This document shows, piece after piece, positions 1 to 64,000 of a stretch of 64,000 bases of DNA. Under the pieces are notes generated by a model. It ran no database searches and was not told the origin of the DNA. It was given only the letters and a program-made list of their open reading frames with translations. Position numbers and translations under genes: made by a program. Within the stretch, counting starts at the first letter, position 1; every line of letters begins with the position of its first letter. Source of the stretch: Dipodascopsis uninucleata var. uninucleata (taxonomy: Eukaryota; Ascomycota; Lipomycetes; Lipomycetales; Lipomycetaceae); contig JAJLTO010000013.1 in NCBI GenBank assembly GCA_030568195.1, forward strand, positions 1 through 64,000, written 5' to 3'.

Positions 1-121
1 AGTAAAAGCTCATCCCAAAATTCGTCATGCCTACCGTTAGATCTAAAGCCATCGAAGAGGAAGATCGGTCTCTGTCCTATTTTGAAAACGAGCCGTGCGC
101 TGGAGTCAAAAGATTGAAACA
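1..121 (-). mobile_element. Inverted LTR end fragment (copia-type family)
   Basis: This stretch is the reverse complement of the first ~120 bases of the LTR seen complete at 441-868; only scattered mismatches are visible. Its terminal TG end lies at about 121, directly against the pol fragment that follows. It is a fossil piece that continues past the left edge of the window. An open frame running through it is an antisense artefact of the LTR joined to pol, not a gene. Confidence 0.85.
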
Positions 122-430
122 GTTACCAATCACAATTTATGAAGACAACCAGTCTACGATAAAGATCAGTGAAACTGATGTAATTAGTCGTAGAACCAAA
201 CATATTCAAGCGAAGGATTTACTAATAAGGGATAGAGTACTAGAAGGCAAGATCAAGATTGAATATATGCCTTCAGAGAATATGGCAGCAGACATGCTGA
301 CGAAGGCATTACCTCACCAAAGGCTCAGTGAATTAAATAAAATGATTGGTGTGTGGTGATAAGTCTATTCTTTAGATTAGAGCACCTATTTTTGGACTAC
401 GTTTAACAAGTTTGTCCACTTTTCAAGTTA
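122..430 (+). mobile_element. Ty1/copia pol 3' end (RNase H tail), fossil
   Basis: The translated segment carries the signature of the end of copia-type Pol: IYEDNQSTIKI, then RTKHI, then YMPSENMAADMLTKAL, as in the RNase H domain of Pseudoviridae-like LTR retrotransposons. Only the last ~80 codons lie in the window. Upstream, an inverted LTR end replaces the expected pol sequence, so the element is a broken, rearranged copy. It shares orientation with the polypurine tract and 3' LTR that follow, which makes them parts of one insertion. Confidence 0.9.
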
Positions 431-440
431 TGGGGAGGTG
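431..440 (+). other. Polypurine tract next to the 3' LTR
   Basis: The purine-rich tggggaggtg sits immediately before the TG that opens the LTR. This is the usual place and composition for the plus-strand primer of copia-type elements. Confidence 0.75.
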
Positions 441-868
441 TGTTTTAATCTTTTGACTCCAGCGCACGGCTCGTTTTCAAAATAGGACAGAGACCGATCT
501 TCCTCTTCAATAGCTTTAGATCTAACGGTAGGCATGACGAACTTTTGGGATGAGCCTTGACTACTAATTGTACTGTTTATTAGTCGTTTATTCAGCTACA
601 TCATCTAACTACTTTACAGGAAGTTCTCTTCCTTTTATATATAAGAGAGACTGCGTTCTTTGTGCAACCGTTACACAAGCAACACCTACATCATATTATA
701 TCCGATATTTGAGTTTAATTTCTTCTTCTCAGCAATGCTTAATTACCCTAAGCGATCTCTCTAGCTCGTAGCAACTTCTGTATCCAAATTCTGTATCATC
801 CTGTTGAATATCCAACTTTGAGAGTTACCGAACATAATATTTGTCTCCTCAAATTTATGTTTCCAACA
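441..868 (+). mobile_element. 3' LTR of copia-type element
   Basis: 428-bp long terminal repeat starting TGTTTTAATC and ending TTCCAACA, with TG/CA ends and a short TGTT/AACA terminal inversion. A TATA-like run (ttttatatataagaga) near 634 fits the LTR promoter. The unit recurs at 895-1293 and, inverted and partial, at 1-121. It follows the polypurine tract, so it is the 3' LTR of the pol fragment. It differs from the 895 copy by many substitutions and small indels, so the copies are not from one recent event. Confidence 0.9.
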
Positions 869-889
869 TAGAGTTTTAAATTACTGAGA

Positions 890-894
890 GATAT
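890..894. repeat. Target-site duplication, left copy (GATAT)
   Basis: The GATAT directly before the solo LTR matches 1294-1298 directly after it. Five bases is the usual duplication length for copia-type integrases. Confidence 0.85.
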
Positions 895-1293
895 TGTTTT
901 AATCTTTTGACTCCAGCACGGCTCGTTTTCAAAATAGGACAGAGACCGATCTTCCTCTTCAATAGCTTTAGATCTAACGGTAGGCATGACGAACTTTGGG
1001 AAGAGCCTTTACTACTAATTGTACTGTTTATTAGTCGTATATTCAGCTATTACTTCTAACTACTTTACAGGAAGTTCTCTTCCTTTTATATGTAAGAGAA
1101 ACTGTGTTCCTTTTGTAACTGTACACAAACAACCACCTGCCTCATATTCCATTCAACATTTGAGTTTAGTTTCATCTTAGCAACAACGTTCAATTTACCC
1201 TAAGCGATATGTCTTCACTCTCTAGTATATCTATTATACGTAATCTAGAAAGTTACCTGAATACAAATTATCTTCCATAATTGTATTCCAACA
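895..1293 (+). mobile_element. Solo LTR with 5-bp target-site duplication
   Basis: 399-bp second copy of the LTR in the same orientation as the one at 441-868, only 26 bp downstream of it. It begins TGTTTTAATC and ends TTCCAACA. The five bases before it (890-894) and after it (1294-1298) are both GATAT. No internal element sequence is attached, so this is a solo LTR left by recombination between the two LTRs of a former full insertion. Confidence 0.9.
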
Positions 1294-1298
1294 GATAT
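1294..1298. repeat. Target-site duplication, right copy (GATAT)
   Basis: Right-hand match of the GATAT at 890-894, bounding the solo LTR. Confidence 0.85.
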
Positions 1299-1734
1299 GA
1301 CCAGTGATTAATCAAATACAACACCATCCGTGAGAAACTGTTGCGAGTGTAAATTGGAAGCTTATATTTAATTGTTTCGTAGATCTCATAGCAGGACATC
1401 CAAGTTGCAAGGATATAGATTAAGGATCACTAGGGTAACTAAACATTGTTGAGAAATTGATAGCATAAACTTAACATTGAAGCTACACGGATTTTTCTTG
1501 GAAAAATGGCAAAAACAGTGCAGAATCTGACAAATACATAAAGAAAAGCTGCTCAAGATATCAAATAGATATAGGATACGAAATATATACTAATATACAT
1601 CATCAATAGTAGTTATAAATTTTAAATGAGTGATCTGAAACCCACTGTTTCTCTAACACCTAAATATGAGTTCTCAGACCAGAAGATGAAGGATTAAAAA
1701 ATACATATCCTATTTTTGACTGAAACTAGTGCTG
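1299..1734. other. AT-rich gap, probable decayed element sequence
   Basis: No gene or repeat was recognised. It lies between the solo LTR and the RNase H end of the minus-strand pol remnant, so it may be the unrecognisable end of that element. Confidence 0.4.
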
Positions 1735-2830
1735 TGATATTATAGTTGACAAAAGTTCTCGATCAACATGTCTGTTGTCCTATTCTCTAAAGACAAATAC
1801 TTAACTTTTATACCTCTAACATTAAATATCTTAATGAATTAATCTCGGCTTTAAATTTGTTTGGTTGTAAAGCTGATTACGCTACTTTCACTAATCTTTG
1901 TCGCAGACTGGCTGTCTTCATAGATTGTGATTAACAGTATATTAAATCCATAATCAGACACCAAACAACTAGACCATAATACTTGATTTGACATAACTGT
2001 AGGGCCAGATAGTTATACCTCTGTCGGCAGTGAGAAATACTTGATATTCTGTTGACTGCACAATTAAAAACATTATTGGCTAATAACACCAATCCCATAA
2101 ACTATAGAGTGAATCCAGAGATCCAACTGGTATCCAAAATCCTTTCAAATCAACATTCTTTTTTTTGCGTAAACGCGATTCTTTTTCAAAAGCAATACTA
2201 TAGCTAGCAGCTTGTGTGCTGTTTGGCTTAGTACATTAAGGCTCCAACTGCCTTGCATAGGGAACTGATTCATAGTATTAATAATCTTTTTTTTCGTTCA
2301 TCACTCCTACTCAACTACAATCAGCCTCTACGTGTCTTCTAATGTTTTAAACTTTTATATTGAATATTTTTATCATCTCAATGCACGTTGGTTGACTTGT
2401 CCATATGAAGCGTGTTTCTCTGTTTCGTCCGACCTGTACTCCTAGAAAATAATCCAATTATTCCTTGTCCTTGGCTTCAACTTTCAATACCGAATCAATT
2501 TGAATTTTGAGATCAATCCTTCATTCGAATATGGTAGGACCAAATCATCCAAATACACTTCTAAGAAACCTGTATTCATCTTTTTTATAGATAAATATAC
2601 ATAGTTCTAACTTGTACTGCTTGCATTTATACTCATTGAAACTACTGTAACCCCAGCATAAAGCAGATTACTTCAATCCATATAGCCCTTCTCGAATTTC
2701 CATACATAACTGTCCTATCTTTACTCCATAAACTCATCTGCTGGTTCTTGTTTGCAAGTAGTCAAAATTGGCTACTCATATTTCATCAGGATAACTTGTT
2801 TTTTAACTATTGCTTCCTTTCTTTTGCTGA
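1735..2830 (-). mobile_element. Highly decayed copia pol remnant, minus strand
   Basis: Reading the minus strand shows scattered but ordered pieces of a copia Pol. Near 2700-2670 is a LYGLK block, then CIFIYKKD near 2620, the reverse transcriptase catalytic box YLDDLV near 2540, FLGVQV near 2440, and finally an RNase H piece (YEDSQSATKIS) at about 1923-1890 that resembles the pol tail at 122-430. The remnant is broken many times and has no long reading frame. It is older than, and oriented opposite to, the insertion at 122-868. Its upstream limit may lie further right. Confidence 0.75.
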
Positions 2831-3727
2831 TTGCCCAGGTCAATATTCCAGATATCTCAAAATATCCGTTGTGATATTATGCTGAATCGGAATTCTTTCC
2901 AGATCATAATATATAAAGACTCTTGATCAGTTAGTACAGCTATATTCGAGCTTTATTCTGCTTGTGACTTACACAGCCTCCAATTGAGAAACAGCTCCTT
3001 TTTCGATACATATGTCAAACAGCGGTTTATAGTTCACTGGATTCTATAGCAAACGTCGTTCCTTCATTTTTAGAATTCATTTTGCAAGCGCACGAACTTA
3101 TCATCAAGTAAATGTCATTATCCGAAAATACGCATACAGTATTTCCATAATATCGTACGTAGGCATGCATCTAAGAGCACAAGTATATCCGCTTTTTGAG
3201 CTATCACTTTAACGTAAATAGACTTCTCGATTTGCTCTCAGCAATACCAGCTTCACAAGTAATTAAATAAATACAATATACTTCTTTGTCATTATTAGAG
3301 TATTAATTACTTCTTGTCACTTGCATGTTCTGCTGCTCTTGAAGATAACTTTCTTGCAATATTGTCGCTCAAGTCGGAGCAATGAATAAAACGATTTTTG
3401 CACTCAGAAGTGTAATTGAACTACTAGTAGCTAAACATAAAAACAGAAGGGTTACCATGCTAAAACAATTATATTGCATTCCACTGGTCGTAATATAGCG
3501 TACGTGCCAATTCTAAATGATATTGTGATTTACGACACTGAAATGATCCAGCTAAAATATTTTTAATGATGGTTTAATCTCCCACTTTCAAGATCTCAGC
3601 GTTTTAAAACTTCTCAGGAAAATTGCTTCACTTTATTGCCAGATCTTCATTTCCAGATCGTCGAGAATTATCAGATTCTTAATTAATAGCCTCTTAAAAT
3701 ATTATTTATAGGCTATTGTTAGTTATT
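2831..3727. other. Intergenic, possible further element debris and HRP1 promoter
   Basis: AT-rich, no coding region. The left part may hold the rest of the decayed minus-strand element, but I could not identify integrase or gag motifs. The right part must hold the promoter of the RNA-binding protein gene. Confidence 0.4.
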
Positions 3728-5796
3728 ATGGCGCTACATGAAGATGAAGAAGATCTGTTTACAGATCTATAGTAAGTGCATATAGTTAGCTAGACTAGAA
3801 GTTCGCGGTCGGAAATACTAATGAAAATGATCATCAGTAACGATAACCCAGTAATAAATAGAGAAGATACTAAGTCAGGAGCCGTCGAGAGCAAAATACC
3901 AGCTTTGTGGAGATTGCCAGACGAAAATATTGAGGATGAGTATGATCCAGAAGACGATATATCAGATAAAGAGGCAGATGAAGTTCCAGATGATGGTTTA
4001 GACAGCCGACAAAAGGATATAAGCCAAGAAGAGATCGATCCCGGTTCTCTAGAAGCATCTAAAGAGGAAGGGTTTGTTAGCACTTGATTCTTTTTTCCCT
4101 TAAGTTCATCTACTTACTTAATCAACAGGAAAATGTTTATAGGTTAGTTGCGTTCTTTTGGACTTTCGAAGTGAAAGATTTAGTTATTAAAAGGCTGAAT
4201 CTAGGTGGCCTTAATTGGGATACAACAGACGGTAAGTGATATGTGATAATTGATACTAGAAACTCGCTAAGATACCTAGAAACGCTACGGAAATATTTTT
4301 CTCAGTTTGGTGAAGTGCTGGATTGCCAGGTGATGAGAGATACAAATACTGGCCGATCTCGAGGATTCGGCTTCTTGACATTCAAAGACTCGAAATGTGT
4401 AAACACAGTTATGGTTAAGGAGCATATATTGGATGGCAAAATTGTAAGAAGGAACAACTTAATGAAGTTGCGCATGTGTGTATATACTGACAGATAGATC
4501 AGATAGATCCAAAGCGTGCTATACCTAAGGACGAGCAGGAAAAGACATCCAAAATATTTGTGGGAGGTGTTGCACCTAACGTCACGGAACTAGAATTTCA
4601 AGATGCTTTTACTAAATTTGGTCGTATAGTTGATGCTAGTCTTATGATTGATAAAGACACAGGAAGATCGCGAGGATTCGGCTTTATTACGTTTGATTCT
4701 GATATCGGTGTTGATAATACACTGGCGCATTGCCCTCTAGTAATTGGCGGAAAAATGGTAATGAAGCCTTATATAAAACATCTTATAGAACTAATACTTA
4801 CGAATAATTTGCTTTTTCAGGTGGAAGTCAAAAAAGCTCAGCCTAGAGGAAAAGAGAAAAGCGACAGAGAAGATTACAACTTGGAAACTAGCGATATCCT
4901 AAAGAATCAGAAATCAAATTATGAAGAGGAATTCTCTAACGACGCTTCTCAGCAGGGTGATTCAAATTTATCGCAGTACGCTGCTCAACAAAGCTACTAT
5001 GGTTCTGGTATGAGTGCTACTATGTTAGCGAAATATTTTTATGGCCTTCAGCAATTCTATTATGCTATGCAGAACATGGATCCAAATGTGACTACTTTTG
5101 CTGCGTACAATGCCAGTAAGTTTGATTCTCCCGACTCGTCTTACCAGAATATTTACAATATGAATGGCCAAATGCAATCAAGTCAAATAAACTATCCACA
5201 GGCACAGTATGAATTACAGCAGCAATATCTCAATAATAGTCTAAATGAATCCGAATATGATCATTTACCTAGTATGAATTCTAATGTTGTTTTGGAAGGT
5301 ATAACTGATTTTCATTTTACCCATATGATCTTAGTTAACTAATTTAACAGGAAATATGAGTCGGAATAAAATGCGAGATTTATCTGATGATGGTAGTAAA
5401 AGTGGTCATAACGACACGGATTCTCAAAATATTCAAATGATGCAGTCCTATATGCATCACAACATTAATCCTACGTCAAATACAAGAAATTTAGGGTCGT
5501 CAGATAGATCATCGCAAAGAATTACTCCTCAAAGCCAATCATCCATATCCCACTTGCAGAGAAGTCATAGCTTACAGCCTTCTAACATCAATGACATTCC
5601 GAATGGACCAAAAGCATTACGTGGACATTATGGCACTCCAGCATCAGCAGGTCCTAGAACGAATCAGCAACAAATCAGACCTAGAAATTATACAGGATCG
5701 TATCGGAACAGAAATAATTATCGCAATAATAATAATAATAACAATAATAATAATAATAATAACTCTGGTGGCTACCATCCGTATGTGAGACAATAG
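3728..5796 (+). CDS. HRP1: Two-RRM hnRNP, Hrp1/Nab4-like (cleavage factor IB)
   Basis: Predicted 553 aa in eight exons: 3728-3771, 3838-4071, 4129-4142, 4205-4231, 4280-4443, 4503-4757, 4821-5298, 5351-5796. All phases agree. An acidic N-terminus precedes RRM1 (about residues 94-168; RNP2 KMFIGGLNW, RNP1 SRGFGFLTF). Then come the linker IDPKRAIPKDEQEKTSK, diagnostic of the Hrp1/DAZAP1/Musashi group, and RRM2 (about 178-255; KIFVGGV, SRGFGFITF). The long C-terminal half is rich in Gln, Ser, Tyr and Asn and ends with an Asn run. Yeast Hrp1 binds the polyadenylation efficiency element in pre-mRNA and shuttles to the cytoplasm; the same role is inferred here. Two acceptors (4493, 4502) fit the intron after 4443; 4502 gives the canonical linker. 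Confidence 0.85.
5725..5763 (+). repeat. (AAT)n microsatellite coding poly-Asn
   Basis: Near-perfect AAT triplet array with one AAC interruption in the last exon of the Hrp1-like gene. It encodes an Asn stretch about ten residues from the C-terminus and is likely length-polymorphic. Confidence 0.9.
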
Positions 5797-5923
5797 TGGC
5801 AGTTATAGAAAGCAAGCTTTCTGAGTTTGCTAGACAAACACAATTGATGTTGTTCGATCCTTTGTCATTTTAGGTCATGTTAAATCCACATTAGTTCTTA
5901 CGTTATTTATAGGAGCCTTGACA

Positions 5924-7195
5924 TTAGTGGGTTGAAGTGTATTTTAAGTCTTCTAAGAATCTCTGCCGTTCGGTCGAGAGTAAAATAATAGATATGCAAA
6001 GAAATAAAATAATCTGACGCGCCCACAATGATATAATAAGTATCCTAGATGCAAGATATGTAGCTGGAATAGCAAACGTCACTCGCCAGAACAAACTATG
6101 TGAAATTGATACAATAGTATATGCGTCAGGAGATCTGACGCTGTCAGTACTTCTGGTTTGCATCAAACTCACTTTTAAAGAAATTGACTCTAATATGTCA
6201 TTTTTGAACAGATCGATTATGTGCCTGTACTTTATCACAGTTGGAAAATAAAGAACAATTTTATATATAATTGAATTTAGAAGTTTAAGAATCAATAGTA
6301 AAAATCTTCCTCCTAAAAAGCTTGAGATACGTTGCACATTTTCTGATTCTCGTATTTTCCCAACTTTAAGAGCACCAAGTACTGACAGATCTGCAAGTAT
6401 GCTGGATCTAGGTTGTGAATATATTGTAGGTGAACTATTATCACAATCGAGCTTACTATTTTCAGCCCTTGCACGAGCCCTAAGAATATCGTCAAAGGGT
6501 AAATCTGCGGTTTGTTTGCGACGATGATAAGCTTGACTTCCAGAACTGTAGACTATCGCATTACGAAGTTGCAATGGAAATTCATGTGAACTTCTCTCAG
6601 AGAGTGAGCATTCTAAGTTATCATTTTCTTTGTTTGATACTATATGAAGAGTATCTGTCCCACTACTTAAACATACCAATGAACGACGATTAGGCGCTTC
6701 GTACCCACAATGCGTACAGTAATTTTGTGAATGTACTTGCTGCTGGCTCAAGTAGTGCTCATCGTTAGACATAGAATCCGCACATATTGTATTTACGGTA
6801 TTTTGTGAGAGCTTCCGTAGATGTTTGGCACGCCCTCTCTGACTTGTCTGGTCGTTATAGTATTTATTTTTGAGTCTACTAGATCGTGGAGCATTTGGCG
6901 ACAAAATTCTCAAACCGATGTCGGATTTTTCTTCTACCACAACTTCGTTCGAGCAATCTAAATTTACATTGATTGCCGCCCGCGCACTCCGCGTTCCAGG
7001 GGACGGTGTATAATCTAAACTTCTGATTGAAAACTGGTCACTATTCCTTAAGCACGTCGGTGTCATAATTGACATTGAAAGATCGAGATTACTATTCACA
7101 CTCAGAGAACTTGAGAGAATATTTGGTATTGGTGACGTAGAGGATGAATACACAGGTAAAGCAGCCCAGTATTTATTTGATACTGAGAACTCCAT
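5924..7195 (-). CDS. Unknown protein with C-terminal membrane segments
   Basis: A 423-codon open frame starting at an ATG and ending 127 bp from the convergent Hrp1-like gene. I do not recognise the family. The first ~280 residues are polar, Ser-rich and probably disordered, with one CTHCGYEAP piece that has only two cysteines. The last ~140 residues contain at least two hydrophobic stretches (starting about FLLLILKLLNSI and, nearer the end, LFWRVTFAIPATYLAS followed by IILFLCISIILL), so the C-terminus looks membrane-embedded. No signal peptide is visible. Size and uninterrupted frame support a real gene. Confidence 0.65.
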   Translation of the reverse strand: MEFSVSNKYWAALPVYSSSTSPIPNILSSSLSVNSNLDLSMSIMTPTCLRNSDQFSIRSLDYTPSPGTRSARAAINVNLDCSNEVVVEEKSDIGLRILSPNAPRSSRLKNKYYNDQTSQRGRAKHLRKLSQNTVNTICADSMSNDEHYLSQQQVHSQNYCTHCGYEAPNRRSLVCLSSGTDTLHIVSNKENDNLECSLSERSSHEFPLQLRNAIVYSSGSQAYHRRKQTADLPFDDILRARARAENSKLDCDNSSPTIYSQPRSSILADLSVLGALKVGKIRESENVQRISSFLGGRFLLLILKLLNSIIYKIVLYFPTVIKYRHIIDLFKNDILESISLKVSLMQTRSTDSVRSPDAYTIVSISHSLFWRVTFAIPATYLASRILIISLWARQIILFLCISIILLSTERQRFLEDLKYTSTH

Positions 7196-7913
7196 TTCTG
7201 CAACCTCTCTAAGACTTAATCAATTCGTAATCGCCTATGTTATGAACCACAGTTTCTCTTCAGCTTACAAGCCTTCAGGTACAGAAAAAATTTGAGGCTC
7301 ATGTTTTGGATAATAAGTATTCGCGTTAATTACTTATACCATCCTCAACTATTTATGTTTGAGCCGGTTTGAATCATGTAAACAAACACAAACACAAAAG
7401 AAATTCAACTTGGATGGAAATTTACGCTACATTTCAGCCCCACAGGCATTGCCATTTATCCTATCGCGTTATTCACTTAGTAGGAGAACCAAATATATAA
7501 TATAGATGACCAAAAATTACCAAATAAGTATCTATTAGCATATATTATAGCCTTTCCTTTCTTCGTCCCTTATCAAAAAAAGCAGATTAAAATATAATTC
7601 TCCCTTTCTTTGCTATTGTAATAGTTATATTTTTCTCACAGAATAGTACCTAGCTAATTTGTGCTAAGAAATAGTACCAAGAAAATCGTACTTCGAGACT
7701 GAAATCAGCTGACCGATTGCCATATGTTTACACCGATAAGATTATTTAAAAACTTTAGACGCGTATCTCAATTTATTCCTTGTTAAGGTGACACCTCCCT
7801 AGCTTTTCTACGCCAGCGCTGATGTCAAACAAAAAACTAGGAATTTCAAATAACGAGGTAAATATAGGTTTACAGAGAAATTATAGATCGCAATATGATA
7901 ATCCCATTTTGTA
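7196..7913. other. Intergenic: upstream of the 5924-7195 gene
   Basis: 718 bp between two minus-strand genes. It holds one ACGCGT (MluI cell-cycle box type) at 7759-7764, far from either start; I see no other structured signal. Confidence 0.4.
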
Positions 7914-9255
7914 TTATCTCTTATTATATACTACTCTCTTTCTTGATATCTTACCACTAAGAGTCTGCGACCAGTCGCTCAGCGCTAGCTTGTGAAGATT
8001 ACTTGACATAACACTTATAGTAGATCTGTGTTCATTCATTGTCACGCTGCTGTCATCATGAGACACAATAACACTTTCTCTGATGATTCTTGCCCTTCGA
8101 CTGTCAGGTCCCAAAACTGGCTTGGGTACATCAGAATTACGTCTTGATGATACTTTCAAACTCGATGAATTGAACCCAGCTAGCGCTCGTTCGGACGAAA
8201 CCGAAGTACAATATATGCCACTGTTTACACCAGTCATGTCATCTTTAGCATCCTGTGAGTCGCATAACAGAGATCTGTGATAGTAATCATATCCAGGCTT
8301 GTCGCTGTCCATACCTTCGTCATCTGATATTACTATTTCTTCATTGTTAGTAGAAGTTCTCTTTAACGACCCTCTTTTTCGGATAATAGCTTCGTCAATT
8401 GCTTTTTCAATTTCCTTTATAGCGTTCGAAAGTGATAGCGTGTCTGTATGAATAGACTTAGAACTTCGTCCAATTGATCGAATAAGTCTTCCATCTGATG
8501 CTGAGTGATACAATCGTCGGTATTTTTGGGATTTGCCATTTAGAAATGAATCGTCGTCTATATATCTCATGTTAGTTATCAAAATATTATTTACAGCCTT
8601 AAGTTATTGACATACTTCTCTCAGCACTGATAGATAAAGAGAGTGGCTTCGTAGTAGACAGTTCTTCCAGCCCTATCTTGTTTGCTAAATATTTAGTTGC
8701 TACTGGAGTTGACGGTGTAGATTTAGAGAGCGTAGCATCTATGGATTTATGTCGCGCAGGTTCAAGTGTAGGTAACTTCGTCATCCCGGAAGCTAAGACG
8801 GTAACTTGTGTCTTATTATTGTTCATGATATTGCATTCACTATCAGCTGAGTGTTCAGGTTTAGAAATGATACCGTGCAAAGAATCTTTGCTATCATTTT
8901 TATCAGGTGCTTCAACATTATAAGCATCTTCATGATTCCTCAAATCGCTGTCAAGGAAAGACGATGCTAGTGACGACCTGTCAGCGATCCAAACAGTGTT
9001 TTCGCCATCTGGAGAGTCAATCCACTTTCCTCTATTTCTTTTAGGAGGCAAATATGTCTCATAATATTGAAGTAGAGAAGAGTAAGGATCATATGCTGTG
9101 TTATGTTGTGATCTGATTGATGTTTTAACTGAGGACGCTTGAATATGCGCTCTTAAGCATTCCTTCTTAATACCTAGGCGCCTCATGTCTGCGTCTGTAA
9201 GGAGCTGCTCTTGATATCCACTCTGGCTTTTCAATTTCACTGGGCTTTCTACCAT
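7914..9255 (-). CDS. Unknown Ser-rich protein, two exons
   Basis: Predicted 427 aa from exons 9255-8616 and 8557-7914. The intron (8615-8558) has donor GTATGT, branch ATAACTAAC and acceptor ATATAG, and it keeps the phase. The protein is hydrophilic, rich in Ser, Asp, Lys and Arg, without membrane segments or recognisable domains. Pieces such as LSLSNAIKEIEKAIDEAI suggest one short amphipathic helix. I cannot assign a function. It is divergent from the lipase gene across a 1.65-kb gap. Confidence 0.6.
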
Positions 9256-10907
9256 TTTATACTAGTACTGCAAAAATAGTGCTCTTGTATTAGTACCAGG
9301 TAGCTAACTAGAAACGTCTTTTCATTACTTAATATCCTATTAAAACTATTCTACTTAGAGCTCTCTAGAATATTATTATACATCATCAGCTAATCGATTG
9401 ACCGTTTCAAATGAAAGATCAAGTGAGAAGGAGAAGTAGTAACAGCTGCAATAATACTTAGATGGAGGTATCTGATGCTGGATGCATTCAAGTTCAGGTT
9501 AGAAAACAAAGGCTCGATGGTGCGGCGCTCAGTACTTGTCCGATTGCATAATTAGTCAGAATTAGTCGTAAAGCTCCGCCACGTGGAACTTAAATGGTGA
9601 ACAATTATATAAAGGAGGAAAATACATATAGTCCGTACATTTTACTTATATAGATAGATAGCATCTGTAAACCGCTAGTAATTCACTTAGTTACACTCAA
9701 CATACAATATACTCAAAAAGGGTTCAGTTTCGGGCAAGGGATGTTATGCACGTGAAGATGTTACTTAAGGGTAGGGTGTCTCTGTAGTCCTATTTTCCTT
9801 AGAAGGCGCCTTTGTCTGTAGAATTATACCGGAATTCCAAAGAAACAGATTGCTTTCGAATTTTAAACCTTCTCTTTAATAGTTCAGCGTATATCAAGAG
9901 ATATATAATATCCCTAAGAGATGTCCGCGATCAGATAATATTCGAACATGTGCATGTCCTGTCACTTGGCGTGCCTTTTGATCTGTAACAACGTGAACCA
10001 AATGCAGTACAGTGCAATGGGATTATTATCTTTGCATGCATAGTTGTGCGTAGTCTACATATAAGAAGGCTGTGCATTTCAAAAAATATATATCCTACTC
10101 GACTTTACCAGGGATGGACTATGCATCTTCGGCCATGATATCATATATCAGTAAGTCCCACCCTAGCTAATATAGTCTACGAAAATCTTAATTATGCTTC
10201 TGCACACGACATACTTCTATTTCTTTCTCACATTTCCCAAGTTCTTTATTTCCTTTCCATCATCTTTTCTTCTCATTAGTATTTTATTAACTACTCTAAC
10301 GTCCGCTCAGCTTTTTATTAGCTGAATAGCCCTATAATATTCTAGCGAGTGTCTTCCTGATCTTTTGATTGTTTTGGAGTGTTAAATTTGGTATAACTAT
10401 ACGAAATCTATAAATATCATTTAATTCAGAGAAGATAAGAAAATTAGTTGTACATATACAGTCTTGGATTATAATCACGTATAACATATTCGTTAAGGCC
10501 ATACATTATATGTACGTTGCTTTATAATATATTATACATTATAACTTGGATGTGAAGTACGTTTATTGAAAAATTGTCCTAGCAAACAGAGCAAGGAACC
10601 CAGTACAGCCTAATTATTTACTAAGGCGTCATATTTAAACACAAAAAGAGAGAGAAAGGAGTAGAAGCTTTAGCTCGTTACTTTCTCTTAATATTGAGTT
10701 TGTTACTATATATACTGTTAGGTGTAATTGTTTAGTAACCAGATATTTCTCTCTTTAAGTGAGCCGAAAGCGACAACTGGCTCACCGGCGATCCTGCATT
10801 ATAAAGCTTTTGATAACTCTTTCCATACGAAGCTATTCCGAATAAAAGTATAAGTCTACAAGAAAGACTTTAATAAACATTATAGCTAAGGAAAAAACTG
10901 TACTTGA
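9256..10907. other. Large divergent intergenic region
   Basis: 1.65 kb between divergently transcribed genes, the longest host gap here apart from 34.4-35.9 kb. I looked for tRNA box B, snRNA signatures and open frames and saw none. It contains CACGTG cores near 9583 and 9746. It may hide a non-coding RNA that I cannot recognise. Confidence 0.4.
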
Positions 10908-12465
10908 ATGGACAACTGTTCGGATCACCTTTTGGTTTTGGTTCATGGGTATGAATTCCGTATAAATCTCCAGCAAGAATTGCTATAAAATGAAATTGCT
11001 AATAGCGATATTGTTATAGACTCTGGGGAAATGCATCCCATTTTAATTATATGATCAAAGCTATCGATCGATTTTTCCATGTTGATGCTGAAACGTTTTC
11101 TATTGAAGACACTACGCTTTATGATGAAGATAAGTTCTTATTATCAAGGCCGTATACCAATCAGCATCCGAAAAGAAACTTAAGACATTCAAAGCCCCAT
11201 ATTTTGGTTTGTCGTTCCAATGAGGGCTATTTAACGTATGATGGTATTGATATGTGTGGTGAAAAAGTTGCTGACGAGGTATGGGGGTTTTGCAATTTAC
11301 CATTTGCATTATGTGACATGCTAATAAGGAACATATTTAGATTGAACAAGCGCTAGACAGTTATGAGCGGCAGAATATTCCTATCACCAAAATATCAATT
11401 GTAGGATATTCTCTGGGAGGTTTAATGGCAAGATATGCTATTGGAATATTGTATCAGAAAGGCATTTTCAAAAAGATCACTCCAGTCAATTTCACCACGT
11501 TTTGCACGCCTCATGTGGGTGTTAGAGCTCTAGGAAAAGACATTCCAACGACATTATTCAATGCTTTAGTTCCGCGTACAATCTCGGTTACAGGGCGGCA
11601 ATTGTTCCTGATCGATCAATTTTCCACCTCTCAGGTGCCTCTAATCTGCTTCTTGGCTGATAAGTCCTCAATATTCTTTCATGCCCTCTCCCTTTTTCCA
11701 TATCGCTCTCTTTACGCGAACATTGTTAATGATCGTCGCACTGCCTGGTTTACGTCCGCTATATCTGCAACTGACCCATTCTTAGATCTCCACAGTGTCA
11801 ACCTTAATTCGCTTCCAGGATATGCGCCTACAATATTAGATGTGAGAAACCCAGTCACTAGAAAATCATTGGAAGATTACTCCAAAGATTCTAGCTATGC
11901 CTCTAATGATAACATGGCGGATGGGTCTGGAATTCGAATTCAAGCTAAGAAGCTCACTATCTTACCAAAATTATTTATGATGTTAATTAATGCAGTGTTT
12001 ATTTCACCTCTGTGGGTTCTTGCATTCCTTATTAGTGCAAGTATACAGACGTTTTATTCGAGTCGAAGACTGCGCGAGTTTCATTCGATGAAGAAAGGAA
12101 GATACGGAATGGATGAATTTAGGCTACTTAGATTAGACGAACAAGCTGAAGATGTTGTCGATACTGTACTTGGTGATTTTGCGCCATACGGTTTAAATCA
12201 TACTATGGTAAGCGAATTTGTAAATTCGTCAGAGGAAGAGCCTGGATTCAAAGCACAGTATCGGCCACTTTTACTCGATCTTACTGAAGATCAACTGCAG
12301 ATTATTAGAAACATGAACTCACTGAAATTTGAAAAATTTCCTGTCCATATAACGAAAACTAAAGCTGCACACGCTGCTGTTATAAGACGCCATATGAATA
12401 CTAAAGGATTGGAGGAAGGCGAAATAGTGATTAATCACTGGCTGAATGAAGTCTTCAAAGTATAG
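10908..12465 (+). CDS. DUF676-type lipase, ROG1/LPL1-like
   Basis: Predicted 474 aa in three exons: 10908-10948, 11020-11278, 11341-12465. An alpha/beta-hydrolase of the fungal ROG1/LPL1 group. The oxyanion region reads LVLVHGLWGN near the N-terminus, split by intron 1. The nucleophile elbow GYSLGG is near residue 122, just after exon 3 begins. A likely catalytic His lies in KAAHAAVIRRH near the C-terminus. A hydrophobic stretch about residues 308-338 could anchor it to a membrane or lipid droplet. In yeast Lpl1 is a lipid-droplet phospholipase and Rog1 a monoacylglycerol lipase; which applies here is not clear. Both introns were placed by GT donors and TAG acceptors that restore family motifs. 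Confidence 0.85.
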
Positions 12466-13431
12466 TTCGCCACTTTTTTACTCTAGTATATAATATAAAT
12501 ACATATACTAAATGACTTGCCTGACATAATCAGAGTTTCTTAAGATTAATGATTTCTGACTCTTACTGGATTTATAAACTTAGTGTACATCTGCTATCGT
12601 CGTATGCAGCTTTTGAAAATACGTAAAAAAAATTAAGCGCAGCTGAATAGTGTGTTGTTTTACTTGTTTGTAATAGAGTATACAGTAACTACATATCATG
12701 AATATCGGTATATATATATAGTATGTGTCTGTGTGCATGTGTAAAATGCTGTAATGAAATGTAATTAATTCTTCATAGTATAAGAAGGCTAGGTAAATTT
12801 TTTGTTATATTACCTATAAAAGAGCTCAGGGGTAAACTCCTGAGCAGATAGTTGCTCGAACGATAAACGGAAGTATAGTGTTTAAAGTTTTTGTGATATT
12901 CTTATCGCAGAAAATAGGGTTTCTGATTGGGCCGCCGGGCGTTCGGTCCTTGGAAGCAGCTATCTAGTATATGACATTACTGGGGAGAGGAAGTATGACC
13001 AGAACTGTTCTCAACTTACATCCCAATAGATTCAGAAATTCAAAAAAATCTGCTAGGGACGTGTTAACAAGTCTGATTTTCTAGTATATGATAGTATTAT
13101 TACGGCACAAATTTATCACATATATTGGAACAAGTGTGGATTAGATATTTGCTAGGCGTCGAGACTTCAATCGTGTTTTATAGTTGTGTGCTAACGGAAA
13201 GATCTTAAGCAGTTCAAATATATGATATTTACGATACAGAAAACACATGAGAATTTTTTCAAGAATTTAACTGAACAGTTGATAGGTATTTCATAAAGAG
13301 CATGCATACCCAATAAATACTGTAAACGTGATATATATTTGGTTGCAGATAAAACTTCAGGAAAAAATTGTTCTTTCATCAGGAGCAAGATATATCAGTC
13401 ATTAAATTGGCATTTTTAGATTAGGAGTGAA
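12466..13431. other. Intergenic with a strong hairpin
   Basis: 966 bp between two same-strand genes. No open frame of note (a 65-codon minus-strand frame lacks any recognisable feature). It holds TA/TG-rich tracts near 12712-12740 and the hairpin listed at 12824-12845. Confidence 0.5.
12824..12845. other. Nine-pair hairpin with a TAAA loop
   Basis: GCTCAGG at 12824-12830 pairs perfectly with CCTGAGC at 12839-12845; one G-U and one G-C pair extend the stem to a TAAA loop. It is unusually stable for such AT-rich surroundings. It lies about 360 bp past the lipase stop and about 590 bp before the transporter start. It could be part of an RNA gene or a long UTR. Confidence 0.55.
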
Positions 13432-15042
13432 ATGATGGCAATGAAGGGTTTAACACCTCGTCTGATATTTCATGTTATCGTTGTATGCCTTGGGGCGTTG
13501 CAGTTTGGTTATCATTTATCAGAGTTGAATGCTCCAGAAGCATATATTTCATGCCAGGTCAAATATTCTCCTGGTTATAATGAAACCGCAGAATACTACG
13601 ATGGTCCTTTAGTAGATTGTATTCCAATGAATGCAAGTCAAATTGGACTTGCCAACTCGATTTTTAGTGTGGGTGGTTTTCTAAGTGCCACTATTGCCGG
13701 TCGTGCAGCGGATAGATTTGGTAGGCGAGGATTATCAATGATAAATTGTATTAGCTATATAATAGGGCCAGCGATTATGTCTGTATCCACAAATTTCTAT
13801 GTTTTGATGCTAGGAAGGTTCGTTTCTGGTCTTGGATCTGGAAGTTCTCTTATTGTCACGCCAATGTATTTGAATGAGATTAGCACTGTTTCGATGGCTG
13901 GAATGATTGGTGCTATGTGTCAAGAGTTTGTCAATCTTGGAATTTTAAGTGCTCAAGTCTTCGGAATTTTCTTTTCTTCTTTTAAAGGATGGCGAATTAT
14001 TGTTTCTATTGGGGGTATAATTGGTATTTGTAACTTGATATTGATTCAATTCTGTGTGGAATCACCAAAATGGCTTACTCTTCGCAATCGAACTCATGAC
14101 GCGAAAGTTTGTCTGATGAAGTTGAGAGGTTTGTCCAAAAAAAGCGTCATTCTGGAAGAGGATCTTCTAGCCATTGATGAAGAAATTGAAGCTTTTAAGC
14201 AAGATGATTCTAAAACTAAAGTTGTGGCTTCCGCTCTCTCAATAAATGATTCTGACGACTCTGAATCAACTCTGTCGGAGCGCGATCGCGAAACAGAGGA
14301 AAGAGCTAGTTATAATGATATACAGGCTGATAATCTTTCGTCAATCATTTCATCTGAGGAAGGTACACTCCAGCAAGATGACAGTGCGGATATTACGGGA
14401 GATTTTGAAAAGGTGTCATACAAAGAGTTTTTGACCTCTAGGTACTATAGGCGTCCACTGATTGTCGTTATTGGAATTTTAACTGCTCAGCAGTTATGTG
14501 GCATTAATACGATGATTTTCTATGGAGTAACTATTCTATCAACATTGTTCCCTACAGCTTCAGTACTTGTTAACGTATTGATATCTTTACTGAACTGTAT
14601 TGTGAATTTGATTGTTGCTCCTTTCGTGGATCGTGTGGGAAGAAAACCCTTACTTCTACTTTCTATAGGAGGAATGTGTATTTCCTCTTTCCTGCTTGCC
14701 TTTGGAATTCTACGGATGGTTACTGTACTCTCTGGTATTGCGGCAACTATTTTTGTGGCTATGTTTTCTGTAGGATTAGGACCAATCCCATTTCTTATTA
14801 TTCCAGAACTCACTGACTCGTCATCTGTCGGCGTTGCACAATCAGTCGGATTTACATGTAACTGGATTTCTACATTTCTTGTTGGTTACTTATTTCCCAT
14901 ATTAAACTCTTTAATTGGTGGTTACGTCTTTTTCTTACTTTCTGGTATTGCAGCTTGCTATTTCTTTTTCACATTTAAATTCTTACCGGAGACCAAAGGA
15001 AAGACAAGCATGAAGGAAGTCTGGGGTGACTTGCTATTATAA
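13432..15042 (+). CDS. Sugar porter (MFS), vacuolar-type VPS73/YBR241C-like
   Basis: Intron-free 536-aa major facilitator protein with about twelve hydrophobic segments. Sugar-porter signatures are present in order: GRAADRFGRRG after TM2, PMYLNEIS in the TM4-5 region, ESPKWL before the central loop, QQLCGINTMIFYG at TM7, VDRVGRKPL in the TM8-9 loop, and FLPETKG after TM12. The central loop is long and acidic. The N-terminal ALQFGYHLSELNAPE resembles the VPS73/YBR241C group, whose yeast members sit on the vacuole. The usual PW-x-x-x-E-x-F loop of hexose carriers reads PFLIIPELT, so substrate choice may differ. ATGs at 13432, 13435 and 13441 are all possible starts. Confidence 0.88.
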   Translation: MMAMKGLTPRLIFHVIVVCLGALQFGYHLSELNAPEAYISCQVKYSPGYNETAEYYDGPLVDCIPMNASQIGLANSIFSVGGFLSATIAGRAADRFGRRGLSMINCISYIIGPAIMSVSTNFYVLMLGRFVSGLGSGSSLIVTPMYLNEISTVSMAGMIGAMCQEFVNLGILSAQVFGIFFSSFKGWRIIVSIGGIIGICNLILIQFCVESPKWLTLRNRTHDAKVCLMKLRGLSKKSVILEEDLLAIDEEIEAFKQDDSKTKVVASALSINDSDDSESTLSERDRETEERASYNDIQADNLSSIISSEEGTLQQDDSADITGDFEKVSYKEFLTSRYYRRPLIVVIGILTAQQLCGINTMIFYGVTILSTLFPTASVLVNVLISLLNCIVNLIVAPFVDRVGRKPLLLLSIGGMCISSFLLAFGILRMVTVLSGIAATIFVAMFSVGLGPIPFLIIPELTDSSSVGVAQSVGFTCNWISTFLVGYLFPILNSLIGGYVFFLLSGIAACYFFFTFKFLPETKGKTSMKEVWGDLLL

Positions 15043-15560
15043 AATTAGTGACAGCACTCAAACTTCGTTGGAATTTGCCGTTGTTTGGTTTATCATTGCA
15101 TTTTTGTTGATTGGGTCATCTTTACATAAATTGTATAGTCTGAGTTGTCCTATGAGTTTATTTTAATATGCTTTATGGTGTATTAGAGAATGATATTTAG
15201 ATAGTACTATTAAATAAGAATTGATAGGATGGGTAGGTGTTTATTTATTATTATTCTATATTCAATTAAATCACAAGCCGGATTTAATAAAAATATACAT
15301 TCGTATTTAGAATCATTTATATTTATATAGAACAGTGTAGGATTCGTTTTAATCTAGCCTTGTATTATTTAATTTGATATCTATTAGGAGATTGGCACCG
15401 TTCAAAATACAGATTGAGATTATAAATTAGCACGAAACTGGGCTTTTTCATTTTGTGTGGTTATGGTCCCATCAGTCTTGTTGAGGATTAAAGAAAATGA
15501 TTTGTCATTAGCCAAAAGAAACATATATAATTTGAAATAATAGGCATTTATCTGCGTACG
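15043..15560. other. Intergenic, AT-rich
   Basis: 518 bp with poly-A/T-rich transcript-end sequence and the promoter of the SCM3-like gene. Nothing else was seen. Confidence 0.5.
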
Positions 15561-17291
15561 ATGTCGAATGGTGACAAGTATAGCTGGTCGTCGCCGATTT
15601 GGCGCTCCGGAGGTAAAAATATATCTTCGAACTCCAAGGCGATGTCTTCAAAAGTGATGACAAGGATAGCGTCAAGTCAAATGAAGCTGAGTGATTATAG
15701 GCATCTGAGTCGCAGAAGTCAGCTAATTGAGTTAAAACGTGCACAGCGAGAAGCTTCTTATAGATTAAAAAATGCCTGGGAAAGCATTATTGAAAAATAT
15801 GGTCGCGATTTTAGTAAAGAGAGTGACGTTGTTGATATATTCACTGGTGAAGTAATAGAGGATAACGGTCACTTAAATAGTATAGGGAGCAGACAGATTC
15901 ACAGGAATATATGGGGACAGGACCCAGGGAGTGATTCCGAGGGTGACTATGAAACGCATTTCATCGACATTGAAGGCGACGATGAGACTGATGAACTGAC
16001 ATCTATTTGCGCGTCGACTTACTCACATCTGTCGTCGTCACCCACGACAAATCGCGAATCTGCAAGTGCCAGGGTACATAAACCGCCCGTTGTGCGTTCC
16101 AGACCTAAATATTCTTCTCCTTCTGCAAGTTCAATATGTTCTAGTCTTACTTTTAATAACTGTACTGGAGTTGATCATGAATACAATGCATCACCTAAGA
16201 GCAGGCAATTTAAAACAACTGCATTGACTACATTCGGCTCTGACACAAAGAACTCTACGAAACAGAAATATAATGATGAAGTTATTGGTATTACTGAATC
16301 ACAGCGGTCATCCTCTCTTGACGCACTGGCTAATATATCGGGAGGGTTCAATGATGAGGCAGTTCATAGTGACGAGATTTTCAGATCAAGTGAAACTGAC
16401 ACTATCGACCGCTGTAATTTTTCTATCGCGCGTTCATCTACGTGCATTGAGAAAAATGATGTCAGGTTTACTAACAGAGCTGAAAAGAACTTTTGGAAAA
16501 TTCCCGTAGCAGACGATCCTTTTTATGATGAAATATGGAACGATCGTCATCCAGAAGGCTCTCCGCCACATACTCTATTCTACTCTTATGGGAACGAAGA
16601 TAATGAAGATTGTAGGAACGGTGAAGATCAATACAGCGATATTGATTGTATGAGCTATTTCGAAAACGAAATACCACCGGATAATGATGTCACAAATAAT
16701 GCGTATCTTCATGAGAAAAATTGTATTGATTCTAATGATAGACATGCTTTTACGTCACCAGTTTTACTTTCTTCCAAGCATAAAAGATTGGAGCGTACTG
16801 TACATTATGATTGTTCAACTGCATCTTTGGCAGCTTATGACGCTTATGACAATATGACTAAGTTCCGTCGGAAATCTGTAGGATCAATCTCAGTGAAGCA
16901 CAGCTTTAATGCGAATGTTACCAGCAAAACTCCTAAGAAATTGCTAAACAAAAGTTCAAGGAAAGCTAAGTCGAAAATAGCGTCTGGACTTCTGGAAATC
17001 ATGGCCGAAGGAGAGCAGGACGAGCTGTCGAGCTGTGATCTCTCTTGGGTTGAATCTCGTCTGCAATCTTCCCTCTCACAATCATCTGAATGTCTTTCTT
17101 ACACACCTTCTGTTAAGGTACAAGAAAGTAGCACTCCCTTGAGATATTCACAAAATCATCTAGAATCTAAATCCACAAAATGTGACAAGATGGACCAGCA
17201 GTTGCACTCAAAAAAGTCACAGCAGCATACGACTCAAGATGAAAATAGTTGCTCGTACTGTAGTAGGCGTTTTTGCTTAACGTGCTACTGA
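15561..17291 (+). CDS. SCM3: Scm3-like CENP-A (Cse4/Cnp1) chaperone
   Basis: Intron-free, 576 aa. Residues about 53-105 match the Scm3/HJURP core: a Lys/Arg-rich helix (LIELKRAQREASYRLKNAW), then IIEKYGRDF, then SDVVDIFTGEVIEDNGHL. The pattern EKYG-[KR]-DF followed by a TGEI/V-x-DNGHL segment is what I know from fungal Scm3. Scm3 binds the centromeric H3 variant with histone H4 and brings it to centromeres. The rest is long, acidic and Ser-rich, as usual for the family. The protein ends with CSYCSRRFCLTCY, a compact Cys cluster that could bind zinc. It is convergent with the PLP enzyme (146 bp apart). The assignment rests on the short core only. Confidence 0.75.
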   Translation: MSNGDKYSWSSPIWRSGGKNISSNSKAMSSKVMTRIASSQMKLSDYRHLSRRSQLIELKRAQREASYRLKNAWESIIEKYGRDFSKESDVVDIFTGEVIEDNGHLNSIGSRQIHRNIWGQDPGSDSEGDYETHFIDIEGDDETDELTSICASTYSHLSSSPTTNRESASARVHKPPVVRSRPKYSSPSASSICSSLTFNNCTGVDHEYNASPKSRQFKTTALTTFGSDTKNSTKQKYNDEVIGITESQRSSSLDALANISGGFNDEAVHSDEIFRSSETDTIDRCNFSIARSSTCIEKNDVRFTNRAEKNFWKIPVADDPFYDEIWNDRHPEGSPPHTLFYSYGNEDNEDCRNGEDQYSDIDCMSYFENEIPPDNDVTNNAYLHEKNCIDSNDRHAFTSPVLLSSKHKRLERTVHYDCSTASLAAYDAYDNMTKFRRKSVGSISVKHSFNANVTSKTPKKLLNKSSRKAKSKIASGLLEIMAEGEQDELSSCDLSWVESRLQSSLSQSSECLSYTPSVKVQESSTPLRYSQNHLESKSTKCDKMDQQLHSKKSQQHTTQDENSCSYCSRRFCLTCY

Positions 17292-17437
17292 CCAATAGGC
17301 TATTCTACCCAATACTAGAATCTGGCACTATATATTCATATGTTTGTTTTATTAAATTTTATCTTTTTCACGGATATCTGGGAGCGCATTTTTATGTATT
17401 ATCACTCTATACTAAACGTTTTGTATCATATTGTTAA

Positions 17438-18718
17438 CTATATACTCATGATTTTTTCCAGTGACATCAATGATTTATCAGTGTCTATCGCTCCCACAGC
17501 CTTCCAAAACTTAGACAAGTGTCTTGCACCAGAATCGCATATTATGGTTACAATATTATGACCAGGACCTAATTTTCTTGCATATTTTACGGCCGCAACA
17601 CAATTTACTGCACTAGAGCTTCCCACGAAAAGACCATCGTTTGCCACTAAGTATTTGGCCATGAAAAGCGACTCTTCATCAGTCACCTTTACAGCATCAT
17701 CAACCAGTCTGTAACCAGCATCGAAATTTTTTGTTAGTCTATTAAGTCCAATACCTTCAACCAAAGTGTCTACCTGATGTCTCCGCCTTGTACCTTCTCG
17801 TTCTTTGATATCAAACATTACACCAAATTTGACTTTGTTGTATAGGCCACTGCCAGGGGGGTCTGCTAGGACAACTTTCAGATTTGGAAGAATGGACTTC
17901 AGGTAAAGTGATATACCAGAAATTGTACCTCCTGTACCAGATCCCGTTATGAAAGCATCCAAAAAGCCTCCCGTCTGTTCGAATATTTCTGGTCCTGTAT
18001 TCATGTAATGTGTTTTCCAATTGGCTTCATTTTCAAATTGATTAGCAAAAACCCCCCGACTTCCATCCGTAGAGCTTTCGTTATGGCTGTCTGCTCTCAT
18101 ACGAGCCATATTTACATACTGCTTCTTGTCAACTATACTCGCCGGTCTGACCTTTTCCACAGCTGCACCAAGCTTCTCCAAAAGATCGATTTTTTCTGTA
18201 CTCGTGTCATCTGGCAAACATATGTATGCCTTGTATCCTTTTGATCTGCAAACCATAGCTAGTGATATTCCTGTTGAGCCGCTAGTCCCCTCATAGATAG
18301 TATCTCCCCGATCTGGTTTAATAAGGCCCATTTTCTCGGCTTCTTCAACAATCGCCAGTGCTACACGATCCTTGGCACTACCACCAGGATTCATAAGTTC
18401 CATTTTTGCCCATATTTCACATCCAGTAGCCTCACTCAAGGACTTGATCTTCATCAGTGGCGTATTTCCTATAAGGCACTCTACCCCATTCTTTATATTT
18501 TGGTTGCAACTGACAGAAGAACTGTCCTTAGCGTCTTTATGGCTGCGAGCAAATATTGCTGCTATAACTGATTTAAGAGCTGATACAATATTATTCCCAC
18601 CATTTCGAGCCTCGGTATCACTTCCAGCAGATCGATCGAGCCTGATCGACTGAATAGATATGGATATTACTATTCCTATCGATAAACCTGTCAGGAGACT
18701 GATAGCCCGTGTGTCCAT
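17438..18718 (-). CDS. MCY1: Membrane-anchored cysteine synthase-like PLP enzyme (MCY1/cys12 type)
   Basis: Intron-free, 426 aa. After an N-terminal hydrophobic anchor (about residues 5-26) comes a fold type II PLP enzyme. It has the PLP-Lys site ELMNPGGSAKDR, the phosphate/substrate loop EGTSGSTG, the glycine loop GSGTGGTISG, and VGSSSAVN near the C-terminus. It resembles O-acetylserine sulfhydrylase and cystathionine beta-synthase cores but lacks CBS domains. Fungal members with this N-terminal anchor (yeast Mcy1, fission yeast cys12) are placed on mitochondria. All catalytic motifs look intact. It shares a 282-bp divergent promoter with NDUFAF7. Confidence 0.88.
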   Translation of the reverse strand: MDTRAISLLTGLSIGIVISISIQSIRLDRSAGSDTEARNGGNNIVSALKSVIAAIFARSHKDAKDSSSVSCNQNIKNGVECLIGNTPLMKIKSLSEATGCEIWAKMELMNPGGSAKDRVALAIVEEAEKMGLIKPDRGDTIYEGTSGSTGISLAMVCRSKGYKAYICLPDDTSTEKIDLLEKLGAAVEKVRPASIVDKKQYVNMARMRADSHNESSTDGSRGVFANQFENEANWKTHYMNTGPEIFEQTGGFLDAFITGSGTGGTISGISLYLKSILPNLKVVLADPPGSGLYNKVKFGVMFDIKEREGTRRRHQVDTLVEGIGLNRLTKNFDAGYRLVDDAVKVTDEESLFMAKYLVANDGLFVGSSSAVNCVAAVKYARKLGPGHNIVTIICDSGARHLSKFWKAVGAIDTDKSLMSLEKIMSI

Positions 18719-19000
18719 AGTGTGGAAAATTCAAAAACCTGCATCAAATGTTCGGATCACCGTGAGAATGTAGAGATGGAGTAATTTTTTACTTCCCAAC
18801 GCTATGTATCAGTTTACTCCATTTCAATTGCTGCGCCGCTTAGTATATACCAGTCCAATTTAATTACGCTGTCAACTATCTCACTTATAGATTGTCGAAC
18901 AGCATCCCTGTATGACTTACAGGTGGCTTTTTGGCTTTTTGCAGTAACGAATACAAATTAATTGATATCAGACTTATTATCAAGACCATTTCCGCTTGCA
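18719..19000. promoter_or_regulatory. Shared divergent promoter of two mitochondrial genes
   Basis: 282 bp between the start codons of the PLP enzyme (minus) and NDUFAF7 (plus). Both products are predicted to be mitochondrial, so one compact region may drive both. No specific binding site was recognised. Confidence 0.6.
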
Positions 19001-20788
19001 ATGCCTGAAGAGCTTCTGGCGTCTGTTAAATTTCTGCGAGATGGAGCGTCTCGCCTGTCAGTCGCTTCTAGATTTCTATACACTGGTAGTATAAGAAACA
19101 TTTCATCGAGCAGAGCTTCTTTATATGGTGATAGTGATAATTCATTCAATATGACCACTGGTAAGAAACAAGCGAAGAGAGCAAGGCCACCAGCTCCTGT
19201 GAAATCTACATCATCTGCTTTACGCGCTACTTCAAAATTGAAAACCTCGAAGGGTGCTTCTTTAGTTATGCCTATGACCGAGAAATCGATTGGTGACATA
19301 AATAATATTAATGATTCTGAGAAGAAAAAGCAAAAGCGGCCTCTATATGACTATAGTGTCAGGCCATATACATATGTATACTTAGCTGAGGAAGATAACT
19401 ATGAGACCTTCAAGAAGTACCCATCTGTTAGCTCAAAACGAATGGCCCAATTAACAAGCAGTAAAGACCCTCAACGACCGAGAAATTTAAGTCTATTGAC
19501 AAGGGACTTCATAGATGGTAAGAATCTTCATTGTTAACAGAGTGGATTTTTTGAATTGGATACTAATTTTATGTATGGTTCAGATTCTCTCTATAATCCT
19601 TATTATGGTTACTTTTCTCGTCAAGCAATGATTTATTCACCAGAAAAGCCATTTAATTATGCAGAGATCGAAAATTTTGATGAATTTTTAAAGAAATGGT
19701 CTTCAAGTTATCAAAAATATGATTCTGTACTTAAACCTGGAGCGACGAGTCCTGGTAGTTTACCTCAGCTTTGGCACACACCAACTGAACTATTTCAGCC
19801 ATACTATGGACAAGCAATTGCTCGATATTTATTGATTAACTACCTATTGTCTTTGTATCCTTATTATGACCTTAATATTTATGAAGTGGGAGGTGGAAAT
19901 GGAACACTTATGCTTAACATCCTTGACTACATCAGAGAGTCTCACCCAGATGTTTACAAGCGCACTCGCTACAACATTATAGAGATTAGTAGTGCACTAG
20001 CAGCAAAGCAGTCGGCACCTCTTCTGGAGAAATTGGAAACCCAAGGCTATATAGATAAAGTAAGAATCATTAACAAATCTATTTTCGATTGGAATGTTGA
20101 AGTTCCGGAGCCATGTTTCTTCATTGCGCTTGAAGTTTTCGATAATTTTTCTCATGATGCCATCAGATATGATCATAAAACAAATAAGCCATACCAAGGC
20201 TATGTAGTGATCGATGATGTGGGAGATTTTCAAGAACATTATTCTCCAAAACTGGACTACTGGGCTGAAAGGTTTATGTCGCTTCGAAAGCAGCTCATGC
20301 CTGGCATGGATCTGACGAAACTCCGAGGTCATCCTTTGAGTGCCTCGCCTTTAATGCGGAGACTCAAAACAATGTTTAATCCTCTAGCTCATGATCTTAC
20401 AGCACCAGAGTTCATACCTACCAGATACATTCAGTTTTTGGAGATTTTACGAAGGTACTTTCCGGAACATCGCTTATTAGCATCGGATTTTACTGACTTG
20501 CCCAATGCCATCCCCGGTTATAATTCACCGGTTGTCCAAGTCATGCTAGAAAAACAAATGATTACCGTGGGAACTTACATGGTTCTTCAAGGTTACTTCG
20601 ATATTATGTTTCCCACAGATTTTGAGTTAGCGGCATCGTTATATTCTGAAATCTGTGGTAAAATTGCATCTGTCGAGAGTCATGGCTCCTTTCTAGAGAG
20701 ATGGGCAGATCTTGATGCCACAACGACGAAAGAGGGAGACAATCCAATGGTCTCGTTTTATCAAAATGCAGCATTTTTGTGTACATAG
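19001..20788 (+). CDS. NDUFAF7: NDUFAF7/MidA arginine methyltransferase (complex I assembly)
   Basis: Predicted 573 aa, exons 19001-19517 and 19584-20788. The 66-nt intron has donor GTAAGA, branch TACTAAT and acceptor TTCAG, and joins DFID to DSLYNP, the family hallmark. The frame stays open upstream of 19001 but without an ATG, so 19001 is the first in-frame ATG. The Arg/Ser-rich first ~40 residues look like a mitochondrial presequence. The methyltransferase part shows PEKPFNYAEI, the SAM loop YEVGGGNGTL and LEVFDNFSHD. The human protein dimethylates NDUFS2 early in complex I assembly. Its presence argues that this fungus keeps complex I. Confidence 0.9.
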
Positions 20789-21095
20789 ATTATTTATTCA
20801 TTTAATGATATATAGTTTGGCTTAGATTTTTTATCTAAAAGGTGTCAGTAGTAAAATACAAAATGTTAAATAGAACCTTAGATCCATATTATTCTACTTA
20901 TGTTCGCGCTATATGGCTAGACTTGAAAGTTCAATAAGAGAAAAACATATCATCAAATTAATCATTGTACAATAACAGATACTAAAGTTTTTTACAGGCC
21001 CACACAGGTCTAAATATACATTGGAACTAGTAAACTGTCGAAGTCCATCTTTCACGTTAAGCAAAAAAATAAATCGATTTTGGTAGATCACACAC
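20789..21095. other. Convergent 3' region
   Basis: 307 bp between the ends of NDUFAF7 and TFIIS; AT-rich transcript-end sequence only. Confidence 0.5.
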
Positions 21096-22206
21096 TTACG
21101 AAAACTTCCATCTATTTCCACAGTTTTCGCAAGTACAAAATGTTGTTAAAGGCTACAACAAAAATGTTAGACGTACACAATAATTTAAATTGAACATAAC
21201 TGACCTCATCAGCAGATCGAGTCTGCATCTGATAATAAGAGACTTTCTTTTGCTTGCATTTACCGCACGTGAATCTATCAGTCACCGCCCTCTGTTCCTT
21301 GGCTCCCTGGGCGTTGAATAGATTCTTCTCTTCTAGTCGCTTATACTCATTCTTGAGTTCTTCAGACGCCATCTCTTGTGGACTCATCCTGTAGAGTCGC
21401 TCAGCACTGATCTCACCAGTAATGACACGATATCGAAGTTCCGGGTTTTTAGCATCTTTGAGATTCATAAATAGTGACCGCATCTTTGTTCTGTAAGATG
21501 GAGTGGAGCCTCTTTCATTTTCAAATACTACTCGCTCGATCTCCTTCGAACACATTAAGATACTATCAGAATCTTCTTTAAATTAGCTTCGCGCATTTAT
21601 GGTTGCAAAATCAAAAACTCACCAGCATCCGAATCTTTCACTAACGCATTGTACGTTACTGATATGCAAGCATTTCGAGTTTTATCAGGATATATGTCAG
21701 TATTTACACCATCCGTCTTAGTATCACGAGCTATACCACTCGCATGTCGCTGCACTTTTGGTCTAGGCGTACTATCACTTGGTGAAACAGAAGATGAGTT
21801 GCTTACTGTAGAGCTCATAGGAGTTGCTTTATTTGGTATATTAGTTGATGATGAATTCGAAGCTGGCGAATGCACAGCACTCTTCTGTGCAGTGATTTCG
21901 TCTTTCCATTTCTTTACCATGGATTTCACAAGCTCTGATACCTTTTTGTCCGAGTGTGACCTTAGTTTATTAACAACAATACCTAACTTCGTTTCCTAAA
22001 GTTCAGAAAGATAGTTAATTCATAATGTTCTAATAATAAAGCATACATGGAATACAAGAACGTACCCTTAGTATCTTCTCAGTGGGTACGACATCTCTCC
22101 GTAGCCTTTCCAGTATATCCAATGTATCTTGCGCTGTGGCAGCCTTGTCCAAGGCCACCATAAGCGATTTGATTTCTTGAACATCTATTCCTCTGTTGGC
22201 CGCCAT
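21096..22206 (-). CDS. DST1: Transcription elongation factor TFIIS
   Basis: Predicted 312 aa in four exons: 22206-22066, 21995-21623, 21572-21205, 21152-21096. The N-terminal LW domain (residues 1-80) includes the junction LR/ETKLGIVVNKLRSH. A Ser/Thr/Pro-rich linker follows. The central RNA polymerase II-binding domain spans roughly residues 120-245 (RSLFMNLKDAKNPELR, ISAERLYRMSPQEMASEE). The zinc ribbon has four cysteines (CGKC and CTCENC) and the catalytic acidic pair in RSADE, which stimulates transcript cleavage by stalled polymerase. The last exon codes only the final 18 residues and ends WKFS, where TFIIS usually ends WKFC. Length and all key residues are normal. Confidence 0.93.
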
Positions 22207-22908
22207 ATTGGATTTTACGCTTATCACTTGTAATGCAAATTTATTTCTCCATGAAGAAGTAGTATAATGTTTGTCGATAGGGATTGACAGTCACTATTAT
22301 CGTTAGTATGATGACAGTTATTAACGATGAAAATATATGCAAGGTGCATTGTGTAATTTTATCATCCATAAAATTATTCAATATTTTACATTAGATACGT
22401 AATAACCTTAAATATACATACACTATACGAGAAGCTGTATGATTCTCTATACTATAACACGTCAATGCAGATATTTTTATTAATAGAAGATACGACGGAG
22501 AATTTTTGTTTGTTTTTGCGCCGACAATTTATGTCCCAATTTGCCGCGTCTGCAGCAGAGATCGGTAGTCGGAGCGATTTACTAGCCTACGGTATAAAAA
22601 GTCGCCTAATTACAGACGACAAAAATCTTTGAATCTATCTGTACTTATACATGAACTGAGAGCTATATTGGGTTACTATTGAGAACATAGAAAGTCTTCA
22701 TAAGTCATCAGTCATTTAAGTGAGAGATCGATCTGACTAGATGCAATCAATGTTAAGAACCGAAAGTAAAAATCAAGCTCGTGCTAAGTTCGAAACAACC
22801 TCCGACTGAAGTTTTCTGTCTTCTCTTGCAGTAGATAATGAGCCCAAGCCTAGAGAAATAGTGGGATGTTGTTAGTGAATCACTTTAATATGGAATCATC
22901 TGGGTAAG
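22207..22908. other. Intergenic, TFIIS promoter side
   Basis: 702 bp between TFIIS and the CAP2 3' end, both on the minus strand. No open frame or RNA motif was recognised. Confidence 0.45.
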
Positions 22909-23957
22909 CTAGATAATTACTGCCTCGTTATAATCACGTAACTTACTCCTTAAGTCGCTAACGATATCCTTAGTCTTTCCAAAGTAAACTTCTTGTAACT
23001 GATTGCGCATCTTAGATTCAATATCCTCGACCATGCGACCTATATTAGCAATATGAGATAACTCATCTTCGACTGGTAAATCTTGCTCCACCTGTAGAAA
23101 CGAGATTCGAGGTATTAGTAATAATATATAGCAATAAACCATTTTATTATGTATTTTCTACTTACTTGACGTGTTAAATTTCCACCAAGATCAAACTTTC
23201 CAAGGGCGCTACTCGTGGTGACAACATTTAGTATAATAGTACTGGTAAGCTTGTAGTGAGCTGTTCGCCCTTTATATTCAACTTCAAATACATGAATTGA
23301 GTCCCAGTCTCCATTTCCTTTTGTCGCCGACGATGAAACTAATAGTGATATAAGCCATTAATAATCTCAAAACACATCATATTTAATCAAAGTAAAAAAG
23401 TACCTTTTTTGAATAAGACGACTCCAGCAAATCCGCCGTCCATTTCCCAGAGATAAACACTCGAGAGACCTCCTTCATAGTATCTTATATTATGTTAATA
23501 TAGCATCGTTGAATTGGAAAGACTGAAATAAAATTTCAGTATACTCACAAGTCACGGTAAATATCAAATGCATCATTGGCGGTCACTTCAAGCTTTCGAA
23601 GTGCTTCGCTGGGAACCGTCCCGTCCGAAAGAGGTGGATCATATTCATTACTGTACGGACTACGATAACTGTCGCCATCGCGGTTGTAGTCGCATGTGAG
23701 ATAGTCTTTGGAGGTCTTCCCACAACGCCTGACTTCAAGAGGCTGATCCACTGATGAGAGAAGATCTTCCGTTAAATCAGGAGCCAAACTACAAATGGCA
23801 TTGAGATTCTTAGATACATTTTTGGGATTCAGCCTTCTCAATAAGTCGAGAGCTGCGTCATACGTGTCTTCCTATAATAAATATTAGTATTACCATTAAA
23901 GCCGCTAACCATTATCTAATTTTCTCCTTCATTTAGATTAAAAAAGGCGATTACCAT
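22909..23957 (-). CDS. CAP2: F-actin capping protein subunit beta
   Basis: Predicted 253 aa in five exons: 23957-23955, 23871-23549, 23483-23404, 23338-23166, 23091-22909. Exon 1 is the ATG alone. Family sequence is continuous: [91 protein letters not shown] and [13 protein letters not shown]. With the alpha subunit it caps actin barbed ends, mostly at cortical patches. The wording closely follows filamentous ascomycete orthologues. Exons 2-5 are firm; the single-codon first exon is inferred because no other in-frame ATG precedes [11 protein letters not shown]. Confidence 0.9.
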
Positions 23958-24630
23958 ATTAGTTTGCTTGTTTCAAAATTCTGTATTGTAGATGATGAGT
24001 TTCATTCGATCGTAAAAACCATCTCTAAGGCGAGTGCAAATGTGTTATAATAAAATTAAAATAGGAGTTTACATGCTACAATAACCTTATAATAGGAACC
24101 GCTGTTACTCTGATCCATGCACTGCTCTATCAAAACCAGATCTGTTACATCTTTCATTTTTCTATCTCGTTGGTTTACTAGAGACTGCAAATTCCATACT
24201 AGTGCTCTGCATTATAGTATTTTAAAAGGTTGTCATCTAGTAATTGGAAGATTTGAAGCCAGCTGTGACTAAAGTTTGGTAGAATAATTAGTATACACGA
24301 CGGTCTGGCTTTGTCTCCATCAATAGGTGGTAATGCACTCACTTTTGCATTTGATATTAATATTTAAGTACTTCGACTATTAAATCAAATTAGTTTGCAA
24401 TTTACGCTTTATTGTCAGATACTTGATTAACAAGTGTTTTCGTGAAGAAATTGCTCCTAGGCGAGAGAGAATTGATTTTCCTGCGTTCTAGAAATCAGTT
24501 TGAAGGTTTTCTGAATAATTTTTAGTGATATTGAAGTACCGTCTAGTCGATACGTGATAGATTGACATAAAGGAGATTCAATAAACTGCTTGAATATTCG
24601 TCATTAATACAAAGAGTATATCAGGAATAA
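23958..24630. promoter_or_regulatory. Divergent promoter of CAP2 and CFT1
   Basis: 673 bp between the two start codons. AT-rich; no recognisable motif beyond poly-A/T tracts. Confidence 0.4.
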
Positions 24631-27600
24631 ATGCAGGTTTATCGTGATATAACGGCTCCAACTGCCATTACACATTGTGTGCTTGCTGCTTTCATCAGTT
24701 CTGACAATCAAAATCTCATAGTAATCAAATCGGCCTCATTACTTCAGATATACCAGTTTGTTGCTCACGAGTCTCAAGATTTAGGGGTTAAGAGTGATGC
24801 AGAAATTCAGAGTCAATGGCAGATTGAAAATAATGAAAATTTTATCGGTGACATTGAAATTGAGCAGTCGAAGACTAGTATCCTAACGAAGCTTGAACTT
24901 ATTTCAGAATATAGCCTAAGTGGTTCTGTGATTGGCTTATCAACAGTTAAGACATCCCTAGATGAGTCTCGAGACTATTTGTTGATTGCCTTTGAATCTG
25001 CTAAGATATCATTGATTGGTTGGGATGAGAACACGAACGGTGTCATGACAATATCGCTACATTACTATGAAAAGCACTTGTTTGATTCGATGCTAAACGC
25101 AGATAAACCTGAAGGAGACTCATTTCTAAGAACAGATCCCGGGAATTTTTGTTCATGCTTAAAATTTGGAAGAGATATGTTCGCCTTTTTACCCATAAGG
25201 AGAGAGGATGATGAGGAAATATTCAATAATGATACTAAAGTAGATCACCAAATGGAGCCGTTTACACGACTTTTTTATCCTTCATTTGTTATTTCTGCAA
25301 CCATGCTTGATGAAAATATTATTAATGTAATTGACGCTACGTTTTTGTACCAATATAGGGAACCGACATTGGCCGTTCTATATCAACCGAAGAGAACTTG
25401 GATAGGTACTATCGATAAACTGAAAGATACTACAGCCTTGATAGTTGTGGCTTTGGACTTATATCAGCGTGCGTCTACTCCAATATTAAGCGTGACATCT
25501 CTACCTTATGATTTAAAGAGTTTGTATGCACTCCCAGCTCCTATAACTGGCACTCTTATTCTTGGTGCAAATGAAATTATTCACGTTGATCCCGCCGGTC
25601 GAGCATTAGGTGTTGCAGTCAATGCGGCAGCGTTTGAAAGCTCTGATTTTGAGCTCAATGATCGTTCATTTCTTGAAATAAAATTAGAAGGCTCGCAGCT
25701 AGCCCATTTACAGAATAATATTGTTCTTTTGATATTAGGTTCCGGTGAGCTCCAGTTATTGGAATTTATTATGGACGGGAGAACGGTAGAAGGCATTGAA
25801 ATACATAGTTTGGAGTCAATTGAAAAGCTTATTGGATCTACTGTGTCTTGTATTGCAGCATATCCACAAAAGAGGAAAATTTTTTTTGGAAGTAAAGAAG
25901 CAGACGGTGTTCTCCTAGGATGGCGAAAACTTGGAGAAACGCGCGTGAAGGCAACCCTAGCAGAAACGGAAGAGACAGCTATAAGAGACAAGGACTATGA
26001 TGACGAAGATGAGGATATTTATGGTGACTCTGCTAGTAATGATGTAACGAAGTCTGCCATTGATAATTTGAATGGTGAGGACGGACAGAACGAACCATCT
26101 AAGCAATTTTCATTCTCTATACATGATGAGATAGTCAATCATGGACCTTTGACAAATATGGCTATTGGATCGGTCAACACTTTTGATAAATCAGAAGTTA
26201 CAACCTCAAAGCTTGAAGTTGTCGGAGCCCGTGCTGGTGACCATCAGACTGGTGGCTTAAGTATTTTCCGTCGGTCCATAAGTGCTTCTGTTATTGGTAA
26301 AGTGTTTATCCCCCAATGCTTAGCGTTGTGGACCGTAAAGACGAAGAGTAGAAACACAAAAACATCAAGCGAATCTGCGTTAGACCAAATAGATAAATAT
26401 CTTATAGTTTCTATGGAAGACGAGAGTCTGATATTTGAAATTGGAAAGCAATTCGAAGAGGTTCGAAATTCTGAGTTTGACACGAAGTCGCCAACTGTCT
26501 CTGTAGGATCTATATTTGATGGTACTCGAATTGTTCAAATATGCCCTACAGATATTCGTGTCTATGACTCTGAGCTCCAGATTGTTCAAATGATCCCAAT
26601 CGAGAATGAGGAAAATACTGACGAAGAGCCCGAGGTTGTATTCGCTAGCGTCTCTGAGAATGCCGTTTTGATTCTTTTAGATAACGGATGTGCAATTCTA
26701 TATAAGGGTGACTCTGAGACCCTCGAACTTCAAGAGACAAACTCTTTTAAAGGACAGGTATAAATTATTCGAGAAAATGGCAATCTTTTAAGTTTAATCC
26801 AAAACTAACTAAGATATTATTTGTAGCGATATACTGCGGGCACTATAACTTCGATGTCTAAGAAGTATTTCCCGGTAAAAGACAAGGCTCCAATTCGGAA
26901 AACTCGTAAAAGAAAGCGTCCTCAATCTTCAAAAACTGACGACTATGCCGAACGAATATCTAGTGAATCAGAATATGTATGCATATTGATCTCATCGACA
27001 CAAGATCTCATAATATATCGCCTATCAGATAACAAAGTTCTATATACAGTTTCTCACGTGAACGATCTTCCTATGGTAATACAGCCCCTACATGCGGAAG
27101 TTAACTCGAGGTCTGTTCTTCGTCGCAAATCTAGTGGTTTGATCCCGTTTGGTAAGAATAGAGAAAATAAGTGTCAAATAGCTGAAGTAGTTCATTCAGC
27201 ACTGGGCGATGACATTTCTCGGCAAAACTACCTAATTTTCAGAACAATGACAAATGATATCGTTATATACCAGCCTTTTATTATTTCAAGTTCTTTGAGG
27301 ACAGAAGCAGTTCACCTAGCATTTAGGAAGGTTGAGAATCCCATTATTACTCGAGCAAAGTCGGAAGATCTAGAGGCCGAAGGTAATTCAACATCTGAAT
27401 CTCCATCACGGCATGGTGAAGAAACTTTGCAAGAATTGAAGACGAGAGCAAAATTGAGTCGCTTTCAAAGGCTAATAACTTTGCAAGACGTCACAGGATT
27501 TTCTGTTGTCTGTTTTCTCGGTGAAGCTACAGCTAATTCTCCAGAACCTTACTGGATAATCAAAACTACGAAGTCAATGCCTAAATTAATCCCTTTTATG

Positions 27601-29209
27601 GGTGGTTCGACAAGATATCTTAGTGCTTTCAACTCCATGAGTGTTGATAGAGGATTCATATATGCAAGGTCGAACGGCGAAATTAGAATTTGCCAACTTT
27701 CTAGGGATTTTTCCTATGAAACCAGCTGGCCATCTAAAAAAATTGTCATGGATGAAGACGTGCATTCCATAGCGTATTTTCCTGAAACATCTATGTATGT
27801 ATTGTCTGTATCTACAAAATCTCCATTTAGTACACAAGGAGCCTTCGATGAAAAGGATGAAGATAGTAATGCGGAACTTGATGAAAGCAAATCTGAAATC
27901 CCACAGGACTCGAATTTCTGTGCAATGACAGAGCACGGCTCTTTGAAATTAGTATCCCCTATATCGTGGATTACGGTGGACACTTTCGAATTCATGCCCA
28001 ATGAAGTTGCGCTTACTGTAAAGATGGTCTCTCTACAAGTGTCTGAACAGTCCAAGGCAAGAAGGCAATACATGGCAGTTGGGACCGGTATCTTTTATGG
28101 AGAAGATTTACCAGCCAAGGGCTATGTTTACATATTCGAAATTATAGAAATTGTCCCTGAACCCGGAAAGCCAGAGCACAATCATAAATTAAAGCTCATT
28201 GTAAAAGAAGATGCGCGAGGTGTAGTGAGTACACTTTGCGACGTTGAAGGCTACCTTTTGGCTGCTCAGGGACAGAAAGTAATGGTGAGAGCATTACGCG
28301 AAGACAACTCATTTTTGCCTGTAGCATTTATGGACATGAATATGTATGTAACTGAAGCTAAGTGCATACGTAATGTTATTCTCATGGGCGACATAATGAA
28401 AAGTGTTTGGTTTGTTGGGTTTTCGGTGAGTATCTAGAGTTTTTGATTCTCTAACGTCTGTGGCACTGACCATTACATTTACTTGATCTAGGAGGAACCT
28501 TATAAAATGCAGCTATTCGGGAAAGATTTACAGAGGGTTGAAGTTTCTTCTGCTGATTTTATAATAAATAGTGAGCAGGTGCATTTTGTTGTAGCCGATG
28601 CAAATAAAAAAATACACATCCTTCAATATGACCCGGAAGATCCTAGATCAGTCTCCGGCCAGCTTCTTATTCGAAAATCAGAATTTTATACTGGTCATGT
28701 CATAGAAAGTATGACAATGATACCGAAGATTTATGCTCCAAATGACTCGAAGCTAGCGACTAACGACGATGGACCTGGTTCAAGTCTATATAGTAAAATG
28801 GGCGAACAGTATATGTGCCTTGGCGTAACCACGTCTGGCAACTTGGTATCGATAACTCCTATATCAGAAACCCAATATCGAAGGCTATTTCTCGTTCAAC
28901 AACAAATTTACGAGAGAACAGATCATATTGCTGGTTTGAATCCAAGAATGCATAGGTAGGTAGTTCAAATTAAGTTAGTAGAAAAATAGCTAAGTGTTTG
29001 ATTTTTCTTTTTTTTTTAGAAGTATGTTTTCAAAAGAAACCGTTACAGGCTCTGCCACTCGAGCAATGCTAGATGGCAATATGATATTTAAATTTCCTAG
29101 TTTGAATATCGATAGACAGTTAGACATTATTGAAAGGTCAGGGAAGGGAGGAGAATCAGAAATATGGGACTATTTTCTGGAGCTCGATCGAGCTTTGTCT
29201 TACATGTAA
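24631..29209 (+). CDS. CFT1: Cft1/CPSF160, polyadenylation factor scaffold
   Basis: Predicted 1459 aa in four exons: 24631-26757, 26827-28425, 28492-28955, 29020-29209. All phases agree. It begins MQVYRDITAPTAITHCVLAAF, as Cft1/CPSF160 does, and ends in the CPSF_A/DDB1-type C-terminal domain (NPRMHR, then ATRAMLDGNMIFKF and LDRALSYM). The protein should fold into three beta-propellers, with acidic loops between them (about residues 450-480). Cft1 is the scaffold of the cleavage and polyadenylation factor and helps recognise the poly(A) signal. Length is slightly above the usual 1350-1440 aa. It is convergent with RLP24. Confidence 0.92.
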
Positions 29210-29514
29210 TGTTAGCATTTTGAACTAGTGATTTCATTTGTATGACTATAGAGATTAATATATCTTGATAAATCCAATAACAGTCAAGAAAATGAACTTA
29301 TAATGTATAAAATAAGTATAAAAGTCTCAATTATTATCGAGTCAGAACTATATTTCGATTCTTTGAAATCATGCCTATAACTTTTGTGCGAGTATTGATA
29401 AAACCAACCCTTATGTGCAAAATTCCCACCGTGCAATGTGTCATTGAAATCCACTATAGAACAGCAGCTAAGTATTTAATTAATAAATATAATACACTAA
29501 TCAAAACACGATTT
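29210..29514. other. Convergent 3' region
   Basis: 305 bp between the CFT1 and RLP24 stops. Nothing but AT-rich transcript-end sequence was seen. Confidence 0.5.
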
Positions 29515-30217
29515 TCACTGCCTTTGCTTTTTCTTATGAACCGGAATCTTGATGGACACTTCTCGTACTTCTTGTACATCTTCGACATCCATTATATCTT
29601 CCTCGATTTCTTCCTCCGGTAACACCTTCTTTTCTCTCGGTATCAAGCCGCCTTGTTTGAGTAGTTCTTGATGCTGTTCAACCAGTTTACGGTCTTCTTC
29701 CCGCTGTCTTGTCTTATTGTCACGCATTCTGTTCTTGAAGAAAGCTCTCTCTCTCTTAGCTCTGATTTCAGCGACACGCTGCATGGCCTTAAGAGTAGTA
29801 GCAACAAGTTCTCTGTTATACCTTACAGGGACATTACGCCGTGCTGCAAATGATAACGTGGAATCCACAACCATTTCTTTTCCTGCAGACTTTCTGAAAG
29901 CTTTTGTCCAGCGCACCTTCCTTGGATTTCGCTTCATCTTGAAGTTTTTATGACATTTTGATCGACTAGATATAGTATTATTCTATTAGAATTAGAGCTT
30001 AGTATATATTAAAAGTATAAGCTTACCAAAATCTGAATTCTTTAGCATCATTTCTAACGAACATTATGCCATGTCCAGGCTAAATAACAGAAAGCATAGT
30101 TAATAATCTTGATCAAAACTTGAACCATAGAATCCACCATATGTACCAAGCAGGATATATTGATACAATACATACATAGACCGGCGATGAGCAAAAATGA
30201 CATGAATATATTCTCAT
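29515..30217 (-). CDS. RLP24: Rlp24, pre-60S ribosome assembly factor (eL24-like)
   Basis: Predicted 181 aa in three exons: 30217-30176, 30079-30027, 29965-29515. The short 5' exons code [14 protein letters not shown] and [18 protein letters not shown], which with [15 protein letters not shown] form the L24-type zinc site (CHFC and CRSKC). [16 protein letters not shown] follows, specific to Rlp24 rather than ribosomal eL24. The charged C-terminal helix and Lys-rich tail match the region that in yeast recruits the AAA ATPase Drg1 for cytoplasmic release of Rlp24. Introns of 96 and 61 nt have consensus ends. Confidence 0.93.
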
Positions 30218-30686
30218 GTTTATTCCTCAATTATCACTCTGTAGTTATTTGATTCTATTATAATAGGACAAAATCTATTCTGCTTCCGCTATGAACACTG
30301 CTGGGTGTTATCGTAAAAAAATTTCTCGAGGTTTTGATTTCCTTTGGGAAAAAGTTTGGGAGGTGAGGATTTAGAGCTACTGCGTTTATGTTTTATTTAT
30401 GGCTCAAGTGCAAAACCGATACCATGCTGAAAGTGACATATCTTGAAGACAACACGATTTGGCAATATTCTAGTTATCGATCGATACTTACTGCATAGAT
30501 CAGCAAGTGAAGTAACTGGAAATTGTTACGTCTAATTTATGTTACTCTTCATTTTCTAAGTACTCAAATTTTCGTGGGTATCTATAATTACTAAAGTATA
30601 TTTTTGACTCTTTCAGTAGGTCGTTACAAGAAAAGGGAGTGAGCCTGTTTTACTACATCCGTCTTAATTGAAAGAGGATAATCATA
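30218..30686. promoter_or_regulatory. Divergent promoter of RLP24 and LMBD1-like gene
   Basis: 469 bp, AT-rich. No HomolD, Cbf1 or Tbf1-like site was found here, unlike the two ribosomal-protein promoters in this window. Confidence 0.4.
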
Positions 30687-32863
30687 ATGTCGGCTGTCAG
30701 GACAGCATTTGTTTGGATTGCTTTTGGAGTTGTTTGTGGTATTCTTGCAAGTATATCTATACTATTCGTAAGTTGATACTTCATAAAAATAAATTTGTAA
30801 CCAAGATGGCTCTTAGAAGAGAGTATGCTGGTGAGCGGCAAGTAGATTCTGACATCGCATACTTTAGACTCGCTTATACACAAAAAAACAAGAAAGAGAA
30901 GCCTTTGTTACTATTGTATCTATCTTTTCGGTTTCTGTCGTTCTTGCGACAGCATGTCTACTGCCTGTTGATATCGCTATTGTGAGTCAATCTACGGGAA
31001 CTTTGAATGTAAGTACTATATTGATCTTGAATATCTGTCGAATGTGATCCGATGAAATTTGGAATTATCCTAACAAGTGAAAGCAGCAGCAATTGACTGG
31101 GTCGGAATTGGCAGTTAAAATAGGTAAGCAATATAAATGAGTCACTAGGTTCCTTTAAAGATATATTACTAACAGTTCCTCCAGTTTACTATTGTAAGTT
31201 TCATTAAGTCTCCATTATTATTAGGATCGATACTCACGTCACCTTTTCTACAGTACTATACTCTATTGATGCCTTCCTATTACTGGTTCTTTTACCTTTC
31301 ACATATTTCTGGTAAGTCTGCTATCTCGTTTAATTCATAAGCATTTCTTTTTTCGGATGTTTGTATGTTTAACGCGTAGCAAATGCTAATGAAATACTAC
31401 GCTTTAGGTTCGAAGAGTGGGATGATGAGTCAACAGCAGGTGGTCGTATACGTGGTGCAATGAAATATTCGGCTATTTTTATACTTATTGGTGTGATTTT
31501 ACTGATCGTGGGGCTGTTCGTACCCTACGCGAGAGGCGTTATGCCAGGGACTCCTTATGATTTCTATTTTTTCAGACAGCTCCTTGAAAATCAAAATAGA
31601 GGTGAACGAGGACTTACCTTTATTATAGGTGTGCTCCTTTGTCTTGGAATAATCGTCTTTGTGATATATACGGCCATTGGATTCGCGGTTTTGCCTGTTC
31701 TTTGTCTGAGATACCGTCCGTCTATTTCAGATGCTGAGCTCGACGATGCACGACTTGCTTTGGAGTTCAATAGAGAAAAACAGCGCATGATAGAAGCTAG
31801 ATATGAAGGTACATCTGCGCAGTGGAGTGTACGAGACAAAAGACAATACGAAATTTTGCAACGAGAAGAGAAAACACTTATCCGTCGTGTTCGAGTAAAT
31901 AATGGTGTCCGACGGTGGTGGAGACCTCGATGGCTTGTTCGAGTAAGCAAGATTATTGCTCGTCCACTAGTTATATTCATTGGTCTCTTCTTGTTCATAG
32001 TTGCTTTCATTATTGTCGCTTCACTTCTTATTACTATGATTGACAAGATTATGAATACTCCATGTGGTAGACACTGCGCTTTTTTATCTCCTAAGACAGA
32101 AATTTTGAACCCTATTAACGAGATTTTACGACTCACGTCAAGAGTATTTCCAGTAGATTACATTATCACTCTTTTTATCATTATTTGGCTCTTCATATCT
32201 ACAGTTATTGGCTTGTCGTATTTTAGTATTCGCTTGGTCTGGTTTGTTCTCTTCCGTATCCAAAGAGGAAAGACTGACCCTCAGGCATTATTACTTGGAA
32301 CCGCAATGCTCATGGTAGCTGTTATTGCTATTAATTACTCTTTTACAATGGTGATCGCTCCCGATTATTCTCGTTATGGAAGCCAAATGTTCTGCAATTA
32401 TGCTATCGATGGAATCTATGGGCTTGTCGGGGAATGCGAAAGATATCCGGAGAGGTTGATTTCGTGTTCTGAAGCCAGCAAGTACCTCTTTACTCAAGTT
32501 GACATTAGCATTCCAGACTTTTATAACCAAACGTTCAATTACTTTAATCAGATGTGTCGACAGACTGTAGTCTCTACTTTCATTGACCAGATTTCTGTGG
32601 ATTTCCCGTGGTTTGGCCTCTGGTCATTTTGGGCACAATTTGGTTTTGTTGGTATTTTTTTAATTGCTACAGTCGTCGCTTTCGTACGAAAGCCCTCTTT
32701 TGATAGCTATGATGCAGATGATGACGAAGAGCAATTTGGTGAAGAAAGTCAGGGATTATTGAGTAGAACGAGGGCTAAATGGAGTGCTAGACTTAACTCC
32801 ACTTGGAATGATCTTTCATCGAGGGCTCAGGTTGTAGAACAAGCAAGACAACTTATGAACTGA
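30687..32863 (+). CDS. LMBD1-like protein (probable lysosomal/vacuolar cobalamin transporter family)
   Basis: Predicted 593 aa in six exons: 30687-30767, 30868-31008, 31087-31123, 31185-31193, 31254-31311, 31408-32863. Exon 4 is only 9 nt. The assembled N-terminus follows fungal LMBD1 proteins: TKKQEREAFVTIVSIFSV, LLPVDIAIVS, VYYLLYSIDAF, LLPFTYFWFEEWD. About nine membrane segments span the protein; the C-terminus is acidic and ends in a Ser-rich tail. Human LMBRD1 is needed for lysosomal cobalamin export; the fungal role is unproven, since most ascomycetes do not use cobalamin. The acceptor before exon 3 could be 31086 or 31089 (one Gln difference). Confidence 0.85.
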
Positions 32864-33333
32864 GTAATTAATCATATCGCTTAAATTATTTCTAATTCGT
32901 ACTCTTCTTTTGGTTCTCTATTATTCGATATTTACAGAATGATAGTCTTTATTCGTCTTACAAAATCGTGAAAATGGTTTCTTTATGAAGAATGCTGAAT
33001 TTGGCCATTGTATATTGATGTGAGGCTAGACTATGTGGGCCAAAGCGTGACTATAGAAGAGGTGGGGAAGGTGGTGTGGTCTGACAGCTTAATTATAATC
33101 CGCGGGATTTAAATTTTGTTTATCACTTGGTGACTATTATTTCATAATATATCCTTTTCTTTATTTGTTGATTTAACATATTTCGAGATGGTAGGGGAGT
33201 AATATTATAAATATTGAATACATTGGCTATTTATATGTTACATTTCAAATTTTTTATTATATACTTTCAGGTCAAGGCGATATAATAATTAAAACGCAAG
33301 CCAATTTCTGACGTAAAAGTGAACAAAACAAAC
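32864..33333. other. Convergent 3' region
   Basis: 470 bp between the LMBD1-like and MPE1 stops. I checked the minus strand for a RING finger exon that would extend MPE1 and saw no Cys/His pattern. Confidence 0.5.
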
Positions 33334-34356
33334 TTAAGCTAATGCTTCATCTGATCTTCTCGATCGCTTTTTCTTTCTTTCCCCATCAGCATCTTCATCA
33401 TCACCATACTCACCCTCGTTATATTCTTTTCGTTGCTTGAGGAGATATGATTGCCACGCTGCGGAATCAGGTTGGACTACAACATAGTCTCCGTCTTCAT
33501 TTATCATTACTTTTTCTAAGCCACTGCCACCACTATTATTACTCGCAGTAAGCTCCTCTTTACTGACAGTTTTAAGGAATGACCGAGGAATGCCTGTCGT
33601 TCTTTTAACCCTACGGTGTTCCCAATTAGGATCACTATTTGTAGGACATGTTTGAATCCAGTGGCCTGCTCAAGTAGTTAGTATAATTGAAATCTAAAGT
33701 TTTGCAAGAATTTTGAATGCATACCTTTTTGACCACATCGATAGCAGACATAGCCTGCAGGTGGTGGATGATCTGGTGCTGCCGGCCGCTGCCTAGCATT
33801 AGGACGACCATTAAAAACCGGTGTGGCCGAAGCCATCTTTTCCTGAGTTTGCATCCAATTATCGGTCTCAGCCTGCAAAATTGCATTGATCATGTCTTCC
33901 TCAGATGCGGGGCCGTCCGATTTTCTTTCGTTTTGCGAGACCGCCAAAGGCCGTTTGCTGGAAAAACTATCAGTACCTCTGCGAAGAGAGCTGCTAATAA
34001 TTGGACCACGCCCGCTAACATATCTTGCGGCAGTGCCTTTTCCTGGTTTCGATGGTGGTCGTCTTCGAACAATGACGAAAGATGATCTAGGGAGCACCTC
34101 CGTGTCATCTTCATATTCTACAATAGTTCAATATTAGATAAACGAAAATTCTAATAAAATAGAAGTAAAGCTCAATTAAAATACCTTCGTTAGTATCAGG
34201 GTTATATATTGACAAGTCGAAATCCGTCCCATCACCCAATTTATTTGCTGCTATTACTTCATGCTTGAGATCAAAAACAGATATACCAGTTCCATCAAAT
34301 ATGATCCTCTGTGGCTCCTTCTGAGATCGAAATTTGTAATAAACAAATGAAGACAT
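33334..34356 (-). CDS. MPE1: Mpe1/RBBP6-type polyadenylation factor lacking a RING
   Basis: Predicted 298 aa, exons 34356-34185, 34117-33725, 33665-33334. An N-terminal DWNN ubiquitin-like domain (about residues 1-77: FVYYKFRSQKEPQRIIFDG, EYEDDTEVLPRSSFVIVRR) is followed by a Ser/Pro-rich linker. Then comes a CCHC zinc knuckle (about 178-191: CYRCGQKGHWIQTC) and the conserved TTGIPRSFLKTV and VMINEDGDYVV segments. Mpe1 is a subunit of the cleavage and polyadenylation factor. Yeast Mpe1 (about 440 aa) and human RBBP6 carry a RING finger after these segments; here the frame stops in a Lys/Arg/Asp-rich tail first. Splice sites are consensus and no downstream RING exon is visible. Confidence 0.88.
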
Positions 34357-35925
34357 TACAAAAAAGTGTATACAGTTGGTATGACTAGCAAATCAGTAGG
34401 TCGTTTTGTCTAGTGTATTATTGATTTGCTTTTAATTATTGTATTGTTAATACTCGTTTCTTCAGTTTCTAGATAGCTAGTCTTTATAATAGCTAGCTAG
34501 ACAAGAGATATCACTCGCATGTGCCTTTAATAGAATGAGATATTAATTCAGGTAAGAATGGTTCTAGCAAAGGTCTCTCTACCGGCACCAACTATGAGAA
34601 ACAGATATGATATCATGAATGTCAGCTTTATTTCTAGGCTAAATAGACGTATGATCGATTTCTCGTTTTCAAAACCCAGGAAATCTTTCAAAAATAGCGT
34701 ATCTTATTATTTTGTTAAAACCCATGTGATTGCAACTTAGAGGCAATAATACACAGATGGAATGAAGATGTAGTACAACTCTTCGATCTGTGTTAAATCA
34801 AGTTTGCTTGATATTTCGTATATATTTTGGTAGAATCTTTCAGCCCTTACCTGATCTATGTGAATAGCAACTCCTTATGGATCTCTCCTCAATACAATAT
34901 TTCCTTTGTTATGACGTATTTTGAAGTTAAGGTGATATGCGAAATTAATAACTACTAAATGTAGGTTAAATTATTTGTCAAATTGCTGTCGTGAATATCT
35001 TTTTTCTCCAGCCTTAGTTTTAAGATGCTTGGTTTCGAAGGTTACATAGTAAGGGTTTCTATTATCTTGTTATTGCAAACATACAAAAAGAAGTACCTAC
35101 GCCTTACCCTTATTTATGGCATATCTGGATATCGGAAAGATCTCACCATGTTCAATCGCTCTCTTCTTCTCATACCCTAAACCAACAGTAGTGCAAAGCC
35201 GTTTGTCAGGGAAAGGTGATACAACTTTGAACAATACGAACGATATTTCCTTCTCTGCCAAATATCCGATGTATTTTTACCTACTGCTTCAGTCTATGCA
35301 GGTTTATCTGACTATAGTTATTATATACTAGTATATATGTAATTTCATAGAGTTGTACTAGTTCAATTAACAGTTATAGCATACTTACTTTGCTTTTAAG
35401 TTTATCTCATTAAACTAATGCACAGGATAGAACCTTATAGTTTTTGGTATGATAAATCTGAACTATCTCATTCATTTAAACAGCACTTTCATGTGTTATA
35501 TTTGTTTTTGATCACTGTTGTTAATTAAACTACTGATTAAACTTATGAGAAAATGGCAAGATTTTCAGTCTAGTCGTTCGAATGTTCATTAGTATGGCTT
35601 GAACAGTTATCATCCCACTAAATATGATTTAACTCAAAAACTAGTAAATATTTACTCATTTTCTTCACCCATTGTAGAAGAGAGAAAAGACAAACAACAC
35701 AATTCCAAGAGAAAAAGTGCACTTCTATATAAATGCAGACCCCGAGTAAGAAAAGAAAATTTTCCTTGAGATTCTGTTCACGATATACTAAGTGATTGTC
35801 AGTTTCCTCTCTTTTTCAGTACGTCACTCACCTCAGTCACTCTTTTTGTATAATTGCTCTTGTCTACGACAGCTCACTTATTATAGAATTACTCCATTTA
35901 TATATATTGTCTTGCGATATTAACA
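34357..35925. other. Large divergent intergenic region with TATA box
   Basis: 1.57 kb between MPE1 and the wall-protein gene. Frames of 60-87 codons occur (near 34558, 35116, 35796) but lack codon bias, domains or homologue-like motifs. A TATATAAA lies at 35726-35733. No RNA gene was recognised. Confidence 0.45.
35726..35733 (+). promoter_or_regulatory. TATA box of the GPI wall-protein gene
   Basis: TATATAAA 193 bp before the ATG at 35926, with CT-rich sequence between, as in strongly expressed fungal promoters. Confidence 0.6.
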
Positions 35926-36549
35926 ATGCAGTTCAAAATTTCAATTATTATCGCTGCTCTTACGGTACTCACACAAGCTGTTCTCGCTCAGAGCGAGAAC
36001 GAATACACGTCCACTACGACTATTACTCTTACTTCATTTTCTACTATGACAAGTATTGAACTATTTACTAAAACTTCGTGTCCTGGTGAATGCCCATTCG
36101 AGAGCACTACTAGTTTAATCTCCTCTATCGCTTCTCCCAGCAGTCTATCTAGTTCTGGCGATGTTCTACCTACTACAAGCAGTAGTATGAGTACCACATC
36201 TTCTACTTCGTCCACTACTACTTCCTCATCTACTTCTACGTTAAGTTCGACCTGGATTCCTTCTTTTACCTCCACCTATTTCAACTCTACTTCTACTATT
36301 TCGATTCCTACCGTTTCTTCAATTTCTTTCTTGACTTACACGTCATCTGTTCCATTGACTTACGTCAATACTACTTCTTACTACGTTCCTTCTCCGTCTT
36401 ACATTCCAGCTAGCAGCAACTCAACACAAGGAAATGCTACTTACACAGCACTTATACCAACTTTCACTGGTGCTGCTAGTACGACGAGAATATCTATTGT
36501 AGTTGCTGCTGCTGCTGCTGTAGGTGCTGCTGCAGTGGGCTTTGCCTAG
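35926..36549 (+). CDS. GPI-anchored Ser/Thr-rich cell-wall protein
   Basis: Intron-free, 207 aa. It starts with a signal peptide (MQFKISIIIAALTVLTQAVLA). The middle is almost entirely Ser/Thr with Tyr and Pro, including long Ser/Thr runs that should be heavily O-mannosylated. A short SCPGECPF-like patch (TSCPGECPF) is the only Cys-bearing part. The C-terminus is a hydrophobic Ala/Val tail (IVVAAAAAVGAAAVGFA) preceded by small residues, the normal GPI attachment signal. It is probably a plasma-membrane or wall mannoprotein. There is no recognisable catalytic domain. Codons are biased to TCT/ACT, which suggests high expression. Confidence 0.85.
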   Translation: MQFKISIIIAALTVLTQAVLAQSENEYTSTTTITLTSFSTMTSIELFTKTSCPGECPFESTTSLISSIASPSSLSSSGDVLPTTSSSMSTTSSTSSTTTSSSTSTLSSTWIPSFTSTYFNSTSTISIPTVSSISFLTYTSSVPLTYVNTTSYYVPSPSYIPASSNSTQGNATYTALIPTFTGAASTTRISIVVAAAAAVGAAAVGFA

Positions 36550-37098
36550 AGTGACGATTACGGATGTTATGAAGTTGTTATGAAATGTTAATTCTGTTTT
36601 TGAAATGCGTTAGATTATACATTGATGATTGATATATATATGCCTTACTTTAAACATTATTTGGTCGCGATTTATTTGTATATTGACGGCTAGTGTTCTA
36701 AATTATGAACAATCGAATTTTTTTCAAATGCCTATTGTCTTAGCTTACTAATAAATGATCGTCCACTATAAGGGCTGAACTATACGAAATATATTCCGTC
36801 ACAATCAATATACGAAAACATGAACCAAAGAAATATAGAAAAATAATATATAAGCAGAAAAAAAAACGAACTGATCCAAAAATTTACCAAATATTGTAAA
36901 TATAGCTTAGAGAACTATATTATAAAATAATTGCCTAACAAAATTCGTACATAAATTATAAATCTCCTCACGTACCTTGAAACTAAAATGCTATAACACC
37001 TAAATCAATTGCATATTTATTACGTAGTCGAATTTACAATATTTTAGACTAAAAAAATTTCAAAACCAGTAATTAGGCAGCGACAAAGCGATCAGTAA
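36550..37098. other. Convergent 3' region
   Basis: 549 bp, very AT-rich, between the wall-protein and TRP-like gene ends; no features seen. Confidence 0.5.
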
Positions 37099-39460
37099 CT
37101 AGAACATAGGCCTTCCGTTACTGCTGTGTTCAAGATTCGGGAGGTCTGTTGAAAATACGCTACCTTCACCTGATAAGTGAACATCAGTACCGTTAGCAAG
37201 TGGTACAAGCTCTAGATTGCTTGTGCTGCTTGACTCAATGGTTGATTTGTCATCCCATGGCATCATGCGCCTGTTTGTTGTTGGTTCCGTGTAGTTTGAT
37301 TGAGCCAGTGGCTCATAATCGGTCAAAGCAACGCCTATGTGACTTGGTGTCAAAGAACTTCGTGAAGTCTTTGCATCCATAGAATAATCTGTCATCTCGT
37401 GACTCTCTGCCAACAAACTAAACTTCGATTCGCTGGCAGACTTCATCGTACCGTCGTTCTCTACATCCTTTCTCTTATTAGGATTCTTACTGAAAAGAGA
37501 TATAAGCGCATTGATGATAATCAGAATTGCCAGTAAGCAAGTCAAAACAGCCTGAACTATTATCAATGCAATACCGACAGCGGTAGTTGTCTCTTGAGAT
37601 ATACCAAGCTCTTCAACAAAGACCAATATACAAACTAAAGATATAACACGAACAACAGATATAATACTGTTCACTATATTTCCGGCTCGAGTATTGAATG
37701 GTCGCAAAACTAGCAATGCAACGACAAATATAGTTTCTATCGCAATTTGTCCAATAACCTGAACTAGACCATGTCCGTCCGCTAATGCAATGAATGCGCT
37801 TCTACCGAATGATACTAAAATGGCAGGAACAAAAAACCACCAGAATCGAGTCTTAAATTGACCGTAAAATAAGCCGTAAACTCGAATCCAAGGCTTGTGC
37901 CGATATAATTCATCAATGTTTCCATCCCGATAACTCCGTTTTGCGAGAAGGAAGATTCGTATTGAATATATACTAATAATAGACGTTATAATACCAAGAA
38001 TTACTGCTGCAATTACCAATGTAGCCCAAGAATCACCTCTTTTGAATTGATATAAACAATATAAAACCCAGGTACCATACAGAATAACAATTGTACGCAC
38101 GATCGTTGATCCCAAAAAAATCCAATATCTCTGACGAAATGACTCTAGAGACTTTGACAATGTTCCAAACTGTGCAATCACCTCTAGAGTCAATTTGAAA
38201 AGGAGAATTGCTACGATGATTACTCCAATAATCATCGCAAAAAATAACAAAACAGTCATGAAGACATTAGCATCAGGAATCATCAAATGCTCAGCATATC
38301 TTGCAAGGCCGTAAACCTCTTCAAGTATTGTGTCTGAAGAGCTACTTGTAGAATTGCCACTAGACTGAGAAAGGTCAACACCGTCGAAGACAAATCTACG
38401 TAGAAGCTTTGAAGACGAAACTTCTGAAGAGCTTGTATCCGTGCTGCTAAGAAGAATAAGAGCCCCGCTACCATAATCAAGAATAGTAGTCCGTTGAAGT
38501 GTCTCCCACGAGCTTAACGTAGTATTTCCTCCTGTCTTGGCTCTAAATGAGTCAATAGACTTCTGCATCGCAGGCCAGGAGATGAAAGCATTTGCCCAAC
38601 CAAAATTCTGAGAAAATGATTGATATACTGTTGGATATGTTATTGAAAGCATTCCATTCATAGCCATACTCTGTGTCCAGCCTATGACATCTCCCACTCC
38701 AGGAGTAGTACCTGAATAACCACTAGCAGCTGCACCAGAGCTGGCCATGCTTGAAACAAAGTAAATCGAAGTCGCACCAAGTGCTATTGCAGCTATTCCA
38801 GCAGAGGCGTAGGACACAGATTTCATTTTAGTTGTCTTTCCATTAGTGATAGATGACTGGAAGCAAGCAATTTCCTCACCAGAATCAGAGTTGTTCAAAG
38901 TCAGTCGAGCATAACCATCAAGATCCGGGATAGCGAAAGCAATAGAAGGAATTTGCTCGGCATAATTGTTTGGAATATTGACAGTACCCTTTGCCGAAAA
39001 AGTCTTGTCTGCTGGCAAGGGGCAAATTCCCTTTATACCATAGTCGCAAGGATCAAAAGAGTATGTAAACACCGTTTTTCCATATGCATTCACAGAAAGA
39101 GAAGCTAAAGGAATAGAATTGGGAGTAAGCCGTTGTTCAACAATATAATCATGTCATTTGTATGTATTAATACTGCGCACGTCACGACAGCCATAACAGG
39201 AATACCTGCTCTAGGTAGCAACATCCAATACCAAATATGCACTCACCTGTAACATTTTGCTCTTTTGTCGACGTTCCCGAAAGATCAAAAGTAACGTTCT
39301 GCGTTGACTTTGAGTATGACACGTCAAACGCATTAATTATTATACTTGCATTTCCCGAATCGCAAGTATAGAGTGTTGTAGAGCTGATAGTATCTGATGC
39401 ACTTGCTGATCTCCAAAAGGAGGCGAGAGCAAGACCTACCGCTATTCGTGCCCACCTCAT
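37099..39460 (-). CDS. TRP-like channel with ML-like domain (Flc/Pkd2 family)
   Basis: Predicted 739 aa, exons 39460-39247 and 39104-37099. The 142-nt intron has donor GTGAGT and acceptor CTTTAG and joins EQNVT to ASLSVNAYGK. A signal peptide (about 1-22) is followed by the lumenal ML-like domain (about 23-165; YTCDSGNASI, PSIAFAIPDLDGYARL, GEEIACFQS). A long fungal TRP region follows with eight or more hydrophobic segments and a Ser-rich cytosolic tail. Yeast Flc1-3 are linked to FAD/haem transport into the ER and to calcium; fission yeast Pkd2 is a plasma-membrane calcium channel. Which function applies is unknown. Confidence 0.85.
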
Positions 39461-40463
39461 GTTGTAGAGGTATCCAACTCTTCAGGTGACAAAAATATGT
39501 TGTCTACTTTAAAAATTCCTATAAATCTCAATCCAAGTTAACAGCCTTGAGATGTTATCAGAGAGGAGTCCAAACTAGAGAAGTCAGTATTTCTCTTTCA
39601 AGGGATATAAAAATAGGTATTCGTAACCCCCCTAAAAAAGCTACACTCTCTTATGGTAACTGTAAAATAATGTGTTTCCAATGTAGCCGGACACGCTTCT
39701 TGAGCCACTTTCCGTCACTTTCTCCAAACTAGATCTATAATCTAATTTAAGATCTCTCCGACTAAGTAATAGTATAGATAAATTTAGTGCAGGAATTTTT
39801 TAAACGCATCACGAACCGCTATTTAATGACCAGGTATCATGCTGCGGTGAGAATGTACCTTAAATCTATTTTTAATCTAATTTGAGTGACTTATTAAATA
39901 TAGTATTGTTATACCCACATGCGGCTTGGTGCGTTCCTGAAACAAGTTCTTTATATCACGTGCGACATCTCGCTTAATCTCATAAAACTTTCATTATCAT
40001 TTAGGGTATAGCCCTACTATGGGAAAATGCAGTCACAGTGCTGAATTATAACCGAAGCCTAGCGCTCTATAGTCCACTGAATGAGAATTGTGTGAATACC
40101 AATTCTACATTGGAAAATACCTTAAATCTACTGTTAATTTTCTCTCTTTTTTGATTGCTAGTCAATTCAGCTTCACCTTTACAACATATTTTAAAAGCAG
40201 AATCCGTTGACCGGAGTACTTTCCTATAGAATCTAGAAAAGTGCAGAGATGGTCAGTATTAATTCTTTTTATTTTGTCATATAGCAGGGATATGAATTTG
40301 AAGTGTCAACCTTTTCGGCCTGAACTTTGAATTCGTCGCAATTTTTTAGTAATAGTGATAAATCCATTATTCTGAGTCGTATAAGAGTACATTTATCATT
40401 TCCGTCTCACTACTTGGAGTTGCGTTGTTCTATATGTACGAATTTTGATACTAACTATTTATT
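39461..40463. promoter_or_regulatory. Divergent region: TRP-like gene and RPL30 promoters
   Basis: About 1 kb. The RPL30 side holds an ordered motif set at 39955-40037, about 430 bp before the ATG. That distance suggests a long 5' leader or an intron in the 5' UTR, which I cannot place. Confidence 0.55.
39955..40037 (+). promoter_or_regulatory. RPL30 promoter module: Cbf1-, Tbf1/HomolE- and HomolD-like sites
   Basis: ATCACGTG at 39955-39962, TTAGGGTA at 40001-40008, AGCCCTAC at 40010-40017 and CAGTCACA at 40030-40037. CAGTCACA is the exact HomolD box known from fission yeast ribosomal-protein promoters. AGCCCTA fits the Tbf1 consensus ARCCCTA and resembles HomolE. The same order occurs upstream of ubiquitin-S27a. 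Confidence 0.65.
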
Positions 40464-40933
40464 ATGAAGGCTCCAAAGACAAAGAAATCACAAGAATCTA
40501 TCAACTCCAGACTTGCTCTCGGTAAGTACTAGAAATAGTATTATTGTATTGGCGGCTGTTTTACTTAGAGTAAATCCAGAGAGCTAGGATACCTAAGTTA
40601 TAGGCGGCTGTAGAGCATAGGTTGCTATGAAATAAATTTGCTAACGGCTGTTGTCTTGTAATAGTCATCAAGTCTGGAAAGTACAGTTTGGGCTACAAGT
40701 CTACTTTGAAGGCTATCCGAAACGGGAAAGCAAAACTTGTTATTATTGCTGGTAATACACCGCCACTTAGATCGTCTGAGTTGGAGTACTATGCGATGCT
40801 TGCTAAGATCAACGTTCACCACTTCCAGGGAGGAAACAATGAACTTGGTACAGCAGCTGGTAAACTCTTCCGAGTTGGTGTCCTTTGTGTCATTGATCCA
40901 GGTGATTCCGATATTCTGACTACTCTTGCTTGA
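40464..40933 (+). CDS. RPL30: 60S ribosomal protein eL30
   Basis: 108 aa, exons 40464-40521 and 40665-40933. The first exon codes [19 protein letters not shown]; the second begins [19 protein letters not shown]. The remainder is canonical eL30 ([47 protein letters not shown]). eL30 is a kink-turn RNA-binding protein of the large subunit. In budding yeast it blocks splicing of its own pre-mRNA through a kink-turn. Here the 143-nt intron is longer than most in the window and contains three CGGCTGT copies, so similar control is possible but unproven. Confidence 0.95.
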
Positions 40934-41067
40934 GAATATGTATAAATTTGTTCTGTTTTTTTTTTTGTTCATAAAAGTTAGCAATAATAAAACTGTATAA
41001 ATGGACCATCGTACTTTGTTCGGAATTTTAGGATGTGGCATTCAGTGTGGCTTTTTGTCTGAGATGT

Positions 41068-41105
41068 TTCACGTGACTGTAGTGCATATGTGGCTGTCAC
41101 GTGAA
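41068..41105. promoter_or_regulatory. Paired CACGTG sites in inverted repeat
   Basis: TTCACGTGAC at 41068-41077 and its exact reverse complement GTCACGTGAA at 41096-41105. RTCACGTG is the binding site of Cbf1-type bHLH factors. Confidence 0.6.
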
Positions 41106-41230
41106 GCTGCACGGCCGTCCTGACCTTCATCTCATATCTAAATGACGTTTTGAAATCTTAACTACTACTAAACACTAATGACTAGGTTATTTCTAAATGC
41201 AGGCCCCGGGAAACAATTGTAAGGAATGAA

Positions 41231-41238
41231 TATAAAAG
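41231..41238 (+). promoter_or_regulatory. TATA box of the small repeat-protein gene
   Basis: TATAAAAG 164 bp upstream of the ATG at 41402. Confidence 0.55.
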
Positions 41239-41401
41239 CCCTTGATATCCCTAACATATCTTAAGGATATTTTCATTATAATAAATTATAGATCTTTATA
41301 TTACCTGTGTATAGTAAAGCGAGCCCTCAAGGATCTCCAATCAAGTAATCTTACATTTATTAGAATATAAAGATCAACTTTTCAATTCGAAGACATTAAT
41401 A

Positions 41402-41821
41402 ATGTGTTTGATGAGAGTTACACCAGAACGAGAGATCTATGATGAAGGAATAGTAGAGGCTCCTGCTATTATTAGAACTTCACCCAGAAGTAGTCGTCAC
41501 AGTCACTACAATCCTGGTTTGACTCAATACGTCGAACATGCGTCTGCTGTTCAGCCCGTTGTTGTGAGATCTGGTCATTCTTTGCATGAGCCGGTCATAG
41601 TAGAGTCTGGGCATCACCACTATCGTCATCCTAGTCACGAATATCGCCACTCCGGGAGTGTTTACAGTCCCGAGCGCCTCTCTGGCGGTGTTTATGTTCC
41701 TGAGCGACGTTCAGGCAGTCTATATGCTCCTGAATACCGATATGAGCCACGGGGCTCGTCCGCAAGTTTCGCTGACGGATATAGGGCTGGGCAGGCAGAG
41801 GCGGCCCGCAGATACTACTAA
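41402..41821 (+). CDS. Small His/Tyr/Ser-rich protein with internal repeats
   Basis: Intron-free, 139 aa, family not recognised. It starts MCLMRVTPEREIYDEG, then becomes rich in His, Tyr, Arg and Ser. Residues about 83-115 contain three near-repeats of the form S-[VL]-Y-x-PE (SVYSPERLSG, GVYVPERRSG, SLYAPEYR). The C-terminus is SFADGYRAGQAEAARRYY. There is no signal peptide or membrane segment. A clear TATA box, paired E-boxes and a uniform frame support a real, possibly stress- or stage-regulated gene. It could instead be a structural or disordered protein of narrow distribution. Confidence 0.6.
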   Translation: MCLMRVTPEREIYDEGIVEAPAIIRTSPRSSRHSHYNPGLTQYVEHASAVQPVVVRSGHSLHEPVIVESGHHHYRHPSHEYRHSGSVYSPERLSGGVYVPERRSGSLYAPEYRYEPRGSSASFADGYRAGQAEAARRYY

Positions 41822-42609
41822 GTGTATCTTGTACCATGAACTGAGTAGTTGTGGTTGGGTTATAAAGACGATGTGAGAGACTGACATAAGTTTTCACAGA
41901 TGTTAGTGAATGTTTTTCCGTCAGTCTCTGTAGTTTAGCTATCGCCAATTGTGTTATGTGGTTAGTCCAAATGTCATCACATTTGACTACAGCTGGATTT
42001 GATTATTATTAACTAGATATTAAGTTACTATAGTTCGGCGTTGGGTGGCAGAGAACAGGCTTGACAAATACATATCTTTATACTATGTTAATGGAATTTC
42101 TGTCTTTTTACTGCTATAAGTGCCGTTATTTAATTTATAAATTTTCCAAGGTATATTGGACGATATGAAATTATAGATGTATAACCAATATTGTTTGATT
42201 TTAATTTTTCGTAATATACAGTTAATATAAAAAAGGAAAATATAAGAGAAATTCAGAAAAATAAAACCCATTTAGACACTAGTACACTTCTCAAGTTTCA
42301 GAGAACCAAGAACATATAACATTTTGAAGACAAAGAAAGACACAGGCACCGAATAAAACATAAATAGTGTATAAACATAAACATCTCCGGTTTCACTAGC
42401 ATAGTCGAAACTTATTTCTTTAAAAATATTCCATTACTTGTACACGACCTCATAAAGACCCACCAGCTCGCACTTTGTCACACTGTTCCGTTCCACTGGC
42501 GAGAAATGCCAGTCGTAAAATATGCACCACAAGAAAAGTAGCTACACAACCAAATAAGATAGGTAATCATTCAAACTTACTTCCTTTGCAATTTTATTGA
42601 GAATTCTAG
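41822..42609. other. Convergent 3' region
   Basis: 788 bp between the small repeat protein and the C2H2 gene. AT-rich; a 62-codon minus-strand frame there is low-complexity and was rejected. Confidence 0.45.
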
Positions 42610-43563
42610 CTATCTTTTAGACATGAGCTCTCGTTCCAGGTAAGTAATTCTATTGTCTGATCTATTCAAACGATCTTCAAATTCTCTAATCTTATCTTCG
42701 AGGCCCCTGACATAGTTCAGCAAAGTCTCTTCTATTCTAGACGACTGTTGACCATAGCCACCAGATACTTGAATGTAAGATTGCCCACCTGTCTGCATTG
42801 CCCCTTGATGCTGTTGTGAAACACCAGTTGAGCCTGCTTGTTGCTGTTGAAGAAAGGCATTTGCATTGTGAGACGACGACGTAGGCATCAGGTTAAATTG
42901 CGCAGAATATAAGCCAGGAGCCTGCGAACCACCTGGCGCAGTGCCAGTTTGATATGTATGAGGAAGAGGTGACAGAAGTCTTGGAGACTCCGAGACAGCT
43001 TGTGAGAAGCCTTGTCCGGCATATATGCTCTTAGACTGCTGATTCCCAACTTGATTACCATTCTCGGACCTGCTTGATGTTATTGTTTGAACCTTTCCAG
43101 AATGATCTCCTTGTCTACTCCGAATTTCGTCTCCACCTGTTCCTTCATCCTCGCTATTTTCACCATCTGTCCTCCCAACACATCCATTAGCACCTTTTCC
43201 ATGTCGTGCTAAGGCATCACCTCGCGCAAATCGGCGGCCACATTTTTGGCAAGCGTAAGGTTTCTCTCCTGTGTGTAACTTAGCATGTCGTTTCAAATCG
43301 TGTAATCGACGAAATTTCGAGTTGCACGTCGCGCAAGTAAAAGGCTTCTCATGCGAGTGCGTCAATAGATGTGATTTGAGGTTGTGATGACGCGTAAATG
43401 ATTGATTGCAATGAGTGCACGTATGTTTGCTCCCGGAACTAGGTGTTCCTGAAGATGTTGCGCTTACTGCACCAGCACTTCCTGCGCCTCCAGCGCCACC
43501 TGTAGAGGTAGCATTCGCAGTTGGCGATGGTGTGGATGTTTGCAAGCTCCCTAAAAGCGACAT
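42610..43563 (-). CDS. C2H2 zinc-finger transcription factor
   Basis: Intron-free, 317 aa. After a Ser/Thr/Gly/Ala-rich N-terminus come three tandem fingers at about residues 47-128. Finger 1 is CTHCNQSFTRHHNLKSH, finger 2 is CATCNSKFRRLHDLKRH and finger 3 is CQKCGRRFARGDALARH with a GANGC end. Linkers are EKPF and TGEKPY. The combination HHNLKSH / RRLHDLKRH / ARGDALARH marks a conserved ascomycete subgroup whose exact target I do not know. A Gln/Ser-rich middle follows, and then a C-terminal coiled coil (YVRGLEDKIREFEDRL), which suggests dimers. It probably binds DNA as a nuclear regulator. Confidence 0.88.
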   Translation of the reverse strand: MSLLGSLQTSTPSPTANATSTGGAGGAGSAGAVSATSSGTPSSGSKHTCTHCNQSFTRHHNLKSHLLTHSHEKPFTCATCNSKFRRLHDLKRHAKLHTGEKPYACQKCGRRFARGDALARHGKGANGCVGRTDGENSEDEGTGGDEIRSRQGDHSGKVQTITSSRSENGNQVGNQQSKSIYAGQGFSQAVSESPRLLSPLPHTYQTGTAPGGSQAPGLYSAQFNLMPTSSSHNANAFLQQQQAGSTGVSQQHQGAMQTGGQSYIQVSGGYGQQSSRIEETLLNYVRGLEDKIREFEDRLNRSDNRITYLERELMSKR

Positions 43564-44171
43564 TTCATTCAGTAACCACTAAGCCAATAGCAATAACCGG
43601 TAACTTATTTATTTAAAAAAGTAAGACCTCGTACTCTTAGAGCTATACTGTACTATTAACGAAAATGAAAAATTGACGCGAGAAAACGCTTTTATTAGTT
43701 GGCGGAAGAGAAATAATTGCGAAAATCAAATGTGGCAGGAAACAAATGGCGGTGCCAGGCGGTGAAGGCTGTATTATATGGTAAGACTAAGCATTCACTC
43801 TTGCACCGCCTGATTACGCCACCGCTGCCTTATGTGACTGGCTAATCATACCCTAAACTGTTGATCATATTTATTAGGGGTAATTTACAGCTAACCGTAA
43901 TAATAAGGATTTGTACCCTGTAATGCTTAAGGGTATTGTGTATATAGTTTGAAAGACGCGTCCAATTCAATCAAAGTTAAGGGGACCATCGACAGAAGAA
44001 ATTTCAGAATATTCTCAAGTGAGAATCGAGAGTGACCTGTAATCTGCTTATAACTTTCCTCTCGACAAGGAAATATTCTGGATATCATCGATATAATTCG
44101 CACGATCCCGATTAGTAGAGAAACTTAGAAGCTACTATATATTTCAACTGTTAATAGCGATATAGATTATC
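43564..44171. promoter_or_regulatory. Divergent promoter: C2H2 factor and CCT6
   Basis: 608 bp. GGCGGTG occurs at 43748-43754 and 43758-43764, with inverted matches CACCGCC at 43804-43810 and CACCGC at 43820-43825. ACGCGT lies at 43956-43961. The GC-rich cluster stands out from the AT-rich surroundings and sits 185-262 bp before the C2H2 start. Confidence 0.6.
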
Positions 44172-46120
44172 ATGTCTTCAGCAGTACAGCTTCTGAATCC
44201 TAAGGCAGAGTCTTTGAGGAGAAATCAGGCTTTGTCAGTTAACATAAATGCGGCACAAGGCCTTCAGAACGTACTGTCAAGTAATTTGGGCCCTAAGGGT
44301 ACAATTAAGATGTAAGTTTGATGAACTTATTGTAGCTTGAAAGAGAAATTACTAGATGTTATGTGCAGTTTATGGGCGTTATATCAACTGCGACAACGAT
44401 GATTCTAACAGCACAATTGTTTGATTTATAGGTTGGTAGATGGTTCTGGCAACATTAAGTTGACAAAGGATGGAAAGGTGCTCCTGTCTGAGATGGTAAG
44501 TACATATGTTATCGTTGGAATGATGACTCTGCCTATGATACTAATATTATGCTGACAGCAAATAACAAATCCTACTGCTGTCATGATCGGTAAGTGAGAA
44601 GAGCTCTGTAGCTTATCAGAAATAATAAATATGATCGAAGATTATAAGGCTTATACTAACTGGTTGTTTGACTATAGCTCGTGCTGCGACTGCTCAGGAT
44701 GAAATCACTGGTGATGGTACTACCACGGTTTGCTTGCTGGTCGGTGAATTGCTCAAGCAAGCTGAACGTTACATTGCTGATGGACTACATCCTAGAGTGA
44801 TAACTGAAGGATTTGATATAGCAAGAAAAGAAACTCTGAAGGTAAGGTTGAAGTGGTAATTACATAGCGAATTTTATAATCCTAACTTCTGATATTCGAA
44901 TTTTACAGTACTTGGATTCGTTTAAGGTAGAAAAGGAAATGGATAGAGAGCTTCTACTTGCGATTGGGCGAACCTCTTTGAACACTAAACTGAACCATGC
45001 AATTGCTGAGACTATCACTCCTATTGTTACAGATGCTGTATTGGCAATTCACAGTCCTCCAGAGAGAGTTGATCTGCATATGATTGAAATCATGAAGATG
45101 CAGCACCAGACCGGTATCGAGACAAGTCTAATTAAAGGATTGGTGCTTGATCATGGAGCTAGACATCCAGATATGCCTAAGAGAGTTGAGAATGCATACA
45201 TTCTTACCCTTAATGTTTCTTTGGAATATGAAAAAAGTGAGGTTAACTCAGGCTTTTTTTACAGTAATGCTGAGCAGAGAGAGAAGCTGGTTGAAAGCGA
45301 GCGAAAATTTGTTGATCAAAAGTTGAAGAAGATCGTTGAACTTAAGAATGAAGTTTGTGGACTCGACGGTTCTAAGGGATTTGTAATTGTTAATCAAAAA
45401 GGTATTGATCCTCTTTCTCTTGACGTTCTTGCAAGAAATGGCATCTTTGCTCTCCGAAGGGCTAAGCGCAGAAATATGGAGCGACTCCAACTTGTGTGTG
45501 GTGGCGTTGCTCAAAACAGTGTAGACGATTTGTCTTCAGATGTCCTCGGATTCGCTGGTCTTGTCTACGAGCAAACTCTTGGGGAAGAAAAATATACCTT
45601 CATAGAGGAAGTTAAGAATCCCAAGAGTGTTACTATTTTAATCAAGGGTCCAAATGCACATACAATGAGCCAGATTCAGGATGCCGTTAGAGATGGTCTT
45701 CGAAGTATCGTGAATGCAATGACTGATAAATGTGTTATTCCCGGTGCAGGTGCTTTTGAAATTGCATGTGCAAATCATCTAAGTGGTGACTTCCTTAAAA
45801 AGGAAGTCAAAGGTAAACTAAAAGCAGGCGTTCAGGCTTATGCAGATGCTTTACTGGTAATTCCAAAGACTCTTGCTACCAACGGAGGTTTCGATATTTT
45901 GGATACTTTGAGTTTATGCCAAGATGAACTTACAGATGGTCACATTGTTGGTATTGACTTATCTTCTGGAGAGCCAATGGATCCAATGATTGAAGGAGTG
46001 TATGACTCGTTTAGAGTAGTCAGGAATGCTGTAGCATCTGCTACTTCTATCGCTTCTAATCTCCTTCTCTGCGACGAACTTCTTAAAGCAGGTCGTTCGT
46101 CATTGAAGCAACAGCAGTAA
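44172..46120 (+). CDS. CCT6: CCT/TRiC chaperonin subunit zeta
   Basis: Predicted 536 aa in five exons: 44172-44311, 44432-44495, 44559-44589, 44678-44841, 44909-46120. Phases agree throughout. Group II chaperonin motifs: [14 protein letters not shown] (zeta type), [19 protein letters not shown]-like [19 protein letters not shown], the ATPase loop [10 protein letters not shown], and [10 protein letters not shown]. Exon 3 is only 31 nt. With seven sister subunits it forms the cytosolic folding ring for actin and tubulin; prefoldin 3 in this window delivers the same clients. Length is normal. Confidence 0.95.
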
Positions 46121-46824
46121 TATGTTATACTATATATGCTAATGTAATGTAATATGGTTCAGTCGATCTTTTGATATTTCTACTATTTAAAAGCTATGCA
46201 CAATTTAATTATATTGTCTTGTAAATGAATGTCTTATCTCGTACCATGTACAAGTTCTTGTGTACCTCTCTGAAAGAAAGCATCTGCATTTATGTACCGC
46301 ATATTGCGAATATTAGTCTTACGATGATCTTGAAAAGTGCGTTTTTAACGGACTTTAGTAGATTGATTTATAAAAGGCGACTTTGTCTCTTATTACCATA
46401 TAACAAAATACTAGTGGTATTTTAAACTATGTAATGCCCGTATTTTACAAAAAAATAACCGTAAAACAAAAACCACAATTAACATTATAAGTTAACGGCA
46501 ACTATCATCTGCATTCAGCAATATGACTATTTTAGTCAATTCAATTGATTATAAAGTTACGTTTCGTAGCGCTATGAATAAGATTCGCTCAATCCATAGC
46601 TTTATTGTAAACATCAATCCTATCTATCGTCATTCTGTAATATTAGTCATACGCACTTGTAAATACATAATATAAACGTTAAAATTCTAATTTCCAGGAA
46701 GTCAGCAATAAAAAACTAATCTGATGGTATAGTTAGCTTGGCAAGAAAACTCGTCATTGACATTTAGAAACGTGAATATTCATGTAACCTAAGACGATTT
46801 ATCTCCTGATTTCAATTGTTTCGT
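46121..46824. other. Convergent 3' region
   Basis: 704 bp between CCT6 and the mannosidase gene. A 66-codon frame at 46225 has no supporting feature; otherwise AT-rich. Confidence 0.45.
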
Positions 46825-49800
46825 TTATACTGTTGCTGCAGTCACTGGCGATGGACGTAAAAAAGGGTGTGCCTCCGTGTTAAACACATAGTCATCCAAA
46901 GAGATTATACTAGGATCAGCAAATAATAGATATGCATATTTCAGCGTTTCTGCCATCCAGAAGCTCTCCATTTGATCCAGATACTCTATATGTTCAGAAT
47001 TTGTGACGTCACGTATCGCAGAATACGCAATTTCAGTTCTACAAAACTTGTTAATGGCACTGAACATTTCCCATCCCTTGTCTTGCCATTTTTTATCGCC
47101 CGTAACTCGATACATAATGAATATACTCTCCAAGGCTTCAGGTCGAAGTAGATAGCGACCATCCTGCGAAGTAAATGACCTTGGCTGGTCATACCAGCCA
47201 CCAACCTCCCATCTATCAGCCTCTGAGACTTCTTCGGAGACTTGCTTAACTTGCGACGCTTCATGCACTTGTGGATTTTCGATTGCACGAGGTGTGGAGA
47301 CGCCAATAGTTTCTTCATCGAGACTACTGTGACCTGCACCATTAAATAACACACTCTCTTCCTTCTCCATTATCTTATGAGGATCGCTTTCTTCCACTAT
47401 ATCAGACTGTTCCACAGGAGACACTCTTACAGTTGCATCCGGAACATCAAAATCAGCATCTCCAACACTTTGAGATTGTTTTGAAGCAATCTCTTGGTTC
47501 GATAATTCTCGATTCAATAGTTCATCGTTGTCCTTGATTTTATTATATACTTTCTCAGCTGGTGCGGACATATCTACTCCACCGACTCCTCCTTCAGTAA
47601 GAGAAGTCTTAGAAATGGTATCAGAATCAGAGCCTCCAGTACCACTAAATTCCTTTTCATCCTTATCATTATTGATTGCCTTCTCTTGAGCAAGATCGCC
47701 ATCGACGGTAGCTTTTGTATCTTTTTCGAAATCTCTGTCAATATTTAGATCATTGGGGTTCGCTGACGATTTATAGGAGCCAGTATCTGCGCCCATTATC
47801 GGCTCTGAGTTTATCTTATTAGGTTTTGTTTCCTTTTGGTTCTCTATCATTGCACTGCTCTCTTCCGTCTGCTTATCTAAATCTTTTGGTACGACCTTGT
47901 CATCCAACGGAACCTTGTGAGCATCCGTAGAGTCGACGACGACATCATCCTTTGTAACAACCGACTCTGATCGTATAGAGACTGTGGCTTCATCAGCTGA
48001 TCTGCTTTTTACTTGCCCATATCCAGAATTCATTGTCTTAATACTACCCATGTTCTTATTTGCAATAGGTTGCCCTTTTACTAGCTTAAGCGATTGGCCG
48101 GAATCAGAATCACTCGCATCTCCAACTACATCAATAGTATCATCTTCTTCAATCTCTTGTTCTGCACTACTGGTCAATCTATCAGTTGAATCGTAGACCT
48201 GTCGTTTATGCACACCGGTACTGCTAGCCACCTTCGAACTCCGTTGTAATGTTGATATTTCATCGTTATTTGGACCTACAGCCGTTGTTTCTGGCATAAT
48301 AGGAAGTACTGGTGCCTCAATATCCATCCAACTGCAATCAGCGGTCAGACACTCTCGTACATGAAAGTTTTCAGGCATAATCCCAGTACGAGTCTGATTG
48401 TATGCCCAATAGCAACCATCGGCAAGTTTCTGAGCCGTCACAAGATCATCCGGACGCTCAAGAACCTTAGCGCCAAGAGCATACATTCCTCCAATATAGC
48501 ACGTCAAATGAGTCATTTCAGGATCGAATTTTCTTTGACCACTCGCATCCAGTATAACGTTACCTGAAAACAAAATATCTGCCTGATCTTTGACCATTGG
48601 ACGATATATCAAGTTATTCTTGATAGATTCTATAGACATCAGATGCAAGCGCTTATATTGTTCAACCGTCCCTCCAAGTAACAGATACTCCTTTATAAAA
48701 TATTCATAAGTAGAGTCGCCCAGAGCACCTGCAGAAAATCTTCTAGATGACCTTTGGCGGTCTGATTCAGTAAGACCTTTAACTGCGACGCAAGATGGAC
48801 TAACAGGCTTAAAGTCAAGAGCAGATCTTATAAAAGCATCAGATTTTGATAGAACAAGCTTTGCTCTTTCAGTAGAATCAGTGCTAGGTACTATTTGTGA
48901 GTTGACAGCATCATAGTCAATGCCAACTTGAGAGTCTCGTTTCTGAAGCTGCTGCATATTAACGTCTTGACTAGTTTGCTGTTGCTGCTGTCTCACAGAA
49001 TTCCTAGTACCCGTGCTAGTAGACATTGCTTTGTCTTTAATAGTATTGGCGACTTCACAGCCTGATATATCCATTCTCAAGGGCCATAATCCTCTTATTG
49101 GCGACTCTCTTTCAGATTCTTCTAACAGATCTGTGATATGCTGAATGGCACTGTAAAAAGTGTCATTTCCCGTTATTTGGGCCAACCTAGTAAACTCCAG
49201 AGATAGAGAGCCGAATTGAGCCAAAATCTGAAAGGCACCAGCTCGCAGTTTGATGTCACTGTGAGCTAACTTTGGATCATAAAATAAAACTGGAAGACCA
49301 TTGGGTGTATCGAAAGCTCCTAGGAGAATATTAGCCAGTTCGACGGCCTTTGTCAGGAAGATTCTATCCTTGTTCGGCGATAGATCATATGCTGATATAA
49401 GACCGCCAAGATATCGAATATTAGTCTCAAAAACAGGTATGCTCGGTAAGCTCATTTTTCTGAAGTCTATGGTCTCTAAAAAGGCTTTCGCGTCCTTCAA
49501 CTCTTCGTCAAAACCCATTATTATCAAGGTATCAAGAGCGTCTACGATGGACGCTCCCCATCCTCCGAACGAGTCAGAATACTTGCCACTAACAGGACGA
49601 ACTTCATCATGTCCCCAGGCATACTTCTTATAGCCGCTCCAGGAATGATTAAAAGCTTCTTTTACAGCTACAAGTCTTGCCTCACGCTCTGCATGTTGCT
49701 CTGCTGTCTCTTCACCAAAGGAACCTTGAACTTTAGCTAAGGCAATAGGTGGCTCCTCCGGCAACTTGATCGCATCAGAAATGGGAAAATTAACCTTCTT

Positions 49801-50310
49801 AGGGTGATTGAAGACCTCTTCAGTGATTGAAGAGGGAGTAGCAATGATATTTTCCTTGCCTGTCTTATCATCGGGACTGTACGTGCCTTCATAAGATTCT
49901 AATGTCGCACCTTTCGATCGCATCGCACCCTCCGGTCTACCGAACTTGTGGATCTGCTGCGATTCTCTATCTTGCTCTTTTCTCTCCAAGTTACTATCAT
50001 CGTCAGAATTTCCTTCTATAGACGTGATCTGCTCTGCATTACTCGCTGCGCTTTCGGCTCCATAATTAGTTACACTAGCTGATACAGATTGTGACAAATC
50101 TTCCGCCACACCCTTTTTTAGTTGCGTTAACTTGAAGCTGTCGGTGGTTGTATAATCGCTTTCCTGTCTAGGATCCTCGACAGAACCATCAAAGAATTTC
50201 TGGTGCACAACATGTTCCTCTGAAGTAGAGGTTGATAAGTGATATACCAGAAGTAACGACAGAAAAGCGAAAAGGATTAGCCATCGATAACGTCTTGAGC
50301 GAAGTAACAT
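46825..50310 (-). CDS. GH47 alpha-mannosidase-like membrane protein (Mnl2-like), with large insertion
   Basis: Intron-free, 1161 aa. A type II signal anchor (about 9-26: WLILFAFLSLLLVYHL) is followed by a disordered stem to about residue 215. The catalytic (alpha/alpha)7 barrel then begins: YAWGHDEVRPVSG, FGGWGASIVDALDTLIIMG, PVFETNIRYLGGL (acid residue), MTHLTCYIGGMYALG, LRPEALESIFIMYRVTG, DQMESFWMAETLKY and the calcium-binding NTEAHP near the end. Known catalytic and calcium residues look present. Between about residues 660 and 1030 the barrel is interrupted by an acidic, Ser/Asp/Glu/Lys-rich stretch. Relatives trim mannose from ER glycoproteins for quality control; the exact reaction is inferred. 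It may be ER or Golgi. Confidence 0.85.
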   Translation of the reverse strand: MLLRSRRYRWLILFAFLSLLLVYHLSTSTSEEHVVHQKFFDGSVEDPRQESDYTTTDSFKLTQLKKGVAEDLSQSVSASVTNYGAESAASNAEQITSIEGNSDDDSNLERKEQDRESQQIHKFGRPEGAMRSKGATLESYEGTYSPDDKTGKENIIATPSSITEEVFNHPKKVNFPISDAIKLPEEPPIALAKVQGSFGEETAEQHAEREARLVAVKEAFNHSWSGYKKYAWGHDEVRPVSGKYSDSFGGWGASIVDALDTLIIMGFDEELKDAKAFLETIDFRKMSLPSIPVFETNIRYLGGLISAYDLSPNKDRIFLTKAVELANILLGAFDTPNGLPVLFYDPKLAHSDIKLRAGAFQILAQFGSLSLEFTRLAQITGNDTFYSAIQHITDLLEESERESPIRGLWPLRMDISGCEVANTIKDKAMSTSTGTRNSVRQQQQQTSQDVNMQQLQKRDSQVGIDYDAVNSQIVPSTDSTERAKLVLSKSDAFIRSALDFKPVSPSCVAVKGLTESDRQRSSRRFSAGALGDSTYEYFIKEYLLLGGTVEQYKRLHLMSIESIKNNLIYRPMVKDQADILFSGNVILDASGQRKFDPEMTHLTCYIGGMYALGAKVLERPDDLVTAQKLADGCYWAYNQTRTGIMPENFHVRECLTADCSWMDIEAPVLPIMPETTAVGPNNDEISTLQRSSKVASSTGVHKRQVYDSTDRLTSSAEQEIEEDDTIDVVGDASDSDSGQSLKLVKGQPIANKNMGSIKTMNSGYGQVKSRSADEATVSIRSESVVTKDDVVVDSTDAHKVPLDDKVVPKDLDKQTEESSAMIENQKETKPNKINSEPIMGADTGSYKSSANPNDLNIDRDFEKDTKATVDGDLAQEKAINNDKDEKEFSGTGGSDSDTISKTSLTEGGVGGVDMSAPAEKVYNKIKDNDELLNRELSNQEIASKQSQSVGDADFDVPDATVRVSPVEQSDIVEESDPHKIMEKEESVLFNGAGHSSLDEETIGVSTPRAIENPQVHEASQVKQVSEEVSEADRWEVGGWYDQPRSFTSQDGRYLLRPEALESIFIMYRVTGDKKWQDKGWEMFSAINKFCRTEIAYSAIRDVTNSEHIEYLDQMESFWMAETLKYAYLLFADPSIISLDDYVFNTEAHPFLRPSPVTAATV

Positions 50311-51204
50311 TGCGACTAGATTCTCGTCTCTTGTCGACTACCTTCCCTTCTATAACGTATTCTCGCTATTTGACAATTAGATAATTATATAGATATCTTT
50401 ACCTTTCATGTATGAGTACTAATGATGGGAATATAAAAGTGTATAAGAGATATATGAACTGCGAGTAATATTCTCCTGCGTGGGCGTCTCTAGCATCAAC
50501 GGTCGTATTCACAGTTTGTGCCTGATGCCCAAGACAGTGCTGCAGAATGAAGAGTGACCTAATTCCATGTGCGGCGTTAAACAAAACTCCTCAAATTAGG
50601 AGGCTGTATTCTGTGACCAGTGCAACAAAACGCTGGCTAATGAATAAATTAGAATCGACAGCTTTGCAGTTACACAACTTTATTTTAGCCCATAATCTAC
50701 AATAGGCGATTACTAATTTCTTATATAGACGGCTTTGAATACCACTATTTTACACTAATTTTATGATCATAATTTTGTTAGAATTATCCATCATAAGATA
50801 GATCACTGTATACCTTAAACGATAAATTTCGGAACTTTAGTCAGTTAGATTTTACACGCAAACCTATCTCTATATATTTGTTTATATATATTATCGTTGC
50901 CTGGAATAAATCGAAAACTTAACTTACATTGTATAAAAGTATATCTCATCTTCAAGCATTACTGCCTTGCAAACGCACCAGGTCTAAAATCGAATTCTCA
51001 TCTCAAATGTTTTAATAGATAAATTTTCTTAAGTCGAAGCAATTACGACATACATATATTAAATACACTACAAATCTACAAGCAACTAATATAAATATAT
51101 CCAATATATTACTATCTAACCTTCATACACATATATAGCATACACAATATATAGGAAAAGATAAAGGCTCGATTCATCAGACAATACTCTCAGATGTGGC
51201 TAAA
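50311..51204. other. Intergenic between two minus-strand genes
   Basis: 894 bp, extremely AT-rich toward 51000-51200. It covers the mannosidase promoter and S27a transcript end. A 61-codon frame at 50399-50584 was rejected. Confidence 0.45.
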
Positions 51205-51777
<573 letters not shown>

Positions 51778-52457
51778 CTTGACAAACGACTAGTCCGCAA
51801 AAAATCTACACAGTAGACTGCTACAAATATAAATTATTAGTAGCCGTCATTATATTTTTCATCTTGTGCAAAAAATCACTTTGTTATATAAACAACTTAC
51901 CTTCTTTCTGGTCGATCGAGTCAGTGAGTAACAAAAAAAAGAAAAAAACTATGTAAAATCCTCCATATGATATACCTACCGTACTGACCTGTTTTAGTTG
52001 ATGAGAGCTTTAGCCCTGCATTGCGTGACTGCTATATACAATAAAGGAAAGAAGCGTTCTACAGAACGTAAACCCTAAGGTAATGTAGGGCTATAAATAT
52101 CACGTGATTAAATACGTGTTTTTACAGCTATATTTAAGATGGATCTTATGGTACGCTATTACTGCGAGCAAACGAGAAAAGACAGTATAAATAATAAAAA
52201 TCGGTCATTCGCTAATGTCTTAGACGCTTGATAATTTAGAATATACTCTCTGATTAATACTAATTAAGGCTTTCTATTATTGTATAAATGAATCAATCGG
52301 TTCACTACTCCGATGTCCACTGTAGGGTACATACATATAGATACGCGAAGTCCCAACTGGTTGTAATTAAATGTGATATCTGAGATCGTATACAATATTA
52401 AGTCGCATGATAGTTCATACATTTATATATTATCCGCCTTAGAAATAGATAGACAAA
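51778..52457. promoter_or_regulatory. Divergent promoter: ubiquitin-S27a and proline iminopeptidase
   Basis: 680 bp. The S27a side (read on the minus strand) holds the motif module at 52024-52108. The part near the S27a start is T-rich on the coding strand. Confidence 0.6.
52024..52108 (-). promoter_or_regulatory. S27a promoter module: Cbf1-, Tbf1/HomolE- and HomolD-like sites
   Basis: Read on the minus strand in order toward the gene: ATCACGTGAT (52108-52099), AGCCCTAC (52092-52085), TTAGGGTT (52078-52071) and CAGTCACG (52031-52024; seven of eight HomolD bases). The last is about 250 bp before the ATG. Order and motifs match the RPL30 promoter. Confidence 0.65.
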
Positions 52458-54581
52458 ATGACAGTTGCTGTGTCACCCGTGGATTCATACAAAGTTCATG
52501 GTAATTCACGATTAGCTGCTGTCGTATTTCAAAAGTCGAAGAGCATACTAATATATATATATATGCAATCGAGCAGGTCTTGTAGTCGAGGAGTATGTGT
52601 TCGAGTGTCCGTTAGACTACCTTAAACCTGATTCTAAGGTTATTAAAGTATTCGCTCGAAGAGTCTTACCCTCTGAAGATACTGAAGAGGAGGGCCGCAA
52701 GAGACCTTACAGTGAGTTTTGGGTATATATGCGATTGAGAGGGATGCTAAGGAGAGGAGTAAGAGGTTTATTGTGTTCAAATGGTGCTGACAGCTTTATA
52801 GTCGTTTATTTACAGGGTGGCCCGGGTTTTGAATGTACGTGTTTACGGAGTAATATTTCTCCAATTTTTGCTTATTGTTTCTATTAGGCGATCCTCCATT
52901 GTCAAAATCTGGGCGTACCAAAGAGTTGATAGATAGAGGCTACCAGATTCTTTATCTGGATCAGCGAGGTACTGGATACAGCACACCTGTCTCTTATGCA
53001 ACCTTGAAGACCTATGGGACCGACGCGGAAAAGGCAAATTATTTGTCAAAATTTCGAGCAGATAATATTGGTTGGTTACAAAGGACTTGTTTTTATAACG
53101 GGGTGTAGCTAATTTTCTACTTACAAGTACGAGATTGTGAAGAAATAAGGCATATGCTACTCAAGGATTCTGTCGACAAGAGGTGGTCTTTATTGGGACA
53201 GTCTTTCGGTATGGTTATTCTAATATAAATAATAGGGGATATGAACTCGTTGACTCATGGTGTTTGACGTAGGTGGCTTCTGTGCTGTAACTTATCTCTC
53301 TTTCTTGTGAGTAGCTTCGCAAGTTCTCTTAAGGTAGCAAGGAAGTATCTAACAAAAATATAGTCCTAATAGTCTCAAAGACGGTTCGTGATTTCAACAG
53401 AAGTTGCTTTTAGACATTGTATGTGAGAACTAATGTTATTCAAATAAGTTCTTATAACTGGTGGTGTACCTCCGCTTGTGAATAACCCGGACGCGGTATA
53501 CAAAGTTCTATATGGTACGAATGAATCAAATTGTCTGATAATATACGGTTCTAACTATCATTAAAGGACGTGTTATTAAGAGGAATAGGGCGTACTATAA
53601 GAAATTCCCCAATGATGTCGCTAAAGTGCGAAAGATTTTAGACTTCTTGAACAGAAATCAGGTAGTTCTACCAAATGGTGGTAGATTGACACCCGAGAGA
53701 TTTCAACAATTCGGACTCGATTTCGGACGTCATACAGGCCTTGACGTTGTGCATCGTATGTTACTGAATGATACTGGATATTTAATTTTGCCGTCTAATG
53801 AATCCTCTAGAACTTGTGTCCAAGGTGTACCATGACTTGAGTCAGTTTAATGAGATCACATATAGTACAAAGAGTCAGATTCAGTTCGCTCAAAGTTTTG
53901 ATACTAATGTGCTATATGCATGTATGCATGAAGCTATATATTGCCAAGGGTCGGTGACTATTTGGCGCTCTTCTGAACGATTTATGTAATAAATTGATTT
54001 GGTTTGTTAATGTGATAGAAACAGGGAAGCAAGCGCATGGTCGGCAGATCGACTGCGACTCGAATATAAAGAATATTTCTCGTGGGAAACGATCTCTGCT
54101 TTGGATGAGCAGAGCGCTGTGTATTTTACTGGCGAAATGGTATATCAATTAAGAACTCTATTCCTTGACATTAAACTTGTTTGATTCTAACGTTTATAGA
54201 TCTATCGGTCGATGTTCGATGACTACGCAGAACTCAGAGGACTTAAAGGTGCTGCTGAAGTTTTGGCTATGAAAAGTGACTGGCCCGCATTATATGACAT
54301 CCCAACACTTGAGCTCACAAAAGCCCGAGTATCTGCAGTTTCGTAAGTGAAGGGAAGTTTTTAGTTCTGCTATGTCAATTATAAAGCATAGACTAACTAG
54401 GATATCGATTAGGTATTACAATGACATATATGTAGATTTAGATCTCTCCGTAGAAGCAGCATCTCACATACGAGACTGTAGACAATGGGTGACCAGCGAG
54501 TTTCTTCACAATGGTCTTACTGTTAATCCGAACAAAGTCTTAGGCGAACTATTCCGGCTTCTTGAAACAGACATCGAGTAA
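52458..54581 (+). CDS. Proline iminopeptidase (peptidase family S33), 13 exons
   Basis: Predicted 449 aa from exons 52458-52500, 52577-52711, 52802-52834, 52888-53070, 53128-53208, 53273-53306, 53364-53383, 53449-53514, 53567-53755, 53811-53949, 54025-54139, 54200-54342, 54413-54581. All phases agree. Family motifs appear across junctions: VFECPLDYLKPDS, YLQGGPGFEC (oxyanion loop), YLDQRGTGYS, the nucleophile elbow GQSFGG, LITGGVPPL, and a C-terminal FLHNGLTVNP with the likely catalytic His. The enzyme removes N-terminal Pro from peptides in the cytosol. The donor after 53949 (GTCGGT) is unusual but is the only one that keeps frame. Twelve introns in 2.1 kb is the highest density in the window. 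Confidence 0.88.
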
Positions 54582-54677
54582 AATGATGCAATATTTTCTG
54601 AATTATATTGGAAATATTAGATATATATTGTCTTCCTTTCATCGCTATAATACAAATATGCTCCTGAATAAGTGATC

Positions 54678-55697
54678 TTATGTTCTTTCTTTTGCTTCTC
54701 GCGCTTCACGACGTTTCTGGACGTCCCAATTGTATACCTAAATAACAAATTAATATATGTTATATCACCCAAATTCAGTTGAAGGCTCTCATCTTACCCT
54801 GGCAGTGTTTACTTCAACTATAGTGATATTTTCCCTAAGGAATTCCAAGTCTTCCTCACACGTCTGTAATGAATCCTTAGCGGCCTTGAGCTTCGAAGTA
54901 AGCAATTGAAGAGCCTCTTGTACAGGGTATTCAAGCATCACGTTCGCCTGTAGAAATAATACGATTAATAAAATGAATTGAGAGAATATAGTCATCATGA
55001 ATAAGGAAAACTCATTTACCCCAAGCCAGAGATATACTGTATTCGATGGTTTTATATTTGCTTTTGCATATAAAGTATCATTCAACTCATAGGTTGTCAC
55101 TATTTCCTCGCTCTTAGATCATCGGTTATAAAAGTGTCAGTTGCTCTCATTACTGTATTAATATGTCAATAGCAAATCTTACCTGCTTAGAATCTAAAAA
55201 AAAAATTGAATCTAATGTCTTCTGGATATCAGGTATCTTTTCACGGAGACCTGCCGCACGACGCAGAGTACTCATTTCCTATAATTAAAAAACAGCATAA
55301 TTTTAGCATCGCTTGTCAAATATTATTTCCATGGAATAAGGTAATATAAAATCTTACCATAAACTTATATTTGCTATGTCAATGTTAGCAATTTAGTCTA
55401 GATATTAAGCTGACCAGTTCTCAGATGTAACTTGACGTCGAAATCCATCACAGCTCTCCTCCATAAATAGCTTATTCAACTTACCTTAACATTTCCTGAA
55501 ATGACTGGAGGATAGATTCCACTTGATCCCGTCCTTGCACATAATCATCCACATTTTCAATAAATGGTGCCTGAGGAATACCTCGAGGATTAACATATGT
55601 GCTGTGATATTGCATCTTAGCGCGAATATTCTTATAGTAAACTATCGCAGGTTACTTACCCATCTGGTACAGATTTCTTCATGGAGTTTACCGACAT
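54678..55697 (-). CDS. PAC10: Prefoldin subunit 3 (Pac10/VBP1)
   Basis: Predicted 189 aa in seven exons: 55697-55660, 55601-55485, 55373-55358, 55278-55183, 55112-55020, 54947-54798, 54737-54678. The third exon is 16 nt. Assembled sequence is a standard alpha-type prefoldin subunit: TYVNPRGIPQAPFIENVDD, SFQEMLSKYKFM, TYELNDTLYAKANIKPS, TVYLWLGANVMLEYPVQEA, EVNTARVYNWDVQKRRE. Two long coiled coils flank a beta-hairpin region. The prefoldin hexamer hands nascent actin and tubulin to CCT, whose zeta subunit is also here. Introns are 57-111 nt with consensus ends. Confidence 0.92.
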
Positions 55698-56014
55698 TTT
55701 GAATCAGTTGAATCCAAATATATTTAACTCGATGGTAATAGAACTGATCGATACAATTGCTCAGAAAAATGAGTTTGGCGGATAGAATTTGATTTTTCTT
55801 TTCCAAAAAGGTTGGGTGTTATACCCTCTAAAATTAATATTCTTTAAAAATGATATTTAATGATTTTTTTTCGCGACCCCATATGACCGTTATATAGTTA
55901 TCAAGGGAAACTGTGCTTGATATGTATATATAAATATAAAGAGTTAAATAGAATAGAATAGCGGAAGTAGTCCCTGGAAATTTGTTTACTAGCATAGGAC
56001 TTCATTACGCAGAT
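55698..56014. promoter_or_regulatory. Divergent promoter of PAC10 and LETM1-like gene
   Basis: 317 bp. The frame of the plus gene is open back to 55982 without an ATG. No binding site was recognised. Confidence 0.45.
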
Positions 56015-57486
56015 ATGATCTCTGTCAACAGTTTGCATGGGAGAGAATTCGCTCTTCTTTATCGAAAAGTGAAATCTACTTATACTAGAAAGTTACTGCA
56101 CAATCGAGTTTTTCGATTTAATTATAGTTCGAAGTCTTCAGTAAGTGACAAGATAGTCACTGGAAGTTTAGAAAAGTCTGATGAGACTGAGAAAGGTGAG
56201 CTGATAGGCTTCTACGATTGCATAAAGACTGGTCAACATTCAGGCTTTTCCCCGGAGTTTCTCGGCGTCGACGGACTAGTCACCGGTGGCTCATATCCTC
56301 TTATAAATTGGCAACATTGGATCAAAAATGTTCAGAATGAAGCGGATATGAACGGTGCTAGTCGCATACCTACTTTCAATTCATTGTATGGTGATAGAAA
56401 TATTGGAAAGAAGATACTACATATTTTACCGTATTATTTCACGATTCTACGGTACTCATGGTCGACATTTAGAAAAATTAGAGGTATTAAGCAGCGAGTT
56501 GGAGACACGTCATGGACTCTCAGAGGACTTATAACTTCCGTTATTGCAAATGACGTGTATTATACTGTACCTGATCGATATGTCAGAAAAAATGAAAAAT
56601 ACGAGAATCGCGAGTCAAAGGTAGTGAAGAATATGGTCGATGAGTTTGATCAAAGCAAGGCTCAAGACGATGCAATGCATATTTCAATCAATATTTATAT
56701 GCCAGACCCTAAGGAACTTACGAGGTCAGAATTTCAACTCATTAAGCGTAATAGTCTGTCACCCGAGATGATAGTGTTGATATTGTTTGGGCTTTCTTTG
56801 CCAGCAATGAGATTACAGTCTCGTTATCTTACAAAATTCCAGTACACCAATTCATCATCCAATGTAGGGTTTCTTTCGTGGGAGTCTTCCATTGAAAAGG
56901 CTCGTAAACTCTTTTCTGAGGATTTTACGGGTAATGATGTCTCTGTACTGACCCTTGACATCCACAAGCTTTCCAATGTGCAGCAGATCGCTGCAGCTAA
57001 GGCTTTCGGGATCTTGCCATATTGGTTCCCTTCATCTCCTCCCGAAGTCCTTACTCCTCGGATTTTACTGTCTGAGATCCTTAGAAATCATATGGACTAT
57101 CTGAGATCAGATAATAACTTGATTGGTCAATGGGGCGGGGTGTGGAATATGGATGAACAAGAGATTGACATTGCTCTTCTTGAGCGGGGAATGTAAGTTT
57201 AGAACGAGTGAATGATTTGGCTTCGAAAATACTTAATTTAACAACCGAACTGACAGAGCTTTTTGTATGTAGGCTGATAAGTGAACTCAGTCTCGAAACA
57301 AAACGCGTACAGCTCTATTTATCAATAGCTTGTATGTCGACGCTTCGATACGGCGTAACATATCTTCTCCGTGCGCCAAAGCTAAATTGTGAAATTACCG
57401 AAAAAGTTATCAAATTAAGAAGATCTTATTTAAATATCGATTCATCTGTGCTTTTAGAGTCTTTCAATAGGTCTATTGAAGAGTGA
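56015..57486 (+). CDS. LETM1-like RBD protein, probably mitochondrial
   Basis: Predicted 463 aa, exons 56015-57192 and 57273-57486. The start is the first in-frame ATG. The Arg/Lys/Ser-rich first ~45 residues fit a mitochondrial presequence. Residues about 210-425 resemble the LETM1 ribosome-binding domain: SPEMIVLILFGLSLPAMRL, VQQIAAAKAFGILPYW, an extended LLSEILRNHMDYLRSDNNLI, the GGVWNMDEQEIDIALLERGM helix pair, and then SLETKRVQLYLSI across the intron. Classical LETM1 transmembrane motifs are weak or absent, though a short hydrophobic LPYYFTILRYSW occurs before the domain. A role in mitochondrial translation or ion exchange is inferred from the family only. Confidence 0.65.
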
Positions 57487-57726
57487 ATTATAATTTTAAG
57501 CGTATGATAGTGCATATGAACCGCAAAAGCTGTATTCAAGCAATGTTTAGGAGCACTTAAGCCGCATAGCTAGTGACGTCATAAGCTACTAATATTGTAC
57601 ATATAAATACTGATGAAAGCAATCGCAAAAGTACTGCAATGTAAACAAGAAAAGATGGTTTTTATTCTTTTGTCATTTTGTCTAAAAAATCCGTCTAGAA
57701 ACCCTAATGAGATTTGCGATGTCGAT

Positions 57727-58772
57727 TTACGCGTAAAACTTTACATTGAATGCGTCCAATCGTGAACTTCGTCTATATGCATCGAGATACCATTTCACCC
57801 TACTCAGCCTAGGATCTTCAAGTTGGTACATAAAAGGAGATAAACTAGGAACCTTTTTTCGCATATTATCACCATCAATGGAGCTTGTCTCCCAATAACC
57901 AAAACGATTTGAAGGTTTCTTTGCAGGAGAATATACAGGTGTTGGAATGATTGTAACATTAGGTTTTGCGTTAAAGTGAGAAGACAGTCTTCGAGCAGAG
58001 ATAGTCTCTTGTCTGCTCTTAAATGTAGCTAGAGATATAGATGCAGATATATATGGACTTATTTCTTCATTAATGATCGCATCAGTAGGGTATCCAGTCA
58101 GGGAGAGGTTCTCAGTATGATCATTTACTTCACAGGGGTATTGGATGCTTTCTTGAACTTTTGCTGGAAGTGGTATAACATCAATATTCTTTTGATCATG
58201 CTTCAGTTTATTGCTGCATGCCTCTCTTATATCTGGTTTATCTTTATTCTTTCGTATAGTCATCTTCCGCCGAATAGTACCCCATTTACTGGGCTTTCGT
58301 GATAGCGTGCGGGCGCTCTCTTCAATCAGTTTCTCTCTTTCTATCGGTAACCGTCGATCATCCACAATGGTATCATGGTATATAGAGGAGCTATCGCTTC
58401 CGTATACTGAGCTCGATGAATGAGATTTACGTCGTTTAATACTGCCTTTGAAAGATCTCAAAGTTTTCCATCCTTCCCTAGATGATTTCTCTGCTGACAT
58501 ATAGAAGTCTTCTGGGATACCAGATCGTCGCGAGAGCCTTGGCGAATTCAACTTCAATGTTTCTTCGCCGTCCGATGAAAATGAGTACAAATCATCGTCT
58601 TCTGATTGTACATTTGCTTTGCTGCTCTATAGTTATACGCAAAATAATATATTAGTCTATGTCTGAGTAATTTTGAAACTGATTCATCAATACTAACCTT
58701 ATGCACTAAATCATATATATTTTTTATTGAGAGTGCCCTTCTAGTAACTTTCTGCATCTCGTTCTTTCTCAT
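57727..58772 (-). CDS. Unknown basic Ser-rich protein, two exons
   Basis: Predicted 324 aa, exons 58772-58698 and 58626-57727; the intron has donor GTTAGT and acceptor CTATAG. No known domain. The protein is basic, with Lys/Arg-Ser clusters (SIKRRKSHSSSS, KWGTIRRKMTIRKNK) that look like phosphorylation or nuclear-localisation targets. It ends in a more ordered block (DPRLSRVKWYLDAYRRSSRL). There are no membrane segments. A TAG acceptor just before the first ATG (near 58787) leaves room for an extra 5' exon. It lies downstream of the dynein gene on the same strand, 362 bp away. Confidence 0.6.
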
Positions 58773-59134
58773 TGATCTGTGAGAACCTACAGATAACAGA
58801 AGTCATAGTGGTCTATTTAATCTTAAAGTATTCATTTTGCAAAAGAAGCAAGGTACTGGATCTTGGCCTGATTCAAAATACTTGATTATTCGATCATCAT
58901 AGTGTAATAATTTGGTTACTCCCAACATGTGCTACTAATATTGAGAAATGCTCTCCGTATGAACACTAAAATTGCTATTCGATGAGATGTATTACTAAGC
59001 CAACACATAATAGGTTGAAATCATATAAATATCTATGCATTTATTTCAGCATTTATATGAATGCTATTATAAAATCCAATTAACCAAAATTATTTAGCAA
59101 TATGTACAAATGAATATCCGAACAAGAGAACATT
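58773..59134. other. Gap after the dynein stop
   Basis: 362 bp, AT-rich. I read the minus strand for a continuation of the dynein C-terminal domain and found no matching frame. Confidence 0.5.
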
Positions 59135-62100
59135 TTAAAGTCGTTTCGCATTGGCCGATAGCAATAACCATGTAGAAGGCTCTTGCGTAGGAAGTTTGTC
59201 TATCCACTCGGTAAATGAAAGTATCTTACTGCTGTTAGGAACAACTAATTTGGGCTCAGAATCAGATAAGACATAATTCAGGTCAAAGACTTTAGGGCTA
59301 AAATATGTTTCTGCTAGAGTATGGAGAACTGCAATATCCTCGATAGAATCCATTTGACCACCATAGATTACTTCAGAGAGAAGCGACTTAATAGTAAACC
59401 ATGGGATTTTATCTGGTGCAATGTTAGAACGGCCTTCTGCGGCAGAATTCAACCATTTATCAACCACATAGAGAGATACATCAAAATCAGTATTACTGAA
59501 ATCATAGACTTTACTCCATCCTAATAAACCGTAGCGACGTCTTTCCAGCACTATTGCATGAAATACCGATAGCATAAGGTAAACTCTTGCACGCTCGACA
59601 GGATTCTTTACGATGATCTCTTGATTAAGACCACAGAAAGTATCCTTCAAGCTTGCTCGGAGACCTGGAGGTGGTTCATTCATTATAAGTCTCGAACTCT
59701 GAAGGAGACTGACCGGAACAAATGACGTAAGCTCCATACATAAGAAAAGCTTAAAATCTGGAACTGGTTTTAATAAATGTAGCTTCTTTTCCAAAAAACT
59801 CAACCATTCAGGAACTAAATGCACGTTTTTCAGGATTATCCATCCGCCATTTATAGCTTTTTCCGCAATAGCTTTTTCAGCCGAAGTTGTTCCTTCTTCT
59901 GCTCCCATTGCTACCGAAATGCACTTGATATCTCCAGATATAGACAGGTTCTCTATTTTATAGCTGGCGTCGAATCCTGGGATCGATAGCATCACGATTG
60001 GGATCATTGAAGTTGTCTCCTCGACAGCCATGGAAATATCAGAAGTGCTCTCAGGGTCACTAAGATCAGAATCGAAAACATCTGTAACAAATTTAAGCCC
60101 AGCATCCACGTAGAGCTCCGAACGTGTCAACTTCATAAAGAGCAATTGACATAGACGCTTGTTTACATCTGTAAAATCTGCTTCCATGAAATTATATAAA
60201 GAGGTTTCATCCGTTATACCAAAGTTGCTGAAAAGAGTTGAGTTGGAAATATGTGTAAGTAATGCCTTAATTTCATATCCTTCTGAATTCAGGTCTACAG
60301 TCTGATATTCTTTATCAAAGAGCTGTTCAAGCATGGTAGTATTATAATCTGCCGCTCTACTGTACGCGAGAAAAATGGCAAATAGAAGCTTATCTGAATT
60401 CAACAATGATCTCGATGTGCGTCTATAGGATTCTGTATAAATGCTTCTAATCAATTTGAATTTTTGAGTTGCGAAATCGTCACTGCTCTGCGATACAGTG
60501 TATTGTGATAGAACGTGAGTGAAAATTGAATCGAAATACTCAAGCGAAAATTGATAGTAGCGGTTGAATTTTGATAGAAGCTCCAATAATGTATAAATAG
60601 TACTACAACACAATGCAATTGTGTCGTACTGTTCTGTAATGTCATTGATCTTACTCATAACGCCTTCAGTTTCTTGCATCTTTTGGGTTAAATCGCCCGC
60701 TTGGACTTTGAGGTCTTCAAGAGTATTAATGACATTATCATCATCAAGTATATTACCCTGGCTCTCGTTGAGAGCGTTGAGCAACTGCTTTTCAAGCTCT
60801 CTCAAGTTCAGAGTAAACTCACTTCTGAGCTTCATAAGATTATTCCGTTTGCGATCGATATCCGGTCTAAGGGCCTTGAGTAGTTCTGATATCGATTGAG
60901 AGTATAGATTATTGCGAGTGATAGTAAAATTGACGATAGTAGTCAAGCTACATAAAGCTGGATTTAACGTAACCGTAGAATCATTTGTAAATAAGTAGAG
61001 TCTGAAATTTGGCGAGTAATCGATCTCTCTCTTTGATAATTTTATTAACATTCTACCCCCGATCTGCTGGTATTGCTTGCTTAAAATTGGTATAATAATT
61101 GGGTCCAAATGTTCTGCATCATTGATTAATAACGCATTTCCGAACCGGACAGCACTTTCTAGTTGCTTGACAAATGTATTATCAAGAAAGCTTGTGATAA
61201 TCAGACCTTGGCCTGTAGTTTCGCGCTTGATGAACTCGACTGTCCGACCGGTTGGATCGACTATTAAAGGATATCGCATACTTCGCTCAATCATTAGAGC
61301 GTTCTCCTCATAGAATTCACCTTCAGGTAGATTATTCGAATGCCAATCTACTTTCTGCTGCATTGTTGCTAAGTAGTCGGGTGCGCTGTTCTGTGTCTGA
61401 TAACTAATATGAATATCTCTCAAGTATTCTTGCCATGAGCTAACTATCTGAGCTCGGAACTGTTGATCAAATATACCACAATACACCAGCAACCCTGCAA
61501 CTAGTAGAGAGTCTCCTGCTAGTGTACTAGTCCTCTCGATCAGGAATTTACTCTCTTGTCTCCATCTCTCACTTTCAGAAGAGAGACTAGCAAGCATTGT
61601 TACACTCCGTGTTACTTTCTGTTCTACTTTTGACATCTCACTTTTAATATGCTGTACGTCACTGATGAGAATAGCATATTCTTCTTTATACTTTTCAATA
61701 CTGGCCTCTAACTGCCTTATTATCACCGCGATATTCTCACCTCTAGATCTTATATCTTCTGCAGATAAATCCAAGTTCTTAATTTCTTGACGGAGGGGGC
61801 CAATCTTCTCTAATATGGTGGAGTAATTGACTTGCGCTTCCAACCACTGCATCAAAGGTCCACAAGCTTTGCTTGCTCGATTAACAGTCTCGAAATTGAA
61901 ATTCGACTTGTTGAGATAGTCTGTCTTCATTTTGCTCCTTAATATGGTCGTCATCTGCTTATCTGTATCGAAATTAACTATACTCGAGATAAAGTCATCT
62001 CGTCTAATGATTGACTGTACTGCTCTCCAGCTATCGACTTTATGGCCAAGCAGAATACACACTGCCTCCATAGTGAGCTTGACAGCTTCTGGTGGATTAC

Positions 62101-64000
62101 CCATCGAACGAACTTCAGTCAAATGTTGTTTTTTAATACCTTTTACACTTTGCTGAGCTTCAATCACAGCTGGTTCTGCTTTCGCCAAGTCGTTCAGAAC
62201 AATCTCTTGACGTGACTGGATTTCAGTCTCCTTAATAGCAAGCTCCTTCTGTATTTGTAGTGATTCTTGTTGCTTCTTTTCTGCTTCTTTCTGGTCAACT
62301 AACATTTGCTCTAGTTTTTGATTGGCCTGTGTACTCTTGATTTTGAGCTGCTCCTGCTTTTGAGCCAACCCTGTTCGAAGGTGACGGACTCGTTCGACAG
62401 TGTCTTGCAGCTTCTCTAGGCCCACGTTTATATGATGCTGAAATTCTTCCAATTCTCTCTGTTTCTCAATGTATAGATCACTGAATTGAGATACCAAATC
62501 AAGATATTGCCTTGGAGTCGCAAAATTTCTAATCCTGCTTTGTATATAGAACTTTTTGTTAAAGTGGTGCATTGTCATGTGAATATGTATCATAGCATTA
62601 ATGATCATCTCTCGATGCGTCGGGGAAAGTGATTCTTTATGATAAATCAGATGTGCTTCCTCTGGTGGATTATAGTTTCTGAGATCTAAGTCAAGAGGCA
62701 TTGTTAATTCTTCACCAACCTGATATAGAGCAGATATTCTCCAATCACCCATCCAATTCAAAACACATCTATTAAATAATGCTGGCGACGTGGCAGCATG
62801 ACTTGCTAGACCATTTTCAGGCGGATTCATTGTGAACACAACATGCAAGTTACGTATGACCTGCTCTGTGAACCATTTATATAGTTCTTCCTGTGTATCA
62901 AGAAGTTGGCCCTGCTGCTTCGCACCCTCTCTACACATAGAAAGCAAAGTATTGAAATCTTCTCCCTCAAATAAACCAGGCACTTCCGCATTAGCTAAAA
63001 GAGTATTCATGCGCTCCAGAAATCCGGATTCGAGCACATTAGATTCATCCAGAATAAAGCAGACTTTTTGTCCTTTGTACCCGGTAAGCTTCAATAGTTC
63101 TCTTAGGTCATCATCAAAGTCTTCAGCACTATAATTCTTATGAGAATTTATTTGATATACCTGAATGCCATTCATCCACGCAACAAATCTCGTTAATGTT
63201 GTTCTACCGCTACCACTACTACCGATCAATATCATATGGCCCTGTGGTTGACGAAGCACTCTGTCTATACGAAGAATATGATCGAGAGAATCATCATATA
63301 ATACTATGGAAACGTCTAAAAATTCGTCCGCAAACAATTTCATTCTAGCCTTGACATAACCCCGAAGTTCGTCTACATTTACTGAAGAATATGACTTAGA
63401 CAACCAATTTGAATATAGGATCGGCCCTTTTAGTGCTTCTTCCTTATTAATATTGACAAAATATTTGGAAGCTATTTCATCAATTGCCATAATTGTCCAA
63501 TTTCTTTCCTTATCATTCACTAGACGATCACAAAACAAGCGTAAAGCTTCATGTGCCCAAATTCTGACCAACCCTTCCAAAGTCATACTATCAAGAGGTT
63601 TAATCGTCTCATATATACCACGTACCCATCTAGTAAGCTCTCTGGGACTGTAAATATAATGACTACGAGCATTTGCAAATTTTATTTGAGATTTATAATA
63701 GAAATCGATCATTGCAGTTGTAAGGCTTTCCGTATATCCTCTTAGAGACGGCACATTTTTTAAGATAGAAGAATTCAAGGTTCCGTAAATTTGCATCAAG
63801 GCATTCCTACTTGGATAATCTATCATTATCAATGACACATGTGATAAAAATCTTTGTCCCAGTTCATATCGGCCAACGTCAGTAGGTGGATTGCAAGCTC
63901 CTATGAACTGTACATTCTTCAAAGATACCCACGAGCGATTTTTCCAAAATCCACTCATTGTAATAAGTTGTCGTATGAATGAGATGACCTTTTGAGTACC
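59135..64000 (-). CDS. DYN1: Cytoplasmic dynein heavy chain, C-terminal part (5' end outside window)
   Basis: One uninterrupted frame of about 1620 codons that stays open to the right edge, so the gene is 5'-partial. In order it shows the end of AAA3 (FIGACNPPTDVGR), AAA4 with its P-loop (LIGSSGSGRTTLTRF) and Walker B (ILDESNV), then the stalk coiled coil with the microtubule-binding tip (EVRSMGNPPEAVKLTMEAV). AAA5 follows (PLIVDPTGRTVEFI, LLINDAEHLDP) and then AAA6 regions. The motor drives nuclear migration and spindle positioning toward microtubule minus ends. The frame ends at EWIDKLPTQEPSTWLLLS-ANAKRL, where homologues normally continue with more helices, so the C-terminus looks short. 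No introns are seen in this part. Confidence 0.93.
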   Translation of the reverse strand, partial: GTQKVISFIRQLITMSGFWKNRSWVSLKNVQFIGACNPPTDVGRYELGQRFLSHVSLIMIDYPSRNALMQIYGTLNSSILKNVPSLRGYTESLTTAMIDFYYKSQIKFANARSHYIYSPRELTRWVRGIYETIKPLDSMTLEGLVRIWAHEALRLFCDRLVNDKERNWTIMAIDEIASKYFVNINKEEALKGPILYSNWLSKSYSSVNVDELRGYVKARMKLFADEFLDVSIVLYDDSLDHILRIDRVLRQPQGHMILIGSSGSGRTTLTRFVAWMNGIQVYQINSHKNYSAEDFDDDLRELLKLTGYKGQKVCFILDESNVLESGFLERMNTLLANAEVPGLFEGEDFNTLLSMCREGAKQQGQLLDTQEELYKWFTEQVIRNLHVVFTMNPPENGLASHAATSPALFNRCVLNWMGDWRISALYQVGEELTMPLDLDLRNYNPPEEAHLIYHKESLSPTHREMIINAMIHIHMTMHHFNKKFYIQSRIRNFATPRQYLDLVSQFSDLYIEKQRELEEFQHHINVGLEKLQDTVERVRHLRTGLAQKQEQLKIKSTQANQKLEQMLVDQKEAEKKQQESLQIQKELAIKETEIQSRQEIVLNDLAKAEPAVIEAQQSVKGIKKQHLTEVRSMGNPPEAVKLTMEAVCILLGHKVDSWRAVQSIIRRDDFISSIVNFDTDKQMTTILRSKMKTDYLNKSNFNFETVNRASKACGPLMQWLEAQVNYSTILEKIGPLRQEIKNLDLSAEDIRSRGENIAVIIRQLEASIEKYKEEYAILISDVQHIKSEMSKVEQKVTRSVTMLASLSSESERWRQESKFLIERTSTLAGDSLLVAGLLVYCGIFDQQFRAQIVSSWQEYLRDIHISYQTQNSAPDYLATMQQKVDWHSNNLPEGEFYEENALMIERSMRYPLIVDPTGRTVEFIKRETTGQGLIITSFLDNTFVKQLESAVRFGNALLINDAEHLDPIIIPILSKQYQQIGGRMLIKLSKREIDYSPNFRLYLFTNDSTVTLNPALCSLTTIVNFTITRNNLYSQSISELLKALRPDIDRKRNNLMKLRSEFTLNLRELEKQLLNALNESQGNILDDDNVINTLEDLKVQAGDLTQKMQETEGVMSKINDITEQYDTIALCCSTIYTLLELLSKFNRYYQFSLEYFDSIFTHVLSQYTVSQSSDDFATQKFKLIRSIYTESYRRTSRSLLNSDKLLFAIFLAYSRAADYNTTMLEQLFDKEYQTVDLNSEGYEIKALLTHISNSTLFSNFGITDETSLYNFMEADFTDVNKRLCQLLFMKLTRSELYVDAGLKFVTDVFDSDLSDPESTSDISMAVEETTSMIPIVMLSIPGFDASYKIENLSISGDIKCISVAMGAEEGTTSAEKAIAEKAINGGWIILKNVHLVPEWLSFLEKKLHLLKPVPDFKLFLCMELTSFVPVSLLQSSRLIMNEPPPGLRASLKDTFCGLNQEIIVKNPVERARVYLMLSVFHAIVLERRRYGLLGWSKVYDFSNTDFDVSLYVVDKWLNSAAEGRSNIAPDKIPWFTIKSLLSEVIYGGQMDSIEDIAVLHTLAETYFSPKVFDLNYVLSDSEPKLVVPNSSKILSFTEWIDKLPTQEPSTWLLLSANAKRL

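Follow-up and report, generated by a model that had tools for sequence, protein, structure and literature searches.

HomolD and T boxes at ribosomal protein promoters of the Lipomycete Dipodascopsis uninucleata, with a Cbf1-type E-box at a minority

The window analysed here is a stretch of 64,000 nucleotides of Dipodascopsis uninucleata var. uninucleata (assembly GCA_030568195.1, contig JAJLTO010000013.1, positions 1 to 64,000), and it contains two ribosomal protein (RP) genes, RPL30 and the ubiquitin-S27a gene. Upstream of each lie a Cbf1-type E-box, a CCCTA-type box (T box), an inverted T box and a HomolD box (Table 1). A first-pass annotation, made from the letters alone, had placed these motifs at the two promoters and read the three main ones in the same order toward the gene; positions and common order both hold.

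Table 1. Promoter motifs and genes of the RPL30 and ubiquitin-S27a loci (positions in the window)
Feature	Positions	Strand	Basis
ATCACGTG, Cbf1-type E-box, RPL30 (accessory)	39955..39962	+	sequence read
TTAGGGT, inverted T box, RPL30	40001..40007	+	sequence read
AGCCCTAC, T box (Tbf1/HomolE-like), RPL30	40010..40017	+	sequence read
CAGTCACA, HomolD box, RPL30	40030..40037	+	sequence read
RPL30 gene (eL30)	40249..40933	+	exons as read 40249-40251, 40470-40521 and 40665-40933; joined, one open frame
ATCACGTG (palindrome), Cbf1-type E-box, ubiquitin-S27a	52101..52108	-	sequence read
AGCCCTAC, T box, ubiquitin-S27a	52085..52092	-	sequence read
TTAGGGT, inverted T box, ubiquitin-S27a; closest T box to HomolD (gap 40 bp)	52072..52078	-	
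CAGTCAC, HomolD box, ubiquitin-S27a	52025..52031	-	sequence read
Ubiquitin-S27a (RPS31) gene, with intron	51205..51777	-	translation as read; ATG 51777-51775, TAA 51207-51205

The spacing of the motifs is unequal at the two promoters. At RPL30 and ubiquitin-S27a, respectively, ATCACGTG and AGCCCTAC are 47 and 8 bp apart and AGCCCTAC and CAGTCAC 12 and 53 bp, and the inverted TTAGGGT lies distal of AGCCCTAC at the former and proximal of it at the latter. Within the window, AGCCCTAC has 2 matches against a shuffle mean of 0.77 and ATCACGTG has 3 against 1.45, two of the three being one palindromic place, while CAGTCAC has 13 against 5.85, an approximately two-fold excess reached in none of 100 shuffles. 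Single motifs say little in the window, and evidence for more than chance comes only from the regulon-wide test.

The start of RPL30 has features of its own. The gene seems to begin with an exon that holds only the ATG (40249-40251); the intron that would come next (40252-40469) has the 5' splice site GTCAGT and the branch site TACTAAC. The RNA around this start (40204-40258, +) can be folded into two stems with a purine-rich internal loop of 2+5 nucleotides; the 55-nt fold has -14.6 kcal/mol and a z of -2.1, with 6 of 200 shuffles equally good, and a 71-nt fold has a z of -1.2, with 27 of 200 equally good. L30 of S. cerevisiae has an autoregulatory kink-turn, which the predicted fold resembles. 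An rpl30 motif is described in 26 fungal species (PMC5640933); Rfam gave no match in window positions 39000-53000. Two inverted copies of CACGTG, about 30 bp apart, lie just 3' of RPL30 (41068-41105), before a frame at 41402. A third T box/HomolD pair of the window (43834-43855, +) is upstream of a gene (42610-43563, -) whose sequence resembles C2H2 zinc fingers, and this pair may be a chance occurrence because its HomolD box has no A-rich G/A flank of the usual kind.

The regulon-wide test was carried out on the genome of D. uninucleata (16.2 Mb, 25 contigs), a member of the class Lipomycetes of the Saccharomycotina according to the NCBI taxonomy. RP genes were located by protein similarity to joined S. 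cerevisiae RP sequences, which found 45 of 49 (16/17, 14/14 and 15/18); the queries S26, L37, S29 and L33 gave no match, and L33 turned up later through its module. Each query that matched did so at one single gene. The sample of 50 comprises these 45 genes, located without use of any motif, together with RPL30, ubiquitin-S27a and the motif-found RPS20, RPL25 and RPL17. The identities of RPL25 and RPL17 are backed by Pfam; the first-exon frame of RPS20 had no Pfam support, its identity being a reading of the translation. A set of 46 with 1.2 kb of upstream sequence holds the 45 and ubiquitin-S27a, and leaves out RPL30, RPS20, RPL25 and RPL17. The analysis as a whole covered all but about 23 of some 79 expected RP genes. 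Upstream distance was counted from the first matched exon; it therefore takes in introns and gives no exact distance to the ATG. A uL2-like gene (L045), interpreted at 38% identity as a mitochondrial relative, was removed before counting, as were additional exons of genes present in the set. In 8 of the 50 genes the fetched stretch has a second CAGTCAC; in these cases the copy that has a T box distal to it was used, and this biases the counts toward the stated order. Sites of Rap1, Mcm1, Dot6, Rim101, RRPE and Cbf1 were scanned as consensus strings.

CAGTCAC is found, in either orientation, at all 45 RP genes located without a motif and at 50/50 of the full sample, and RCCCTA/TAGGGY lies 3-60 bp gene-distal of it at 43/45 and 48/50, respectively. 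In the 1.2-kb regions, HomolD is present in 46/46 against a mean of 4.4 (maximum 11) in 100 shuffles, and the distal T box-HomolD pair at 8-60 bp in 43/46 against a mean of 0.15 (maximum 1). A proximal pair, with the T box at 2-60 bp, is found at 10 of the 46 promoters (shuffle mean 0.2). The nearest T box is distal in 42 and proximal in 3 of 45 promoters, and within 66 bp of HomolD there are 61 distal and 8 proximal T boxes; P0 and S13, the two genes outside the 43/45, have a T box 3 bp proximal of HomolD. The regulon-wide excess is thus overwhelming for the CCCTA box and CAGTCAC, and the E-box departs from chance by its position only, in a minority of promoters. The first-pass annotation is supported in this respect: CAGTCAC(A) is a HomolD-like element found generally, with a CCCTA box before it, and a scan of the other RP promoters finds both enrichment and order for this part of its module.

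HomolD has an A-rich flank, AAAA(G/A)CAGTCACA, and the base after CAGTCAC is A in 41/50 and G in 7/50, so that A or G follows in 48/50, as in the fission-yeast octamer. The T box has the consensus TAGGG(T/C)(T/A), or TAGGGYW, and is split evenly between GCCCTA (24/48) and ACCCTA (24/48). Gaps to HomolD range from 3 to 60 bp with a median of 22, and a fixed spacing is not established. A rule of relative orientation is ruled out, the two boxes being on the same strand in 24/48. Helical phasing is not significant for the nearest gaps despite their clumped look (best period 9.7 bp, p 0.09; 10.5 bp, p 0.06) or for all gaps (9.8 bp, p 0.22; 10.5 bp, p 0.23). The tandem HomolE consensus ACCCTACCCT, scanned as CCCTACCCT, occurs in 0/50 RP zones.

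The divergent genes RPL2 and RPL42 adjoin each other within about 0.6 kb (C5:336187-336793; L028 and L066), each with HomolD and T boxes of its own. The promoter region of RPL17 (L004) is common to a divergent gene read as fibrillarin (NOP1), and this one module may also serve a gene of ribosome assembly.

The combination of T box and HomolD was searched for in the whole genome with four patterns, one for each strand combination, in which 8-38 bp separate the two boxes; the reversed patterns served as control. The patterns have 31, 27, 15 and 29 matches and the controls 15, 11, 14 and 11, giving 102 matches, some overlapping, against 51. Known RP promoters account for 56 of the 102, including 7 rows of six RP genes first recognised through the same patterns, and the 46 found elsewhere are at background level. 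The third pattern alone has no excess (15 against 14), though RP promoters hold 6 of the 15. Among ten non-RP genes named by query (TEF1, ACT1, ENO, PGK, TIF1, two TDH, FAL1-like, eRF3-like and ARP-like), HomolD is found at 2, the T box at 2, the module within 60 bp at 0 and the E-box at 0; at TEF1 HomolD and the T box occur together, with 74 bp between them. When 13 unassigned modules were fetched, six proved by Pfam to belong to cytosolic RPs (L36, L6, S10, L20, L33 and S12). The other seven comprise MRP-L20 and DUF2015, both by Pfam, and, by names read without Pfam, NAT3-like, SMC2-like and CFIm25-like genes, one coding frame and one unassigned; the NAT3-like gene had no Pfam match. The first motif scan had two non-RP matches, one inside a coding frame (L003) and one upstream of a frame read as Whi5-like (L006). 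The module at MRP-L20 (L101, C5:657840-659500) stands before the gene of a mitochondrial ribosomal protein, which is either an extension of the regulon to mitochondrial ribosomes or a chance match.

Three Rap1 consensus strings, matched as plain strings and not as a weight matrix, occur in 0/50 RP zones. In 267-bp zones, none of the strings for Mcm1, Fhl1, Dot6, RRPE and TATA shows enrichment over both controls (TATA 11/50 against 9.0 expected), and Rim101 strings are depleted (0/50 against 4.9 expected). The word CACAAC, often CACAACGCC, is found strand-specifically 41-91 bp downstream of HomolD at 12 of 46 RP promoters, for example those of S8 (L016), L16 (L033) and L12 (L046), and its reverse copy occurs once within 250 bp of HomolD. 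A transcription start or initiator would be expected at about this position.

Very probably, the RPL30 and ubiquitin-S27a sites are copies of one general RP promoter, made up of a HomolD core, a T box activator and an optional E-box. The presence of the boxes, their order and their specificity for RP genes are direct observations. The HomolD box AAAA(G/A)CAGTCACA is probably the core-promoter element, and one or more TAGGGYW boxes on its gene-distal side probably act as upstream activating element; the Cbf1-type E-box would be an optional extra at about one promoter in eight. The core-promoter function, the assignment of factors to boxes and the co-regulation of the genes are predictions from sequence.

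The genome has genes for Tbf1, Cbf1, Rrn7 and Fhl1. The Tbf1 gene has a TRF domain at 255.8 bits and a Myb match at 23.5 bits, just below the cut-off of 24.4, and has relatives in Lipomyces species and Dipodascopsis tothii with 56-60% identity over 72-77% of the query. The Cbf1 gene has an HLH match, the Rrn7 zinc ribbon scores 42.7 bits against a curated cut-off of 27.1, and an Fhl1-like gene has a forkhead match, accompanied by an FHA match in an adjacent frame at that locus. Of the 20 contig ends that were read, six (L069, L071, L079, L081, L083 and L086) carry the telomere repeat TTACATAGGG, a 10-base unit. Binding of a telomere-type Myb protein to the T box is favoured, short of proof, because TAACCCTAT, part of this repeat, occurs in 7/50 RP zones and in 0/122 background windows. 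A Myb factor of the TRF/telobox kind probably binds the T box, with Tbf1 the most likely and Fhl1 a possible candidate. The same promoter anatomy with Fhl1 in place of Tbf1 on the T box, Tbf1 then being mainly a telomere protein in this organism, agrees with the presence of the Fhl1-like gene, and in the account of fission yeast given in PMC10253590 it is Fhl1, not Tbf1, that has been demonstrated to bind HomolE, in vitro. However, the T box matches the telomere repeat of the same organism, the tandem HomolE form is missing from all 50 zones, and the Fhl1 strings of budding yeast are unenriched (GACGC 9/50 against 8.6 expected, TCYGCCTA 0/50). Occupancy by Fhl1 is rather unlikely, though it deserves serious consideration beside Tbf1.

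The E-box behaves differently from the other two boxes. CACGTG is present in the 1.2-kb regions of 5/46 RP genes, which equals the shuffle mean of 5.3, and 41/46 regions have none. Its placement is another matter: ATCACGTG lies 45-147 bp upstream of HomolD at 6/50 promoters, RPL30 and ubiquitin-S27a among these, and it is found in 6/50 distal zones against 0/266 background windows. TCACGTG, on either strand, occurs in 7/50 upstream stretches, 46-146 bp from HomolD in S0, S1, S11, S14, L30 and S31, and 790 bp from it in the seventh, L10. Without RPL30 and ubiquitin-S27a, ATCACGTG is found in 4/48 zones against 0/122 background windows (p=0.006) and TCACGTG in 4/48 against 1/122 (p=0.023); the looser RTCACRTG has 9/50 against 0/122. 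The E-box is real in place and optional in number. The first-pass annotation had proposed an ordered Cbf1-Tbf1-HomolD module, of which the T box-HomolD order is upheld and the Cbf1 part lacks general enrichment, even though its copies near HomolD are placed non-randomly. As a general grammar of RP promoters in this fungus the three-part module agrees with the occurrence of all three motifs at RPL30 and ubiquitin-S27a and with the placing of the E-boxes, but with CACGTG at shuffle level it is highly improbable and is rejected as the general rule. A mere coincidence, in which frequent short words happen to stand together at the two promoters, agrees with the near-chance frequencies of AGCCCTAC and ATCACGTG alone in the window, but is refuted for the T box and HomolD by the counts at independent RP genes and can be dismissed almost entirely, although single E-boxes may be due to chance.

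Within the budding yeasts, the Lipomycetes are the earliest lineage to split off, and an "ancestral or transitional" state of the regulon, as suggested in the first-pass annotation, would fit this placement and the 0/50 count of Rap1 strings. Lipomycetes might then have kept a nearly complete pre-Rap1 RP regulon of HomolD and Tbf1 box, with Cbf1 at about 12% of genes and upstream of the T box, a tentative reading that falls somewhat short of an even chance. If it is true, the place of the E-box upstream of the T box is where a Cbf1/Tbf1 regulon could have grown from, and the take-over by Rap1 came after the split of the Lipomycetes, not at the base of all Saccharomycotina. The RP regulon is the standard case in which the output of a gene set is kept while its regulators are exchanged, and a near-uniform HomolD plus telobox without Rap1 strings provides a clean outgroup state for dating the take-overs by Rap1, Mcm1 and Cbf1, and is useful for rooting the evolution of the regulon. 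Since each RP query found a single gene, the replacement of TATA by HomolD and Rrn7 can be tested outside fission yeast without duplicates.

The promoters resemble those of fission yeast. In S. pombe, the HomolD octamer CAGTCACA/G is described, in either orientation, at every RP gene studied; it replaces TATA, depends on the Pol I factor Rrn7, which is TFIIB-like, and has the start site 39-52 bp downstream (PMC10253590). As in that account, each RP gene of the sample has a HomolD box, CAGTCAC in one orientation or the other (with A or G next in 48/50), a CCCTA-type box in either orientation lies upstream of it, and the gap is short and variable, 35/48 lying in the 0-32 bp range of fission yeast (PMC10253590). 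Unlike in S. pombe, the T box is single, gaps reach 60 bp and an E-box is added at some promoters; the T box is also near-universal (48/50), whereas HomolE is described at only some RP genes of S. pombe (PMC10253590). The T box appears to be HomolE-like and not HomolE proper, because the tandem form CCCTACCCT is absent from all 50 zones. GCCCTA, one of its two forms, is also reported at RP genes of Neurospora crassa and Aspergillus nidulans (Tanay et al. 2005, as cited in PMC10253590).

The RP regulon of Candida albicans is described as a Tbf1/Cbf1 system (PMC2834713). Similarly, a Tbf1-type box stands at most RP promoters of D. uninucleata, at the level of sequence, and a Cbf1 box at some, but the constant partner here is HomolD, and the Cbf1 box is not a general RP element, with CACGTG at shuffle level. 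S. cerevisiae RP promoters are described as using Rap1, Fhl1 and Ifh1 (PMC2834713); D. uninucleata shares an Fhl1-like gene with S. cerevisiae and differs in having no Rap1 consensus string in the 50 promoter zones. The telomere unit TTACATAGGG has the same length as the unit TTAGTCAGGG of Yarrowia lipolytica (PMC6746865). As text, one of six 10-letter words of the repeat occurs in 98 papers, and by their titles those among the matches listed look unrelated. In separate literature searches, no title or abstract start among the matches listed named RP promoters of Lipomycetes. A survey of 162 fungal genomes describes Rrn7-, Tbf1- and Cbf1-type RP motifs, the Rrn7 motif coming from Arxula adeninivorans and the Tbf1 motifs from Ascoidea rubescens and S. 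japonicus, so that both parts, HomolD/Rrn7 and Tbf1, are already known from budding yeasts or their kin (PMC6173580). According to this survey, Pezizomycotina and Saccharomycotina inherited Cbf1 from an ancestor in which it was gained, and the minority of E-boxes here fits this; it places the gain of Rap1 at the base of all Saccharomycotina, from which the 0/50 count of Rap1 strings, by string match only, departs (PMC6173580). The D. uninucleata system is the HomolE/Tbf1-HomolD kind of RP regulon, already known and here seen in a Lipomycete.
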